From positions 310,001-374,000 of the forward strand of contig JAUZSP010000003.1 in NCBI GenBank assembly GCA_030949385.1: DNA of 64,000 nucleotides. The letters run 5' to 3'. The stretch is from Gammaproteobacteria bacterium. Its GTDB lineage: Bacteria; Pseudomonadota; Gammaproteobacteria; JAUZRS01. The notes beneath the pieces are model-generated. The model saw nothing but the letters and a program-made list of their open reading frames with translations, was not told where the DNA came from and did no database searches. Every line of letters begins with the position of its first letter. Within the stretch, counting starts at the first letter, position 1. Positions 1 through 64,000 of the stretch are shown piece by piece. The translations under genes and the position numbers were made by a program.

Positions 1-311
1 GTTTCAATAAGCCATTGGTTTAAGCTCTTGCCATTGGCAGCGGCGACATTGGCGATCTCTTCATGAAGGGTCGAGGGTACACGCACATTGAATTTTCCAG
101 AGTAGATTTTTCTGGGTTCAACGCCGTCTTCTTTGCACATATCGAGAAAGGTTTTTAATGAGAGAGCGCCTTCTTTTTTGAGGCTTTTAATATCTTCGGC
201 GTAAAAATCTGCTCCGCCGTTAAGGGCGATAAACTCACCTCGAAACAGTTCGATTTCAGGATCGTATTTAATAATGGCGCGAAAACCATCAATTTCCATT
301 ACATTCATCAT
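1..311 (-). CDS. hicB: HicB-family antitoxin, cut by window edge
   Basis: Antitoxin of a HicAB toxin-antitoxin pair; it should neutralise HicA and repress the operon. Reading the reverse strand from the ATG at 311 gives an open frame that begins MMNVMEIDGFRAIIKYDPE, a typical HicB partial RNase-H-like fold start, followed by the usual GEFIALNGGADFYAED stretch. The last visible part (VRVPSTLHEEIANVAAANGKSLNQW) is a ribbon-helix-helix DNA-binding segment. The frame leaves the window at base 1, so the last few residues are missing. A second ATG at 308 is also possible. The start overlaps the ancestral end of hicA by four bases (ATGA), as in coupled toxin-antitoxin genes. Confidence 0.85.
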   Translation of the reverse strand, partial: MMNVMEIDGFRAIIKYDPEIELFRGEFIALNGGADFYAEDIKSLKKEGALSLKTFLDMCKEDGVEPRKIYSGKFNVRVPSTLHEEIANVAAANGKSLNQWLIE

Positions 312-555
312 GGTGTTACCTCATTCTCTTTTAGCCATTGCCGAATACTGGCAACAGCGCCTTTGTCCGTGTTGGGTGTGGCCGGTGAAATACACGTCGA
401 TCATTGAATAGGCGCACACCAATACGCGAACCTTCGCGTTCACTGATTTCTGCGCCCAGTTCGACAAACAGTGCTTCAATATCGTGCCATTTGATATTTC
501 CGCTTACAGGGCGGGAAAAGATCAGTTGAAGGGTTTTTTGGTGTTTGCGTTTCAT
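308..555 (-). pseudogene. hicA: HicA-family mRNA interferase toxin, frameshifted near C-terminus
   Basis: HicA toxins are small double-stranded-RNA-binding-fold mRNA interferases. The frame from the ATG at 555 begins MKRKHQKTL and contains NIKWHDIEALFVELGAEISEREGSRIGV and FHRPHP, all HicA hallmarks. After HRPHP the frame runs into an unrelated tail and stops at 331. In the neighbouring frame the sequence continues NTDKGAVASIRQWLKEN and ends at 308 with an ATGA overlap onto hicB, exactly what an intact HicA would do. One base is therefore missing near the CCC run at 374-376. This is either a real inactivating mutation or a sequence error. An earlier in-frame ATG at 642 is unlikely because the family starts at the MKRKH methionine. 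Confidence 0.8.
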
Positions 556-561
556 TTTTAT

Positions 562-584
562 ATGGTACTGTTTTTTAGTACCAT
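562..584. promoter_or_regulatory. Inverted repeat upstream of hicA, candidate HicB operator
   Basis: Perfect 8-bp arms ATGGTACT and AGTACCAT are separated by 7 bases, immediately upstream of the hicA start at 555. A second short palindrome (CCATT-ggc-AATGG, 581-593) overlaps it. HicB proteins with a ribbon-helix-helix tail bind palindromes at their own promoters; that this repeat is the operator is inference. Confidence 0.5.
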
Positions 585-653
585 TGGCAATGGTTGGCTG
601 ATGTTTGTGTGTTCTGCATTCTCGTAAAATAAGGGCAAACACAAGATTTTCCC

Positions 654-1074
654 CTACGATCCTTGTAGTGTGATCACCAGTGTTCGATGGCCACCGTAAT
701 TGCGATGTTCGCCAAGATAGATACCTTGCCAGATGCCCAGGTTCAAAGCCCCCTTTGAGACGGGGATGTTTACGCTAGAGCCTAAAATGCTGCTTTTAAT
801 ATGAGCAGGCAGATCATCACTACCTTCGTCAAGGTGCTGATAATAGGTTTCATTTTCTGGCACAGCTTGTTGAAAATAGTTCTCGAAATCCATTCTGACC
901 GTAGGATCAGCGTTTTCATTGATGCTCAGTGAGGCGGAAGTGTGTTTGATAAACAGGTTCAGCAGGCCGATAGAGAGTGGTTTGATTTCAGGTAGGTATT
1001 GCAGCACCTCGGCAGTCATGAGGTGAAAGCCTTTCGGGTAGGCTTTGGGTTATCTCTTTTTGAATCCAAGCCAC
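654..1074 (-). pseudogene. yjbQ: YjbQ/UPF0047-family protein with N-terminal frameshift
   Basis: YjbQ-family proteins are small (about 138 residues) and have weak thiamine-phosphate-synthase-like activity; their physiological role is unclear. The frame from the ATG at 1019 carries the family core: IKHTSASLSINENADPTV, HIKSSILGSS, GTWQG-like GIWQGIYLGEHR and the GGHRTLVITLQG end. It lacks the usual first ~20 residues. They are found just upstream in another frame (a GTG at 1074 giving WIQKEIT), then the main frame resumes as AYPKGFHLMT. The switch is at about 1047-1049 and corresponds to a net loss of two bases (or gain of one). The gene is thus probably complete apart from this indel. If real, translation would have to start at 1019 and give a shortened protein. 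Confidence 0.8.
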
Positions 1075-1170
1075 ATGGTTGTTGTTCTCTTGAATTATTT
1101 TATTGTAATGGCCTGGACATTATAAGCTTATTTGTATATCATAATTTTTTTCACTGTTGCTGGTCATTGC

Positions 1171-2775
1171 ATGAAATATATTGAATTGTTTGCAGGCTGT
1201 GGTGGGTTGAGTATAGGCATGAAATCCTCTGGGTTTAAATTAGTGCTTGCCAATGAGGTCTCGGCGATGGCGGCTGAAACATTTGCTTATAATCTATTAA
1301 ATGAAAATTTGAATAGTAAAGATATATCCCATTGTTTTTGGATTAAATCTAGATTCAAGAAGCATGATCCTCGTCGGTTGAGAGAGGACTACCGTATTTC
1401 TTCTCAGTTGCCAAAAAGAGAAGTTTTTTCTGACATTCCTAAGCCCGCGAATTTCAAGGATTTAAAGGGTGGGATGTTGATAGGAGATATAAGGGATTTA
1501 AATGGGTTTATAGCTCGATCTAACAAACTTAGAAAAGAAATTTCCAACTCATTTGGTGATGGTCAGGTTGACCTTGTGTCGGGTGGGCCACCTTGTCAAA
1601 GTTTTAGTATGGCGGGTTTGCGTAATCGTGATTCTGATAAAAATCAACTCCCTTGGGCTTTTGCTGACTTTTGCAGTAAGATTAAGCCAAAAATGGTGTT
1701 GCTTGAAAATGTAACGGGCATATTGAGAGCATTTAAGTCCGAGGGTAAGTTGTATTACGCTTGGTTTGAGATGGCAAAATCCTTTGCTTTAAAGGGCTGT
1801 GGTTATGTTCCAGTCTGTTTGCATATAAATGCTAAGTTTGTTGGGGCAGCACAAAATAGACCTCGATTTATTATGTTGTGTTTTGAGGTGTCTTTGGTCA
1901 AAAAAATAATGTCAAGTGGAAGGCTGGGTGAAACAGGGCGAAAAGTTTTTTCCAGGTCTCTTGATTTTTTAGCTGAAGTTCAGGGTAAGGGTAATTGTGA
2001 GTATGACTCTAATTTTTACTATGACCTAAATAAAGGGCATCCTATTTTTGATGAGTTTCCTTTTAATATATTAAAAGAAAGTCCTTTTGGAAATGAGGCT
2101 GCGACTGTGCATGATGCTATTGATGATATTAAGGTGGCTGGTTTAGTTGGAAGAAAAAGTCATTATGTGAAGGTTGTTAATAAATTATCTAAAACTCTAG
2201 ATACGTTATCCAGTCATAAGGGCGGAGTTCCCCCTAATCATGAGTTAAGGTCGAATAGTCTACGGGTTAAGGCGCGATTTAGATTGTATCAAATTATTAA
2301 TGAGATGGATGATAAAAGCGTGATTAAGGAGCTGAAGTTGTTTATTAAGGATCCTTTGGTTGCCGATATTTCTGATTTAGTATTTGATTCTATAAAAAAA
2401 TACAGTTTTATTGATTCGGGTGGTGAGCCATGTTTTTTTTCTTCAAAAGAAGAGTTGGAGAGTTTTTTAGTGTTAATTAAAACTAAGAAGCAAACGCAAC
2501 GAGCATTAAAGTCCTGTCTGCCAGCACCAGCTGCACTGTCAATTCCTGATGATGCCTGTCATTATGATGAGAAACAACTTCGTACTTTAACCGTAAGAGA
2601 GATGGCGCGTTTTCAATCATTTCCTGATAAATTTGAATTTAGATCTAAAGTGACAACAGGAGGAAAGATGAGGCAGTTTGAGGTGCCTCAGTATACCCAG
2701 GTTGGGAATGCAGTGCCCCCATTACTTGCTAAAGCACTTGGTAACATCTGTAAAGAGTTTCTCTTGCTGAAGTGA
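1171..2775 (+). CDS. DNA (cytosine-5-)-methyltransferase
   Basis: C5-cytosine DNA methyltransferase of the Dcm/type II class, using S-adenosylmethionine. Visible motifs in order: motif I FAGCGG (residues 7-12), motif IV with GGPPCQSFS and the catalytic Cys at about residue 142, motif VI ENV, motif VIII QNRPRF, then near the end motif IX (TVREMARFQSFP) and motif X (QVGNAVPP). The length of 534 residues is long for the family because of an insert between motifs VIII and IX, the target-recognition region. I start at the ATG at 1171, directly before the conserved strand of motif I; a longer start at 1132 adds an unconserved leader. The gene is visibly AT-rich compared with its neighbours, which suggests transfer. 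Its end faces the EcoRII-N-like gene 20 bp away. Target sequence cannot be read from the protein. Confidence 0.93.
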   Translation: MKYIELFAGCGGLSIGMKSSGFKLVLANEVSAMAAETFAYNLLNENLNSKDISHCFWIKSRFKKHDPRRLREDYRISSQLPKREVFSDIPKPANFKDLKGGMLIGDIRDLNGFIARSNKLRKEISNSFGDGQVDLVSGGPPCQSFSMAGLRNRDSDKNQLPWAFADFCSKIKPKMVLLENVTGILRAFKSEGKLYYAWFEMAKSFALKGCGYVPVCLHINAKFVGAAQNRPRFIMLCFEVSLVKKIMSSGRLGETGRKVFSRSLDFLAEVQGKGNCEYDSNFYYDLNKGHPIFDEFPFNILKESPFGNEAATVHDAIDDIKVAGLVGRKSHYVKVVNKLSKTLDTLSSHKGGVPPNHELRSNSLRVKARFRLYQIINEMDDKSVIKELKLFIKDPLVADISDLVFDSIKKYSFIDSGGEPCFFSSKEELESFLVLIKTKKQTQRALKSCLPAPAALSIPDDACHYDEKQLRTLTVREMARFQSFPDKFEFRSKVTTGGKMRQFEVPQYTQVGNAVPPLLAKALGNICKEFLLLK

Positions 2776-2795
2776 GGTTAGGATTTGGAGGTAAT

Positions 2796-3191
2796 CTAGC
2801 AATCGGTCCAAAACTTTGAATATCTATGGTCTAATGATCCGGTTGGAATTAATTCACAATGAATATTGTTGTTTTTATCTTTCCCTATTACGATAGAGTC
2901 TCCTTCTTTCGCAATAAGCATGACTTTATTTGATTTAAAATAAAGCCGGTATTCTGCAGAACGTTCAGGATTTCTTGCTCGTGCGTCGTACCAAGTTAAC
3001 TCTGTTTGATAGCTTTGATTATCACCTCGAATTGAAAATGTAGCAGGATAAGTATAAGTATTTAGTCCAAATAGCTCACGAAGAGCTGCAACCCCTTGAA
3101 ATTCGTGCTGATTTGACTTAGCTAAATTAGCTTCTACTGCTGTAAGAGTTTTTAAACAACTTTTATTGAAGTGTATGGGTCTATTGGCCAT
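2796..3191 (-). CDS. Short EcoRII-N/B3-like protein, probable truncated type II restriction enzyme
   Basis: A 131-residue protein with no signal or membrane segment. The middle and end (ARARNPERSAEYRLYF followed by a short loop and KEGDSIVIGKD) resemble the N-terminal effector DNA-binding domain (B3-like fold) of EcoRII-type restriction endonucleases, where an R-x-P-x-R-x-EYRLYY pattern is followed by a GD turn. The catalytic nuclease domain expected after it is absent: the frame stops after FWTDC. It lies tail-to-tail with the cytosine methyltransferase, as in many restriction-modification loci. The gene is also AT-rich. I infer a remnant or effector-only protein; the assignment is from remembered family patterns, not a search. 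Confidence 0.5.
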   Translation of the reverse strand: MANRPIHFNKSCLKTLTAVEANLAKSNQHEFQGVAALRELFGLNTYTYPATFSIRGDNQSYQTELTWYDARARNPERSAEYRLYFKSNKVMLIAKEGDSIVIGKDKNNNIHCELIPTGSLDHRYSKFWTDC

Positions 3192-3355
3192 TGATTTCCT
3201 TTCTTTGGTTAACTCTTCTAACGTAGGTATGAACTCTTAATTACTATTCGACATTACATGCGTTGAGTGGTGTTGTACAGCGTCAGTATCCGATCCCCAA
3301 GCCGTAAGGTATACTCCCCGCCTTTCTGTTTTGACTCAAAAGAAGGGTTTTGGCT

Positions 3356-4285
3356 GTGACTTCAGATGCCGCTGCGCACGATGTGTCTACTTTTCAGGGG
3401 CTGATTTTGGCTCTGCAAACTTACTGGGCGAAGCAGGGCTGTGTGCTGCTGCAACCCTACGATATGGAGATGGGGGCAGGGACATTTCATCCCGCTACCT
3501 TTTTGCGTGCCATCGGCCCTGAGCCGTGGTCAGCGGCCTATGTGCAGCCTTCTCGCCGCCCCACCGACGGGCGTTACGGCAAAAATCCCAACCGTTTGCA
3601 GCATTACTATCAGTTTCAGGTGATGCTCAAACCCTCGCCGATTAACATTCAAGAGCTGTATCTTGACTCCTTGCGCACCGTGGGGGTTGATCCGCTGGTG
3701 CATGACATCCGTTTTGTCGAAGACAATTGGGAGTCGCCTACTTTGGGTGCGTGGGGTCTGGGTTGGGAAGTGTGGCTCAACGGCATGGAAGTGAGCCAAT
3801 TTACCTATTTCCAACAAGTGGGCGGTCTGGAGTGTCGTCCGGTCACGGGTGAGATCACTTACGGGCTGGAGCGCATCGCCATGTATCTGCAAGGAGTGGA
3901 GAGTGTTTATGACCTGGTTTGGTCGAACGGATCAAATGGCACGGTCAGTTACGGTGATGTGTTTCATCAAAATGAAGTGGAGCAATCGACCTATAACTTC
4001 GAGCACGCCAATACGGAGGCGCTGTTTGCCGCGTTTGATCGCTGTGAAACCGAGAGTCAACGGCTGATCGAGGTGGGTTTGGCACTGCCCGCTTATGAGC
4101 AGATTCTGCAAGCCTCGCATAATTTTAATCTGTTGGATGCGCGTCACGCGATTTCAGTTACCGAACGCCAGCGTTATATTTTGCGCATTCGGGCGCTCTC
4201 GCGAGCGGTGGCCGAGGCTTACTACGCGGCGCGTGAAGAGTTGGGTTTTCCACTGCTGAACAAAACACCGGAGGCCGCCTCATGA
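3356..4285 (+). CDS. glyQ: Glycyl-tRNA synthetase alpha subunit
   Basis: Catalytic chain of the bacterial alpha2-beta2 glycyl-tRNA synthetase; it forms glycyl-adenylate and charges tRNA-Gly in the cytoplasm. The sequence is nearly identical in pattern to the family: [18 protein letters not shown], the [20 protein letters not shown] motif region, [14 protein letters not shown], and [19 protein letters not shown]. Length (309 residues) is normal. I prefer the GTG at 3356 over the TTG at 3350 because the ribosome site AGAAGGG (3341-3347) is then 8 bases away instead of 2. The stop overlaps the glyS start by 4 bases. The 160-bp gap before it, which separates it from the AT-rich island, holds no gene that I can see. 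Confidence 0.98.
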
Positions 4286-6351
4286 GCCAGCACGATCTGT
4301 TGATTGAAATTGGCACCGAAGAATTGCCACCCAAAGCCCTGCAAACATTATCAGAGGCCTTTCGGGACGGTTTTAGTGCCAGCTTAAAATCACATCAGCT
4401 TAACTTTGAGCAGGTCAGCGCCTACGCCAGTCCTCGGCGTTTGGCCTTGATCGTCACCGGTTTGGCAGAAAAACAGGCAGACAAAGCCGTTGAACGGCGC
4501 GGGCCTGCGCTGCAAGCGGCCTTTGATGCTGAGGGCAAGCCAAGCAAAGCCGCCAGCGGTTTTGCCCGCTCTTGTGGTGTTGATGTGGCTGACTTGGAAC
4601 AGATGGAAACTAAAAAGGGCGCGTGGCTGGTGTTTCGCAGTCTGCAACAGGGGCAGCAGACCACGGCGCTGTTGGCGACCATGATTGAGACGGCGTTGGC
4701 GGCGTTGCCGATTCCAAAGCGGATGCGTTGGGGCGCGGGTGAAGAGGAGTTTGTCCGTCCGGTGCATTGGGTATTGCTGCGCTTTGGCGCTGAGGTGGTT
4801 GAGACCACCGTGCTGGGTCTGCGTACCGTGGGCTGCACACGCGGCCATCGTTTCCACGCTCCGCAGGAGATCGAAATCGCCACGGCGGCGGATTACGTCA
4901 GCACCTTGCAGGAGCAGGGCAAGGTGCGGGTGGATTACCCGCAGCGTCGAGCTGAGATTGTGCGCCAAGTGGAGGCCGCTGCCGCAGAACAGAACGGTGT
5001 GGCGGTGATGGATGCGGCGCTGTTGGATGAAGTGACGGCGTTGGTGGAGTGGCCGGTGGCGGTGCTGGGTGGTTTTGAAGCCGAGTTTTTACAGGTGCCG
5101 CAGGAGGTGTTGATCACCACCATGCAGGACAACCAAAAATACTTCCCGCTGCTCTCCGCTGAGGGCAAATTGATGCCCTATTTTATTACCATCAGCAACA
5201 TTGAGAGCAAAGATCCGGCGCAAGTACGCGAGGGCAATGAGCGCGTGATTCGGCCACGTTTCAGCGATGCGATGTTTTTTTGGGATCAAGATCGCAAGCA
5301 GACCTTGGCCTCACGGCGAGATTCCTTAAAGAGTGTCTTGTTCCAAAAACAGCTCGGAACCTTGTTTGATAAATCGGAACGGGTGGCTAATTTGGCCGCG
5401 TGGGTTGCGGAGCAGATCGGTGCCGATGTGAAGCACGCGCGCCGTGCCGCTGAGCTGGCCAAATGTGATTTGATGAGCGATATGGTGTGTGAGTTCACCT
5501 CTTTACAAGGGGTGATGGGCGGTTATTACGCCAACAACGACGGTGAAGCGTCGGCGGTGGTGGCGGCGATGAGCGAGCAGTATCAACCGCGTCATGCCGG
5601 TGACGATCTGCCGATCGGTGCTGTGGGACAGGCTTTGGCCATTGCGGATAAAGTGGATACCTTGCTGGGGATTTTTGCCATCGGCCAAAAACCCACCGGC
5701 ACCAAAGATCCTTTTGCCCTGCGGCGCGCGGCCTTGGGTCTGTTGCGGATCATGATTGAACGTCGTCTGCCGCTGGATCTGCGGGCGTTGTTGCAACAGG
5801 CGGCGGAGGGTTTGTCTGACAAGGTCGATGCTAATAAGGCTATTGATGTGACGCTGGACTACATGTTGGAGCGTTTGAAAGCTTATTACGCCGATGCCGG
5901 TATCGAGGCCAGTGTGGTGGAGGCGGTGTTGAGTTTGCGCCCGACCCAGCCGTTGGACTTTGATCAGCGGGTGCGGGCGGTGGCGCTGTTCCAAAAGTTG
6001 GAGGCAGCTGAGAGTTTGGCGGCGGCGAATAAACGCATTCAGAATATCTTGAAAAAGGTCGAAGGTGAGCCGGTGGCGCTGGATCAGAGTCTGTTTGTGG
6101 CGGCGGCAGAGGCGGATCTGTTTGCGGTGGTTGCGGGTTTGGCGCAGCAGACTGAGGCGCTGTTTGCGGCGCGAGATTACGCCCCCGCACTGACCGCGTT
6201 GGCGGCTTTGAAAGAGCCGGTGGATCTGTTTTTTGATCAGGTGATGGTGATGGATGAAGATCTGACCGTACGCGCCAATCGCATTGCGCTGCTGAACCAA
6301 GTCAGCGGCCTCTTTTTGCGTGTTGCAAATTTGGCGCGGTTGCAGTCGTGA
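4282..6351 (+). CDS. glyS: Glycyl-tRNA synthetase beta subunit
   Basis: Non-catalytic but essential beta chain of glycyl-tRNA synthetase, involved in tRNA binding. It opens with [15 protein letters not shown], the family signature, and continues with [28 protein letters not shown] and [12 protein letters not shown]. The C-terminal anticodon-binding region ([13 protein letters not shown]...[11 protein letters not shown]) is intact. 689 residues is normal. The ATG overlaps the glyQ stop (ATGA), so the two subunits are translationally coupled, and the TGA overlaps the start of gmhB. Confidence 0.98.
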
Positions 6352-6893
6352 CGACGGCGATGAAGCTGGTTATTTTGGATCGTGATGGGGTCATCAATCA
6401 CGATTCCGATGACTACATTAAATCCGTTGACGAGTGGCGGCCCATTGCTGGTAGCTTGGAGGCGATTGCTCGCTTGAACCAAGCGGGTTATCGGGTGGTG
6501 GTGGTGACGAATCAATCGGGTTTGGCGCGGGGTTATTTTACTCTGGATGAGTTTTATGCCATGAATCAGAAGTTGCACCGGCTGTTGCGACAGGCGGGGG
6601 GACAGTTGGAAGGCCTGTTTTTCTGCCCTCATGCACCGGATGAGCAATGCGCTTGCCGTAAACCCAAACCCGGTTTGTTGCACGATGTGGCCAAACGGCT
6701 GGATGTGGATCTAAAGGGGGTAGCCTTTGTGGGAGACGCTTTGGGTGATCTGCAAGCGGCCTTGGCCGTGGGTGCCAAGCCAATCTTGGTGTTGACCGGT
6801 AAAGGCCAGCGGACGCAGCATAATTTAAGTGGTTTGGGTGATGTGCCTGTTTATGCTGACTTGAGTGCATTTGTTGATCATGTGTTGAGGTAG
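6348..6893 (+). CDS. gmhB: D-glycero-beta-D-manno-heptose 1,7-bisphosphate 7-phosphatase
   Basis: HAD-superfamily phosphatase of the ADP-heptose pathway that supplies the lipopolysaccharide core. Visible: HAD motif I VILDRDGVIN, motif II VVVTNQSGLARG, the Cys/His zinc loop FCPHAPDEQCACRKPKPG, and motif IV VGDALGDLQAA. About 177-181 residues, normal. The GTG at 6348 overlaps the glyS stop; the ATG at 6360 is an equally good start and sits closer to the conserved strand. It probably shares a transcript with glyQS and is followed by a short palindromic repeat before the acyltransferase. Confidence 0.95.
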   Translation: MTTAMKLVILDRDGVINHDSDDYIKSVDEWRPIAGSLEAIARLNQAGYRVVVVTNQSGLARGYFTLDEFYAMNQKLHRLLRQAGGQLEGLFFCPHAPDEQCACRKPKPGLLHDVAKRLDVDLKGVAFVGDALGDLQAALAVGAKPILVLTGKGQRTQHNLSGLGDVPVYADLSAFVDHVLR

Positions 6894-6914
6894 GGGCAGA
6901 TTCAATATCTGCCC
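6894..6914. repeat. REP-like palindrome
   Basis: GGGCAGA and TCTGCCC arms with a 7-base spacer, directly after the gmhB stop. It belongs to a family of similar TAGGGGC...GCCCCTA palindromes in the window (also near 10337, 51653, 54180, 54330). The following bases to about 6970 contain further repeat-like sequence and no gene. Confidence 0.55.
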
Positions 6915-7024
6915 TGCTCACCTGTAGCGATATTCTATCCAAGGGCGGGTATGGAATCCGCTCCTACGAATATAAGGTGTTATCCTATTTTTTTATGGGA
7001 TTTATTCCAACAGGTTTAAAATTA

Positions 7025-7789
7025 ATGAATAAAAAAGAAAATAAAATTTGGTTGTCGGGATTATATCTGCGCGCGTTGATCTATTGGTTGGGGGTGGCCG
7101 TTGTTTCGGTGCTGCATAATTCGACCCTGTTTATGACGCGGCGAGTTTTGCCGCCGAAGGCGCATTACGCATGGGCGACCCTTTGGAACCGCTTTAATAT
7201 TTTTTGGTTAGAGTTGATTTGTGGCGTGACCTGTCGGGTTGAGGGGTTGGAAAACATTCCTGATCAACCGTGCATTGCCTTTGCCAAACATCAATCCACT
7301 TGGGAGACGATTAAACTGCCCATTTTATTGCCACGGCAGGTTTGGGTGGTAAAAAAAGAGTTGCTGAAAATACCTTTTTTTGGTTGGGCGTTGGACAGTT
7401 TAGAACCGATTGCCATTGATCGCAGCGCCGGTCGTCGTGCGATTGTACAGATGATTCGTCAAGGCCGTGAGCGGCTCGACAGCGGTCGTTGGATTGTGGT
7501 TTTCCCTGAAGGTACACGGGTGCTGCCCGGGGAGAAGGTGCGTTATAAAATGGGCGGTGCGGTGCTGGCAGAAAAGATGGGCGTGCCGGTGATTCCGGTG
7601 GCGCACAACGCTGGAGAGTTTTGGCCGAAACACAGTTTTATTAAATGGCCGGGAGAAATTACCGTGAGCATCGGTGCGCCGATCAGCACCGAGGGCAAGA
7701 CAGCCAATGAGATCAACGCCGAGGCGGAGGCCTGGATTGAGACAAAAATGCTGGAGATCAGTGGTTTAACTTCTGTGGAAAATAATTGA
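7025..7789 (+). CDS. plsC: 1-acyl-sn-glycerol-3-phosphate acyltransferase (PlsC family)
   Basis: Membrane-associated acyltransferase making phosphatidic acid from lysophosphatidic acid. An N-terminal hydrophobic segment (LRALIYWLGVAVVSVL) is followed by the acyltransferase motifs: motif I as KHQSTWETI (the usual HxxxxD has E here), motif II around DSLEPIAIDRS, motif III VVFPEGTR, and motif IV VPVIPVAHNAG. 254 residues from the ATG at 7025; a longer frame from 6977 has an unconserved leader. E in place of D in motif I is seen in a subset of PlsC-like proteins. The stop overlaps the TTG start of the next gene. Confidence 0.88.
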   Translation: MNKKENKIWLSGLYLRALIYWLGVAVVSVLHNSTLFMTRRVLPPKAHYAWATLWNRFNIFWLELICGVTCRVEGLENIPDQPCIAFAKHQSTWETIKLPILLPRQVWVVKKELLKIPFFGWALDSLEPIAIDRSAGRRAIVQMIRQGRERLDSGRWIVVFPEGTRVLPGEKVRYKMGGAVLAEKMGVPVIPVAHNAGEFWPKHSFIKWPGEITVSIGAPISTEGKTANEINAEAEAWIETKMLEISGLTSVENN

Positions 7790-8134
7790 GTGTTGACCTC
7801 GTGATCTGTTTGCCTTTGTCACGCGCCGCGTGGCAAACCGAGGCCTTTCAACATACGCTGAAAACCGAATTGAAAAATTTGACTGCGGGTACTCTGCCAC
7901 TGGAGCACGGCACTCAATCGGCGGGGTTGGTGGACGACAGTAACATCGCCGTGACCGTGTTGCGTCACTCCGAGACGGTGGAACATTTGCTGGTGGTGGT
8001 TGGGGTCTTTTTTTAGCGAAATTGTCAGCGGTTGCTGTTGCGGTGATGAGCCGACCATGAGCGAAAACGCCTACTGTGAATTGCAGTTGTTGATTGATCC
8101 AGAGAGTGCAGAAACACGCTGTGTGGCGGTGTGA
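7786..8134 (+). pseudogene. Conserved hypothetical small Cys-rich protein, frameshifted
   Basis: I do not recognise a function. The first frame (TTG at 7786, overlapping the plsC stop) gives about 75 residues beginning MSVDLVICLPLSRAAW and stops inside a T7 run at 8008-8014. Removing one T lets it continue as SEIVSGCCCGDEPTMSENAY through to a TGA at 8132-8134 that overlaps the priA GTG start (GTGA). The repaired product would be about 115 residues with a CCC cluster followed by acidic residues, which hints at metal binding, but this is speculative. The tight overlaps on both sides argue that the repaired reading is the true gene and that it is co-translated with plsC and priA. Confidence 0.6.
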
Positions 8135-10326
8135 GTGTCTTGCGTATTTTACGTTTGGCGGTGCCGACACCGCTGTCGAAATTGTTTGATTATTACCCCC
8201 CTGCTGATGTTGATATTGTCAACTGCCATCCTGGGCAGCGTTTCCAGGTCTCTTTTGGTCGCAGTAAAAAAATGGCCGTTTTAATTCAGCTTGCTGCTGA
8301 GAGTGATCTGCCTGCCAATAAAATAAAAGTCGCTGACAAACAGTTGGATATAAAACCGATTTTATCCGCTGAATTATTGCGTTTGGCACGTTGGACAAGC
8401 CGTTATTATCAACACCCTATTGGTGAGGTGGTGCAGTTGATGTTGCCGCTGGCGCTGCGTTCAGGTGAGGCTTTGCAGAGCCGTGGTGAATCCGTTTGGT
8501 CTTTGAGCAACACAGGTAAAGAAGCCGATTTAAAACGCGCCCCAAAACAGCAGCAGATCGTAACCGCACTGCAAAGCCAGCCTCTGTCGGCGGGGGAGCT
8601 GAATCAGCGCATGTCGTCGTGGCGCACGCCGATGAAGTTGTTGCGAGAAAAAGGCTTGGTGCTGGAAACGGAGCTGCCCTGTTTGACGGTCTCGCAAAAC
8701 GCCGGAAAAGAGCAGGCTAAAAAAGCCAACGCCGAACAGCAGGTCGCCATTGATGTGGTGGCTGAAAAATTGGGACATTTTGTGCCTTTTTTATTGGAGG
8801 GCATTACTGGCAGCGGTAAAACGGAAGTGTACTTGCAATTGATCGAACCGGTTTTAAAGCAGGCTCAGCAGGTGTTGCTGCTGCTGCCGGAGATCAGCTT
8901 GACCCCGCAGATTGTGAGCCGTTTTGAGCGCCGTTTTGCGGTGCCAATTGCAGTGATGCATTCGGGTCTGAACGAAGGTCAGAGGCTCTGCGCGTGGCAG
9001 ATGAGCGCGACGGGTGAGGCAAAAATTGTCATTGGCACCCGCTCGGCGGTGTTTGCGCCGTTAAAAAATCTCGGCCTGATTATTGTCGATGAAGAGCACG
9101 ATGGCTCGTTTAAACAGCAAGAGGGCTGTCGTTATCACGCTCGGGATCTGGCGGTGGTGCGGGCTTCACAGACCGAGGTGCCGATTCTGTTGGGCAGTGC
9201 TACGCCGTCGTTGGAGAGTTTGAAAAATGCGCTGTCGGGTCATTACCGGCATCTGTTTTTAAAACAGCGCGCCGCCGCTGCGCGTTCGCCGCGCATTCGC
9301 ATGTTGGATCTGCGCGCACAAAAACCGCAGCAAGGATTGGCAGCAGGAATGCTGCATGAGATGGAAAAACACCTCGATAATCAGGGGCAGGTGTTGCTGT
9401 TTCTGAATCGGCGCGGGTTTGCGCCAGTGCTGTTTTGTCAGGCCTGTGGTTGGATGGCCGACTGCCCGCGCTGCGATGCCCACACCACGGTTCACCACCG
9501 CAGTGGTCGCTTGCGCTGTCATCATTGCGGTTACGAACGGCCTAAACCGCAGCGGTGCGGCCAGTGTGGTGAGGATCAATTGGTGGCGCTGGGGCAGGGC
9601 ACGGAACGCATTGAACAGGTGTTGTTGGCGCGGTTTCCCAACCGTCATGTGGTGCGCATTGATCGTGACAGCACCCGTCGCAAGGGCGAGTTGGAGCAGA
9701 AGCTGGCCAGCGTTAAAAAGGGGGAGGCGGATATTTTAATCGGTACCCAGATGCTGGCCAAAGGGCATCATTTCCCCAACGTTACTTTGGTGGGTTTGTT
9801 GGACATTGATCAGGGGCTGTTCAGTGCTGATTTTCGTGCTCAAGAGCAGTTGGCGCAGTTGCTGGTGCAGGTGGCGGGGCGCGCAGGGCGAGGAGAAAAA
9901 GCCGGTGAGGTGTTGATCCAAACCCATCAACCGGATCACCCGCTGCTGTTGCAATTGATTAAAGAGGGCTATGCGGCGGTGGCCAAAACCTTGTTGGCCG
10001 AGCGGCAGCTGGTGGGTTTTCCGCCTTTTGCCCGTCTGGCCATTGTGCGCGCCGAGGCGGTGGCGGAGACGCAGGCGTTGGACTTTTTGCAGCAGGTGGT
10101 CGATGAGTTACAAACATGGCCTTTTGAGCAAGTGCAGTTGTTGGGGCCAGTGCCTGCGCCGATGGAGCGTCGTTTGGGGCGTTATCGAGCGCAGTTGTTG
10201 ATTAAAGCGGATCAGCATAAAACCGTGCAGCCGTTGTTGGCGGCGTTGCGACCGTGGTTGGAGGCGAATCGGCTGGGGCGCAAGGTGCGTTGGTCGTTGG
10301 ATATTGATCCGCTGGATTTGTTGTGA
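8131..10326 (+). CDS. priA: Primosomal protein N' (replication restart helicase)
   Basis: PriA is a 3'-5' superfamily 2 helicase that recognises stalled forks and reloads the replisome. Seen in order: N-terminal 3'-DNA-binding domain (VPTPLSKLFDYYPP), Walker A GITGSGKTEVYL, DEEH box IVDEEHDGSFKQ, GSATPSLES, then the zinc-binding cysteines CQACGWMADCPRCDAH / CHHCGYERPKPQRCGQCG inside the helicase, and QVAGRAGRGEKAGEV as motif VI. 731 residues is normal. Start is GTG at 8131, overlapping the upstream stop. About 160 non-coding bases follow, including a REP-like palindrome. Confidence 0.97.
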   Translation: MSVLRILRLAVPTPLSKLFDYYPPADVDIVNCHPGQRFQVSFGRSKKMAVLIQLAAESDLPANKIKVADKQLDIKPILSAELLRLARWTSRYYQHPIGEVVQLMLPLALRSGEALQSRGESVWSLSNTGKEADLKRAPKQQQIVTALQSQPLSAGELNQRMSSWRTPMKLLREKGLVLETELPCLTVSQNAGKEQAKKANAEQQVAIDVVAEKLGHFVPFLLEGITGSGKTEVYLQLIEPVLKQAQQVLLLLPEISLTPQIVSRFERRFAVPIAVMHSGLNEGQRLCAWQMSATGEAKIVIGTRSAVFAPLKNLGLIIVDEEHDGSFKQQEGCRYHARDLAVVRASQTEVPILLGSATPSLESLKNALSGHYRHLFLKQRAAAARSPRIRMLDLRAQKPQQGLAAGMLHEMEKHLDNQGQVLLFLNRRGFAPVLFCQACGWMADCPRCDAHTTVHHRSGRLRCHHCGYERPKPQRCGQCGEDQLVALGQGTERIEQVLLARFPNRHVVRIDRDSTRRKGELEQKLASVKKGEADILIGTQMLAKGHHFPNVTLVGLLDIDQGLFSADFRAQEQLAQLLVQVAGRAGRGEKAGEVLIQTHQPDHPLLLQLIKEGYAAVAKTLLAERQLVGFPPFARLAIVRAEAVAETQALDFLQQVVDELQTWPFEQVQLLGPVPAPMERRLGRYRAQLLIKADQHKTVQPLLAALRPWLEANRLGRKVRWSLDIDPLDLL

Positions 10327-10336
10327 CGAGCAGAGA

Positions 10337-10358
10337 GGGCAGCCACAAGGGACTGCCC
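10337..10358. repeat. REP-like palindrome
   Basis: GGGCAG and CTGCCC arms separated by 10 bases, followed by CCTACC. Same style as the other TAGGGGC/GCCCCTA palindromes in the window; lies between priA and the cytochrome gene. Confidence 0.45.
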
Positions 10359-10489
10359 CTACCGATTGCTCGTTGTTAAATCAGCGTTAGGGTGGATTAG
10401 TTGAGAGGGGGGATTTAGGATTTTTTGGCTTGAATATGCGTGAAGCGTGGCCGATACTCTGAGTTCGCAACCTGTGCTGGGGGAGTGTT

Positions 10490-12552
10490 ATGAGTTGGCT
10501 TAAATTATCATTGAAAGTGGTTCTCTCTGTCGCTGTCATGCTGAGCGTTTTTCTGTTCCTCAACAGTGAAATACGCGAGCGTTATGCCTTTTGGGATGAC
10601 GATCCTGAGCGTGGTGCGCTGGCAATGGGCGAAGATGTCTTTGAAGAGAGTTTCTCCACTCCTACGTATTTGCCCCAAGGTTGGGATGCCAGCCAGAGCC
10701 TGTGGTTTTACAGCGCCACGCAAGGCTCTGATATGATTCCCTATGACTTCTTTATGGCACTGGAGCAGCACGATTCGCCGCGTTGGTTTCGAGATGCGGC
10801 CAATATGAACCGGTATCGTTATTTACCGCAGAAAAAGAGTTTTAGTAACCCCGATGCGTTGCCAGTGGGGTTTGTAAAAGACGTTTATCAAGGCAGGGAG
10901 TATTTGGGGTTTACCTGTGCTGCGTGCCACACCGCGCAGATTAATTATCAAGGTGAAGCGATTCGCATTGACGGTGGGCCGTCGATGGCGAACATGAACC
11001 AGTTTATGCTGGATTTAGCTCAATCGCTGCAGGTGACTGCTCAGAATGAGGTTAAAAAAGCCCGCTTTGTCAGACAAGTTTTGGCGCGTAACGGTGTGAC
11101 CCGCACCATCAGTGGGGGCGTGATTACAGCTCAGCGACAGAGGTGGAAGCGGATCTGCTCACTTACATCTCGCGGATCAACAGTTACAACACCATTAACC
11201 ACCCCGGTTCGACCCAATACGGTTACGCTCGCTTAGATGCCTTTGGGCGCATCTACAACCGTGTCTTGGAGCATGTGTTGATGCGCAAAGACATTACGTT
11301 TGCCCTGCAACAGGTGCTGGATGACGAGCAGGTGAAAGCGGTGTTGGGCGAGCTGGATGCCGGTTTGGTGCAAAACGGTGAGTTTGATCATCTGCTGGCT
11401 AAGTTAGATGTTCTGTTGCAGGCAAAAAAAATCCGCCGAGCAGACATTGTAAAACTGCGTGATCTGCTCTTTATCAAAGCCAATGCGCCGGTCAGTTATC
11501 CGTTTTTATGGGACATCGCTCAATCCGATTATGTACAGTGGAACGGCATTGGCGATAACGGCACTCTGGGGCCATTGGGACGCAACAGCGGCGAAGTGGT
11601 AGGGGTGTTTGGTACCTTGGATTGGCAGAAAAAACCGGGGTTTTCCATCTCTTCGCTGATTTTGGGTGACGGTAAAGATCGCTCTCATATCCGTTATCGC
11701 TCCTCTTTGGATAAACGCAATTTGCGTTTGATCGAGTCTCAATTGGCGCAGTTGCAGTCACCGCAGTGGCCAGAGAAGATTTTGGGCAAGATTGATCAAC
11801 AGCGGGCGGTGCGTGGTTCTGAATTGTATGATGAGTATTGCCTTAGCTGTCACGCAAGGATTGATCGTGCTGATCCAGATCGGCGCGTGATTGCCAACTT
11901 TACCAAGCTGGAGACGATTGGCACTGATCCGCAAATGGCGAGCAACGCCGCGACCTACACCGGTCGCAGTGGCATCGTTGGTGGTCTGACTCAATCCACG
12001 CCGGTGGGCAAACTCTATTTGCAAGATGAAGCTGCGGTGGTTTCTATTTTGACTTTGGCGACGACGGGGGTGGTGGCGACGCCTGACCCAGACCTGTGGG
12101 CACCCACTCGGTTTGCCGAGTGGGCTTATACTTTGATCACCGCTTTGTTGAGCAACAATGTGGAGAGCACGATCAAACGAGGTGATTATAATCCTGATAC
12201 TACGGTTGAGCCTTTTGCCTCGCTGAAAGCTTACAAAGGGCGGCCATTGAACGGCATCTGGGCGACGGGACCTTATCTGCATAATGGCTCGGTACCCACT
12301 TTGTATGATCTGTTGTTGCCTGCTAAGGCGTTGGATGATTGGGATGAAGAGATCCGACCCACACGGTTTAGCGTGGTGTACCGTGAATTTGATCCGCGTA
12401 AAGTGGGCTTTGTTAATCGCCCTTCTGCGGATCGAGCCTTGATGTTTGAAACCGATAAAAAAGGTAACAGCAATGCGGGGCATGAGTACGGTACTGATGA
12501 GTTGGATGGTGAAGAGCGTTTGGATTTGGTGGAATACCTAAAAACTTTGTAA
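10490..12552 (+). pseudogene. Two-haem c-type cytochrome, peroxidase/RoxA-like, one frameshift
   Basis: Predicted exported or membrane-anchored cytochrome of the bacterial di-haem peroxidase superfamily. An N-terminal hydrophobic anchor (LSLKVVLSVAVMLSVFLFL) is followed by a first haem site CAACH and, in the second half, CLSCH. The C-terminal block LNGIWATGPYLHNGSVPTLYDLL is typical of RoxA-like members. The reading frame breaks at a G5 run (11114-11118); adding one G joins ISGG to RDYSSATEVEADLL and gives about 687 residues. Without repair the two halves each carry one haem site and neither would work alone. The gene is 10 bp before a P450, implying a shared operon. It could be a real pseudogene, but the run context favours a sequence error. 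Confidence 0.75.
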
Positions 12553-12562
12553 GGGCTTTATC

Positions 12563-13888
12563 ATGAGCACGAATTATTTGCAGTTGTACGATCAAGCGTC
12601 AGAGGCGGAGAAGTACCCGCTGGTGAAACAGTGGATTGATGAAGAGCCATTGGCCTTTTTCAAGCAGTTGCGTGAAGAGCGCCCCATTTTGGATACGCCC
12701 GAGTTTACCGTTTTAAGCCGCTTTGACGATGTGACGGAAGTATTGGGAATGCCGAAGGTCTTCACCGTTGATCTTTATAAACCGAAGATGGCGGATTACT
12801 TGATGGCGCACGACGATGATGCATTGCATTATCGAGAAAAATCCTTGATGCAGTCGTTATTGAATCGAGACGATTTGCCGCACATTCGTCAACTGGTGGC
12901 GGACATTGCCAATGAAATTCTCGATCAAGCGGATGGCAAACTGGAGCTGGCGTACGGTTACTCGCGGGCAGTACCGGCGGTGATGGTGCAGCGTTATTTT
13001 GGTTTGCGCGGCAGCAAGCGCGAGGATCTGATTCGCTGGTCGTATTGGAATCAGTACGATGCCTTTCATAACCAGCCTTTTAATCTGAATTCAGCGGAAA
13101 AAACCCAGCACATTACCGATGAACACGACAAAGTGTCTGCTGAGTTGGGTGCTTACATTGCCAAATTGATGGTGCGTCGGGCGCTGTTTGTCAATATTGA
13201 AAAAGTCACCAATGTGATTTTAGCGCCGCTGTTGATGGTAGGGCGTTTGTTGCGGCACTTGACGGGGCGGACCAAAAAAGGTCTGCAAGACGACATGGTG
13301 ACGCGCATGTTGCGGATGAAGTTTCCTAAGGAGTACGATTTTAATATCGTCCGTTTGGGCATCAATGCCGGTGGTTTGTTGATCGGTTCTATTGAGACGA
13401 CTTCACAGGCGGTGTCGCAGATTGTGGCGTATATGTATGAACATCCTGACGTGTTGCAACAGGCGCAACGGGCAGCTCGGGCAGCCGATCCGGCGGCGTT
13501 TGATGCGATTGTTTGGGAGACGTTGCGTTATGTGCCCATCGGTCCGTTTCTGTTTCGTAAGGCGGCCAGCGATTACACCGTCGGTCGGGGTACAGAGCGC
13601 GAGACCACCATTCCAAAGGGCAAGGTGGTCTTAGCGGCCACGTTATCAGCGATGTTTGATCCTCTGATTTTTGAGCGTCCCGATGAGTTTTTGCCCACGC
13701 GCAACTGGTATCACTATTTTCATTTCGGTTTTGGCTCTCACGAGTGTTTGGGCAAATACATCGGTATGGTGATGATTCCTGAGATGGTGCGCCAATTGCT
13801 GCGGCGTGAGGAGGTGCGACCCAGTGCTGAAATTGACTATCAGGATGGCCCGTTTCCAGAGAACTACCCATTCATCTGGAGGAAATAA
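12563..13888 (+). CDS. Cytochrome P450
   Basis: Haem-thiolate monooxygenase. The haem-binding loop FGFGSHECLGKYIG places the cysteine ligand at residue 395; the K-helix ETLRY (ExxR) and the I-helix GSIETTSQ (position of the usual AGxET/T) are present. 441 residues, no signal peptide, so probably cytoplasmic. It lies directly after the two-haem cytochrome c and has AAGG upstream of the ATG. No ferredoxin or reductase gene is adjacent, so the electron donor is unknown. The I-helix has Ser-Ile where most P450s have Gly-His/Gly-Ala before ETT, which may indicate an unusual oxygen-activation or peroxygenase chemistry; substrate is unknown. Confidence 0.92.
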   Translation: MSTNYLQLYDQASEAEKYPLVKQWIDEEPLAFFKQLREERPILDTPEFTVLSRFDDVTEVLGMPKVFTVDLYKPKMADYLMAHDDDALHYREKSLMQSLLNRDDLPHIRQLVADIANEILDQADGKLELAYGYSRAVPAVMVQRYFGLRGSKREDLIRWSYWNQYDAFHNQPFNLNSAEKTQHITDEHDKVSAELGAYIAKLMVRRALFVNIEKVTNVILAPLLMVGRLLRHLTGRTKKGLQDDMVTRMLRMKFPKEYDFNIVRLGINAGGLLIGSIETTSQAVSQIVAYMYEHPDVLQQAQRAARAADPAAFDAIVWETLRYVPIGPFLFRKAASDYTVGRGTERETTIPKGKVVLAATLSAMFDPLIFERPDEFLPTRNWYHYFHFGFGSHECLGKYIGMVMIPEMVRQLLRREEVRPSAEIDYQDGPFPENYPFIWRK

Positions 13889-13891
13889 TGG

Positions 13892-13937
13892 GGCTAAAAA
13901 CCAACTAAAATCGTCAGGTTTTGTCTGGTTTTTAGCC
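13892..13937. terminator. Long-loop inverted repeat after the P450 gene
   Basis: Perfect 11-bp arms GGCTAAAAACC and GGTTTTTAGCC with a 24-base loop, beginning three bases after the P450 stop. There is no run of T after the second arm, so it is not a classical intrinsic terminator. It separates the P450 operon from the cbb3 operon and may end transcription or stabilise the mRNA. Confidence 0.4.
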
Positions 13938-13994
13938 TAATATCTGAAAAAACGTTGTCCTAGCGCAAATAACCTCAAAAAATACCCGTGTGAT

Positions 13995-14022
13995 TTGTCA
14001 TCCTAGGCTCAATTGCTATATT
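13995..14022 (+). promoter_or_regulatory. Candidate sigma-70 promoter for ccoNOQP
   Basis: TTGTCA and TATATT separated by 16 bases, about 60 bases before the ccoN ATG. I looked for an FNR/ANR box (TTGAT-N4-ATCAA) in this gap and did not find a good one. Assignment rests on sequence similarity to the consensus only. Confidence 0.35.
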
Positions 14023-14082
14023 ATGCCGCCACCGCGTTTGTTTCGCGGATTAGGTTTTCGGCATTGGATGAGGTAGAGGAAT

Positions 14083-15549
14083 ATGGCGCAAACAGGTGTG
14101 GTACTGTCCACGGAACAGTACAACTACGACATCATTAAGAAATTCTCGATTATGGCCGTCTTTTGGGGCGTGCTCGGGATGTCAACGGGTGTCTACATTG
14201 CCAGCGAATTAGCTTGGCCTTTTTTAAACTTTGATACCGCTGAAATTACGTTCGGTCGTTTGCGCCCTGTGCATACCACCTTGGTGATTTTTGGTTTTGG
14301 CGGTAACGCTCTTTTCGCGACTTCGTATTATGTCGTGCAACGGACGTGTCAAACTCGCCTTGCAGGCGGGAATGGTTTGGCCATGTTTACCCTGATTGGT
14401 TGGAACATTGCCATTCTGGCGGGCGCACTGACCTACCCAATGGGAATTACCCAGTCTCGTGAATACGCGGAATTTGAATGGCCGATTGATCTGTTGATCG
14501 CGGTGGTTTGGGTGGCGTATCTGTGGATTTATACCATGACCCTGCGCAATCGAACTCAGGCGCACATCTATGTGGCCAATTGGTTCTATCTGGGTTTCAT
14601 TTTAGCTACAGCACTGCTGCACATCTTCAATAACTTAGCGATGCCGGTCAGCTTGACCAAATCGTACAGTCTGTTTGCCGGTGTGCAAGACGCCATGACG
14701 CAGTGGTGGTACGGGCATAACGCCGTGGGCTTCTTCCTGACAGCGGCTTTCTTAGGCATGATGTATTACTTTGTGCCTAAGCAAGCCGGTCGTCCCGTTT
14801 ACTCCTATCGTTTGTCGGTGTTGCATTTCTGGGCTTTGAGCTTTATGTACATGTGGGTCGGTGGTCATCATTTGCATTGGACATCACTGCCGGATTGGAC
14901 CTCCTCCTTGGCGGCATCCTTCTCTATTATTCTTTTGATCCCTTCTTGGGGCGGCATGATCAATGGCATCATGACCCTTTCTGGTGCGTGGGATAAGTTG
15001 CGTTCTGATCCGATTATGATGTTTATGATTACCGCTCTGTCGTTCTACGGTATGTCTACCTTTGAAGGGCCGATGATGGCGCTGAAAAGTGTCAATGCGT
15101 TATCTCACTACACCGATTGGACCGTGAGCCACGTTCATTCCGGTGCGTTGGGTTGGGTGGCCATGATCAGCTTTGGTTCGTTCTACCATATGATTCCACG
15201 CCTTTACGGCATGAAGAAGATGTACAGCGAAAAACTGATCTATGTGCATTTCTTCTTGGCCACCATTGGTACCGTGGTGTACATCACCGCCTTGTGGGTC
15301 TCTGGTATTGGCCAAGGCCTGATGCTGCGTGCCTTCGATGAGTACGGTAATTTGGCGTACACCTTTATTGAGTCTGTCAGTTTCATGCATCTGCCGTTGG
15401 CAACCCGTGCATTGGGTGGGGCGTTCTTTGTTACCGGTATGATCATTATGGCGTACAACGTCTACAAAACCATTCGCATGGCGAAAGAGGTTGATCAAGC
15501 GGGTGTGAACAACATCCCTTCCAAAATGCCTGAAGCAGCCAAAGCTTAA
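14083..15549 (+). CDS. ccoN: cbb3-type cytochrome c oxidase subunit I
   Basis: Catalytic subunit of the high-affinity cbb3 oxidase, with the low-spin haem b and the haem b3-CuB site, in the inner membrane. It is a 12-TM haem-copper protein; visible ligand regions include [24 protein letters not shown] and [13 protein letters not shown], plus [11 protein letters not shown]. 488 residues, normal. RBS GAGGAATATG style just before the ATG. It leads the operon ccoN-O-Q-P. Confidence 0.98.
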
Positions 15550-15570
15550 TTCTGAGGAGAATATAGAACA

Positions 15571-16326
15571 ATGATTAAGCATGAGACGATTGAAACAAAC
15601 TCAGGCCTCCTTCTGGTTTTGACCTTGGTGGCGATTGGCATTGGTGGCTTGGTTGAGATTGTGCCGCTGTTTCACATCAACGACACCATCGAGAAGGTGG
15701 TGGATGAGAACGGCAAACAGATGGTGCGGCCTTACACGCCTTTGGAACAAGCGGGGCGTGATATTTACACACGCGAAGGCTGTTACTTGTGCCATTCACA
15801 GCAGATTCGTCCCTTCCGTGATGAAGCACTGCGTTACGGCCATTACTCATTGGCAGCGGAGTCGCAATACGATCATCCGTTCCAATGGGGTTCGATGCGT
15901 CGTGGGCCGGATCTGGCACGTGTTGGTGGTAAGTACTCCAACGCTTGGCATGTGGCGCATCTGGATGCACCGCGTTCTGTGGTACCCGAGTCGATTATGC
16001 CCAACTACCCTTGGTTGTTAAAAACCGAACTGAACTACGCGGATTATGCAGATAACTTGTCTGCTCTGCGTTCGGTGGGTGTGCCTTACTCGGTCAACGA
16101 AACTGAATATCAGGCTAATGTTGAGAAGTTTGGTGAGGATGTGGCTCCTTCGTTGGTTATTGCGGATGCAGTGAAAAATTTGGAAGCGCAGGCTAACAAG
16201 AACAACTATGACGGCAATGCCGATACTATTTCAGAGATGGATGCGTTGGTGGCTTACCTGCAAGTACTGGGTACCATGGTTGACTTTAGCAAGTTTGATG
16301 AAGGCCACTTCATTAAGTATCGCTAA
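15571..16326 (+). CDS. ccoO: cbb3-type cytochrome c oxidase subunit II
   Basis: Membrane-anchored mono-haem cytochrome c subunit that passes electrons to CcoN. One N-terminal membrane segment ([21 protein letters not shown]) is followed by the haem site [15 protein letters not shown]; the Met ligand region is [11 protein letters not shown]. 251 residues is somewhat longer than many CcoO (about 200-240) because of a C-terminal extension. AGGAG lies just before the ATG and the gene follows ccoN by 21 bp. Confidence 0.98.
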
Positions 16327-16357
16327 CCGATCTTCAATCTGAATGAGGTAGAGAATA

Positions 16358-16567
16358 ATGTTTGATTGGCTGGAGTGGTTTACCCATATGGAGAACAGCA
16401 AGCCGTTTGCGTTGGTTGTGCTCTTTGTTGGCTTTGTCGGCGTTATTATTTATCTTTTTACGGGGAAAAAGCGGGGTGAGCGGTTGGAGTCGTACAAAAA
16501 TATGCCATTTTTGGATGACGATGATGACTTGAGACCACCCCGCACCGATAAGGGTGAACAGAAATGA
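16358..16567 (+). CDS. ccoQ: cbb3-type oxidase small subunit CcoQ
   Basis: Small single-TM subunit that stabilises the cbb3 complex. 69 residues: a membrane span (FALVVLFVGFVGVIIYLFTG) followed by KKRGERLESYKNMPFLDDDD and a charged tail. The stop overlaps the ccoP start by four bases (ATGA). The tail DDDDDLRPP resembles the DDDDPRIP tail of CcoS further down the locus. Confidence 0.93.
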   Translation: MFDWLEWFTHMENSKPFALVVLFVGFVGVIIYLFTGKKRGERLESYKNMPFLDDDDDLRPPRTDKGEQK

Positions 16568-17496
16568 GTACAAACAATCAGAATGATCCGCAAACAACGG
16601 GTCATCAGTGGGACGTAGAGATGGATGGAAGTGGGGCTATCGAAGAATTTGATAACCCGATTCCAACGTGGTGGTTGTGGAGTTTTTACATCTCTTTTGT
16701 GATCTGCTTTGGTTACTGGATTTTGTATCCGGTGTGGCCAATGGGAAATACCTTTACCAAGGGTATTTCAACGATTGAATATACCGTTAACGGGAAACAA
16801 GAAAGTTCGCATTGGAATACCCGTGCGCTGTTTTTGAGTGATCTTCAGACCGGTGAAGAGTCTCTGAAAATGCAGAAGCATATGGATGAGCTTTCCAATG
16901 CCAGCTACGATGAGATTCTGGATGATCCCAAGAAATTGGCGTTTGTTCATGCCGCAGCCAAAGGGATTTTTGGGGATATTTGCGCCTCTTGCCACGGTCG
17001 TGGTGGGGTGGGTGTGATTGGCTTGTTCCCGAATCTGGCTGATGATGATTGGCTGTGGGGCGGTAAGATTGAAACCATTGAGGCGACCATTCGGCACGGT
17101 CGTGATGGTTTTATGCCTGCGTTTAATGAGACCTTTAGCTCCAAGCAGCTAGATCAAGTGGTGGAATATGTCTACTCACTTTCTCAAGCCGATGCGGATA
17201 CGGCAAAAGCTGCGCAAGGCGAAGAGATCTTTAAGGGGCAAACTGGCGGCTGTCATTATTGTCATACCAAAGAAGCAACGGGTATGACGGCAATGGGTTC
17301 AGCCAATTTGACTGACAGTATCTGGACGATTGCCGATGTACCAGGGGCTGCGGACGGTGTGGCTAAACGTGCGGTGATTCGTGCGGTGATCAATGACGGT
17401 GTTACGCGCCAAATGCCGCCTTGGGCTGAGCGTTTGAGTGACAGCCAGATCAAACTGTTAGCCGTTTATGTGCATCAGTTGGGTGGTGGTCAATAG
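16564..17496 (+). CDS. ccoP: cbb3-type cytochrome c oxidase subunit III
   Basis: Di-haem cytochrome c subunit, the electron entry point of the oxidase. N-terminal TM segment (WWLWSFYISFVICFGYWILYPVWP) with the typical DNPIPTWW just before it, then haem sites CASCH and CHYCH in two cytochrome c domains, each followed by a Met ligand (GFMPAF; RQMPPW). 310 residues, normal. Last gene of the core operon; a strong hairpin follows. Confidence 0.98.
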   Translation: MSTNNQNDPQTTGHQWDVEMDGSGAIEEFDNPIPTWWLWSFYISFVICFGYWILYPVWPMGNTFTKGISTIEYTVNGKQESSHWNTRALFLSDLQTGEESLKMQKHMDELSNASYDEILDDPKKLAFVHAAAKGIFGDICASCHGRGGVGVIGLFPNLADDDWLWGGKIETIEATIRHGRDGFMPAFNETFSSKQLDQVVEYVYSLSQADADTAKAAQGEEIFKGQTGGCHYCHTKEATGMTAMGSANLTDSIWTIADVPGAADGVAKRAVIRAVINDGVTRQMPPWAERLSDSQIKLLAVYVHQLGGGQ

Positions 17497-17536
17497 TCAG
17501 GACTCAGCTTGGCTGTAAGTGATATTGTTGTATAAA

Positions 17537-17580
17537 TTGCCGTGTTGAAGCCTGTGCTTTTTCACGGCAATTTTGTTTTT
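17537..17580 (+). terminator. Intrinsic terminator after ccoP
   Basis: TTGCCGTG (17537-17544) pairs with CACGGCAA (17563-17570) across an 18-base loop and is followed by TTTTGTTTTT. The assembly genes ccoGHIS start just after it, so they may have partial read-through or their own promoter. Confidence 0.75.
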
Positions 17581-17597
17581 AGTCAGAGGAAATAATC

Positions 17598-18995
17598 ATG
17601 GGATCTCAAACAGGGCAGGTTGAGGTTGCAGCGCCAATTCATCCGCGCTCTATTAAGGGGCATTTTAGAAATTTAAAATTCGGAGCGCTTTTTATTGCGT
17701 TCGCAGTCTATTTTGCTTTGCCGTGGTTGCGCTGGATGCGCACGGTTGGCCCCGATCAAGCAGTCCTGTTTGATCTTGATGGACGGCGTTTTTATCTGTT
17801 TAATTTGATTGTTCACCCGCAAGATATGTTCTGGTTGGTGGGTATTTTAATGATCGCTGCGCTGTTGTTGTTTTTTGTTACCAGTGTCGCTGGGCGGGTG
17901 TTTTGTGGTTATTTTTGTGTGCAAACCCTTTGGACCGATACCTTCATGCGTATTGAACATTGGGTTCAGGGTGAACGTCCGGCGCGTCTGCGGTTGGATA
18001 AACAGCCGTGGAATGGGGAAAAAATAGCTAAAAAAGGTCTGACGCATCTTATTTGGTTGTTGATTGCCTTTGTTACGGGAATTACCTTTACTCTTTATTG
18101 GGGCAATGCCCCTGATATGGTGGTGCGTTTTTTTAGTACTCAGGCATCCTTTGCCATGTACGCCACCACCGCTTTTTTAACCATCATGACCTATTTGATG
18201 GCGGGTTTGACTCGTGAAAACGTCTGTTTCCATATGTGCCCTTATTCGCGTTTTCAGAGTGCGATGTTTGATTCTGATACCTTGATTGTTTCGTATGATT
18301 TTAATCGTGGTGAAGGTGAACAAGGTCGGGCTAAATTAGGGCGTGGTAAAAAAACCCAGCAAGAGCGCCATGAGCAACAATTGGGTGATTGCATTGATTG
18401 CGGTTACTGTGTGCAGGTCTGTCCGGTGGGTATTGATATTCGTGATGGTTCGCAGGCGGAGTGCATTCATTGTGCGCTTTGTGTGGATGCGTGTGATGCC
18501 ATTATGGCCACCACCGGTTGGGACAAAGGTTTGATTCGTTATACCTCTGAGAATGATTTAGCGGGTAAAAAGACCCGTTTTTTCAAACCGAAGAGCATTA
18601 TTTACGCCTTGGCTTTGCTGCTCTGTATTGGCCTACTGTCTTGGAGTGTTTCCAGTCAAGCATTGTTGGATTTGGCCATTCGTCAGATCCGCCAGCCGCT
18701 GTTTGTGACCTTGTCTGATGGGCGAATTCAGAACAGTTACGAGGTCAAGGTCAATAATAAAACGACACAGGAACAGCACTTTAAGCTGTTGGTCTTGGGG
18801 CTGGAAGGTGCCGAGTTGGATATGGGGCGGATGAAAGAGGTGGTTTTGGAGCCAGACAGCAGTTTGCGCTTTGTGGTGAGGATTCGGATGCCCCGAGGAA
18901 ATACATCAGAAAATTTTCAATTTAAGCTGATCTCAACCGAGGGCGGCGAGTTACAAAACATAAGACCGGCGATGTTTTATCGGCCGAGTAAATAG
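17598..18995 (+). CDS. ccoG: cbb3 oxidase accessory protein, polyferredoxin CcoG
   Basis: Membrane cupric reductase/polyferredoxin needed for copper supply to cbb3 oxidase. Several TM segments, the cysteine pairs CGYFC and CFHMCPY, then two 4Fe-4S motifs CIDCGYCVQVCPVGIDIRDG and CIHCALCVDACD, then another TM and an Ig-like C-terminal domain (NSYEVKVNNKTTQEQHFKL). 465 residues, normal. RBS AGAGGAAATAATC precedes the ATG. First of the ccoGHIS assembly operon. Confidence 0.97.
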   Translation: MGSQTGQVEVAAPIHPRSIKGHFRNLKFGALFIAFAVYFALPWLRWMRTVGPDQAVLFDLDGRRFYLFNLIVHPQDMFWLVGILMIAALLLFFVTSVAGRVFCGYFCVQTLWTDTFMRIEHWVQGERPARLRLDKQPWNGEKIAKKGLTHLIWLLIAFVTGITFTLYWGNAPDMVVRFFSTQASFAMYATTAFLTIMTYLMAGLTRENVCFHMCPYSRFQSAMFDSDTLIVSYDFNRGEGEQGRAKLGRGKKTQQERHEQQLGDCIDCGYCVQVCPVGIDIRDGSQAECIHCALCVDACDAIMATTGWDKGLIRYTSENDLAGKKTRFFKPKSIIYALALLLCIGLLSWSVSSQALLDLAIRQIRQPLFVTLSDGRIQNSYEVKVNNKTTQEQHFKLLVLGLEGAELDMGRMKEVVLEPDSSLRFVVRIRMPRGNTSENFQFKLISTEGGELQNIRPAMFYRPSK

Positions 18996-19003
18996 GTGAG
19001 AAC

Positions 19004-19837
19004 ATGGTAGATGATTTGGTGGGCTCGCTGGCAACAGGTTTGTCAGCGATTGGGGTACTTTATTTTATTTTGTACCGTTTTACGGCACTGCGAGCGAGCC
19101 AAGTTTCTCTGCTGCTGATTTTATTGGTGTTTGCGACTTACATCCCTTACGCCATTTTCAACTGGCCTGAGGGGGATGTTTTTTCGATTCATCTGGCGCT
19201 GTTTGTCACTCTGCCTTACGGTTCAGGCATTATTGTCTCTTCGCGTGAGAAATACTTGGCGACCTTTGGTAAGGATCAAGAAAAGCAGTGGTTCCACTGG
19301 GGGCCGGCGTTGATCATTGCTTTTTTTGGTGGCGTGGTGGCGCTGAATGCGGTGTTTGTTACCTTAGCGCACCACGGTTTGGAGAGTGCGGTGGCCAAAG
19401 CGCTTCTGCCTGAATCGAAAGGCAATACGGTGACCTCTTTTTTCCCTGGTGTGGTGAGTCACGACTTCCATGAGAAAGAGTCGCAATTTAACGTCTATAT
19501 GCAAGAGCATAAACAGCAAACAAAACAGGGCTGGCAGGTGAAAAAAGGCTGGTTATTTGAGCCGATGGCGGGTATCTCCAACAGTTTTCAGGTGGGCATC
19601 AGCGACAAAGACAATGTTGCTATTTCCGCAGCTGAAGTGATTGTGCGTTTTTATCGCCCTTCCGATCAGCGTTTGGATCAAAAATTCATCCTGCCCGAGA
19701 CAGAAAAAGGCATCTATCGTGGTGCAATTAAATTGGATCATCAAGGTACGTGGCGGGTGGTGGTGCATATTAAGCAGGGTGATAAAGTACATGAAATTCG
19801 TGCCATGACCAGCCTGCAATCGGCTGACGATGCGTAA
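19004..19837 (+). CDS. ccoH: FixH/CcoH-like protein with extra N-terminal membrane domain
   Basis: CcoH-like assembly factor by position between ccoG and ccoI and by its C-terminal FixH-like domain (AAEVIVRFYRPSDQRLDQKF ... GIYRGAIKLDHQGTWRVVV). The protein is 277 residues whereas ordinary FixH/CcoH is about 150-170. The extra N-terminal part has three hydrophobic spans (residues about 8-25, 31-47 and 58-78) and a cytoplasmic link before the usual CcoH anchor (GPALIIAFFGGVVALNAVFV). The start ATG at 19004 is 9 bp after ccoG. Assignment to FixH is by domain pattern; the N-terminal part is not recognised. Confidence 0.8.
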   Translation: MVDDLVGSLATGLSAIGVLYFILYRFTALRASQVSLLLILLVFATYIPYAIFNWPEGDVFSIHLALFVTLPYGSGIIVSSREKYLATFGKDQEKQWFHWGPALIIAFFGGVVALNAVFVTLAHHGLESAVAKALLPESKGNTVTSFFPGVVSHDFHEKESQFNVYMQEHKQQTKQGWQVKKGWLFEPMAGISNSFQVGISDKDNVAISAAEVIVRFYRPSDQRLDQKFILPETEKGIYRGAIKLDHQGTWRVVVHIKQGDKVHEIRAMTSLQSADDA

Positions 19838-19849
19838 GCAGAATCTCAT

Positions 19850-22273
19850 TTGAGCCACTCTGAGAGCGATTGTTTTCACTGTGGCTTGCCGGTTCCAGAA
19901 GGGCTGGAGTGTGGTGTAAAAATCATGGGCGAGACACGTTCTATGTGTTGCCCAGGTTGTGAGGCGGTGGCTAACGCCATTGTGGCCGGTGGCTTGGAGT
20001 CTTTTTATCTGCAACGAACTGAGAGTACGACTCCAACGGAGTTGATTCCCAGTGCGTTGCAGCAGACGGAAATTTACGATAACGCTCAATTACAGCAGTC
20101 GTTTGTCTCGGCTGAGGGTGAGATCAAAGAGGCCTCGCTGATTTTAGAGGGCATCGTCTGTGCGGCGTGTGTTTGGCTTAATGAGCGTCATGTGAGCGGC
20201 TTGTCTGGGGTGATTTCGTTTCAGATCAACTACTCCAACCATCGAGCGCGTTTGCGTTGGGATGACAGTCAAATTCATCTCAGTGATGTCCTGAATGCCA
20301 TTGCCGCCATTGGTTATCAGGCGCACCCGTTTGATCCTGGGCGACAAGAGGCGTTGCAGAAAAAAGAGCGCTCGATTTTTTTACGGCGTTTGGCGCTGGC
20401 CGGTTTTTCCATGATGCAGGTGATGATGATCGCTGTCGGTCTTTATTCTGGCGATTATTACGGCATGGACGCTGAGCTGAAATATTTTCTGCGCTGGGTC
20501 AGTTTGGTGATGACGCTGCCGGTGGTGTTTTATTCGGCGCTGCCTTTTTTCACGGGTGCTTGGCGAGACCTGAAGCGGCGGCAGTTGGGGATGGATGTGC
20601 CGGTGGCGTTGGCCATTGGGGGTGCTTTTTTGGTCAGCCTCTGGAGCACGGTCAGCGGTGAGGGCGAGGTTTATTACGACTCGGTGGTGATGTTCACTTT
20701 CTTCTTGCTGGCGGGGCGTTTTTTGGAGATGTTGGCGCGTCACAAGGCGGGGCGCATTACGGAAGCGTTGGTGCGTTTGACTCCGGCGACGGCGGTACGC
20801 CTTGATGCTGCTGGTGTTGAAAGCCTCATTCCGGTGGTGGATTTGAGTGTTGATGATCGAGTGATCATCAAACCGGGTGAGGTGGTGCCTGCCGACGGTC
20901 GGGTGTTGGAGGGCATCAGCAGCGTCGATGAGTCGCTGCTCAGCGGTGAGAGTTTGCCTCGTGACCGTCGGGTGGGTGATCGACTCACCGGTGGCACGCT
21001 TAATATTGAAAGTCCGTTGTTGATGCAGGTAGAGAAGATCGGTGAAGAGACCATGCTCTCTTCTGTGATTCGGTTACTGGATCGAGCTCAGGCAGAAAAA
21101 CCGCAGTTGGCACGTCTGGCGGATCGAGTGGCCGCTTGGTTTGTCAGTGTGCTGTTGTTGCTGGCTTCGATGGTGGCTTTTTGGTGGTGGCAACACGCGC
21201 CTGCGGATGCTTTTTGGGTCACCTTTTCAGTCTTGGTGGTCAGTTGCCCTTGCGCTTTGTCGTTGGCGACTCCGGCGGCGTTGACGGCGGCTACGGGAGG
21301 GTTAACGCAATTAGGCTTGCTGACCACCCGAGGTCATGCTTTGGAGACCTTGGCGCAGGCGACTCATATTGTCTTTGATAAGACCGGCACCTTGACCCGA
21401 GGCGAGTTGCAGTTGCACGAGGTGCGTTTGTTTGCCGAGCAGGATAAGACAGAGTGCTTGCAACTTGCAGCGGCTTTGGAAGCACGTTCAGAACATCCGT
21501 TGGCGAAAATTTTGTGTCATTCTGTTGAACATTCGTTGCAGGTGCAGCAGCTGCGTTCTGTGCCTGGTGAGGGCATTGAAGGTCTGATTGAAGGGCGGCG
21601 TTATCGTATTGGCCGAGCGAGTTTTGTTTTGCAGGGTTTGAAACACGACTTTTCCATGCCAGAAAACCTGTTGGGTACGCCGGTGTTGCTGGCAAACGAA
21701 GAGCGTCTGTTGGCGTTGTTTGTTTTGCAAGATCAACTGCGTCCTGAGGCGAAACAGAGCATTGAGCGTCTGCGTGAGTTGGGTCTGCAGGTCAGTTTGC
21801 TGTCGGGTGATGAGCCAAAATTGGTGCGTCAGGTGGCGGATGAACTGGGGGTGATGGAGGCGCACGGTGGTTTATTGCCGGAGGATAAATTGGCGCACAT
21901 CCAAGCTTTGCAGCAGCAAGGGGCGGTGGTGGCGATGGTGGGTGATGGGGTTAATGATGCGCCGGTCTTGGCTGCTGCACAGGTCTCTCTGGCGATGGGA
22001 GGTGGTACGCAGTTGGCTCATGCCAGTGCCGATATGGTGCTGCTGTCGGAGAATTTGTTGCACCTTTCTGAAGGGGTGAAAATGGCGCGGCGCACCTTGA
22101 ATGTGATCCGGCAGAATTTGGCTTGGGCACTGTTGTATAACCTGGTGGCTTTGCCATTGGCGGCGATGGGTTTGGTGGCACCGTGGATGGCGGCGATTGG
22201 CATGTCGGCCAGTTCGTTATTGGTGGTGGTGAACGCGCTGCGTTTGCGTGTAGTAAAAGCAATTTCGACTTAA
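19850..22273 (+). CDS. ccoI: Copper-translocating P1B-type ATPase CcoI
   Basis: Copper exporter that loads the CuB centre of cbb3 oxidase. N-terminal cysteine region (CFHCGLP, CCPGC) and heavy-metal domain with CAAC, TM segments, the CPC metal-transport motif in SCPCALSLATPA, the phosphorylation motif DKTGTLT, and GDGVNDAP. 807 residues, normal for CcoI/FixI. Start is a TTG at 19850, twelve bases after the ccoH stop; no better ATG is nearby in this frame. Confidence 0.96.
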   Translation: MSHSESDCFHCGLPVPEGLECGVKIMGETRSMCCPGCEAVANAIVAGGLESFYLQRTESTTPTELIPSALQQTEIYDNAQLQQSFVSAEGEIKEASLILEGIVCAACVWLNERHVSGLSGVISFQINYSNHRARLRWDDSQIHLSDVLNAIAAIGYQAHPFDPGRQEALQKKERSIFLRRLALAGFSMMQVMMIAVGLYSGDYYGMDAELKYFLRWVSLVMTLPVVFYSALPFFTGAWRDLKRRQLGMDVPVALAIGGAFLVSLWSTVSGEGEVYYDSVVMFTFFLLAGRFLEMLARHKAGRITEALVRLTPATAVRLDAAGVESLIPVVDLSVDDRVIIKPGEVVPADGRVLEGISSVDESLLSGESLPRDRRVGDRLTGGTLNIESPLLMQVEKIGEETMLSSVIRLLDRAQAEKPQLARLADRVAAWFVSVLLLLASMVAFWWWQHAPADAFWVTFSVLVVSCPCALSLATPAALTAATGGLTQLGLLTTRGHALETLAQATHIVFDKTGTLTRGELQLHEVRLFAEQDKTECLQLAAALEARSEHPLAKILCHSVEHSLQVQQLRSVPGEGIEGLIEGRRYRIGRASFVLQGLKHDFSMPENLLGTPVLLANEERLLALFVLQDQLRPEAKQSIERLRELGLQVSLLSGDEPKLVRQVADELGVMEAHGGLLPEDKLAHIQALQQQGAVVAMVGDGVNDAPVLAAAQVSLAMGGGTQLAHASADMVLLSENLLHLSEGVKMARRTLNVIRQNLAWALLYNLVALPLAAMGLVAPWMAAIGMSASSLLVVVNALRLRVVKAIST

Positions 22274-22285
22274 CTTGGAGTGAAT

Positions 22286-22483
22286 ATGGCCATTTTGTAT
22301 CTTTTGATTCCCTTAGGGTTGCTGTTTTTAGGGCTGTTTGTGTGGATTTTTATCTGGTCGGTAAAAGACGGTCAGTTTGATGATCTGGAAGGCCCCGCGT
22401 ATCGAATTTTGATGGATGACGACGATCCTAGGATTCCAGGTAATGAAAAGCCGCCTTTAGAAGAAGAGGGGCCGCAGAAGTAA
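22286..22483 (+). CDS. ccoS: cbb3 oxidase maturation protein CcoS
   Basis: Small single-TM protein required for cofactor insertion in cbb3 oxidase. 65 residues: hydrophobic MAILYLLIPLGLLFLGLFVW, then SVKDGQFDDLEGPAYRIL, the CcoS signature. I use the ATG at 22286 because GGAG lies 5 bases upstream; an in-frame GTG at 22280 lies inside that site. Follows ccoI by 12 bp. Confidence 0.95.
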   Translation: MAILYLLIPLGLLFLGLFVWIFIWSVKDGQFDDLEGPAYRILMDDDDPRIPGNEKPPLEEEGPQK

Positions 22484-22570
22484 AAATTTGTTATTCTCAT
22501 TAATTCTGATGGGGTTATTGGCTTAATCGGATTGATTTAATATTGTTTGTTTATACAGCAGGAGGTTGTT

Positions 22571-22681
22571 ATGTGGTTTAACTTTTATATGCCTATGATC
22601 ATCACATGGGGTGTTATTGCTTTGGCTTGGGCAAGCTTTTTGTCTGTGATTTATTATGATTTTTTTCAGAGCCTTTTTTAG
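22571..22681 (+). CDS. 36-residue single-TM peptide downstream of ccoS
   Basis: An unrecognised small gene with a near-perfect ribosome site (AGGAGG, spacing 5) before the ATG. The product starts MWFNFYMPMIITWGV and is almost wholly hydrophobic and aromatic, with one predicted membrane span and a short DFFQ end. It sits after ccoS and directly before a strong terminator, so it is probably the last gene of the ccoGHIS transcript. Small subunits of 30-40 residues are known for both bd (CydX) and cbb3 (CcoM in Pseudomonas stutzeri) oxidases; it begins with MW like CydX but otherwise I see no clear similarity to either. Function is unknown; an oxidase accessory role is inference from place and form. 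Confidence 0.65.
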   Translation: MWFNFYMPMIITWGVIALAWASFLSVIYYDFFQSLF

Positions 22682-22710
22682 ACTCTGATCAAGCAAAGGG
22701 TAAGTTGTAC

Positions 22711-22737
22711 AAAACGACCTTCGGGTCGTTTTTTTTT
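22711..22737 (+). terminator. Intrinsic terminator ending the cco locus
   Basis: AAAACGACC, loop TTCG, GGTCGTTTT, then further T: a UUCG-type tetraloop hairpin with a U tract, 30 bases after the small peptide gene. Confidence 0.92.
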
Positions 22738-22827
22738 GGCATGATGAATGCTTTTATTCCCAGTGAGTGAAATTTTGGTCATAAAAATGACGCTGCAATG
22801 GCGTTGTTTTTGGGAGAGTGTCGGGTC

Positions 22828-23244
22828 ATGAGGATAAGGCTGGGGGGGCTGTTGTTGGCATTTTTGCTGGGTTGTGGTGTGCTGCAAGCCGAGGAGGTGA
22901 TTGTCAATGAAACGGTGGCTGATACGCTGCCTAAGCGTGCTTTGCGCGCTATTTTTGGCATGCGTTTGGGGCGTTGGCCTGAGAGCAATCACGAAATCAC
23001 GGTGTTTGTTTTGGCTGATGACAATCCAGTGCATGCTCAGTTTTGTAAAACCACCCTCAATGTGTTTCCACACCAATTACGGCGTGCATGGGATCGTTTG
23101 GTCTTTTCTGGCACGGGGCAAGCTCCGATTCGTTTGTCATCTGAGGCTGAGATGTTGCAGAGAGTAGCGAATACGCCAGGGGCGATTGGTTATTTGAGTA
23201 AGGATAAGGTTGATGGGAGGGTGCATGTCTTACGCATTAATTAA
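22828..23244 (+). CDS. Periplasmic PstS-like substrate-binding domain protein
   Basis: A short (138-residue) exported protein. It has a hydrophobic leader ending LLGCGVLQA, which could be cleaved as a signal peptide or, at LLGC, as a lipoprotein. The mature part resembles the short phosphate-binding-like (PstS-type) proteins of Proteobacteria, with FWP-like RLGRWPESNHEITVF and a C-terminal TPGAIGYLSKDKVDG motif (GxIGY). No transporter genes are adjacent. It overlaps the following porin gene by 20 bp and forms an operon with it and a GGDEF/EAL gene, so a sensory rather than uptake role is likely. I start at the ATG at 22828, right before the leader. Confidence 0.75.
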   Translation: MRIRLGGLLLAFLLGCGVLQAEEVIVNETVADTLPKRALRAIFGMRLGRWPESNHEITVFVLADDNPVHAQFCKTTLNVFPHQLRRAWDRLVFSGTGQAPIRLSSEAEMLQRVANTPGAIGYLSKDKVDGRVHVLRIN

Positions 23245-24460
23245 TAGCAAGACAGTGGTTCGCTTGAGCGCCGCGTTATGCCTACTTTTTGCGGTGCAAT
23301 CGCTGTTGGCGGAACCGTTGAAGCGTTTTCAATGGCATGGTTTTTTTAATCAAGCGTTGATCAAAACCTCAGCCAATCACTTTTTTGGTCCGAGTGACAA
23401 GCTCAGTGCTGAATTTACTGAGATGGGTCTTAACGGTTCATTTAAGCCGACCCCAGATTGGCAGTTTTCAGGACAGTTGTTGTCGCGGCGAGCAGGGGCA
23501 TTGAGTGATGGCAGCCCGCAGCTGGATTACGGTTTTGTTGATTACCGCATTAATTCAGACATGGATGGCTTGTGGGGTGTGCGTTTGGGACGAGTGAAAA
23601 ACCCGATGGGGTTTTACAATGAGACCCGCGATGTGGCGCACACACGTCCTTCGATCTTGTTGCCACAATCGACCTATTTGGACCGTAGTCGTGATATGTA
23701 TCTTTCTACCGATGCCGTTTATCTTTACGGTGAAGAGCGTACAGACTATGGCGATTATACGCTGAATGTCGGGGTGGGTTATCCGCGTGCGGACTCGATT
23801 GAGTTGGAGCGCGTGTTGATGCTGAATAAAGATTGGGCGGGGCATTTGCAGGCCGAAATACCTTCATATTTGGGGCGTTTAATTTATGATTGGCAAGAGG
23901 GTCGTGTGCGTGTGGGCTTGACATGGGTTAAAGCACAGATTGATTTTAAAACGGGTGCGGGTGATTTAATTCCTTCTGGCTCTATTTGCATTGAGCCACG
24001 TATTTTTTCGTTGCAATACAACAGTGAGTTTTGGAGTTTAACAGCGGAGTACACGGAGCAAAAAACGGTGACCGAAGGCTTGGGGTTTTTAATCGCGGAT
24101 GAGGCGCGGTTTTCTGAGTCATATTATGTGCAAGCACAATATCGTTTTGCCCCAAAATGGGAGTGGGTGTTGCGCTACGATGTGCAATATTTTGGTCGTG
24201 ATGATAAAACGGGTGAAAAATTAGCCAGCAGCTCGCCTATCTTGCAGAGTTTTGGTTTGCCTGCGGTGCTGGCACACAGTCGTTTTAGTAAAGACAGCAC
24301 CGTTGGATTGCGTTGGAATGTTGCGCCACAATGGGTGTTGCAGGCGGAGTACCATCGTGTCAATGGCACCTCTTGGTTGGCGTTAACCGAAAATCCAGAT
24401 CCTTTGGCAACAAAACAATTTTGGGATTTGTATACTTTGGCCGTTTCGTATCGCTTTTAG
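23225..24460 (+). CDS. Outer-membrane beta-barrel (porin-like) protein
   Basis: Exported barrel of 411 residues. A signal peptide (VVRLSAALCLLFAVQSLLA-E) is followed by alternating amphipathic strands rich in aromatic and Gly residues (WGVRLGRVKNPMGFYNETRD, WVLRYDVQYFG) and the protein ends with VSYRF, a C-terminal Phe typical of outer-membrane insertion. GGGAGG at 23215-23220 selects the ATG at 23225. It is sandwiched between a PstS-like periplasmic protein and a membrane GGDEF/EAL protein. Substrate unknown. Confidence 0.82.
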   Translation: MSYALINSKTVVRLSAALCLLFAVQSLLAEPLKRFQWHGFFNQALIKTSANHFFGPSDKLSAEFTEMGLNGSFKPTPDWQFSGQLLSRRAGALSDGSPQLDYGFVDYRINSDMDGLWGVRLGRVKNPMGFYNETRDVAHTRPSILLPQSTYLDRSRDMYLSTDAVYLYGEERTDYGDYTLNVGVGYPRADSIELERVLMLNKDWAGHLQAEIPSYLGRLIYDWQEGRVRVGLTWVKAQIDFKTGAGDLIPSGSICIEPRIFSLQYNSEFWSLTAEYTEQKTVTEGLGFLIADEARFSESYYVQAQYRFAPKWEWVLRYDVQYFGRDDKTGEKLASSSPILQSFGLPAVLAHSRFSKDSTVGLRWNVAPQWVLQAEYHRVNGTSWLALTENPDPLATKQFWDLYTLAVSYRF

Positions 24461-24498
24461 CTGGAAGGTCATTTTTCTAGTAAAACAGGGAGTCAATT

Positions 24499-27432
24499 GT
24501 GGTGGTTAAGAGAGGCGTGTTTAAGGGAGAGTGGGCTGCCTTTCTTAGTTTGAAGTGGAAGGTGTTGTTGGTATTAAGTCTGGTCTTATTGGTCATTAAC
24601 ATTGCTTTTTCGGCCATTTCTTATAAAAACTTGATGAGTCTGTTTGATCGTGAAAGACAAGACTCGCATAAAAATCATCGGCATGAAATCTCTACTTTGA
24701 TTCAGCAATCCAGAAACAGCTTGTTGCAATTGGGTGTGTTTGTGCCTTCGTTGTCAGGTGTGAATCTACAGTTATTGACTGAGAATAAAAAAGAGTTTGA
24801 AGATAACTTTGAAAATCATTGGTCCTACTTGAGTCTTGATATGGGTTTGGTGGCAGCGGAGTTTTTTTCCACATCGGGTGAAATAAGTTCGGCTTGGGGT
24901 CAGGATATTTACAATGAAAAACTGAGGGGTGCTATTTTAACGTTGGTGGAAAAAACCCGTAACAGTGAGCTACCGAATGATTTTATTCGCTGTGGGATGG
25001 AGTGTGTGCATTACTCTGTGGTGCCGATGATTTCCAGCGGAGAACATGTTGGCGAGTTGTTGTTAGGTCGCTCTTTGACTGAAGTAATCATACAGTTTAG
25101 TAAAATAACCAGCAGTGATATTGGCATTGTGAGCCGAGAGTTCTTGGCGCAGACACAGCGTTCTAAGTCACCGCGTATTTTTCATAAATTGGGCATCAAA
25201 GTCAATGGTGTGACCAATAAAGAGCACAGTTTGGCCTTGTTGGCAGAGCTGGAGAATCAAGGTATAAGTTATGAGGGCTTGCACCACGGTGTGCGCTTTG
25301 AATGGCAAGAGAAGACCTATGAAGTCAGCTTGATTCCTATTGAACAGGAGAACCAAGATCAAGCTCAGCATCATCATCAGGCCTCCCATAATCACGACTG
25401 TTTTCTTATTATTGCCGATGTAACGCAGCAGATTAACCAGATTAATCGATGGGCAACAGAGAGCATACATGCTGGAATTGTTGGTCTTTTATTATCTGAA
25501 CTGGCATTGTTATTGGTCTTGTGGAGACCCATTCGGCGGATTAAAGTTGTTTCTGAAAAATTGCCCCTGTTGGCGCAAGGGGAGTTTCAGCGTGTGTGTA
25601 AAGATTTGAAATCCATCCAGAATCGTTATTTTTGTGACGAGATTGATCATCTTTCCAGTACCTCTCAGAGCTTATCCAACCAATTGGAGTTTTTAACCAA
25701 TGAGGTGGAAGCGCGTGAGCAAAATTTAAAATTGCATAATAAAGAGCTGATTGTCGAACGTAATTTTGTCAAAGGTATTTTGGATACCGCAGAAGCATTG
25801 ATTTTAACCCAAGATTCAAAAGGTAAAGTGATTTTGTGTAACAGTTATGCTGCTTCTTTAAGTGGTTATAATATTGAAAAAATTCAGAGCAGTTATTTTT
25901 TAGATTTGCACGATGATGATGAGCTTAGAGCGCCGTTGAAAGAGACGCTGATGAAGTTGGTTGATGGTGAACTGAATAAAAGTCGTGGTGAAGGTCGAAT
26001 CGTCTGTGAAAATGGTTCACTTCGCCATATTTTGTGGAGTTTTTCTAAATTGGAAAAACAAAAGTCTGGCCAAAGTATGCTCTCCATCGGCTTGGATATT
26101 ACCGAAATCAAACGAGTGGAATCGCGCATCGCTTGGTTGGCCGATCACGATCCATTAACGGAGTTGTTTAATCGACGCCGTTTTCAAGATGAGTTGGAAG
26201 GGGCTCTGGCGTGGTCACGACGCTCAGAAAAAAGCGGCGCGTTGCTGTATTTGGATTTGGATAATTTTAAAGACATTAACGATACCGGTGGCCATCATTC
26301 GGGCGATGCACTGTTGCGCAGTGTTTCGGCGACACTTTCTAAAGTGACCCGCGAAGTGGATATTATTGGCAAAGGCATTATGGGGCGTTTGGGTGGAGAT
26401 GAGTTCGGTATTGTGTTCCGAGATACCGATCAAGCGGGCATCATTACTGTGGTGGAGCGGATGCGTGCGGAGATGAAAAAAATCCGTCACAGCGTTAATG
26501 GTCAGGTGCATTCCATCAGTACCAGCATCGGCGTGGCGCTGTTTCCGCAGCACGGCGACAGCATGGAGGAGTTGATGGCCAATGCGGATTTGGCCATGTA
26601 TCAAGCAAAATCGGCGGAGCGTGGTTCGTGGCATATTTTTTCTGCCGATGAACAGGTCAGAGAACATCTACACGAACGCATTCTCTGGAAAGAACGCATT
26701 GAGATGGCGATTAAACACGAACGTTTTGTACTCTATTATCAGCCTATTTTAAACATTCAGAGCAATACCATCTCCCATTATGAAGCTTTGATTCGCATGA
26801 TCGGTGATGAGGGTGAAATCATTCCACCGATTTCGTTTATCCCCATTGCCGAACAGAACGGTTTGATCTCATTGATTGATCGTTATGTTTTAGAGCGCGC
26901 CATTCGTCAACAGGTGACCCTTTCGGATGAAGGAGAAGAGGTGACCATAGCGATTAACCTTTCAGGGCGAGCATTTGAAGATTCGGGGCTGCTGGCGTTT
27001 ATTAAAAAACAGATTTTTGATTCGGGAGCGGATCCGAAGCGGTTGATTTTCGAAATTACCGAAACAGAGGCGGTAGCGGATATGGCGTCGGCGCGGGTGT
27101 TGATGGGGGCGCTGAAAAAACTGGGCTGTCAATTTGCACTGGATGATTTTGGGGTGGGTTTCGCCTCGTTTACCTATTTAAAAGAGTTGCCGGTGGATTA
27201 CGTTAAAATTGACGGCTCGTTTATTCGTGATCTTCCGGAAAAAAGAGACAATCAAATTTTTGTTAAAGCGCTCTCTGATGTGGCGCGAGGGTTTGGTAAA
27301 AAAACCGTGGCGGAATTTGTTGACAGCGAAGAGACCATTCGCCTACTGCATTTGTTTCATGTGGATTACGCGCAAGGGTATTATGTGGGCAAACCTCGGC
27401 CACAGATTCAGGAACAGAGTGAAGTGATCTAA
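24499..27432 (+). CDS. Membrane sensor with PAS, GGDEF and EAL domains
   Basis: Bifunctional c-di-GMP enzyme candidate of 977 residues. N-terminal TM at about residues 20-40, a periplasmic sensor region to about 320 with a His-rich patch (QHHHQASHNHD), a second TM at about 325-340, a HAMP-like and coiled segment, a PAS domain (about 425-540), GGDEF with intact active site GGDEF at 632-636, and EAL with EAL at 762-764. Other EAL residues are also kept: INLSG, EITETEA, LDDFGVGFASFTYL. The cyclase and phosphodiesterase sites both look intact, so net activity cannot be predicted. GTG start with GGGAG upstream. Third gene of the binding-protein/porin cluster; its end faces tsaC 8 bp away. Confidence 0.93.
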   Translation: MVVKRGVFKGEWAAFLSLKWKVLLVLSLVLLVINIAFSAISYKNLMSLFDRERQDSHKNHRHEISTLIQQSRNSLLQLGVFVPSLSGVNLQLLTENKKEFEDNFENHWSYLSLDMGLVAAEFFSTSGEISSAWGQDIYNEKLRGAILTLVEKTRNSELPNDFIRCGMECVHYSVVPMISSGEHVGELLLGRSLTEVIIQFSKITSSDIGIVSREFLAQTQRSKSPRIFHKLGIKVNGVTNKEHSLALLAELENQGISYEGLHHGVRFEWQEKTYEVSLIPIEQENQDQAQHHHQASHNHDCFLIIADVTQQINQINRWATESIHAGIVGLLLSELALLLVLWRPIRRIKVVSEKLPLLAQGEFQRVCKDLKSIQNRYFCDEIDHLSSTSQSLSNQLEFLTNEVEAREQNLKLHNKELIVERNFVKGILDTAEALILTQDSKGKVILCNSYAASLSGYNIEKIQSSYFLDLHDDDELRAPLKETLMKLVDGELNKSRGEGRIVCENGSLRHILWSFSKLEKQKSGQSMLSIGLDITEIKRVESRIAWLADHDPLTELFNRRRFQDELEGALAWSRRSEKSGALLYLDLDNFKDINDTGGHHSGDALLRSVSATLSKVTREVDIIGKGIMGRLGGDEFGIVFRDTDQAGIITVVERMRAEMKKIRHSVNGQVHSISTSIGVALFPQHGDSMEELMANADLAMYQAKSAERGSWHIFSADEQVREHLHERILWKERIEMAIKHERFVLYYQPILNIQSNTISHYEALIRMIGDEGEIIPPISFIPIAEQNGLISLIDRYVLERAIRQQVTLSDEGEEVTIAINLSGRAFEDSGLLAFIKKQIFDSGADPKRLIFEITETEAVADMASARVLMGALKKLGCQFALDDFGVGFASFTYLKELPVDYVKIDGSFIRDLPEKRDNQIFVKALSDVARGFGKKTVAEFVDSEETIRLLHLFHVDYAQGYYVGKPRPQIQEQSEVI

Positions 27433-27440
27433 CGGTTTTC

Positions 27441-28001
27441 TTAGGAGCGCAACACGCGGCCGCTGAGGGCATCCCGAATGCGGCTGGGTTGTTTGGCGTT
27501 ACCCAGTGGGGCATCCCAAATAAAATCCAATTGTTGATTAAAATAGGCCGCAACTTCGTTGGCGCTGCGAGCGGCGGGTGCGCCACTGGGATTGGCGCTA
27601 CTGGAGACAAGTGCGCCGACCTGCTTGCATAGGGCTACCACCGGTGGATGGGCGCTGACTCGTACCGCTAAGGTGTCGTGCTGGCCGGTGAGCCATCTGG
27701 GGGTATCAGCAGCGGCGGGCAACAACCATGTGTATGGGCCTGGCCACTGGGCATGAATGCGTTTTGCGACCTCTCTGCTCAAAGGTTGTAAGTAGGTGTG
27801 CAGTTGAGAAAAGTCAGCGGCAATCAGAATCAGCCCTTTGTCAGGGCTGCGCTGTTTTAGTTTGAGGAGGCGTTCGACGGCGTGTGGGTTGTTGGGATCA
27901 CAGCCCAGACCAAAGACCGCTTCGGTGGGGTAGGCGATCAGGCCGCCGCGTTGAATGATCTTGGCGGCTTGATCGAGTTGTTGCGGTTTACTCTTTGTCA
28001 C
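27441..28001 (-). CDS. tsaC: L-threonylcarbamoyladenylate synthase
   Basis: YrdC-fold enzyme that makes threonylcarbamoyl-AMP from Thr, bicarbonate and ATP, the first step of the t6A37 tRNA modification. Visible: IAYPTEAVFGLGCDP, the KQRSPDKGLILI basic patch and SSSANPSGAPA. 186 residues, the short TsaC form. The start overlaps the end of topA by 14 bases, so the two genes are co-transcribed and likely coupled. Confidence 0.95.
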   Translation of the reverse strand: MTKSKPQQLDQAAKIIQRGGLIAYPTEAVFGLGCDPNNPHAVERLLKLKQRSPDKGLILIAADFSQLHTYLQPLSREVAKRIHAQWPGPYTWLLPAAADTPRWLTGQHDTLAVRVSAHPPVVALCKQVGALVSSSANPSGAPAARSANEVAAYFNQQLDFIWDAPLGNAKQPSRIRDALSGRVLRS

Positions 28002-30501
28002 TGGCGGCTTTTTTACTGGCCACTTTCTTTTTCACTGCACTCTTTTTTGCAGTGGCTTTTTTGGCACTGGTTTTTTTCTTGGCGACGGCTTTCTTTTTGC
28101 TGCTGGCCTTTTTCTTACTGCTGGCGGTCTTTTTTGAGGCGGTCTTTTTTGCGCTGGTTTTTTTTGCAGCGGTTTTTTTAGCGGTCGCTTTTTTCTTCGC
28201 GGCTGCTTTCTTTTTGCCTCGGCGTTTTTTCTCTGGCGCTTCGGCAATCAGCTTTTCACACAACTCCAACTCCAGCTCTTTGGGTTCCATATCCTTGGGG
28301 ATTTTGGCGTTTTTATTGCCGTCGGTGATGTAAGGGCCGTAGCGACCGTTCAACACCTGAATTTCGCTGTCCTCAAAGATTTTGATGATGCGGTTGGCAT
28401 CGGCCAATTTTTTCTCAGCCACCAGTTCCAGTGCTCGTTCTAGGGTGATGGTGTGGGGATCGTCCTCTTTGATCGAGACGTATTTGCTGTCGTATTTGAC
28501 GTAGGGGCCAAAACGACCGATGTTGGTGCTGATCTTCTCACCTTCAGCAGACTCACCCAAATTGCGCGGCAGCTGAAACAGAATCAAGGCCTCTTCGAGG
28601 GTGATTTTGTCCATCTTCTGCCCAGGACGCAGACCGGCAAATTTGGGTTTCTCTTCGTCGTCGCGGGTACCGATCTGCACAAAAGGACCAAAACGGCCGA
28701 TGCGTACCGAGATTGGTTTGCCGCTTTTTGGGTCGGTTCCCAGCTCCCGTGCTTGTACCGCTTCGTCACGGCTGACGTTGGCTTCTTTGTCGGCGATCAG
28801 CGCGGTGAAAGGGGTCCAAAATTCTTGTAGTAGTGGAACCCACTCTTTTTCACCTCGGGCGACGGCATCCAGCTCGTCTTCCAGTTTGGCGGTGAAGTCG
28901 TAATCCACATACTGAGTGAAATGAGTGCAGAGAAAGGTGTTCACTACTTTACCGACATCGGTAGGGGTGAAGCGACGTGATTCCAGCTCCACATAACCAC
29001 GGTCTTGCAGGGTCGAGATGATGCTGGCGTAGGTGGAGGGTCGGCCAATGTCGTACTCTTCCAAGGTTTTGACCAAGCTGGCTTCAGTGTAGCGTGGGGG
29101 TGGCTCGGTGAAGTGTTGTTCGGGGCGAATGGCGTTTAGATCCACTTTGTCACCCTTTTCCAGCGGTGGCAGACGACGGTCTTCCTCTTTTTTACTGTCG
29201 TCCATGCCTTCTTGATAGACGGCCATAAAACCGGCTTCGCGCAAGGTGGAGCCGGTGGAACGGAAGGTGTTGCCGTCGCCGCAAGCATAGTCGATGGCCA
29301 CTTGGTCAAACACCGCCTGCACCATTTGACAGGCGACGGTGCGTTTCCAGATCAAGCTGTAGAGTTTGAATTGCTCGTCGGTAAGGTGGCTTTTCAGATC
29401 TTCAGGACGACGTTGAGCGGAGGTGGGGCGTACCGCTTCATGAGCCTCTTGGGCATTTTTCGATTTGGTCTTGTAAAAGCGCGGCTCAGCGGGCATTTGG
29501 TCGGCACCGTACTGGCTGCTGATCAGATTGCGAATGTCTTCCAAGGCATCTTGGGAGAGGGTGACCGAATCGGTGCGCATGTAGGTGATCAGACCTTCCG
29601 CACCGGAACCGGTGTCGATGCCTTCATAAAGCTGTTGGGCGACCCGCATCGCGCGCAGGGCGGTGAATCCCAGTTTGCGTATCGCTTCTTGTTGCAAGGT
29701 GGAGGTGGTAAAGGGCGGTGCAGGGTTGCGTTTGCGCTGTTTCTTGGTGACGGATTTGACCACCAAAATGCCATTGGCTTCTTTGAGTAGAAGGTCTTTG
29801 GCGCTGTGTGCTTGTTCGGTATTGGTGATGCTGAACTGTTTCAGTTTGTCGCCATTGAGCTGGGTTAGTTTGGCATTGAAGGCCAATGTGCTCTGCTCCA
29901 GATCGGCTTCAATAGTCCAGTATTCGCGGGCTTCAAAACGGTCGATCTCCGCTTCGCGTTCACTGATCATGCGCAGTGCGGGGCTTTGCACTCGACCAGC
30001 AGAGAGGCCGCGTTGGATCTTTTTCCACAACAGCGGTGAGAGGTTAAAGCCGACTAAATAATCCAGTGCGCGACGGGCTTGCTGGGCGTTGACCATCTCC
30101 ATCGAGAGTTCTCGTGGATTGTCCACCGCCTCTTTGAGGGCGCGTTTGGTGATCTCGTGAAAGACCACGCGCTGCACTACTTTGCCTTCGAGTAGATTTT
30201 TTTCCCGTAACATTTCCGCCAGATGCCAAGAGATCGCTTCACCCTCGCGATCTGGATCCGTTGCGAGCAATAGGAAATCGGCTTTTTTGAGTGCCTTTTT
30301 AATCGCCTGAACGTGTTTTTCATTGCGTTCAATGGCTTGGTACTTCATGGCAAAGCCGTTTTCCGTATCCACCGCCCCCTCCTTGGGAACGAGGTCGCGT
30401 ACGTGGCCGTAGGAGGCCATGACTTCATAATCTTTGCCAAGGTACTTTTTAATCGTTTTACCTTTGGCGGGTGATTCAACGATGATTAAGTGCTTACTCA
30501 T
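27988..30501 (-). CDS. topA: DNA topoisomerase I with lysine-rich C-terminal tail
   Basis: Type IA topoisomerase that relaxes negative supercoils. TOPRIM domain at the start (LIIVESPAKGKTIKKYLG; DPDREGEAISWH), active-site region ITYMRTDSV with the catalytic Tyr, and three C-terminal repeats of the GRFGPYVQIG type (no Cys4 zinc fingers seen). From about residue 753 to the end the protein is almost only Lys, Ala, Ser and Thr, a histone-H1-like tail of about 80 residues (repeats of AKK, SKKK). Such basic tails occur on TopA in several bacteria and promote DNA binding. 837 residues in all. It precedes tsaC on the same strand. Confidence 0.97.
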   Translation of the reverse strand: MSKHLIIVESPAKGKTIKKYLGKDYEVMASYGHVRDLVPKEGAVDTENGFAMKYQAIERNEKHVQAIKKALKKADFLLLATDPDREGEAISWHLAEMLREKNLLEGKVVQRVVFHEITKRALKEAVDNPRELSMEMVNAQQARRALDYLVGFNLSPLLWKKIQRGLSAGRVQSPALRMISEREAEIDRFEAREYWTIEADLEQSTLAFNAKLTQLNGDKLKQFSITNTEQAHSAKDLLLKEANGILVVKSVTKKQRKRNPAPPFTTSTLQQEAIRKLGFTALRAMRVAQQLYEGIDTGSGAEGLITYMRTDSVTLSQDALEDIRNLISSQYGADQMPAEPRFYKTKSKNAQEAHEAVRPTSAQRRPEDLKSHLTDEQFKLYSLIWKRTVACQMVQAVFDQVAIDYACGDGNTFRSTGSTLREAGFMAVYQEGMDDSKKEEDRRLPPLEKGDKVDLNAIRPEQHFTEPPPRYTEASLVKTLEEYDIGRPSTYASIISTLQDRGYVELESRRFTPTDVGKVVNTFLCTHFTQYVDYDFTAKLEDELDAVARGEKEWVPLLQEFWTPFTALIADKEANVSRDEAVQARELGTDPKSGKPISVRIGRFGPFVQIGTRDDEEKPKFAGLRPGQKMDKITLEEALILFQLPRNLGESAEGEKISTNIGRFGPYVKYDSKYVSIKEDDPHTITLERALELVAEKKLADANRIIKIFEDSEIQVLNGRYGPYITDGNKNAKIPKDMEPKELELELCEKLIAEAPEKKRRGKKKAAAKKKATAKKTAAKKTSAKKTASKKTASSKKKASSKKKAVAKKKTSAKKATAKKSAVKKKVASKKAASDKE

Positions 30502-30674
30502 TATTTCGCTCTGCTCTGGGCTCTCCGGCCGTGGTATTAACGTTTGTCGCTAAACGTGGGGCGCTATTCTGAACTAAATTTGGTGCCTACGTCGAGTGCT
30601 TGAGGATTGAGATGGTGTTTTTGTCAGTTTGTTTGCTTTCGATTTTTGTATAACCCTATGTTTTTAATTTAGTT

Positions 30675-31823
30675 TTATTTTAAACATTGGTAGAGACCAC
30701 CTGGTAAAACTTCGATGCGATTTTGCAGTTCTAGGATCAATAACATCGAAGATAGGCTCTTTACGGAGAGTTGGCTGCGTTCTACGAGAGTGTCGATGGA
30801 GGTGGGCGAGTGATCTAAACAACGGAGTAATTTTTGGTAATCGTCGTCCAAAGTGTGTTTTTCTTCTAGTTTCAGTTCCGTTTGCGATGCTGTTTTGGCA
30901 GGGCTTTTAGGGGGTTCAAATTCAGTGGTGTGCAGCGCTTGGCGAATCAGCGGGGCGACCTCTTCTAAAATATCATCGGCTGTCTCCACCAGTTTTGCTC
31001 CTTGGCGAATCAGCGCATGACAGCCTCGTGCCAACGGGTTGTGAATCGAACCAGGAATGGCAAACACTTCACGACCCTGTTCCATGGCGTGGCGAGCGGT
31101 GATCAGCGAGCCGCTGCGTTTGGCCGCTTCCACCACCAACGTGCCGATGCTGAGGGCGCTGATGATGCGGTTGCGGCGCGGGAAGTTTTGCGCTTGAGGG
31201 CGAATGCCGGTGGGAAATTCACAGATCATCACCCCTTGAGCAACAATCTGTTGAGCCAGTTCGCGGTGAGCGGCGGGGTAGACTCGATCCAAGCCGGTGG
31301 CGGTGACGGCGACGGTTTGGCCGCCGCCTGCCAGAGCCCCTTGATGGCTGGCAGCATCAATGCCCAGTGCTAAGCCGCTGGTGATGGTAAAGCCGTTGTG
31401 AGCCAAGTGGCGGGCGAACTCAAAGGCGGTCTCTTTGCCGCTGGGTGTGGGGGTTCGGCTGCCGACCATGCCCAGTTGCAGGCTGTAAAGCGCGTCCAAT
31501 TGACCTTTGGCATACAGCACAATGGGGGCATCGCTGATGGTTTTTAGGCGGGGTGGGTAACGCGGATCGTCAATCGGGATGAGGTGGTTTTCGGCTGCTT
31601 CGGCCCAGCGCAGATCCTGTTCGATTTTTTCTGACAGTTCGTTTTGCAGCAGAATATCGAGGGCGGCGGGTGTTAGGTTTAGCCCGTGCAGTTGTTGGCC
31701 TGTGCAGTGTTGCAGTGCGTCGATGCCTCCGATTAGGTCAAGAATTTTAGCCGCAGTAACCGGCCCCACGCCAGGAGCGTGCAGCAGTCTGAGCCAAGAC
31801 GCACTGCTTGATTGTCTGTTCAA
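30675..31823 (-). CDS. dprA: DNA-processing protein DprA
   Basis: RecA loader for incoming single-stranded DNA in natural transformation. SAM-like N-terminal helices (LRLLHAPGVGPVTAAKIL), the Rossmann-fold core with VGSRTPTPSGKETAFEFARHL, SGLALGIDAASHQGAL and FPRRNRIISALS, then a C-terminal winged-helix segment. 382 residues, normal. It follows the LysM gene by 2 bp. The smg gene often found between dprA and topA is absent; the 173-bp gap before topA holds no gene that I see and probably carries the topA promoter. Confidence 0.96.
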   Translation of the reverse strand: MNRQSSSASWLRLLHAPGVGPVTAAKILDLIGGIDALQHCTGQQLHGLNLTPAALDILLQNELSEKIEQDLRWAEAAENHLIPIDDPRYPPRLKTISDAPIVLYAKGQLDALYSLQLGMVGSRTPTPSGKETAFEFARHLAHNGFTITSGLALGIDAASHQGALAGGGQTVAVTATGLDRVYPAAHRELAQQIVAQGVMICEFPTGIRPQAQNFPRRNRIISALSIGTLVVEAAKRSGSLITARHAMEQGREVFAIPGSIHNPLARGCHALIRQGAKLVETADDILEEVAPLIRQALHTTEFEPPKSPAKTASQTELKLEEKHTLDDDYQKLLRCLDHSPTSIDTLVERSQLSVKSLSSMLLILELQNRIEVLPGGLYQCLK

Positions 31824-31825
31824 GG

Positions 31826-32986
31826 TTAGGGATTGGTAACCCTGTCGTTGATGTGAATGGCGCGGGTGGCTTCCATAATCAGGCCGTAACTGAGGCGATC
31901 AAAACTGCGGAAGATCATCAAGACCCCAGAGGTGCTGTCGGGCAGCTGCACGTAGTCGTTGTGCTTGCCACTGAAACGATCTTTGATCATTTTGCCGCGT
32001 TTTTTAATCGCTAAAATATGACCCACTTCCAAACCGTCTTGCTGACCTTTGTTGATTACCACCACTTGATTCTGCGCCACCTGACTGATGGCATCATAGA
32101 GTGAGATGATCTGCGCGTTGACGGGCTGTTTGGGCACATGGGGCAGGTAGCTGTGTTGCAATGTGCCTTTTTCCTGCATCAATAGGCGGTCACCGCCGAG
32201 GGTTTCACGAGTACTGGCGGTGATGATGAGGGTGGCAGGATCACCAAACTGGGTCACTTTGGCATCGGCGATAAAAATGGCTTCGTAACCGAGGATCTCA
32301 TCGCTGTCGGGGTCGATAAAGGTGTTGCCTGGGCGGAAAACAGAGAATAGGGATTCATCGTTGCTTTTGAGGCCGCGAGCGTAGAGTTGATTGCCTGTAG
32401 CGCTGAGCAGCCGTCCGTCTTGATTGCCAAGGATGTAGGGGGCGTTGGCCAGTTCGTCTTTGCCAACGATGCGCGGTTGCACGGTGAATTGGCGAATGGC
32501 GTTGTCAGAGATCATCGGGATGGCGGTCTCTAAGGCCTGTTCTCGAATTTGTGGCGAGAGACGCACAATAGGCGTACCGCGTGGCAGCGTCAGTGGTCGC
32601 CCAGCCATGCCGGGCCGATCCAGATAGAGGTGCGGTTGGCCATCAATTAGGCTGACGCTGATGCGATCACCTGGGTAGATTAGGTGAGGGTTTTGAATTT
32701 GTGGATTGACTTCCCAAATTTCTGGCCAGATCCAAGGGTCGCGCAGAAAACGTGCGGCAATGTCCCACAGGGTATCGCCTTTCACCACAACGTAGAGCTG
32801 AGGGCGACTTTCGCGTAGGATAACCGGCTTTGGATCAGCTTTAAATTCGGGCTTTGGGGTGAAAGTGGGTTTTGGTGGTGGGGCAACGGTTTTTTGCGGT
32901 GCTTGAGTGGCGCAGCCGCTGAGTGTGAATAAGAGACCGATTGCACTGAACATGCCGAAGGCACGTTTTGGAAATTTTGCTGTCAA
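31826..32986 (-). CDS. LysM-domain lipoprotein
   Basis: Predicted lipoprotein with signal and lipobox (FTLSGC, Cys at about residue 25), a proline-rich linker, and one LysM peptidoglycan-binding domain (VVKGDTLWDIAARFLRDP to IYPGD). The remaining ~280 residues are a conserved domain without a known function that goes with this gene in Gammaproteobacteria next to dprA and def. Start TTG at 32986 with GGAG 8 bases upstream; an ATG at 32953 would cut into the signal peptide. It is divergent from def, the classic arrangement. Confidence 0.9.
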   Translation of the reverse strand: MTAKFPKRAFGMFSAIGLLFTLSGCATQAPQKTVAPPPKPTFTPKPEFKADPKPVILRESRPQLYVVVKGDTLWDIAARFLRDPWIWPEIWEVNPQIQNPHLIYPGDRISVSLIDGQPHLYLDRPGMAGRPLTLPRGTPIVRLSPQIREQALETAIPMISDNAIRQFTVQPRIVGKDELANAPYILGNQDGRLLSATGNQLYARGLKSNDESLFSVFRPGNTFIDPDSDEILGYEAIFIADAKVTQFGDPATLIITASTRETLGGDRLLMQEKGTLQHSYLPHVPKQPVNAQIISLYDAISQVAQNQVVVINKGQQDGLEVGHILAIKKRGKMIKDRFSGKHNDYVQLPDSTSGVLMIFRSFDRLSYGLIMEATRAIHINDRVTNP

Positions 32987-33132
32987 GATCCTTACTCCAC
33001 ACAGGTGATTTTTTAGCAGTTTAGCCAGAATGTGACCTATCGTACAAGTGACAGACGTTGATGATCTTGGCCTAGCTCACATTATTGGTCGCGTTTTTTT
33101 ATAGATTACAGATACATTATTGGTTTGAAATT

Positions 33133-33643
33133 ATGGCGTTATTGGATATTTTGCATTTTCCAGACCCACGTCTGCGTACCAAAGCGATTGCGGTCGGTGA
33201 GGTGGACAGTGGCGTGGTGAAGTTGGTCGATGATCTCTTGGAGACCATGTACGACGCGGTGGGCATTGGTTTGGCTGCTACGCAGGTGAATGTGCATCGG
33301 CGTGTGGTGGTGGTGGATGTTTCTGAAGATCACGATCAGCCGTTGGTGTTGATTAATCCTGAGTTAATCGAATTGCACGGCGTTGAAGAGATGGATGAGG
33401 GGTGTCTGTCGGTGCCAGGTTTTTATGAAACGGTCAGTCGAGCAGAACGCATTCGGGTTAGAGCCTTAAATCAGCAAGGTGAGGTGTTTGAACTGGAGGC
33501 GGATGAGTTGTTGTCGGTTTGCATTCAGCATGAAATTGATCACTTGGATGGCAAATTGTTTGTTGATTACATCTCCTCTTTAAAACGCCAGCGCATCCGT
33601 AAAAAGCTGGAAAAATTGGAAAAAAGTCGTCAAAAAAAATTAA
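33133..33643 (+). CDS. def: Peptide deformylase (reads through into fmt as sequenced)
   Basis: Iron metalloenzyme that removes the N-formyl group from new proteins. All three active-site motifs are present: [16 protein letters not shown] and QHEIDHLDG. Start ATG 33133 ([16 protein letters not shown]). As written, the frame has no stop and continues in frame through fmt to 34614. One A less in the A8 run at 33632-33639 would give AAT-TAA and a stop at 33643, making a protein of 169 residues, the normal length for Def. The separate fmt ribosome site confirms that two proteins are intended. I therefore end the gene at 33643. Confidence 0.93.
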
Positions 33644-33669
33644 AAAAGAGAACGAGAAAGGAGTCGAAA

Positions 33670-34614
33670 GTGAAGATCATCTATGCGGGTACCCCCGATT
33701 TTTCTGTGCCTGCTCTGCAGGCGTTGCTGGCATCTGAGCACGAGGTGTGTGCGGTTTACACCCAGCCTGATCGTCGTGCAGGGCGAGGTCGGTTGCCGAA
33801 AATGAGCGCGGTGAAAGAGGTGGCCTTAGAGGCTGGAATTGAGGTTTGTCAGCCACTGAATTTCAAACAAATCAAAGATGTGGAGCAGCTACAGACCTTT
33901 GAGGCTGATTTGATGGTGGTGGTGGCTTACGGTTTGATTTTACCGCCGGTGATTTTGGCTGCACCGCGTCTGGGCTGTTTGAACCTGCACGCTTCGTTGT
34001 TGCCGCGTTGGCGCGGCGCGGCTCCCATTCAGCGCGCTATTTTGGCTGGTGATGCCGAGTCGGGCATCACCTTGATGCAGATGGATGTGGGTTTGGATAC
34101 CGGTGATATGTTGGCCAAGTCAGTCTGTCCCATTGAAGCAGATGAAAGCGGAGGCTCGTTGCACGATAAATTATCTTTGTTGGGAGTCGATCTGTTGCTT
34201 TCTGCCTTGCAAGCGGTGCCTGCAGGAGGTTGGCAGGGCGAACCGCAAGCGGCGATTGAGGTCAGTTACGCCTCGAAATTGGATAAAACCGAGGCGACTC
34301 TGGATTGGCGGAGTTCAGCGCTGGAGTTGGAGCGTCAAGTGAGGGCGTTTAACCCCTGGCCCGTGGCACAAACGTTGTTCAAGGGCAAAATGATGCGGGT
34401 TTGGCAAGCGGAAGCGCTGCGTGATGTGGTTACCGAGGGGCTGCCTGGTACGGTGATGTCGGCGGATAAAAGCGGCATTCGAGTGGCCTGTGGTGAGGGT
34501 GTGTTGCAGTTGAAACAGGTGCAGTTACCTGGCAAAAAAGCCCTTAAGGTGGCGGATTTTCTCAATGCACATTCACCGCAGGGCTGCCGTTTTGGCGAGT
34601 CGGAGTCGTCGTAA
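33670..34614 (+). CDS. fmt: Methionyl-tRNA formyltransferase
   Basis: Formylates Met-tRNA(fMet) with 10-formyl-tetrahydrofolate for initiation. Begins [15 protein letters not shown], the family start, and carries the catalytic region [21 protein letters not shown] and [11 protein letters not shown]. The C-terminal tRNA-binding domain ([10 protein letters not shown]...) is intact. 314 residues, normal. Start GTG at 33670 has AAAGGAG 6-7 bases upstream, so it is translated on its own even though the def frame runs into it as sequenced. Its TAA overlaps the rsmB ATG (TAATG). Confidence 0.97.
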
Positions 34615-35933
34615 TGGCGCTGCTGCCGGTGCGCTTGGCGGCCACCAAAGCGGTCAATCGAGTTCTGCGCCACGGTGAATCTTTGGCCACGCTGTTGCCG
34701 GAGTTTTCTGAGCGGGTCGCGGAAAAAGACCGCGCGCTGTTGCAGGCGCTCTGTTTTGGTGTGATGCGTTATCTGCCTAAATTGCAGTGGTTGGTGGCCA
34801 AGTTGCTGCAAAAACCGCTGCGCAATAAAGATCAAGACGTGCAGGCCTTGCTGCTGTTGGCGCTGTTTCAATTGCTCTACCTGCGGGTGCCAGAGTATGC
34901 GGCGGTCAACGACAGTGTGGCGGTGAGCAAAAAATTGGGTAAAAGTTGGGCAAAGGCGCTGGTGAACGGGGTCTTGCGTAACTTTATCCGTCGTCGTGAA
35001 GGGTTGCTAACGGAGTTGAAATCAGATCTGGAAGCGCACTACTCTCATCCCGCTTGGATCATCGAACGTTTGCAACACGATTGGCCAGAGCAGTGGCAAT
35101 CGTTATTGATCGCCGCCAATGAACCGCCTCCCATGACCTTGCGGGTTAATGTGCATCAGCAGAGCCGAGCTGATTATCTTCAGCAATTGCAACAGCAGGG
35201 CATCGAAGCTGAAGAACACCCCCATGCAGCAGCGGCGTTGATTCTGGCAAAGCCGCAGCCCGTGAGTGTGTTGCCCCGTTTTGAACAGGGCAGCTGTTCG
35301 GTGCAGGATGCGGCAGCGCAGTTGGCTGCACAGCTGTTGGACGTGCAACCTGGACAGCGGATTTTGGATGCCTGTGCCGCGCCTGGTGGCAAAACCGGCC
35401 ACATTTTAGAGCAGGCTGAAAATCTGGAGTTGTGGGCGCTGGACAGCGATCAAAAACGGCTGGATCGAGTGACGGAAAACCTGCAACGTTTGCAGTGTTC
35501 GGCGAAGCAGGTCTGCGCCGATGCGGCAGAGACCAATCTCTGGTGGGATGGAAAGCCCTTTGAGCGTATATTACTGGATGCACCTTGCTCGGCTACGGGG
35601 GTGATTCGTCGTCATCCTGACATCAAGGTGTTGCGTCGTGCTGAGGATATTGAGGCTTTGGCCGTTCAACAGCGGCGTTTGCTGGAGGCGCTTTGGCCTT
35701 TGTTGGCGCCTGGTGGCCTGTTGCTTTACGCCACCTGTTCATTGTTTAAAGCCGAAAATAGTCAACAAATTGGCCGTTTTTTGAGTGAGCAGAGTGATGC
35801 CATTGAGCTGCCATTACAGACTGACTGGGGCATTGCAGATCTTTATGGTCGGCAAGTGTTTACTGCACAAGAGGGCATGGATGGTTTTTATTACGCTCGA
35901 TTAGAAAAAAAACGTGAGTGTGAGGAGTTGTGA
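34614..35933 (+). CDS. rsmB: 16S rRNA m5C967 methyltransferase
   Basis: Methylates C967 of 16S rRNA with SAM. NusB-like N-terminal RNA-binding domain (residues ~1-140, RLAATKAVNRVLRHGESLA), then the Rossmann MTase with SAM motif DACAAPGGKTGHILE, DAPCSATGVIRRHPDIK (first Cys) and YATCSLFKAENSQQI (catalytic Cys). 439 residues, normal. Overlaps the fmt stop by one base; def-fmt-rsmB is a classic operon. Confidence 0.97.
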   Translation: MALLPVRLAATKAVNRVLRHGESLATLLPEFSERVAEKDRALLQALCFGVMRYLPKLQWLVAKLLQKPLRNKDQDVQALLLLALFQLLYLRVPEYAAVNDSVAVSKKLGKSWAKALVNGVLRNFIRRREGLLTELKSDLEAHYSHPAWIIERLQHDWPEQWQSLLIAANEPPPMTLRVNVHQQSRADYLQQLQQQGIEAEEHPHAAAALILAKPQPVSVLPRFEQGSCSVQDAAAQLAAQLLDVQPGQRILDACAAPGGKTGHILEQAENLELWALDSDQKRLDRVTENLQRLQCSAKQVCADAAETNLWWDGKPFERILLDAPCSATGVIRRHPDIKVLRRAEDIEALAVQQRRLLEALWPLLAPGGLLLYATCSLFKAENSQQIGRFLSEQSDAIELPLQTDWGIADLYGRQVFTAQEGMDGFYYARLEKKRECEEL

Positions 35934-35958
35934 TCCTGTTAATTGAGATGCTCTGCTG

Positions 35959-36546
35959 ATGACGTTTAGGTCTGCTGTCTCGACGCAATACGTTCAGACC
36001 CGTTATCGCTGGTTTGTTCTGTTGTTGCTCGGATTGCTGGTTGCCATTGTGGCTGTAGCAAAACCTTTTGATGTCAAACAGGCGCAGAGTTATTTGCAAA
36101 ACGGGGTTTATTATCTGGATGCTGAGTTTGACTTGCCATTGGCTGTTGCCCCCACACTTGCTTTACAAAGTGGTGTGCCGTTGCAATTGAATTTGCAGAT
36201 GGAAATTATTCGCCAACGTAGCTGGTGGGTTGATGAAACCACGGCCGCTTTAGAGCAACGTTATCGTTTGGAATATCACGAGTTGAGCCGTCGTTACTTG
36301 CTTTCCAATTTGAATACAGGGGTTAAGCGCAGTTTTTTTTCTCTTAACTCGGCTCTAGCGCAGGTCGGTACCTTACATACATTTCCACTTTTGGATGCTG
36401 TTTTGTTGCGTAAACCGGGTCACTATCGTGGTCGTATTAAGGTGGTTCTGGATCGCTCTGTACTGCCTTTGCCGCTGTTGCCACAGGCCTACTTTTCCTC
36501 TTCTTGGCAGCTGGACAGTGAGTGGTACTCATGGTCGCTAAAATAA
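35959..36546 (+). CDS. DUF4390-family exported protein
   Basis: 195-residue protein with an N-terminal hydrophobic segment (WFVLLLLGLLVAIVAVAKP) that is either a signal peptide or an anchor. The rest matches the DUF4390 pattern (YYLDAEFDLPLAVAPTLALQSGVPL; RQRSWWVDE; YRLEYHELSRRYLLSN). Function is unknown, but this gene is regularly found between rsmB and ntrY in Gammaproteobacteria. Its end overlaps the ntrY start by about 16 bases, so it is likely co-transcribed with the NtrYX pair. Confidence 0.85.
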   Translation: MTFRSAVSTQYVQTRYRWFVLLLLGLLVAIVAVAKPFDVKQAQSYLQNGVYYLDAEFDLPLAVAPTLALQSGVPLQLNLQMEIIRQRSWWVDETTAALEQRYRLEYHELSRRYLLSNLNTGVKRSFFSLNSALAQVGTLHTFPLLDAVLLRKPGHYRGRIKVVLDRSVLPLPLLPQAYFSSSWQLDSEWYSWSLK

Positions 36547-38714
36547 TTCGTCGATTGGCAACCAGTATGGTACCGATGCTGGTGCTCTTCTGTTTGCTGC
36601 TTAGCTCGCTCTATCTGTTGGCCGATATGATGGAGAATCTGGAGCGTTTTGGGCGTCTCTATTTCTGGTTGCTGCTGCTTAACCTGTTGGGTTTGGTGGT
36701 TTTATTGTTTTTAATCGCGGCCAATACCTGGAATTTGATCAGTAAGTTTCGTCAGAGTCAGGCGGGCATTCGTTTAACCATTCGTCTGGTGCTGATGTTT
36801 GTCATCCTCGCGTTTGTGCCGGTAACGGTGGTCTATTCTTTTTCGGTGAAATTTTTGAGCTCCAGCATCGACAGCTGGTTTACGGTGCAGGTGGAAGAAG
36901 CTTTGGAGAGTGCGTTGCAGCTTAGTCGAGATGCGCTTTCTGGTCAGATGCGTACCCAGTTGCGCATCACCAGCAATATGACCGATCAGTTGAGTGGCTT
37001 AACGGAAGACGGTGCCATTGTGCGTCTCAACTGGTTGCGACAGGAGTCCGATGCCTCTGAGTTGACCCTGTTGACTCTCAATAATCGAGTGTTGGTCTCC
37101 AGTACGCTGGATGGGGTCAATGTGGTGCCCAATCGTCCCGATGAGGGAATTATCATGCAGGTTCGTTCGGGTCAGTCGTACGTCGGCTTGGATCCGGTGG
37201 GTGAAGAGGGGCTACTGCACATTCGAGTGGTGGTGCCGGTATTGAGCTCTGATCCTCTGGATGATAATCGTATTTTACAGGCGCTTTATCCGGTGCGTGA
37301 ACAGGCCTCCGATCTGGCCGCTGAGGTGGAGAGTTCCTATGGTGACTATCGGCAATTGGTTTTTTTGCGTGATCCATTGAAGGTTAGTTTTATTTTGACT
37401 CTCTCTTTGGTGTTGTTGATGAGTGTTTTGAGTGCCATTTGGGGGGCTCTTTTTTTCGCGCGTAAGATTATGGTGCCCATTCAAGATCTGGCCGAAGGCA
37501 CACAAGCGGTGGCGGCAGGTAATTACGCCACCCAACTGCCGCTTTCAGGTCAGGGTGAACTGGGTTTTCTGGTTAAATCCTTTAATCAGATGACACGGCG
37601 TCTAACACAGGCGCGTGACGTGGCTGAGCGAAGCCAAAAGACACTGGAGAGTCAGCGCGCTTATCTGGAGGCGGTGTTGGGGCGTATCTCCACTGGCGTT
37701 GTGACGTTTGATGCGCGTTACCGTTTGTTGACCGCCAATGAAGCGGCTCAGACCATTTTAGAGATGGAGAGTCTGTTGGATGGCGAGCAGGAGACGCAGC
37801 TACAGCAGTTTTTGCAGGCGATACAGCCTTGGTTTGATAAGGGCTTGGATGAGTGGTCTGAAGAGTTGGAGTTGTTTGGTGCTAAGGGTCGTAAAGTGCT
37901 GAACTGTCGAGCTTCACACCTGAATGAGAAGTCGGGGTTGGAGGGGTATGTGTTGGTCTTTGATGACATCACTCGTCTGCTGCGAGTGCAGCGTGAAGAG
38001 GCGTGGAGTGAGGTGGCGCGTCGTTTGGCACATGAAATTAAAAATCCATTGACGCCGATTCAGCTCTCCGCTGAGCGTCTTCGGTATCGCTGTTTGCCGA
38101 AGATGGTGGGGGAGGAGGCGCGTATTTTAGACGGTGCCACCAACACCATTATTAATCAGGTGCAGGCGATGAAGTCGATGGTGAAGGCATTTGCCGAATA
38201 CGCCACCCTGCCCTCGCTCTCTAAGCGTTTTCTGGATTTGAATAATTTGGTGCGTGAGGTGGCGGAGCTTTACATGGGCATGGAGAGCCAAATTTGGGTG
38301 GAGTTGGATTTGGGGAAGGGCTTGCCACAGCTGGAAGCGGATGTGACCAGACTGAGGCAATTGCTGCACAATTTGATTAAAAATGCGATGGAAGCTCAAG
38401 GTTTGAGTGGCAACGATGTGGCGATGGTGCGTTTGACAACCCGTTGCTTAGAGGAAAAAACCTGTCGTTATATTGAGTTACGCATTCAAGATAACGGCCC
38501 TGGTTTTCCGCCTGAAATGATTGATCGGGTATTTGAACCTTATGTGAGTTCGAAACCGAAGGGCAGCGGGTTGGGGTTGGCGATTGTGAAAAAAATTGTG
38601 GAAGAGCATGGCGGTGTGGTGCATGCAGAAAATGGTCTGGAGGGCGGCGCTTTAATGGTGATCCGTTTTCCGGTTTCAGTCAGTGAAGTGGTTGGTTTAG
38701 GAGAGTTGGGATGA
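36531..38714 (+). CDS. ntrY: Sensor histidine kinase NtrY
   Basis: Membrane sensor kinase of the NtrYX two-component system. TM segments at the start (three before about residue 105 and one near 290), a periplasmic loop, HAMP (~310-365), PAS (~385-480), HisKA with HEIKNP (phospho-His about residue 501), and an ATPase domain with NLIKNAMEA, DNGPGFPPEM and KGSGLGLAIVKKI. 727 residues from the ATG at 36531; an alternative GTG lies at 36522. The TGA overlaps the ntrX ATG (ATGA). Confidence 0.94.
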   Translation: MVAKIIRRLATSMVPMLVLFCLLLSSLYLLADMMENLERFGRLYFWLLLLNLLGLVVLLFLIAANTWNLISKFRQSQAGIRLTIRLVLMFVILAFVPVTVVYSFSVKFLSSSIDSWFTVQVEEALESALQLSRDALSGQMRTQLRITSNMTDQLSGLTEDGAIVRLNWLRQESDASELTLLTLNNRVLVSSTLDGVNVVPNRPDEGIIMQVRSGQSYVGLDPVGEEGLLHIRVVVPVLSSDPLDDNRILQALYPVREQASDLAAEVESSYGDYRQLVFLRDPLKVSFILTLSLVLLMSVLSAIWGALFFARKIMVPIQDLAEGTQAVAAGNYATQLPLSGQGELGFLVKSFNQMTRRLTQARDVAERSQKTLESQRAYLEAVLGRISTGVVTFDARYRLLTANEAAQTILEMESLLDGEQETQLQQFLQAIQPWFDKGLDEWSEELELFGAKGRKVLNCRASHLNEKSGLEGYVLVFDDITRLLRVQREEAWSEVARRLAHEIKNPLTPIQLSAERLRYRCLPKMVGEEARILDGATNTIINQVQAMKSMVKAFAEYATLPSLSKRFLDLNNLVREVAELYMGMESQIWVELDLGKGLPQLEADVTRLRQLLHNLIKNAMEAQGLSGNDVAMVRLTTRCLEEKTCRYIELRIQDNGPGFPPEMIDRVFEPYVSSKPKGSGLGLAIVKKIVEEHGGVVHAENGLEGGALMVIRFPVSVSEVVGLGELG

Positions 38715-40084
38715 ATATGCCGTACATACTCGTGGTGGATGATGAGCCGGATATCTGTTCATCGGTCAGAGATATTCTCGAGGATGAGGGCTACGAGGTT
38801 GAGGTGGCTAAAAATGCCGCCACTGCTCGTCAAATATTGCAGCAGCGAGAACCGGATCTGGTTTTGTTGGATATCTGGATGCCTGATGAAGATGGCATCA
38901 CCTTGCTAAAAGAGTGGAAAATGGAAGGGGATCTGGCTGCTCCGGTGATTATGATGTCCGGTCACGGCACCGTTGAGACTGCGGTGGAAGCGACTCGGTT
39001 TGGAGCAACGGATTTTATTGAAAAACCGCTCTCCTTGGCGAAATTGCTGCTGACGGTACAAAAAGCCTTGCAGCGAAACGAGATACCGATCTCCAACCTT
39101 CATCGAGCAGCTTCCAGTTTGGTCGTGAGTAGGATGGTGGGCAGCAGTGAGGTGCTCGGTTCACTGCGCGATAAGCTGGGTAAGGTGGCAGCTTATGAAA
39201 CACCGGTATTGGTGATGGGCGAATTTGGTGCGGGAAAACGTACCTTGATGCAGAATTTACACGCTCAAAGTTCACGCGCAGCCGGTCCGTTTATCGAAAT
39301 CAACTTGTCTCGTTTGGCACACGACAAAGAGGCTTTAGAAATTTTTGGCAGTGAAGTGGCGGGTAAGGTCACCGCTGGTGCGCTTGAACGGGCGCACGGT
39401 GGTTCGCTGTTTTTGGATGATCTGGCACAGATGTCGGAGGCGTTGCAGTCGCAGTTATTAGGTGTGGTGATGAACGGCCTCTTTACCCGTGTGGGAGGGG
39501 TGGAGCCGCTGCGCTGTGACGTGCGTCTGTTGGCGGCCAGCAGCAAAAATTTGGCGCTGCTGGTACAGCAAGAGGGGTTTAAAGCCGAGCTGTATCACTG
39601 TCTGAATGGCGTATCTCTGGAAGTGCCGAGTTTGCGCCAGCATCGCGAAGACATTCCAGAACTGTTGGCCTTTTTTGTTGATCAGTTTGTGGAAACGGAA
39701 AAGCTGAGTTATCGACACTTTGGCGTGGCCGCGCAAAATTTTCTGCGCAATTACATCTGGCCAGGCAACATTCGTGAGCTGCGTACTTTGGTGCATCGCC
39801 TGATGATGTTGGGCGAAGAGGTGGAGGTGGGTATGGAGGAGGTTAAGAGCGCTTTGGCTTCACCCAAAGTGCGTGCCGATATGCCCGACAACAGCATGTT
39901 GTTGCCCTTAAATTTGCCGCTGCGTAAAGCCCGCGCCGAATTTGAGCGTATTTATCTGCAGCGCCAGCTGAGTGTGGTGGGCGGCAGTGTTGGTGAGCTG
40001 GCAAAACGGGTCGGTATGGAACGCACTCATCTCTATCGTAAGTTGCGAAGTTTGGGGATTGAACACCTCAAGCATCACGTTTAA
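38711..40084 (+). CDS. ntrX: Response regulator NtrX, degenerate AAA+ domain
   Basis: Partner of NtrY. Receiver domain with acidic VVDDEPD and phospho-Asp 54 (LLDIWMP), AAA+ domain from about residue 145, and a Fis-type HTH at the C-terminus ([20 protein letters not shown]). The AAA+ part departs from sigma-54 activators: GAFTGA is not present (the aligned segment reads GKVTAGA), Walker B ends LFLDD rather than LDE, and the usual arginine-finger FRxDLYYRL reads FKAELYHCL. It therefore probably acts without sigma-54. NtrX proteins lacking GAFTGA are known in several Proteobacteria. 457 residues. Confidence 0.93.
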
Positions 40085-40092
40085 TAAGCCAG

Positions 40093-41466
40093 ATGAAAAT
40101 TATTATTTTAGGTGCAGGACAGGTGGGCTCGTCGGTGGCGTACAACTTGGCGCGAGAGGGTAATGACATCACTGTTGTGGATAGGGATAACGACATTCTT
40201 CAAGAGTTGCGCGATAAAATGGACATCGGCACGGTCTGTGGCATCGGTTCGCATCCAGATGTACTGCGGCGTGCGGGGGCGGACGATGCGGATATGTTGT
40301 TGGCGGTGACCAACAGCGATGAGGTTAATATGATCGCCTGTCAGGTGGCGGCAACGCTGTTTCATACGCCGACAAAAATTGCCCGTTTGCGGGCGCGGGA
40401 GTATTTGCGTGAGCCGTTGTTGTTTGCCCCTGACGCGATGCCCATTGATGTTTTGATTAGCCCCGAGCAAATTGTAACTAATTACGTGCAGCGCCTGATT
40501 GAATATCCAGGTGCTTTGCAGGTGTTGGATTTTGCCGGTGGGCGGGTGCGTTTGGTGGCGGTGAAAGCCTATTACGGTGGCCCTTTGGTGGGGCATGAAC
40601 TGCGTACATTGAAGGAGCACATGCCGAATGTAGAAAACCGTGTGGCGGCCATTTTTCGTAACGGTCGTGCTATTTTGCCCAACGGCAATACGGTCATTGA
40701 GGCCGATGACGAGGTCTTTTTTGTTGCCGCCAAAGAGCATATTTTGGCGGTGATGAGTGAACTGCGTCATCTGGATAAACCGGTCAAACGCATTATGATT
40801 GCCGGTGGTGGCAACATTGGCCGCAATTTGGCTATGACCTTAGAGAACGATTACCGAGTTAAAATAATCGAGAGCAACGCCCGTCAAGCCCGTTATTTGG
40901 CGGAAAATCTGGACAGAGCCATTGTACTGCTCGGCGATGCCGCTGACCGTGAATTGCTGCTGGAAGAGAACATTGAAGATACGGATATTTTTTGTGCGGT
41001 GACCAATGACGATGAGGCCAACATTCTCTCTGCCATGCTGGCCAAACGCATGGGAGCAACCAAGGTGATGGCGCTGATCAACAAACCGGCTTATGTGGAT
41101 CTGGTGGAGAGCGGCATTATTGATATTGCCATTTCGCCGCAGCAGGTGACTATTGGCACCTTGTTGACTCATGTGCGTCGTGGTGATGTGGTGGCGGTAC
41201 ACTCTCTGCGCCGTGGTGCGGCAGAGGCCATTGAAGCGGTGGCACACGGTGATGGTAAAACCTCCAAAGTGGTGGGGCGACGTTTGGATGCTTTGAAACT
41301 GCCCAAAGGCACCTCCATTGGGGCGCTGGTGCGCGGTGAGGAGGTCTTGATTGCCCATGACGATGTGGTGATCGAAGCGGAAGACCATGTGATCCTCTTT
41401 TTGGTGGATAAAACCCGCATTCAGGAAGTTGAGCAGCTGTTCCAGGTTGCGGTGACCTTTATTTAA
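40093..41466 (+). CDS. trkA: Trk potassium uptake regulatory subunit TrkA
   Basis: Cytoplasmic NAD-binding regulator of TrkH. Two tandem RCK units, each with a dinucleotide motif: [14 protein letters not shown] at the start and [13 protein letters not shown] at about residue 238, plus two TrkA-C domains. 457 residues, normal. It follows ntrX by 8 bp and trkH by 19 bp on the other side, so potassium uptake shares the ntrYX transcript. Confidence 0.97.
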
Positions 41467-41485
41467 TCCCAACGATTGAATTTTC

Positions 41486-42934
41486 ATGCAAGTTTCTATT
41501 ATTCAAAAAGTGCTGGGTCTGCTGCTGATGTTGTTCAGCTTTACTCTGTTGCCGCCCATCTTGGTGTCGTGGTGGTACGACGATGGCTTGTTGCAGACCT
41601 TTAGTAACGGTTTTTTGGTGGTGTTGCTGACGGGGTTGTTTTTCTGGTTGCCGGTTTACAATGTGCGCCGCGAACTGCGCTTGCGTGAAGGTTTTTTGGT
41701 GGTGGTGCTGTTTTGGGTGGTGCTGGGGTTGGCGGGCGCGTTGCCCTTCTACTTTGCTGAGCGACCTCTGCTGTCGTTTACCGACGCGGTGTTTGAATCG
41801 GTCTCTGCCCTGACCACCACTGGGGCAACGGTTATTGTGGGCTTGGATACGCTGCCTAAATCGATTCTCTTTTATCGTCAGCAGTTGCAGTGGCTGGGCG
41901 GTATGGGAATCATTGTTTTGGCTGTGGCTATTTTGCCGATGCTTGGGGTTGGGGGGATGCAGCTCTATCGAGCCGAGACCCCGGGGCCTGTAAAAGACAC
42001 CAAGTTAACTCCCCGTATTACCGAAACAGCTAAGGCGTTGTGGTTTATTTATTTGGGGTTGACCATCGCCTGTGCATTGGCCTATTTTGCAGCGGGTATG
42101 AGCGCTTTTGATGCGATCACGCACAGTTTTTCTACCGTGGCCATTGGTGGTTTTTCCACTCACGATGCCAGTATCGGCTATTTCCAGAGTCAGCTGATTG
42201 AGATGGTGGCGGTGGTCTTTATGCTGTTGGCGGGGGTTAATTTTGGTTTGCATTTTATGGCGGCGCGTAACTTGACCTTGTCACCGTACCGGCATGATTC
42301 TGAGTTTAAAACCTATTTTTTCTTTCTGTTGGTGATCGCTTTGATTTCGGTGGCCTACCTTTATGGTCATGAGCTCTATGATTTTAGTGATGCGCTGCAT
42401 CACGGTATTTTTCAGGCGGTCTCCATTGGCACGACGACGGGTTTTACCACTGCAGAGTATTTTAATTGGCCCGGTTTTTTGCCGGTGTTGTTGTTGTTTG
42501 CCAGCTTTGTGGGTGGTTGTGCTGGTTCAACGGGCGGTGGCATGAAAGTGATTCGAGTCCTGTTGCTCTATAAACAAGGCATGAGGGAGATGATGCGCTT
42601 GATTCACCCTAATGCTCAGATCAGTGTAAAAGTGGGTAAAAAAGCCCTTTCGGATCGTGTTGTTGAAGCGGTCTGGGGGTTTTTTGCTGCTTATGTATTG
42701 GTCTTTAGCGTGATGTTGTTGTTGTTGATGTTGGCGGGTTTGGATCAGGTGACGGCGTTTTCAGCCGTGGCAGCGTGTCTGAATAATTTAGGTCCGGGTT
42801 TGGGTGAGGTGGGTGCTCACTATGCGGATTTGAGTGATTTTGTGAAATGGGTGCTGGCCTTGACGATGCTGTTTGGTCGTTTGGAAATTTTTACTCTGTT
42901 GGTGTTGTTTACTCCTGCTTTCTGGAACCGTTGA
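41486..42934 (+). CDS. trkH: Trk potassium uptake channel subunit TrkH
   Basis: Polytopic inner-membrane K+ channel subunit. Four P-loop filter regions can be seen: TTGATVI, VAIGGFSTH, GTTTGFTTAEY and NNLGPGLG. Also GGMGIIVLAVAILPMLGVGG and the GGCAGSTGGGMKVIR block. 482 residues, normal. The stop overlaps the following acyltransferase ATG. Confidence 0.97.
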   Translation: MQVSIIQKVLGLLLMLFSFTLLPPILVSWWYDDGLLQTFSNGFLVVLLTGLFFWLPVYNVRRELRLREGFLVVVLFWVVLGLAGALPFYFAERPLLSFTDAVFESVSALTTTGATVIVGLDTLPKSILFYRQQLQWLGGMGIIVLAVAILPMLGVGGMQLYRAETPGPVKDTKLTPRITETAKALWFIYLGLTIACALAYFAAGMSAFDAITHSFSTVAIGGFSTHDASIGYFQSQLIEMVAVVFMLLAGVNFGLHFMAARNLTLSPYRHDSEFKTYFFFLLVIALISVAYLYGHELYDFSDALHHGIFQAVSIGTTTGFTTAEYFNWPGFLPVLLLFASFVGGCAGSTGGGMKVIRVLLLYKQGMREMMRLIHPNAQISVKVGKKALSDRVVEAVWGFFAAYVLVFSVMLLLLMLAGLDQVTAFSAVAACLNNLGPGLGEVGAHYADLSDFVKWVLALTMLFGRLEIFTLLVLFTPAFWNR

Positions 42935-43893
42935 TGGTGTTAAAAAAAAGTTCTGCTTTGGGTGCGACGCGAGCACCTGAATTGACGGCGGCCTTATTGG
43001 CACCCCGTCATTGGCCAAGTTGGTTGTTGGTGTTGTTGTTGTCTCTTTTTGCTTTGTTGCCGCGCCGTTGGCGCAATCGTTTGGCTGCTACTTTGGGTGG
43101 CTGGCTCTATCGCCACAAAGCCAAACGACGCTGTTTTGTTTTGACCAATCTACGGCGTTGCTTTCCTGAGAAGACGGAGGCTGAGCGTGAGCACTTGGCG
43201 CAGACGCATTTTTGCAGCAGTGCTCAGGTGATGTTGGATATGCCGACGTTGTGGTGGGGCTCAAAAACACGTTTTTTGCGTCGCGTCACGTTACAGGGAG
43301 CAGAGCACATCGAGGCGGCTCAAGCACAGGGTAAGGGGGTGATTTTGCTTACCTGTCACAGTTTGGCGCTGGAGTACGGTGGTGTTCGCATTGGTCTGAA
43401 TGCGCCGCTGGTGTCGATTTTTAAACCTTTTAAAAACCGACTGCTAAATTGGTTGGTGTATCGTGCGCGCAGCCGTTTTGGGGTGCGTTTGGCGGCGCGT
43501 GCAGACGGTCTACGGCCGCTGATTAAAGCTACGCGGGAGGGGGCGTTTTTTTATTACATTCCTGATGAGGATTTGGGCGGTGAGCAGAGCCGCTTTGCGC
43601 CCTTTTTTGCGACTGAAAAAGCGACACTGCCGATGTTAGGGCGTTTGAGTAAGGGATGTGATGCGTTGGTTCTGCCCTGTTACAGCCACTATTTGCCTAC
43701 TGAGGGGCGTTATCAAGTGACGGTGTTGCCGCCCTTGTCAGACTTCCCCAGCGGGGATCAGCAACAGGATTGTGAGCGGATGAACCGGGCTATTGAAGGT
43801 TTGATTGAAATCGCGCCTGAACAGTACATGTGGGGTATGCGGTTGTTTAAAACGCAGCCGGAAGGTCAGCCTTACCCCTATGATGCGTGTTGA
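42934..43893 (+). CDS. Lipid A biosynthesis lauroyl/myristoyl acyltransferase-like (LpxL/LpxM family)
   Basis: Late acyltransferase of lipid A, inner membrane. HxxxxE motif at CHSLALEYG, an N-terminal hydrophobic segment (PSWLLVLLLSLFALLP), RRWRNRLAATLGGWLYR, DEDLGG...FAPFFATEKAT and the Met-Arg-Leu end. About 319 residues. Start ATG 42934 overlaps the trkH stop; the longer frame runs inside trkH. Which acyl position it serves cannot be told from the sequence. Confidence 0.88.
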   Translation: MVLKKSSALGATRAPELTAALLAPRHWPSWLLVLLLSLFALLPRRWRNRLAATLGGWLYRHKAKRRCFVLTNLRRCFPEKTEAEREHLAQTHFCSSAQVMLDMPTLWWGSKTRFLRRVTLQGAEHIEAAQAQGKGVILLTCHSLALEYGGVRIGLNAPLVSIFKPFKNRLLNWLVYRARSRFGVRLAARADGLRPLIKATREGAFFYYIPDEDLGGEQSRFAPFFATEKATLPMLGRLSKGCDALVLPCYSHYLPTEGRYQVTVLPPLSDFPSGDQQQDCERMNRAIEGLIEIAPEQYMWGMRLFKTQPEGQPYPYDAC

Positions 43894-43974
43894 TGGTGGA
43901 TTGAGTGCTTTGCCTGATTTGCCCTAGGGGGTAGAATCTGCCTCATTTTTCGATTTAGAAATAAAGGTTTCCCC

Positions 43975-45735
43975 TTGAAACAGCACTTGCAAGATTTGAT
44001 TGAAGACGCCATCGGCCAGCTCCGAGAGAGCGGTCAGATTGATATTGATGCCCTGCCGAAGATTTTGATCAGCGACAGCCGTAATCCTGAGCACGGCGAT
44101 TTTGCCTGCAATGTGGCGATGATGTTGGCTAAATTGGCGAAAAAAGCGCCACGTCAACTGGCACAGATGATCATTGGGGCGCTGCCGGAATCGGCGCGGG
44201 TCAGTAAGGTGGTGATCGCCGGACCGGGCTTTATTAACTTTTTTCAAGCGGCGGATAATTTATACGCTGTGGTGCCTAAAATTTTGGTCGCTGCGGAGAA
44301 CTACGGTCTGTCGCAATTGGGTGCCGGTAAAAAAGTGCAGGTGGAGTTTGTCTCTGCCAATCCAACGGGGCCGCTGCATGTGGGGCACGGTCGAGGAGCG
44401 GCCTACGGTGCAACGGTGGCAAATCTGTTGGAGGCGGTTGGTTTTGAGGTGCATCGTGAATATTACGTCAACGATGCCGGTCGGCAGATGGACATTTTGG
44501 CTGCCTCGGTTTGGCTGCGTTATCTGGAGCTCTGTGGTGAGGAGTTAACCTTTCCCAGTAACGGTTACAAAGGCGATTACATTTGGGACATCGCCGCCAC
44601 CTTGCACCGCGAACATCAAGAGGCTTTTCGCCAGCCAATCAGCGACGTGCTTGCGGATGTGTGTGCCGATGAACCTGTGGGGGGCGATAAAGAGCACCAC
44701 ATTGATGATCTGATTGCAGCGGCAAAACGTGTGCTGGGTGAGTCTGATTATCGGGTGGTGTTTGATCAAGCCTTGAAGACCATTTTGGATGACATTCGGG
44801 ATGATCTGGCTCTGTTTGGGGTTGAGTATCAGCGTTGGTACTCGGAACGTTCTTTGATGGAAAGTGGGGCTGTGGATCGCGCTCTTGAGCGGCTTAAAAC
44901 GGCGGGGCATCTGTATGAAAAAGAGGGTGCGTGGTGGTTTCGTTCCAGCGATTTTGGCGATGAGAAAGATCGGGTGGTGCTGCGGGACAACGGTCAGAGC
45001 ACCTATTTTGCTTCGGACATTGCCTATCATATGGAAAAATTGGAGCGCGGTTTTGATCGCGTGATTGATGTCTGGGGTGCGGATCATCACGGTTATGTGC
45101 CACGAGTGAAGGCGGCTTTGACGGCTCTGGGCAGTGATGCGGACAAAATGGATGTGTTGTTGGTGCAATTTGCGGTGCTGTACCGTGGTGGTGAAAAAAT
45201 GGCCATGTCCACCCGTTCGGGGCAGTTTGTTACTTTGCGTCAACTGCGCAAAGAGGTCGGTTCCGATGCGGCACGATTCTTCTATGTGATGCGTCGCTGT
45301 GAACAGCACATGGACTTTGATCTCGATCTGGCCAAATCCCAGTCGAATGAAAACCCGCTTTACTACATTCAATACGCGTATGCGCGGATTTGCAGTGTGC
45401 AGCGCCAGTTGGCAGAAAAAGGCCTGCTGTTTGATCAAGAGCAGGGGGTGGCGCATCTGGATCGCTTGGCGGAACAACACGAAAGTGAGCTGTTGAGTGC
45501 TTTGGCGCGTTATCCTGAGGTGGTAGAAAAAGCGGCGCTTAACGAAGAGCCACACCAGTTGGTGCACGCGCTGCGTGAGTTGGCCAGTGGCTTTCATAGC
45601 TATTACAACGCCCATCAATTTTTGGTGGATGATGAAGCGTTGCGTAACGCTCGTTTGAGTTTGGTGACAGTGACGGGGCAGACTCTGTTAAATGGCCTTT
45701 CTCTGTTGGGCGTTGCGGCACCGCAGGAGATGTAA
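43975..45735 (+). CDS. argS: Arginyl-tRNA synthetase
   Basis: Class I synthetase charging tRNA-Arg. Arg-specific N-terminal domain ([16 protein letters not shown]), HIGH motif as [11 protein letters not shown] following [10 protein letters not shown], catalytic core [18 protein letters not shown]-like KMAMSTRSG, and DALR anticodon domain ([33 protein letters not shown]). 586 residues, normal. Start is a TTG at 43975 with AAAGG about 8 bases upstream. Confidence 0.97.
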
Positions 45736-45738
45736 ATT

Positions 45739-46409
45739 TTGGTTCAAGATTATAAGAATACGGCAGGTAAAAGAGCGCCAAAAAAAATCCGGTTTGCCGC
45801 GTTGGGCCGTGCTGTTGATTTTGCTGATTGTGGCTGCCTTTGTGACTTTTTTTGTATTTCCTAAACCAGCAATTGCCGGTGGCGAGTAATCCATTGGAGA
45901 TCATTAAACCCCGCAGTGATGTGCGGGTTCCAAATCAGGCTGAGGTAAAACCAGAACCGAGTGAGGCAACAACGGAGCAGCCCGCTTCGCCTAAGTTTGA
46001 GTTTTACAATGTATTGCCCGAGCTGGAAGTGGTGCTGCCAGAGGGTAAAAAGGTGCAATCGCTACCAGAGACAGTGGTTGAGAAGGGTAAGCCTAAAGTT
46101 AACGCCGTTGCGGCCAAAGTCATCGAGGCGGCTCCCATCGTGAAAGCAAAAGAGGCTGTCGTTGAGGTAAAGAGTTCACTGGCAGCGCATTATTTTCAGG
46201 TGGGTTCGTTTAAACAACGTGAGGATGCCGAACGTCGCCAAGTTGAGCTGATTTTACTGGGGCTAGAGGCTAAGATTCAGAGCGCCAGAATCAAAGGTGC
46301 GACGTGGTATCGAGTCCGGCTTGGCCCTTATGGTGGCTCGGCTGAGATTGCGCGGATAAAAACAAAACTGCGAAAAAACAGAGTAGACTTTCTGTTGATT
46401 AAAGGCTGA
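45739..46409 (+). pseudogene. SPOR-domain (FtsN-like) membrane protein, two frameshifts
   Basis: Division-type protein: short basic cytoplasmic start (MVQDYKN from TTG at 45739), one TM (WAVLLILLIVAAFV), a periplasmic Pro/Glu/Lys linker and a C-terminal SPOR domain (YFQVGSFKQREDAERRQVEL ... WYRVRLGPYG) that binds denuded peptidoglycan. The three parts are in three frames: the join at the A8 run (45780-45787) needs one A less and the join at the T7 run (45847-45853) one T less. With both repaired it is a single ~221-residue protein, a normal FtsN-like size. It directly follows argS, a common place for this gene. Sequence error is more likely than decay because two runs are hit the same way. 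Confidence 0.75.
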
Positions 46410-46541
46410 TCGTTACAAAACCGCTGATTAATCTTCTTTAGATTCTTGAGCTAACCCTGAGGGTGCGCTATCGTGTCGGCACGGTTAAGTGCTGATGCAA
46501 CTGAGCGTATTCACTTTTTACTCTTTGAGGAGCGATAGACA

Positions 46542-46937
46542 ATGGCTGATTTGTTTTCTGATGAATGGATGAAAGGCTTTCAAACTGCGTGGAATGGTGA
46601 GCCAAATTTGGCGGATGCGCTGGAAAAAATCGGTTTTAATTCGGTAATCGGTTACGGCTTTCCTGATGATGATGCGCCTCTGGGTGTGATCACCGTTGAG
46701 AACGGTCACATTACCGCAGCCGGAGCGTACAACGGTGAAGAGTTGAGCTGGGATATGCGCGCCAAACAGGCCAGCTGGGAAAAGTGGATCAAAAAAGGCA
46801 TTGGCATGACCGGTTTGGGCATGGCAGCTGCTACGGGTAAATTGAAATTTAAAGTGGGTGACTATTCATCCATGTTGAAAGATCCGCGCATGGCAAAACC
46901 GTTTATTTTGAGCTTTAGCATGATGGCTAAAGCGTAA
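46542..46937 (+). CDS. SCP2 sterol-carrier-like protein
   Basis: 131-residue soluble protein resembling the small SCP2-domain (lipid-binding) proteins of Proteobacteria: FSDEWMKGFQTAWN at the start, a central GVITVENGHITAAG beta-hairpin, and a C-terminal SSMLKDPRMAKPFILSFSMMAKA. RBS GAGGAGCG precedes the ATG. No partner gene is adjacent; ligand unknown. Confidence 0.65.
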   Translation: MADLFSDEWMKGFQTAWNGEPNLADALEKIGFNSVIGYGFPDDDAPLGVITVENGHITAAGAYNGEELSWDMRAKQASWEKWIKKGIGMTGLGMAAATGKLKFKVGDYSSMLKDPRMAKPFILSFSMMAKA

Positions 46938-46964
46938 CGTTTCGAGTTTTACTCGCGGCGTATG

Positions 46965-46997
46965 AAATAGGGGCAAAATGTTCGCCCCTATTTTTTT
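46965..46997. terminator. Bidirectional terminator between convergent genes
   Basis: AAATAGGGGC (46965-46974) pairs with GCCCCTATTT (46984-46993) across 9 bases and is followed by more T; the left arm begins with A. The arms are the same TAGGGGC/GCCCCTA motif found in the REP-like palindromes. Confidence 0.8.
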
Positions 46998-47002
46998 GCT
47001 TG

Positions 47003-47802
47003 TTATTCCATACTGGGCATTTTCATTTCGCTGTAATCAGCGGGGATCTGAAATTTGCTGCTTTGCAATGTTTGAGTGGAGACACTGCTGATGGTTTGCA
47101 CACTCTCTTTCAGTAGGTTTTTCGACTGTACTGGAATACCGCCTGAAGCGGCTAAGGGGTCGTTCATAATGGCACCGGCTTTGCCGGCCTTTTTCGCCAT
47201 TTTTTGGCTGAAGTCAAACAGACTCATCAAGGTATCAAAATCCGCTTGTGAGATTTTCAAGCCCTTAGCATCGGCAATACAGGCTTCACTGATCTGTTTA
47301 TTGCCTCGATAGATTTCGATTATTTGGCACTTAAAACCATTGATGGTGTGCCATTTTCCGGTTTTTTTGATCTCGCTGGATTCGGTGGTGGATTTTTTAT
47401 CGAGCGCCTGCATTGAGGGTAGCCCCATTGATGCCATGCGGCTTTCGATCATGGCGCGCTGCTCTGCGGGCATACTTTGCATCCGAGCCATCATCTGTTT
47501 ACGCATATTCTCCACCATGCCCATCTGTGCTGCCATGCGTTTTTCATTCATTCGAACGTAACTTTTTTTATTATGTTGCAGCACACTAAAGTTTTCGTTA
47601 TTGCTGTCATAGAGGGCATTGATGTTGCCGTCGTTGTTGTCGATTAAGACTTTGCCTGCTTTGACGTAGAGTGCGTTGGGTTGGCGTTTGTCGCCCTTTT
47701 CGAATTGAATGGTGGTGTCGGCTTGAGCATTGAACGATGTAAGTGCACAAATACAGAGGGCTACGGTTGTTTTTGCTGGTTTTTGCTGGTTTTTTTGAAC
47801 AT
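47003..47802 (-). pseudogene. Exported DUF4412-like protein with out-of-frame signal peptide
   Basis: The long open part (MLQHNKKSYVRMNEKRM at 47584 to the end at 47003) lacks a start and a signal. Upstream, the same frame reads back through DTTIQFEKGDK and a hydrophobic segment (TTVALCICALTSFNAQA), a typical signal peptide and mature N-terminus, but has no start codon in frame. The only good start (ATG at 47802, AAAGGA 6 bases before it) is in another frame. One extra A in the A7 run (47790-47796) or one more copy of the 10-base repeat next to it would join them. The repaired protein is about 265 residues with Met-rich helices and a DUF4412-like half (GKWHTINGFKCQIIEI). Function unknown. Confidence 0.65.
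47771..47790. repeat. Tandem 10-bp repeat inside the signal-peptide region of the DUF4412-like gene
   Basis: TTTTGCTGGT occurs twice head-to-tail, followed by a T-run. Gain of one copy (10 bp) would change the reading phase by one and place the ATG at 47802 in frame with the rest of the gene. Confidence 0.75.
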
Positions 47803-47963
47803 ATTCATTCCTTTACTAAAATGCAGTGCTGATAAAAAGATGAGTATGTGACCCTAGCAGTTTAAATACTTATTTTCATCCCCAGAATTCTTTGTGGTTT
47901 TTCTTTCTGGTCTGGCAGAGTATCCTGAACCCTGCTGTTGGTTGAGGTTGGAGACGTTTGCAG

Positions 47964-48665
47964 ATGAAGCTGTCATTGAAAGAGGCGTGGCAAGGTGAGT
48001 CAAATTGCCGTAACTGCACGGTACGCACGACGGTGTTGTTTGCCGGTCTGCATGAATCGGATTTTGAGAGAATTCATACTCCTATAGATGATTTGGTATT
48101 TGAGCCAGATGCACTGCTTTATCGAGCCGGTGAGCAAGGTGCGCATATTTTTACCTTGCGCCAAGGCCTGCTGAAAATGGTGCAATACCTGCCCGATGGC
48201 ACGCGTCGGATTGTACGTCTGGCAGGCAACAGCGATGTGATTGGTTTGGAAAGCCTGCTCGGTGAACCCTATCAACACGATGCGGTGATTTTGCAGCGCA
48301 GTGAGCTGTGTCGTATTCCGGTCTCTGTGGTGCAAAACCTTTGTTCGGGCAACCCTGATCTGCATCAGGAGCTGATGCGCCGTTGGCAGCGCGCCTTGAG
48401 TGAGGCGGAAGCGTGGTTGACCGAGTTGTCTACCGGCACCGCCAGACAACGGATGGCGCATCTGTTGTTGCGTTTGGTGGTGACGGAGACAGAGCCGGTG
48501 TGCCAGCTTTTCAGCCGTGATGATATCGGTGCCATGTTGGGCATCACGATGGAGACCGCCAGCCGCGTGATTGCCGAATTTAAACGCAATAATTGGTTAC
48601 AAGAGTTAAAACCCACCTACTATCGCTGTGATGTTACGGCTTTGAAAGTGGTAATTTCAGCTTAA
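47964..48665 (+). CDS. Crp/Fnr-family transcriptional regulator
   Basis: cNMP-fold sensor domain plus C-terminal winged helix. Recognition helix RDDIGAMLGITMETASRVIAEF keeps the E-x-x-S-R residues that read TTGAT in FNR. N-terminal cysteines at residues 15 and 18 (CRNC), and more at CSGNP and ELCRIP. FNR needs four Cys for its 4Fe-4S cluster; the third N-terminal one is missing, so oxygen sensing by a standard cluster is uncertain. 233 residues from the ATG at 47964 (TTG at 47958 is the other option). It is followed by an exact FNR-type box and cydABX, so it is the probable regulator of cytochrome bd. Confidence 0.9.
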   Translation: MKLSLKEAWQGESNCRNCTVRTTVLFAGLHESDFERIHTPIDDLVFEPDALLYRAGEQGAHIFTLRQGLLKMVQYLPDGTRRIVRLAGNSDVIGLESLLGEPYQHDAVILQRSELCRIPVSVVQNLCSGNPDLHQELMRRWQRALSEAEAWLTELSTGTARQRMAHLLLRLVVTETEPVCQLFSRDDIGAMLGITMETASRVIAEFKRNNWLQELKPTYYRCDVTALKVVISA

Positions 48666-48697
48666 ATTTTCTGTTCTGAGATAGATTTTTTCCCGTA

Positions 48698-48711
48698 TTG
48701 ATGTAAATCAA
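48698..48711. promoter_or_regulatory. FNR/ANR-type binding site upstream of cydABX
   Basis: TTGAT-GTAA-ATCAA, an exact match to the FNR consensus palindrome, between the FNR-type regulator and cydA, 87 bases before the cydA ATG. The position suits control of the bd oxidase genes. Confidence 0.8.
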
Positions 48712-48797
48712 TGCGCCGCTGAGGTAGCCTTCGCTACTGTTTGTGGCGTTTTATCCATTTTTGGTGGAACACAGTACCGTTACGAGGGTTTGATACG

Positions 48798-50399
48798 ATG
48801 ATTGATGAGAGTTTAGTCGATATATCGCGGTTGCAATTTGCAGTCACCGCGATGTATCACTTTTTGTTTGTGCCTCTAACCTTGGGGTTGTCTTGGTTGT
48901 TGGTGATCATGGAGACGGTCTATGTTATGACCGGCAAAGAGATTTACCGTGATATGACCAAGTTCTGGGGCAAACTGTTTGCCATCAACTTTGCTCTGGG
49001 GGTCACCACGGGCTTGACGATGGAGTTTCAGTTTGGCACCAACTGGGCGTATTACTCTCATTACGTTGGGGATGTGTTCGGTGCGCCCTTGGCCATTGAG
49101 GGTTTGATGGCCTTTTTCCTTGAATCGACCTTTGTCGGCCTGTTTTTCTTTGGTTGGGATCGCCTCAGTAAGGTGCAGCATCTGGGGGTGACGTTTTTGG
49201 TGGCGATTGGCTCCAACCTTTCGGCGTTGTGGATTTTGATCGCCAACGGTTGGATGCAAAACCCCGTTGGTGCGGAGTTCAATTACGAAACCATGCGCAT
49301 GGAGTTGACCAGTTTTTCTGAGCTGATCTTTAATCCCGTCGCGCAGGTGAAATTTGTGCATACGGTTTCGGCGGGTTACGTTACCGGTGCCATTTTTGTG
49401 CTTTCCATCAGTGCGTGGTACTTGCTCAAGGGGCGCGACGTTGAATTTGCCAAACGTTCTTTTGCCATTGCGGCGGCGTTTGGTCTGGCTTCTGTGGTTT
49501 CGGTGATCATTCTTGGTGATGAGAGCGGTTACGAAGCGGGCGATGTGCAAAAGGTGAAGCTGGCGGCAATGGAGGCGGAGTGGGAGACCCATGCGCCACC
49601 GGCTCCCTTTACCTTGATGGGCTTTCCTAATCAAGAGACTCAGGAGACGGATTACGCGGTTCGCATCCCGTGGCTGATGGGCATTATTGCCACTCGATCC
49701 ATTGATACGCCCGTGCCGGGGATTAAAGATCTGACCGCGCTGCATGAAAAACGCATTCGTTCGGGCATGATTGCCTATGAAAACATGCAAAAATTGCGTG
49801 GCGGTGATAAGAGCGAGGCGGTTAAAGCGGCTTTTGAGAAACACAAAGTGGATCTCGGTTACGGTTTGCTGCTGAAAAAATACACCGACAAGGTGATCGA
49901 TGCCACGGAAGAGCAAATCAAAGCGGCGGCCAAAGACACCATTCCCAATGTGGCGGCGATGTTCTGGGGCTTCCGACTTATGGTGGTCTCCGGTTTCTTG
50001 ATGTTGCTGGTGTTTCTGGTCTCGTTCTTTAGCTGCGCGCGACGTACCGCGACGGGCAACAAATGGGTGCTGCGTTTTGCTCTGTTTAGCTTGCCCTTGC
50101 CGTGGATTGCGGTGGAAGCTGGTTGGTTTGTGGCCGAATACGGTCGCCAACCTTGGACGATCTCCGGTGTTTTGCCGACCCATTTGAGTGTCTCATCCCT
50201 GACTTACAACGATGTGTTGATCAGCTTGATCAGCTTTGTGGTGCTCTATTCGATCTTTTTGGTTATCGAGATGTATTTGATGATCAAATACGCTCGTCTG
50301 GGGCCGAGCAGCTTGCACACGGGCAAATATCATCATGAAACGGTGGCAGCAGAAACAGAACCAAAATCTACTCTGGCTCCGATGGAGGGCAAATCATGA
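48798..50399 (+). CDS. cydA: Cytochrome bd ubiquinol oxidase subunit I
   Basis: Quinol-oxidising subunit with haems b558, b595 and d, inner membrane. Starts [23 protein letters not shown] (His ligand region), continues with [36 protein letters not shown], the Q-loop ([17 protein letters not shown]), and late conserved [14 protein letters not shown]. About 533 residues. I start at the ATG at 48798; upstream in-frame sequence is not conserved. Overlaps cydB by four bases. Confidence 0.97.
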
Positions 50400-51535
50400 T
50401 TTTTGATTATGAAACGTTGAAGTTGATCTGGTGGCTGTTTATGGGCGTGCTGTTGATCGGCTTCGCTTTGATGGACGGTTTTGATCTGGGGGTGGGGACG
50501 TTGCTGCCGTTCGTTGGGCAGACCGACGAAGAGCGACGGGTGGTGATCAACACCGTGGCTCCGCACTGGGAGGGCAATCAGGTTTGGTTTGTTACTGCTG
50601 GTGGGGCGTTGCTGGCGGCGTGGCCACTGGTGTATGCGTCGGCCTTTTCGGGTCTTTACGGCGCTCTATTAATGGTGCTGTTTGCGTTCTTTTTGCGCCC
50701 CTTGGGATTTGATTATCGCAGTAAAGTGTCCGATCCACGCTGGCGTAACGGCTGGGATTGGGGGCTGTTTATTGGCGGTATGGTTCCGGCGTTGGTGTTC
50801 GGCATCATCTTTGGCAACCTCTTTTTGGGCTTGCCGTTTCACTTTGATGCGGACATGCGCTCTTTCTACGCTGGCAACATGTTTGACCTTTTGCATCCTT
50901 TTGCACTTTTGGCTGGGGTGGTGAGTGTCTCCATGTTGGCGATGCACGGTGGGGTCTTTTTGGCGCTGCGTACCGAGGATGCGGTGCGTGAGCGCAGCTT
51001 GAAATATGTGACCTTGGCGGCGCGGATCTTTATGGCCAGCTTTGCCGCTGCGGGTGTTTGGCTCTGGTTCGGCATTGAGGGGCTGCGTATTGTCTCTATG
51101 CCCGACGGCAACAGCGCCTTTATGCCGTTGCAAAAGACGGTGGAGCTGGTGGAAGCGGGCTGGCTGGGTAATTATATGAACGATACCCGCCTCTGGGCGG
51201 TTCCGGCTTCGGTGTTTGTTTTTGCTCTGTTGGCCTGTCGTTTGGCGGCGCGAGCGGCGGGTGTGGCGTTTCTCTTTAGTGCGCTGTCGGTGGCCGGTGT
51301 GGTGTTGACGGCGGGCATTGCTCTGTTTCCGTTTATTATGCCCTCCAGTGTTGATTTCAACAGCAGTTTGACCTTGTGGGATTCGGTCTCAAGCCATCGC
51401 ACCTTGAATATTTTGTTTATCGTCACAGTGATTTTTGTGCCCCTGATTGTGATCTACACCACGTGGGCGTTCCGCATCATGCGGGGCAAAATGACGGTGG
51501 CGCGCATTCGTGAAAACGAACACACCCTGTATTGA
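50396..51535 (+). CDS. cydB: Cytochrome bd ubiquinol oxidase subunit II
   Basis: Second core subunit of cytochrome bd. [34 protein letters not shown] is the family start; followed by [26 protein letters not shown] and [27 protein letters not shown]. 379 residues, normal. ATG overlaps the cydA TGA. Confidence 0.97.
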
Positions 51536-51550
51536 GTTGAGGAGCAAATT

Positions 51551-51652
51551 ATGTGGTATTTCACTTGGGTTTTAGGGGTATTGCTGGCGGTCTCTTTTGG
51601 CGTGATCAACGCCATGTGGTTGGAGAGCCGTGCGGATCGTGATGAGGAGTAG
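51551..51652 (+). CDS. cydX: Cytochrome bd small subunit CydX (YbgT)
   Basis: 33 residues beginning MWYFTWVLGVLLA and ending ESRADRDEE, the standard CydX pattern of a single TM and an acidic tail. It stabilises haems b595/d in the bd complex. GAGGAG lies 7 bases before the ATG and the gene is 15 bp after cydB. It is too short for many gene finders. Confidence 0.95.
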   Translation: MWYFTWVLGVLLAVSFGVINAMWLESRADRDEE

Positions 51653-51669
51653 GGGCAGAATTTCTGCCC
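51653..51669. repeat. REP-like palindrome after cydX
   Basis: GGGCAGAA and TTCTGCCC arms separated by one base, of the same family as the other TAGGGGCAGA palindromes in the window. Confidence 0.5.
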
Positions 51670-51675
51670 GCATGT

Positions 51676-51705
51676 AAAAAAAGCCCCGTTTTCGGGGCTT
51701 TTTTT
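51676..51705. terminator. Intrinsic terminator after cydX
   Basis: AAAAAAAGCCCCG, loop TTTT, CGGGGCTTTTTTT: a strong hairpin flanked by A and T runs, usable on both strands and shared with the convergent small gene. Confidence 0.93.
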
Positions 51706-51726
51706 ATGCAGTCGATAAGGTTTAAC

Positions 51727-52002
51727 CTACGAGAAAAACACCTTTAGAGTAGGAATCACGCTGGTAATAACCAGCAAAGCCAGCATCCAGGTCAGTAAAT
51801 TCAAGCGGCCATTGATCTTGGCATCCATCTCTCGCAGGTCTGCTTTAATGTCATGCAGATCGCCTTTGGTTGCCAAATCTTCTAGATTTGTTTCGTTAAT
51901 CTCTATTTGCGCTTGAGCCAACGCTTTGGCCTGTTTTTCAGGCATCCCAGATTCAACCAAGCGTTCAACAAATTTTAAGGCATCAAATGTAATCGTATTC
52001 AT
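51727..52002 (-). CDS. Small coiled-coil TM protein (DUF1640-like)
   Basis: 91 residues from the ATG at 52002. The first part (ITFDALKFVERLVESGMPEKQAKALAQAQIE) is a helical pattern common in short DUF1640/CCDC90-type proteins, then a coiled-coil (DLATKGDLHDIKADLREMDAKING) and one C-terminal TM (LLTWMLALLVITSVIPTL). It is divergent from the metacaspase gene, with 85 bp between the starts. Similar genes are often scattered near toxin or mobile genes; function unknown. Confidence 0.7.
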   Translation of the reverse strand: MNTITFDALKFVERLVESGMPEKQAKALAQAQIEINETNLEDLATKGDLHDIKADLREMDAKINGRLNLLTWMLALLVITSVIPTLKVFFS

Positions 52003-52087
52003 GTTGTGATTGTAGCAGGAAAATTTTTTGGAAACGCTCAAACATGAGCCAAAATCTCCCATTATTAAACTGGAGTTGTGGTAGAAA

Positions 52088-53969
52088 ATGACTAAAAAAC
52101 TCGCTCTTTTGATCGGCAATGATAAATACAACGAGGGCAGCTTAGGTAATTTAGTTGCTCCGCAAGCGGATGTGGCGGCGTTGGCCGCTGTGTTGAAGGG
52201 TAAGGCGTACGGTTTTGAGGTCGAGACCCTGCACAACCCTGAACTGGCCGAGGCGCGTCAGAAGGTGTTTGATCTGTTTGATGAGCGTGACAAAGACGAC
52301 ACGGTGTTGCTCTATTTTTCGGGGCACGGTGTTTTGGGCAGCGGTCGTACTCGGCCACTTTATCTGGCACTGCAACAGACCGATTATGACCGTCCGGGTC
52401 GAGACTCTCTAAGTGCTTCGGACATCAAGCGCGAGATGGAAAACAGCTTCGCCCTACGACAGATCATTTTGCTCGATTGCTGCCACAGTGGGGCGTTTAG
52501 TGCGGCGGACAAAGGCGGTGAGGCACTGACGGAGGAGAGTTTCAGTGTCAGGGGTGTCGGCAAGGCGTTGTTGGCCTCTTCCACTCGTTTGCAAGCGTCG
52601 CAAGATGGCAGCAAAACCGGTTTGCAGCACTCCCTTTTTACTCATCATCTGGTTTCGGGTTTGAACGGTGAGGCGGCCAATGAGACTGGGGTGGTGAAAT
52701 TGGAAAAACTGTATCGTTATGTGTACGAGAAGGTGATACAAGATCGCAGCGATATGATGCCGGTTATGTGGGTGGGTTTGGAGGGGAAGTTTAAGTTGGG
52801 GCGTTTTCAGCCAAAGGGAGTGTTGCCGGAGGCGGTGTTGGCAGGGTTGAAATCTGAGAGTCTCGATACTCGTCTGGCGACGGTCTATCGCTTGAAATCG
52901 TGTTTGTTGGGCAAGAATCCAGAGCAGGCGAAGTCGGCGTATTTTTTACTTTTGAAGCTGAAAAAGAGTGAGCCGCTGCATGAGGTTCATTTGGCGATTG
53001 ATGATGTTTTACGCACTGCTAACCCGAAAGCAGCTTCATTGGTGAAACCAGCTATAAAAACTCCAGTTGGCGCTCCATTTTCAGAAGTAGTTAAACCATC
53101 GCTTTCCATTACCAAGATGTTGTCAAAGACGGTTGTAGTGGCGGTGCTTGGTGTGCTGATTGGGGTGTTTTTTATTGGTCAATTTTTAAGGTTTAAGGCT
53201 GGAGACGTGTTTCAAGATGATTTAAAGGATGGCAGCAAAGCGCCCAAAATGGTGGTGATCCCCGCTGGATCGTTTCAGATGGGCTGTGTCAGTAGTAAAC
53301 GTTGTCGTAATAATGAAAAACCAGTGCATCAAGTCACCATTGCCAACAACGTTGCTCTGGGTCAAACAGAAGTAACCTTTGCGGATTACGATACATTTGC
53401 CAAAGCAACACAACGAGAATTGCCCAGTGATCGTGGTTGGGGGCGAGGCAATCGTCCGGTGATGAACGTCAGTTGGAACGATGCTCAGGCTTATGCCCAG
53501 TGGTTAAGTGAGCAGACAGGGGAGGCGTATCGTCTGCCGAGTGAAGCGGAGTGGGAGTACGCGGCCAGAGCGGGCAGCACAACGCCTTTCAATACGGGCG
53601 TTTGTCTCTCTACCGATGAAGCAAATTATAACGGTGATTACCTTTTGGACGGTTGTAAAAAGAGCGGTGTTCGTCGCGGGAAGACCGTTGTGGTTGGTGA
53701 GTTTAAAGCCAATGGGTTTGGTTTGTATGACCTGCACGGTAATGTTTGGGAGTGGACAGAAGACTGCTGGCATAAAACGTACAGTCAAGCTCCCAGTAAC
53801 GGTGCAGCGTGGTTAGACGACGCGGGCGCAGAATGCGACCGGCGTGTGGTTCGCGGTGGCTCCTGGATCAGCAATGCGGAGAACGTGCGCTCGGCCAACC
53901 GTCTCGGGATACTACACCGTTGAAACGGTCAACATTATCGGCTTTCGTCTTGCCAGGGCGCTTTTTTGA
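52088..53969 (+). CDS. Prokaryotic metacaspase with C-terminal FGE-sulfatase (C-type-lectin-like) domain, late frameshift
   Basis: N-terminal caspase-like C14 peptidase (residues ~1-240) with the catalytic pair His 80 (YFSGHG) and Cys 132 (DCCHSG), a helical linker, one TM (~347-367, TVVVAVLGVLIGVFFIGQFL), then a formylglycine-generating-enzyme/sulfatase-modifying domain (~385-627): VVIPAGSFQMG, RPVMNVSWNDAQAY, YRLPSEAEWEYAARAG, GLYDLHGNVWEWTEDC, RVVRGGSW. As sequenced the frame ends at 53923 in an odd tail (LGILHR). A net change of one base at about 53899-53909 would let it continue YYTVETVNIIGFRLARALF to a TGA at 53967-53969, the expected FGE end. Topology puts protease and FGE domains on opposite sides of the membrane. 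Role unknown; cell-death, defence or variable-recognition roles are possible. Confidence 0.85.
53851..53969 (+). other. Candidate variable region of a diversity-generating retroelement target
   Basis: The C-terminal FGE segment from GGSW to the end is rich in NNC/NNT codons at exposed positions (ATC AGC AAT ... TAC TAC ACC GTT ... GTC AAC ATT ATC) before an invariant IGFRLAR end. That is what adenine-directed mutagenesis of AAC/AAT template codons would leave. FGE/C-type-lectin-fold C-termini are the known targets of such retroelements. No template repeat and no reverse transcriptase are in this window, so this is inference. Confidence 0.35.
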
Positions 53970-54369
53970 TCCTTTGACCTTTGTGCTTTGTCCCTTTGCG
54001 CTCTTGTCTTTTGTTTTGAATGCATTGAGGTTTCATCTTTAGGCAGAGGGCGGTGGGGGCAGACGCTTTTAGGTTCGGCGCGCAGCGCCGTCGGTCAAAA
54101 ATGGGGAGGGGATTTGCTGTTTGCCTCCTCTGAATAACTGATGTTACGTACTGATTCAGAATTACGGCTTGTGCAGTAGGGGCGCACCTATGTGTGCGCC
54201 CTTTTAAGCTTATTTGATTGGATGGTCTTGTTTGCTGCGTAACGTCAGTGAATAACCGAGTAGGGACGAACCTTGTGTTCGCTCTTTGTTTGAAATACAG
54301 CGTTGGTTTGAAAGGGGAGTGAGATCATTGGCGCAATGCCCTGCGGTTATTGCGCCCTACGGTGGAGGC
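53970..54369. other. 400-bp gene-free stretch with hairpins and REP-like palindromes
   Basis: No convincing gene. It has repeated CTTTGAC/CTTTG-like bases just after the metacaspase end, a GC-rich hairpin CGGCGC-GCA-GCGCCG (54076-54090), a REP-like palindrome GGGCGCAC/GTGCGCCC (54180-54201), a weaker GTAGGGACGAAC-type copy near 54260, and GGCGCAAT/ATTGCGCC (54330-54356). The last lies just beyond the end of the convergent PAP2 gene. Confidence 0.6.
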
Positions 54370-55161
54370 TTAGCGGAATTTCCAACGCAGGTGCAGTTGG
54401 CCGTTGCCCTCACTGGCTGAGAAATGCAGTTGAACGGTGTCGGAGTCCTGTTGCCCCAACAGAAAATCGTTCAAGGTTGCGCTGACAAAATGCCCCAACG
54501 CCATCCCCGCCAGCACATCGGAGGGGTAATGCTTCTGCCCCTCCACACGCGCCCACGCCACCCCGCCAGCCAAAGCCCAATTGAGGTCGCTTATCGTTTG
54601 GCGCTGCTTGGGGTTTAACGCGAAGGCCGCGAGATTGGCATTGGCCAAGGTGGCGTAACTGGCTGCGGTGGTGGCGTGGCCGGAGGGGTAACTGCGCTTG
54701 TCGCTGTCGTCGGGGCGGCGGCGCTGAAACAGATCTTTGAGATGTTCGCTGCTGCTGCCCGCCAGGCCACCGGCCAGCAACTGGGCGCTGATGCCTCGGC
54801 TTTTATTGGCTAACCACTGTGACGGGGTGTTGCCGCTGGGGGTGAGCAGCGCGGTGGCGATGGTTTCGGCCAGCAAAACAGAGCGCAGGTCGTCACTGTA
54901 ACGACGCGCGTTGCTCTGCGAGCCAAAAATCGGATTCTGGCGGCTGGCCCAATCGGAGGTCTGCTGATCTAAATCGGATAAGTTAAAGACCAAGCTGCCC
55001 AGAGCAGGCAGCCACGTTTGCGTTTGATGCAGGCTTTTGTTGGCTGAATGCAGCAGCCGTTGTGGGCTGAGGTTGTGGTAGGCGTTGCTGCCCCAGTGGG
55101 TTTGTTGGCTGGCACAACCGCTGAGTGCGAGCAACAAAAGCAGGCTAAAAAAGGCATTCAT
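54370..55161 (-). CDS. PAP2-family phosphatase lipoprotein
   Basis: 263-residue predicted lipoprotein (LLLLALSGC lipobox) with a PAP2/vanadium-haloperoxidase-type acid phosphatase domain. The three catalytic motifs are visible: KDLFQRRRPDD (KxxxxxxRP), YPSGHATTAA (PSGH), and ARVEGQKHYPSDVLAG (Rx5HxxxD). The signal suggests an envelope location, so it may act on lipid phosphates or periplasmic phosphoesters. It is divergent from mnmG with about 58 bp between starts. Confidence 0.9.
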   Translation of the reverse strand: MNAFFSLLLLLALSGCASQQTHWGSNAYHNLSPQRLLHSANKSLHQTQTWLPALGSLVFNLSDLDQQTSDWASRQNPIFGSQSNARRYSDDLRSVLLAETIATALLTPSGNTPSQWLANKSRGISAQLLAGGLAGSSSEHLKDLFQRRRPDDSDKRSYPSGHATTAASYATLANANLAAFALNPKQRQTISDLNWALAGGVAWARVEGQKHYPSDVLAGMALGHFVSATLNDFLLGQQDSDTVQLHFSASEGNGQLHLRWKFR

Positions 55162-55219
55162 GGGGGCTTCCTAAGGGTTGCTCTGCGTTAGGGGCGCATT
55201 TTACGCTACAATCCCCGCC

Positions 55220-57106
55220 ATGGACTATCCTCACAAATTTGATGTCATTATTATTGGCGGCGGTCACGCCGGAACCGAAGCGGCTTTGGCGGCGGCGCGC
55301 AGCGGTGCGAAAACCCTCCTTTTGAGTCACAACATCGAAACCCTCGGCCAGATGAGCTGCAATCCCGCCATCGGCGGCATTGGCAAAGGTCACTTGGTTA
55401 AAGAGATCGACGCACTCGGTGGCTTGATGGCGCACGCCGCCGATGCAGCGGGGATTCATTTTCGTATCCTGAACCGCAGCAAGGGGCCGGCGGTGCGAGC
55501 CACGCGGGTGCAGGCGGATCGGCAACTGTACCGTGCGGCGGTGCGCGATGCCTTGGAGCATCAGCCCAACCTCTGGCTGTTTCAGCAGGCGGCAGAAGAT
55601 CTGATCGTCGAAGGTGAGCGAGTGAGTGGCGTGGTGACGCAGATGGGGCTGCGCTTTTTAGCGCCCACGGTGGTGCTGACCGTCGGTACCTTTTTGGGCG
55701 GAAAAATTCACATCGGCCTGCAAAATCATCGCGGTGGACGTGCCGGTGATCCGCCTTCGATTGCCTTGGCGGATCGTCTGCGCGAGCTGCCGTTGCGAGT
55801 GGCACGGCTTAAAACCGGTACTCCCCCGCGCATTGATGCGCGCAGCATCGACTTTTCTGAGTTGGAAGTGCAGCCAGGAGACGATCCTCGGCCCGTGTTT
55901 TCTTTTATGGGCAGCTTGAGTGATCACCCTGCACAGCGTCATTGTCACATCACCCACACCAATCAACGTACCCATGACATTATCGCGCAGGGGCTGGATC
56001 GTTCGCCCATGTTCAGCGGTGAGATCGAGGGCATCGGGCCGCGTTATTGCCCTTCCATTGAGGATAAAATCACTCGTTTCGCGGGCAAAAATTCGCATCA
56101 AATTTTTATTGAGCCGGAAGGCCTAAAGAGCAACGAGGTCTACCCCAACGGCATTTCCACCAGTTTGCCCTTTGATGTGCAGTTGGCCTTGGTGCATTCG
56201 ATCAAAGGCTTTGAACAGGCGCACATCACTCGTCCAGGTTACGCCATCGAGTACGACTATTTTGATCCACGAGATCTGAAACCGACCTTGGAAACCAAGG
56301 TGATCGGTGGGCTGTTTTTTGCCGGTCAGATCAACGGCACCACCGGTTACGAAGAGGCGGCAGCGCAAGGTCTGTTGGCGGGCTTGAACGCCGCTCGGCA
56401 GGTGCAGGGCAAAGAGATCTGGTATCCGCGCCGCGATCAAGCCTATTTGGGGGTGTTGGTGGACGACCTGATCACCCGTGGCACCAAAGAGCCGTACCGC
56501 ATGTTCACCAGTCGGGCGGAATATCGCCTGCTGCTGCGCGAAGACAACGCCGATGCGCGTTTGACCGAGATGGGGCATCAATTGGGCTTGGTGGATGAAG
56601 CGCGCTGGCGGGCGTTTTGTGAAAAACGCACCGCAGTAGAGCAAGAGCAGCAGCGTCTGAAAACGCTGCTGGTGCGGGTCAATTCACCGCAAGCGGTGCA
56701 GGTGCAGGAGAAGTTTGCTACCCCGTTGAAAAAAGAGCAGCGGGTTTTGGAGCTGTTGCGCCGCCCCGAGGTGACGTATCACGGTTTGATGCAGATCGAG
56801 GGTTTGGGGCCGGCGTTGGCGCATCAGCAAGCGGCTGAGCAGGTGGAAATTCAGGTTAAATACGCCGGTTATTTAGCCCGTCAGCAGGATGAGATCGAGC
56901 GGCAGAAACGCCATGAAGAGAGCCGCTTGCCTGATGATTTGGATTACGCACAGGTGCGAGGGTTGTCGTCTGAGGCGTTGCAAAAACTGAGCGATCAGCG
57001 TCCGACCACGGTGGGTGAGGCTGGGCGCATTCCAGGGGTGACTCCGGCGACCATTTCGTTGTTATTGGTGCATTTGAAAAAACGCAGTTTGCAAAAACAT
57101 GTCTGA
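55220..57106 (+). CDS. mnmG: tRNA 5-carboxymethylaminomethyl uridine-34 synthesis enzyme MnmG
   Basis: FAD protein that with MnmE modifies U34 of several tRNAs. FAD motif [44 protein letters not shown], and [16 protein letters not shown], with the C-terminal helical MnmE-binding domain ([15 protein letters not shown]). 628 residues from the ATG at 55220, the normal size; an earlier start at 55178 adds an unconserved leader. mnmE is not next to it. Overlaps rsmG by 8 bases. Confidence 0.97.
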
Positions 57107-57752
57107 GTTACAGACATTATTGGCCAAAGGGCTGGATGAGTTGGGTTTGTCGTTGAGTGAAGATCAGCAGCGAAATTTACTGGTCTACCGTGATCTGTTG
57201 GCGCGCTGGAACAAAACCTATAATCTGACTGCGATTCGAGACCCGAAAGAGCAGGTGGTGTTGCATCTGCTGGACAGTTTGGCGGTCTCGCCGCTGATTC
57301 CTGCGGGAACAACGTTGATTCTGGATGTGGGCAGCGGGGGTGGTTTGCCGGGAATTCCCTTGGCGCTAACGAACCCTGATATTTATTTTACCTTGCTGGA
57401 CAGTAACGGTAAAAAGAGCCGTTTTTTGACCCATTTGTTGACCCAATTACCCCTTGCTAATGTCTCGGTGGTGCATTCGAGGGTGGAACAGTTTCAGCCT
57501 GGCGGGCTGTTTGATGTGGTGATTTCACGCGCCTTTTCTTCCTTGTCGCTGTTTTGGGAGTTGACTTCGCCACTGTGTAAAACAGAGGGCAAACTGTTGG
57601 CGATGAAGGGCAAATTATCACAGCAAGAGCTGGATTTACTGGATGATGGTTTGCTGATCTCCAATCAAGCACTTTGCATTCATGGGGTTGATGCCGAGCG
57701 TCATCTGGTTGTGATGAAACCCCACCTGAAAACAGACGAGCAGCGGTTATGA
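57099..57752 (+). CDS. rsmG: 16S rRNA m7G527 methyltransferase
   Basis: SAM-dependent methyltransferase acting on G527 of 16S rRNA (streptomycin-resistance locus). [26 protein letters not shown] and [15 protein letters not shown] (SAM motif) are clear, followed by VISRAFSSL. 217 residues, normal. Overlaps mnmG upstream and parA downstream (ATGA). Confidence 0.97.
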
Positions 57753-58531
57753 AACGAATTATTGCGATTGCCAATCAAAAAGGCGGCGTGGGTAAAACCA
57801 CCACCTGTGTGAATTTGGCCGCAGCCTTGGCAATGTCTCATAAACGAGTGTTGGTGATTGATCTTGACCCACAGGGCAATGCCACAATGGGCTGTGGGGT
57901 GGATAAGTACAGTTTGCAGCGTTCGGCTTATGAGTTGTTGGTGGGCAAAGCCTGCGCGACAGACGCAATTGTGAGCACAGAGTTTGGCTTTGATTTGATT
58001 CCCAGTAACGCGGATTTAACGGCGGCTGAAGTGGAATTGATGAGCAAGTTGGCGCGTGAACGCTGTCTGTTAAAAGCGTTGCAGTCGGTACAGGATAATT
58101 ACGATTACATCTTAATTGACTGCCCACCGTCGCTGAACTTATTGACCTTGAATGCCTTTGTGGCGGCTGATGGGGTCATTATCCCTATGCAGTGTGAATA
58201 TTACGCTTTGGAAGGTTTGTCGGCGTTGGTTGAGACGATCAATGACGTGCGCAGCAGCGTTAATCCTTCACTGAAAATTGAGGGTCTGTTGCGCACCATG
58301 TTTGACAGCCGTAATAATTTGGGCAATGACGTTTCGGATCAGCTGTTAAAACATTTTGGTGATCAGGTTTATCGCACTGTGATTCCGCGTAACGTGCGTT
58401 TGGCGGAAGCACCGAGTCACGGTAGGCCGGTGATTCATTACGATAAAACCTCCCGTGGAGCTTTGGCTTATTTGGCTCTGGCGGGTGAGATGGTGCGTAA
58501 AGAGGTTTGTGTTTCTGGTGTGATGGGTTAG
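57749..58531 (+). CDS. parA: Chromosome partitioning ATPase ParA (Soj)
   Basis: Deviant Walker-A ATPase for origin segregation. Walker A KGGVGKTTTCVNLAAALA, DLDPQGNATMGCG, DCPPSLNLLTLNA and the final PRNVRLAEAPSHGRPVIHYD. 260 residues, normal. It sits in the standard rsmG-parA-parB order near the replication origin. Confidence 0.97.
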   Translation: MKRIIAIANQKGGVGKTTTCVNLAAALAMSHKRVLVIDLDPQGNATMGCGVDKYSLQRSAYELLVGKACATDAIVSTEFGFDLIPSNADLTAAEVELMSKLARERCLLKALQSVQDNYDYILIDCPPSLNLLTLNAFVAADGVIIPMQCEYYALEGLSALVETINDVRSSVNPSLKIEGLLRTMFDSRNNLGNDVSDQLLKHFGDQVYRTVIPRNVRLAEAPSHGRPVIHYDKTSRGALAYLALAGEMVRKEVCVSGVMG

Positions 58532-58566
58532 GTGTCGAAACTTTTTTATTTATGTCGGAAAATGTG

Positions 58567-59439
58567 ATGGCAAAAAAACGCGGTTTAGGTCGAGGTCTTG
58601 ATGCTCTGTTGGGCAGTCGTGAGCAGATTGTGAACGTCAGTGCAGAAGATCGTGCTCAGCATTTGAGTATGGTGCCGGTGGATCAGATTCAGCGGGGTGC
58701 GTATCAGCCACGAATTCATTTTGATTCAGAGGCATTGCAAGAGTTGGCAGATTCGATCTCTGCACAGGGGGTGGTGCAGCCGGTGGTGTTGCGTCAGGTG
58801 GCGCAGGGCTATGAATTAATCGCCGGTGAACGTCGTTGGCGAGCTGCGCAGTTGGCGGGTTTGCATGAGATCCCTGCGGTGATTCGAGATCTGGATGATC
58901 GGTCAGCGGCAGCGGTGGCCTTGATCGAAAACATTCAGCGCGAAGATCTAAATGCCTTGGAAGAGGCGCGTGCCTTTCAGCGTCTGATTGATGATTTTGC
59001 CTTGACTCATCAACAGGTGGCCGATGCGGTGGGGCGTTCACGGGCGGCGGTGAGTAATTTCTTGCGTCTGTTGGATCTCGGTGACGAGGTACAACATTAT
59101 CTGGCCGCCGGTGAGCTGGAGATGGGTCATGCCCGTGCTTTGTTGGCTTTGAGTGGTGTCATTCAGGTCGCGGCAGCGCGCACGGTGATCAATAAAAATT
59201 TGACCGTGCGTGCTACGGAAGCGTTGGTAAAACAAAAATTGGAAGGTGCTGCTGAGGCAAAGCCGATTGCTGAGGACGAGTCGGCTGGCGATCCGAACAT
59301 TCGCTCGCTTGAGCAGAGTTTGGGTGAGCGTATTGGGGTGCCAGTCAGGATCAAACATGGTCAAAATGGTAAGGGTAAGTTGTTGATTAGCTACAACAGC
59401 TTGGATGAGCTGGACGGCATTCTGGAACACATTCAATAA
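58567..59439 (+). CDS. parB: Chromosome partitioning protein ParB (Spo0J)
   Basis: CTP-dependent DNA clamp that loads at parS. Starts KKRGLGRGLDALLG, has QPRIHFDSEALQELADSI, the CTP-binding GERRWRAAQLAG, ENIQREDLNALEEARA, HTH LTHQQVADAVGRSRAAVSNFLRLL, and a C-terminal dimer domain. About 290 residues from the ATG at 58567; an in-frame ATG at 58552 is possible. I did not see a TGTTTCACGTGAAACA-type parS in the window. Confidence 0.97.
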   Translation: MAKKRGLGRGLDALLGSREQIVNVSAEDRAQHLSMVPVDQIQRGAYQPRIHFDSEALQELADSISAQGVVQPVVLRQVAQGYELIAGERRWRAAQLAGLHEIPAVIRDLDDRSAAAVALIENIQREDLNALEEARAFQRLIDDFALTHQQVADAVGRSRAAVSNFLRLLDLGDEVQHYLAAGELEMGHARALLALSGVIQVAAARTVINKNLTVRATEALVKQKLEGAAEAKPIAEDESAGDPNIRSLEQSLGERIGVPVRIKHGQNGKGKLLISYNSLDELDGILEHIQ

Positions 59440-59532
59440 CGGTTCGTGGCGTTTGTTGGGCGAGGGGTGGAAATTTTTCTGATTTGCTCTGTTTGCTTGA
59501 ACAGGGGTAAGCAAAACCTATCTCAATATAGA

Positions 59533-59561
59533 TTGACCCTATATACGAAAGCACTTATACT
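59533..59561 (+). promoter_or_regulatory. Sigma-70 promoter of the atp operon
   Basis: TTGACC (59533-59538) and TATACT (59556-59561) with the ideal 17-base spacer, 35 bases before the atpI start and in the parB-atpI gap. Confidence 0.75.
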
Positions 59562-59595
59562 CTGCTCGCTCCTCAACTTCGTCTGTGTCAGAACT

Positions 59596-59964
59596 GTGAA
59601 AAAACCGGCAACAAAAATTGATTCTGACCAAGCGAAGCGAATTTTATTAGTTCAAGCCATTATGACGTTGGGCGTTGCTATCCTGTTGTTAGGATTAGGA
59701 TTAAGCCCTGCATACTCAGCGCTAATTGGAGGAGCGACAGCAACGCTGGCAAACATGCTGTTTGCATGGTTGCTCTTTGCTCGTTATCATGCGCGTCAGC
59801 CGGGGAATTTGGTTGCTCGCTTTTATCTAGCAGAAGCAGTGAAATTACTTTTTATTGGGTTGTGTTTTGGTAGTGCCGTCGTTTGGGTCGAACCTCTCGA
59901 TATGTTTGTGCTGCTGATTACATTTTTCATTATTCAAATTTTGCCTGTGATCTTTACTCGGTAG
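59596..59964 (+). CDS. atpI: ATP synthase protein I
   Basis: Small polytopic membrane protein that helps assemble the c-ring, first gene of the atp operon. 122 residues from GTG at 59596 (KKPATKIDSDQAKRILL); four TM segments follow. Sequence before it reads as promoter, so the longer upstream frame from 59446 is not the protein. No clear ribosome site is seen at 59596, so the exact start is uncertain. Confidence 0.88.
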   Translation: MKKPATKIDSDQAKRILLVQAIMTLGVAILLLGLGLSPAYSALIGGATATLANMLFAWLLFARYHARQPGNLVARFYLAEAVKLLFIGLCFGSAVVWVEPLDMFVLLITFFIIQILPVIFTR

Positions 59965-59973
59965 TTGAGTTGA

Positions 59974-61128
<1,155 letters not shown>

Positions 61129-61135
61129 CGGAGAC

Positions 61136-61157
61136 TGACAGCCCCTTTGGGCTGTCA
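61136..61157 (+). promoter_or_regulatory. Stem-loop between atpE and atpF
   Basis: TGACAGCCC and GGGCTGTCA form a 9-bp stem with a 4-base loop; no T-tract follows. It is placed to act on mRNA processing or stability so that subunit c is made in larger amounts, as is known for atpE in other bacteria; here inferred. Confidence 0.55.
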
Positions 61158-61189
61158 TCTCGTATTAACGACGACTACGAGGAGACAGG

Positions 61190-61660
61190 ATGAATATCAA
61201 CTTAACACTTATCGGTCAGGCCATATCGTTCGCTCTGTTCGTATGGTTCTGCATGCAGTACGTTTGGCCTCCTTTAATGGAAGCGCTGGAAGCACGTACC
61301 AAAACCATCGCCGATGGTTTGGCAGCGGCGGAACGTGGTCTGCATGAAAAAGAGTTGGCGCAGAAAAAAGCGACCGAAACTTTGAAAGAAGCCAAAGAGC
61401 AAGCAGCGGGTATTCTTGCTCAGGCTCAGAAGCAGGCTAGCGAGATTGTCGAAGCATCAAAAAGCGATGCCCGTACTGAAGGTGAACGCCTGATTACGGC
61501 TGCACAATCTGAAATTGAACAAGAGCTGTCGCGTGCTAAAGAGCACCTTCGTCAACAGGTTGCTGGTATCGCCATTGCTGGCGCTGAGAAAATCCTCAAG
61601 AAGGAGATCAAAGCGGTGGATCATGGCAAGGTGCTGGATGACTTGATAGCACAAATCTGA
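61190..61660 (+). CDS. atpF: ATP synthase F0 subunit b
   Basis: Peripheral stalk subunit. One N-terminal TM ([24 protein letters not shown]) followed by a long charged coiled coil ([22 protein letters not shown]). 156 residues, normal. CGAGGAGACAGG before the ATG. Confidence 0.97.
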
Positions 61661-61671
61661 GTAGGTGAGCC

Positions 61672-62211
61672 ATGTCTGATATGACAACAGGGGCAAGACC
61701 CTACGCAAAAGCGGTATTTGAACTGACCAGTGATGAAAGTACGCGTGCGCTTTGGTCTGACGCATTGCAACTGCTGACGATGATCGTCAGTGACGATGCG
61801 ATGAAAGTGGTGCTTGATGCACCGCATTACACCAAAGAGCAACGTGCTGAATTAGTTTTGAGTGTTGCAGAAGGCAAGTTAGAGGTTCAGGCACAAAGTC
61901 TGATTCGTCTGTTGGCCGAGAATGATCGGTTACAGCTGCTGCCAACCATCGCTCAACTGTTCGAAACCTATTGTGCTGAAGCGGACGGTGCGCAAGACGT
62001 TAGGGTTGTATCGGCGCGTAAATTGACCAAAAAGCAGGAGGTCGCCTTGGTTGCGTCTCTGGAAGGTCGCTTTGGCAACAAAGTCACCACGGTCTACGAA
62101 GTCGATGCGGCGCTATTGGGCGGCGCAGTAATTTATGCGGGAGATTTGGTTATTGATGGCTCGGTGAAAGGCAAAATGAGTAAGCTTGCCCGCACCGTGT
62201 TGCGCAAATAA
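61672..62211 (+). CDS. atpH: ATP synthase F1 subunit delta
   Basis: Links F1 to the b stalk. Starts with TGARPYAKAVFEL and ends VIYAGDLVIDGSVKGKMSKLARTV, the family pattern. 179 residues, normal. Confidence 0.97.
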   Translation: MSDMTTGARPYAKAVFELTSDESTRALWSDALQLLTMIVSDDAMKVVLDAPHYTKEQRAELVLSVAEGKLEVQAQSLIRLLAENDRLQLLPTIAQLFETYCAEADGAQDVRVVSARKLTKKQEVALVASLEGRFGNKVTTVYEVDAALLGGAVIYAGDLVIDGSVKGKMSKLARTVLRK

Positions 62212-62236
62212 TTAAATCTAACAAGGGGAATGACGA

Positions 62237-63778
62237 ATGCAACTCAACCCAGCTGAAATCAGTGAACTGATTAAGCAGCGTATTGAAAATTTTGATACGG
62301 TGGCTGAAGCTCGTACCGAAGGTACGATTGTCAGCTTGAACGACGGTATTGTGCGAGTTCATGGTCTTGCGGATGTCATGCAAGGCGAGATGATTGAATT
62401 TCCAGGTGACACCTACGGTCTGGCGCTCAACTTGGAGCGTGACTCCGTTGGTGCGGTGATCTTGGGCTCTTATACTCATCTGGCAGAAGGCGACATCGCA
62501 CGGTGTACCGGTAAAATTTTGGAAGTGCCTGTTGGCGATGCGATGCTGGGTCGAGTGGTTAACGCTCTGGGTCAGCCCATCGACGGCAAAGGTGCTATTG
62601 AAGGCACGGAAATGTCACCGGTTGAAAAGGTGGCTCCTGGTGTCATCGAGCGTCAATCTGTTTCACAACCGCTGCAAACCGGTGTGAAGGCGATTGATGC
62701 CATGGTGCCTGTCGGTCGTGGTCAACGTGAGTTGATCATCGGTGATCGCCAGACCGGTAAAACGGCGGTGGCCATTGACGCCATCATCAACCAAAAAGGC
62801 AAAGGCATTAAGTGTGTCTACGTCGCGGTTGGTCAGAAGCAGTCTTCCATTGCTAACGTTGTGCGTAAGTTGGAAGAGCACGATGCGATGGCTCACACCA
62901 TCGTTGTGGCGGCAGGTGCCTCTGAATCCGCAGCGATGCAGTTCATTGCTCCTTACGCAGGTTGTGCGATGGGTGAATACTTTCGTGATAAGGGCGAAGA
63001 CGGTTTGATCGTGTATGACGATTTGACCAAACAAGCGTGGGCTTACCGTCAGGTTTCCCTGCTGTTGCGTCGTCCTCCTGGTCGTGAAGCGTATCCTGGT
63101 GATGTCTTCTATTTGCACTCCCGTTTGCTGGAACGTGCAGCACGAGTCAACGAAGCCTTTGTTGAAAAAGCCACGGGCGGTAAAGTGAAAGGCAAAACCG
63201 GTTCTTTGACCGCCTTGCCGATCATTGAAACCCAAGGCGGTGACGTTTCCGCGTTCGTACCCACCAATGTGATCTCCATCACCGATGGGCAGATCTTTTT
63301 GGAATCGGATCTGTTCAACGCCGGTATTCGTCCTGCAATTAATGCCGGTCTCTCTGTCTCCCGAGTGGGTGGTGCAGCGCAGACCAAGATCATTAAGAAG
63401 CTCGGTGGTGGTACTCGTTTGGCGCTGGCGCAATACCGCGAATTGGCGGCCTTTGCTCAGTTTGCCTCAGATCTTGATGAGCTGACCCGTAAACAGTTGG
63501 AACGCGGTAAACGTGTTACCGAACTGATGAAACAAAATCAATACTCACCATTGTCGGTGGCCGAGATGGCGATGTCGCTGTTTGCAGCCAACGAAGGTTA
63601 CCTTGATGACGTTGATGCAACCAAAATCGTTGCTTTTGAAGCGGCGATGTTGGCTCACGCTAACTCCAATCATGCGGAGTTGATGGCGAGCATTAACGAA
63701 AAGGGTGATTTCAACAAAGAGATCGAAGCCGGAATGCGTAAAGCGCTGGATGATTTCAAAGCCAACGGTGTTTGGTAG
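62237..63778 (+). CDS. atpA: ATP synthase F1 subunit alpha
   Basis: Nucleotide-binding regulatory subunit of F1. P-loop [61 protein letters not shown] and [12 protein letters not shown]. 513 residues, normal. AAGGGG lies before the ATG. Confidence 0.98.
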
Positions 63779-63790
63779 AGGGAGCGGATC

Positions 63791-64000
63791 ATGTCTGGCG
63801 CAAAAGAGATTCGCACTCAGATCAAGAGTATTCAAAACACTCAGAAGATCACTAAAGCCATGGAGATGGTGGCCGCGAGTAAGATGCGCAAAGCTCAGGA
63901 ACGGATGCGGGCTTCTCGTCCTTACGCAAGTAAAATGCGTGATGTGATTGGGCATTTGGCCAACTCTCACCCTGAGTATCGTCACCCTTATCTTTCCGAG
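63791..64000 (+). CDS. atpG: ATP synthase F1 subunit gamma, cut by window edge
   Basis: First 70 codons of the rotor shaft subunit, from the ATG at 63791 with GGGAGCG before it. It begins [22 protein letters not shown] and [13 protein letters not shown], the usual family start. The rest lies outside the window. Confidence 0.96.

Follow-up and report, generated by a model that had tools for sequence, protein, structure and literature searches.

The gene for a caspase-type protein at positions 52088–53923 (+) of the window, the 64,000-nucleotide stretch of DNA analyzed here, raises the question of whether its 3' end is the target site of a diversity-generating retroelement (DGR) and, if so, whether that retroelement is still at work. 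A DGR reverse-transcribes a template RNA, introducing random changes at adenines, and puts the resulting cDNA in the place of a variable repeat; therefore, the ligand-binding face of the target protein changes and the remainder is kept. A sequence-only reading of this locus had proposed that a caspase-like protease is joined through a membrane segment to an FGE/C-type-lectin-like domain, the tail of which is a remote target of an active retroelement.

The protein parts of this proposal were borne out. The gene is a single open reading frame of 611 aa as encoded, and its N-terminal caspase domain (aa 3–229; 52094–52774, +) is matched by Pfam Peptidase_C14 (PF00656, 80.6 bits) and by the NCBIfam model NF047832 "caspase, EACC1-associated type" (150.3 bits against a cut-off of 140). 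Residue 80 is the His of SGHG and residue 132 is the Cys of DCCHSG, as had been claimed. Hydropathy predicts a strongly hydrophobic membrane helix at about aa 344–367 (53117–53188, +), with a Kyte-Doolittle mean of 2.69 over 19 residues, between the caspase and the FGE-sulfatase/C-type-lectin-like domain (aa 385–605; 53240–53902, +), which is matched by PF03781 with 183.9 bits and is cut short at its C-terminus. The PDB sequence relatives of this domain include PvdO, human FGE and the Treponema DGR variable protein 2y3c.

The tail itself is not the continuous stretch between GGSW and IGFRLAR of one protein that had been described, and it is divided between two frames. The encoded protein ends in GGSWISNAENVRSANRLGILHR, with its stop at 53923 inside the claimed tail, and the sequence IGFRLARALF is offset from that frame by one base and has its own stop at 53967–53969. 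Frame comparison showed that the two frames unite only if the GGG at 53906–53908 (+) is read as GG. Because of this one-base shift within the repeat, the window protein stops short of the end of the FGE fold, and the Pfam profile is covered from 2 to 236 of its 255 positions, versus 2–255 in a DGR-bearing relative. No obvious break of this kind was seen in a non-systematic look at the other long open reading frames tiling the window. The extra base may be a real insertion, or it may be an error, made either in sequencing or in building a consensus from mixed variants; an insertion during cDNA copying is also possible, and it would be indistinguishable from a homopolymer error.

Three adjoining segments on the plus strand make up the candidate target site. 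The first (53855–53936) resembles a variable repeat; it runs from GGSW to the last codon ahead of IGFR, and the coding frame is broken inside it. The second is the conserved end IGFRLARALF with its stop in the other frame (53937–53969); it stands where DGR targets have their homing segment, and the sister species, in which a contig starts at 53938, has the identical sequence. The third is a C/T-rich non-coding tract (53970–54003) also present in DGR targets. When the tail (query 53840–53970) was compared with the DNA of 369 genomes of the class, the best match outside the genus was a DGR variable region in genome G322 (75%, E 4e-17), and the template of the same DGR was also among the best extra-genus matches (73%, E 2.5e-13). 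The G322 locus is made up of the template, two targets and genes for a reverse transcriptase and for Avd, the latter scoring above its NCBIfam cut-off. The likeness continues beyond the coding sequence: the 37 non-coding bases after the tail (53967–54003) are 81% and 84% identical to the two G322 targets, and the same stretch in non-DGR FGE relatives reaches 46–59%. The FGE body is 57–64% identical to the G322 targets, below the value for the post-tail DNA, and the post-tail match score was reached in 0 of 5000 shuffles. A variable repeat at the 3' end of an FGE/C-type-lectin-fold gene, the arrangement of a DGR target, is thus present, with its frame broken in the assembly. As a separate observation, the complete G322 DGR with its two FGE targets (L138, 5949–13100) adjoins a MoxR-like AAA ATPase gene.

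Two further lines of argument were tried and rejected as proof. Compared with the foreign G322 template, the window tail differs at 15 of 33 adenines and at 15 of 80 other bases (p 0.005); a non-DGR control leans likewise (18 of 33 adenines and 28 of 80 other bases, p 0.06), and this adenine bias is no more than suggestive and was rejected as proof of a DGR. The NNC/NNT codons of the tail are too weak alone to serve as such proof.

A GC-rich hairpin, which had been placed about 110 bp after the gene, is present at 54075–54091 (+) and begins about 105 bp past the second stop. It has six perfect pairs and a GCA loop of the GNA type, and it is kept in the sister species. In hairpin scans, it is one of two plus-strand GNA-triloop hairpins with six or more pairs in the window and the only GNA-loop hairpin on either strand of the 64 kb that passes the GC-rich filter. 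Homing of the Bordetella phage DGR requires a hairpin after the variable repeat, and the hairpins there have four-base loops at a distance of 4–34 bp (PMC3240598). The window hairpin differs from these in its loop, scored as three bases rather than four, and in its distance of 105 bp rather than 4–34 bp (PMC3240598). Across FGE genes, a GC-rich GNA hairpin lies within 150 bp of 12 of 112 tails, versus 0.23 expected from base shuffles.

In distant relatives, the FGE tail varies at matching positions, and a DGR-type reverse transcriptase lies near four relatives. The mismatches between template and variable repeat fall at adenines in 17 of 18 and 16 of 16 cases for the two pairs of a Nevskia locus (L025), in 19 of 21 and 15 of 16 cases for those of L047, and in 16 of 16 cases for the pair of L059; these pairs were chosen by a script demanding an adenine bias of at least 80% and show the presence of DGRs, not their frequency. 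The Nevskia DGR targets include caspase-FGE proteins; therefore, the pairing of caspase and FGE is a known kind of DGR target. The Nevskia sp. targets (L025 and L009) resemble the window protein in that they hold the caspase and the FGE in one protein. Their strongest hydrophobic stretch, however, is near the N-terminus and resembles a secretion signal, whereas that of the window protein lies between the domains, and the window, unlike the Nevskia sp. locus L025, has no retroelement. One half of the earlier claim stands on this evidence: the tail is very probably a DGR-type target site, past or present, as argued for by the match of the tail and post-tail DNA to a complete DGR locus, the GNA hairpin, the distant caspase-FGE relatives with adenine-specific pairs and the end of a sister-species contig at the edge of the tail.

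The other half, that the tail is the remote target of an active retroelement, was not supported by a search of the assembled genome (G000; 2.87 Mb, 10 contigs, 98% complete). No reverse transcriptase or template repeat was found within the 64-kb window, as had been noted. The whole assembly carries one reverse transcriptase, which immediately follows cas1, precedes a CRISPR array and bears a QGxxxSP motif, and it was ruled out as a DGR enzyme on these grounds. It scored 132 bits with a DGR profile, versus 379–691 bits for the DGR enzymes of four other genomes; the profile was built from four DGR reverse transcriptases, and two of the four comparison genomes supplied rows to it. When the assembly was searched for a template copy by BLAST, with 24-mers allowing three mismatches and with an adenine-tolerant pattern, in which each non-adenine in the first part of the tail may be adenine in the template, only the tail itself was matched. 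Neither a DGR reverse transcriptase nor an adenine-biased template copy was thus found, which is one half of the outcome that the earlier reading had named as refuting it, and since both were looked for in the assembly without success, the locus is not classed as a DGR system. The Avd model PF22296 had no match in the genome and matched no control genome either. Plasmids and phages searched with the tail DNA, viral contigs searched with the tail pattern and the window searched with Rfam gave no match.

We therefore read the tail as an orphaned site, an idle or relict target whose machinery is gone, because the assembly is without reverse transcriptase and template and the repeat contains a one-base shift. 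We give this reading a probability of roughly 0.6 and consider it better than that of a live remote target. The machinery, we infer, was lost rather than left unassembled.

A live remote target, for which the reverse transcriptase, avd and the template would lie in unassembled DNA (a plasmid, or contigs broken by the template and variable repeats) and the frame break would be a sequencing or consensus error or one variant of a population, is unlikely, although several observations speak for it. The contig of the sister species (G001) starts at the base matching 53938, precisely where the tail ends on its 3' side, as a hypervariable tail would cause. The chance of a contig end within 10 bp of this edge is about 0.002, a value computed after the fact, and the break could be a matter of chance. 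Moreover, the break in the frame falls within a run of three G, a plausible place for an indel error, the C-terminal end IGFRLARALF is identical in G001, where the post-tail DNA and hairpin are also kept, and targets served in trans are known (PMC10907252). Against this, a DGR reverse transcriptase is missing from both genomes of the genus, which are each about 98% complete (G001 yielded no reverse transcriptase at all), no template was found, and a second break in G001, where another contig ends at codon 32 of the same gene so that its middle is missing, is unexplained by a variable tail. Apart from this question, the window is without a toxin-antitoxin-like pair at the spacer where G001 seems to have one: contig C75 (L084) carries, by eye, an apparent antitoxin and PIN-type toxin pair between the FGE tail and a PAP2-like gene.

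Less probable still is the reading that the gene is a plain caspase-FGE fusion with a tail that has no history as a DGR target; FGE tails would diverge fast and the likeness would arise from a conserved fold. The absence of DGR machinery from the genome would agree with it, as would the wide spread of FGE relatives, which occur at E <= 1e-40 in 117 of the 369 genomes of the class. In a tree of the FGE body, from which the tail was excluded, the window falls in a supported set of seven rows, none of them DGR-linked, which includes the genome's own kinase-FGE paralog; the body thus groups with non-DGR-linked FGE genes, and the tree was rejected as support for kinship with DGR targets. The tail of the kinase-FGE paralog is also unchanged in the sister species. 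However, the likeness to a DGR locus does not end at the stop codon: it continues in the non-coding DNA, where it exceeds that of the body, and a GC-rich GNA hairpin, of the kind seen after 12 of 112 FGE tails, also follows the window tail. The body tree set against the tail matches therefore indicates that tail and body tell different stories: either the tail and its flank derive from a DGR target, or close DGR-linked relatives are missing from the sample. The paralog is a kinase-FGE fusion of 1112 aa (L158:6141-9476, G000 contig C1) whose tail protein sequence is identical in both species of the genus, and it offers a useful non-diversifying control in the same genome. It is highly improbable that a DGR in unassembled DNA acts in trans to rewrite the ligand-binding end of a transmembrane caspase receptor encoded by the window gene, with frame-breaking rewrites as reversible off-states and a population of silent and armed variants.

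Several published systems come close to this one. Among cyanobacterial DGR variable proteins, orthocaspase-CLec proteins and remote targets are known (Vallota-Eastman 2020, PMC7517822). The window protein resembles the orthocaspase-CLec proteins in its N-terminal caspase-type peptidase and C-terminal C-type-lectin variable domain, and differs from them in that its genome assembly is without DGR reverse transcriptase or template, its tail frame is broken and a membrane helix lies between its domains (PMC7517822). The pair of domains is also that of the metacaspase-FGE-sulfatase proteins, which in some cyanobacteria have membrane helices between the domains (Asplund-Samuelsson 2012, PMC3501461); the cyanobacterial variant described there has two helices, whereas the window protein has one (PMC3501461). 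Incomplete DGR loci and remote targets have also been reported for conflict systems that are linked to DGRs and use FGE/CLec sensors (Thiohalocapsa PB-PSB1, PMC10907252; VMAP ternary systems, PMC7159879). These systems have in common with the window protein an FGE-type sensor that is either fused to a peptidase effector or encoded close to one; the reported examples are part of larger gene systems, however, and no NTPase or adapter partner was seen beside the window gene. Another relative is the two-gene EACC1 caspase conflict system (PMC7159879), which the window gene resembles in its EACC1-associated caspase over the cut-off and in its membrane association. Unlike in that system, no EACC1 gene lies directly upstream of the window caspase (PMC7159879); the upstream neighbor is divergent and has a weak CCDC90-like match below the cut-off.

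By analogy with published conflict systems that combine such sensors with peptidases (PMC10907252, PMC7159879), which form the basis for the topology and activation proposed here, the intact protein was most likely a membrane-anchored sensor-protease made of an EACC1-type caspase, a membrane helix and an FGE/C-type-lectin-like ligand-binding domain. A ligand would bind the FGE domain, the signal would pass across the membrane helix and the caspase would then be activated, perhaps as a conflict or cell-death switch. The 3' end would have served as a DGR-type target site composed of variable repeat, homing segment, C/T-rich tract and GNA hairpin. If this is right, a transmembrane caspase-FGE receptor joins the known DGR-target conflict proteins, and the locus exemplifies a target site still in place after the apparent loss of its retroelement. 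The post-tail DNA, with its C/T-rich tract and GNA hairpin, is then suggested as a marker for orphan DGR targets where no reverse transcriptase or template is available.

The locus that carries the only reverse transcriptase of the genome has features of its own. It lies at L002:327-3070 (G000 contig C6, about 166905–169648) and contains cas1 and a separate reverse transcriptase gene overlapping the end of cas1, and the PADLOC matches there include Cas1_IIIb and RT of acquisition. The CRISPR array has about 11 spacers and the repeat GTACGAAACCTAGCCCCGTTAGAAGGGGATTAAGAC. Just past the array, at L002:3116-3272, the 18-base unit GGGAATGACGAGCTTTGT is repeated in tandem in 8.7 copies.
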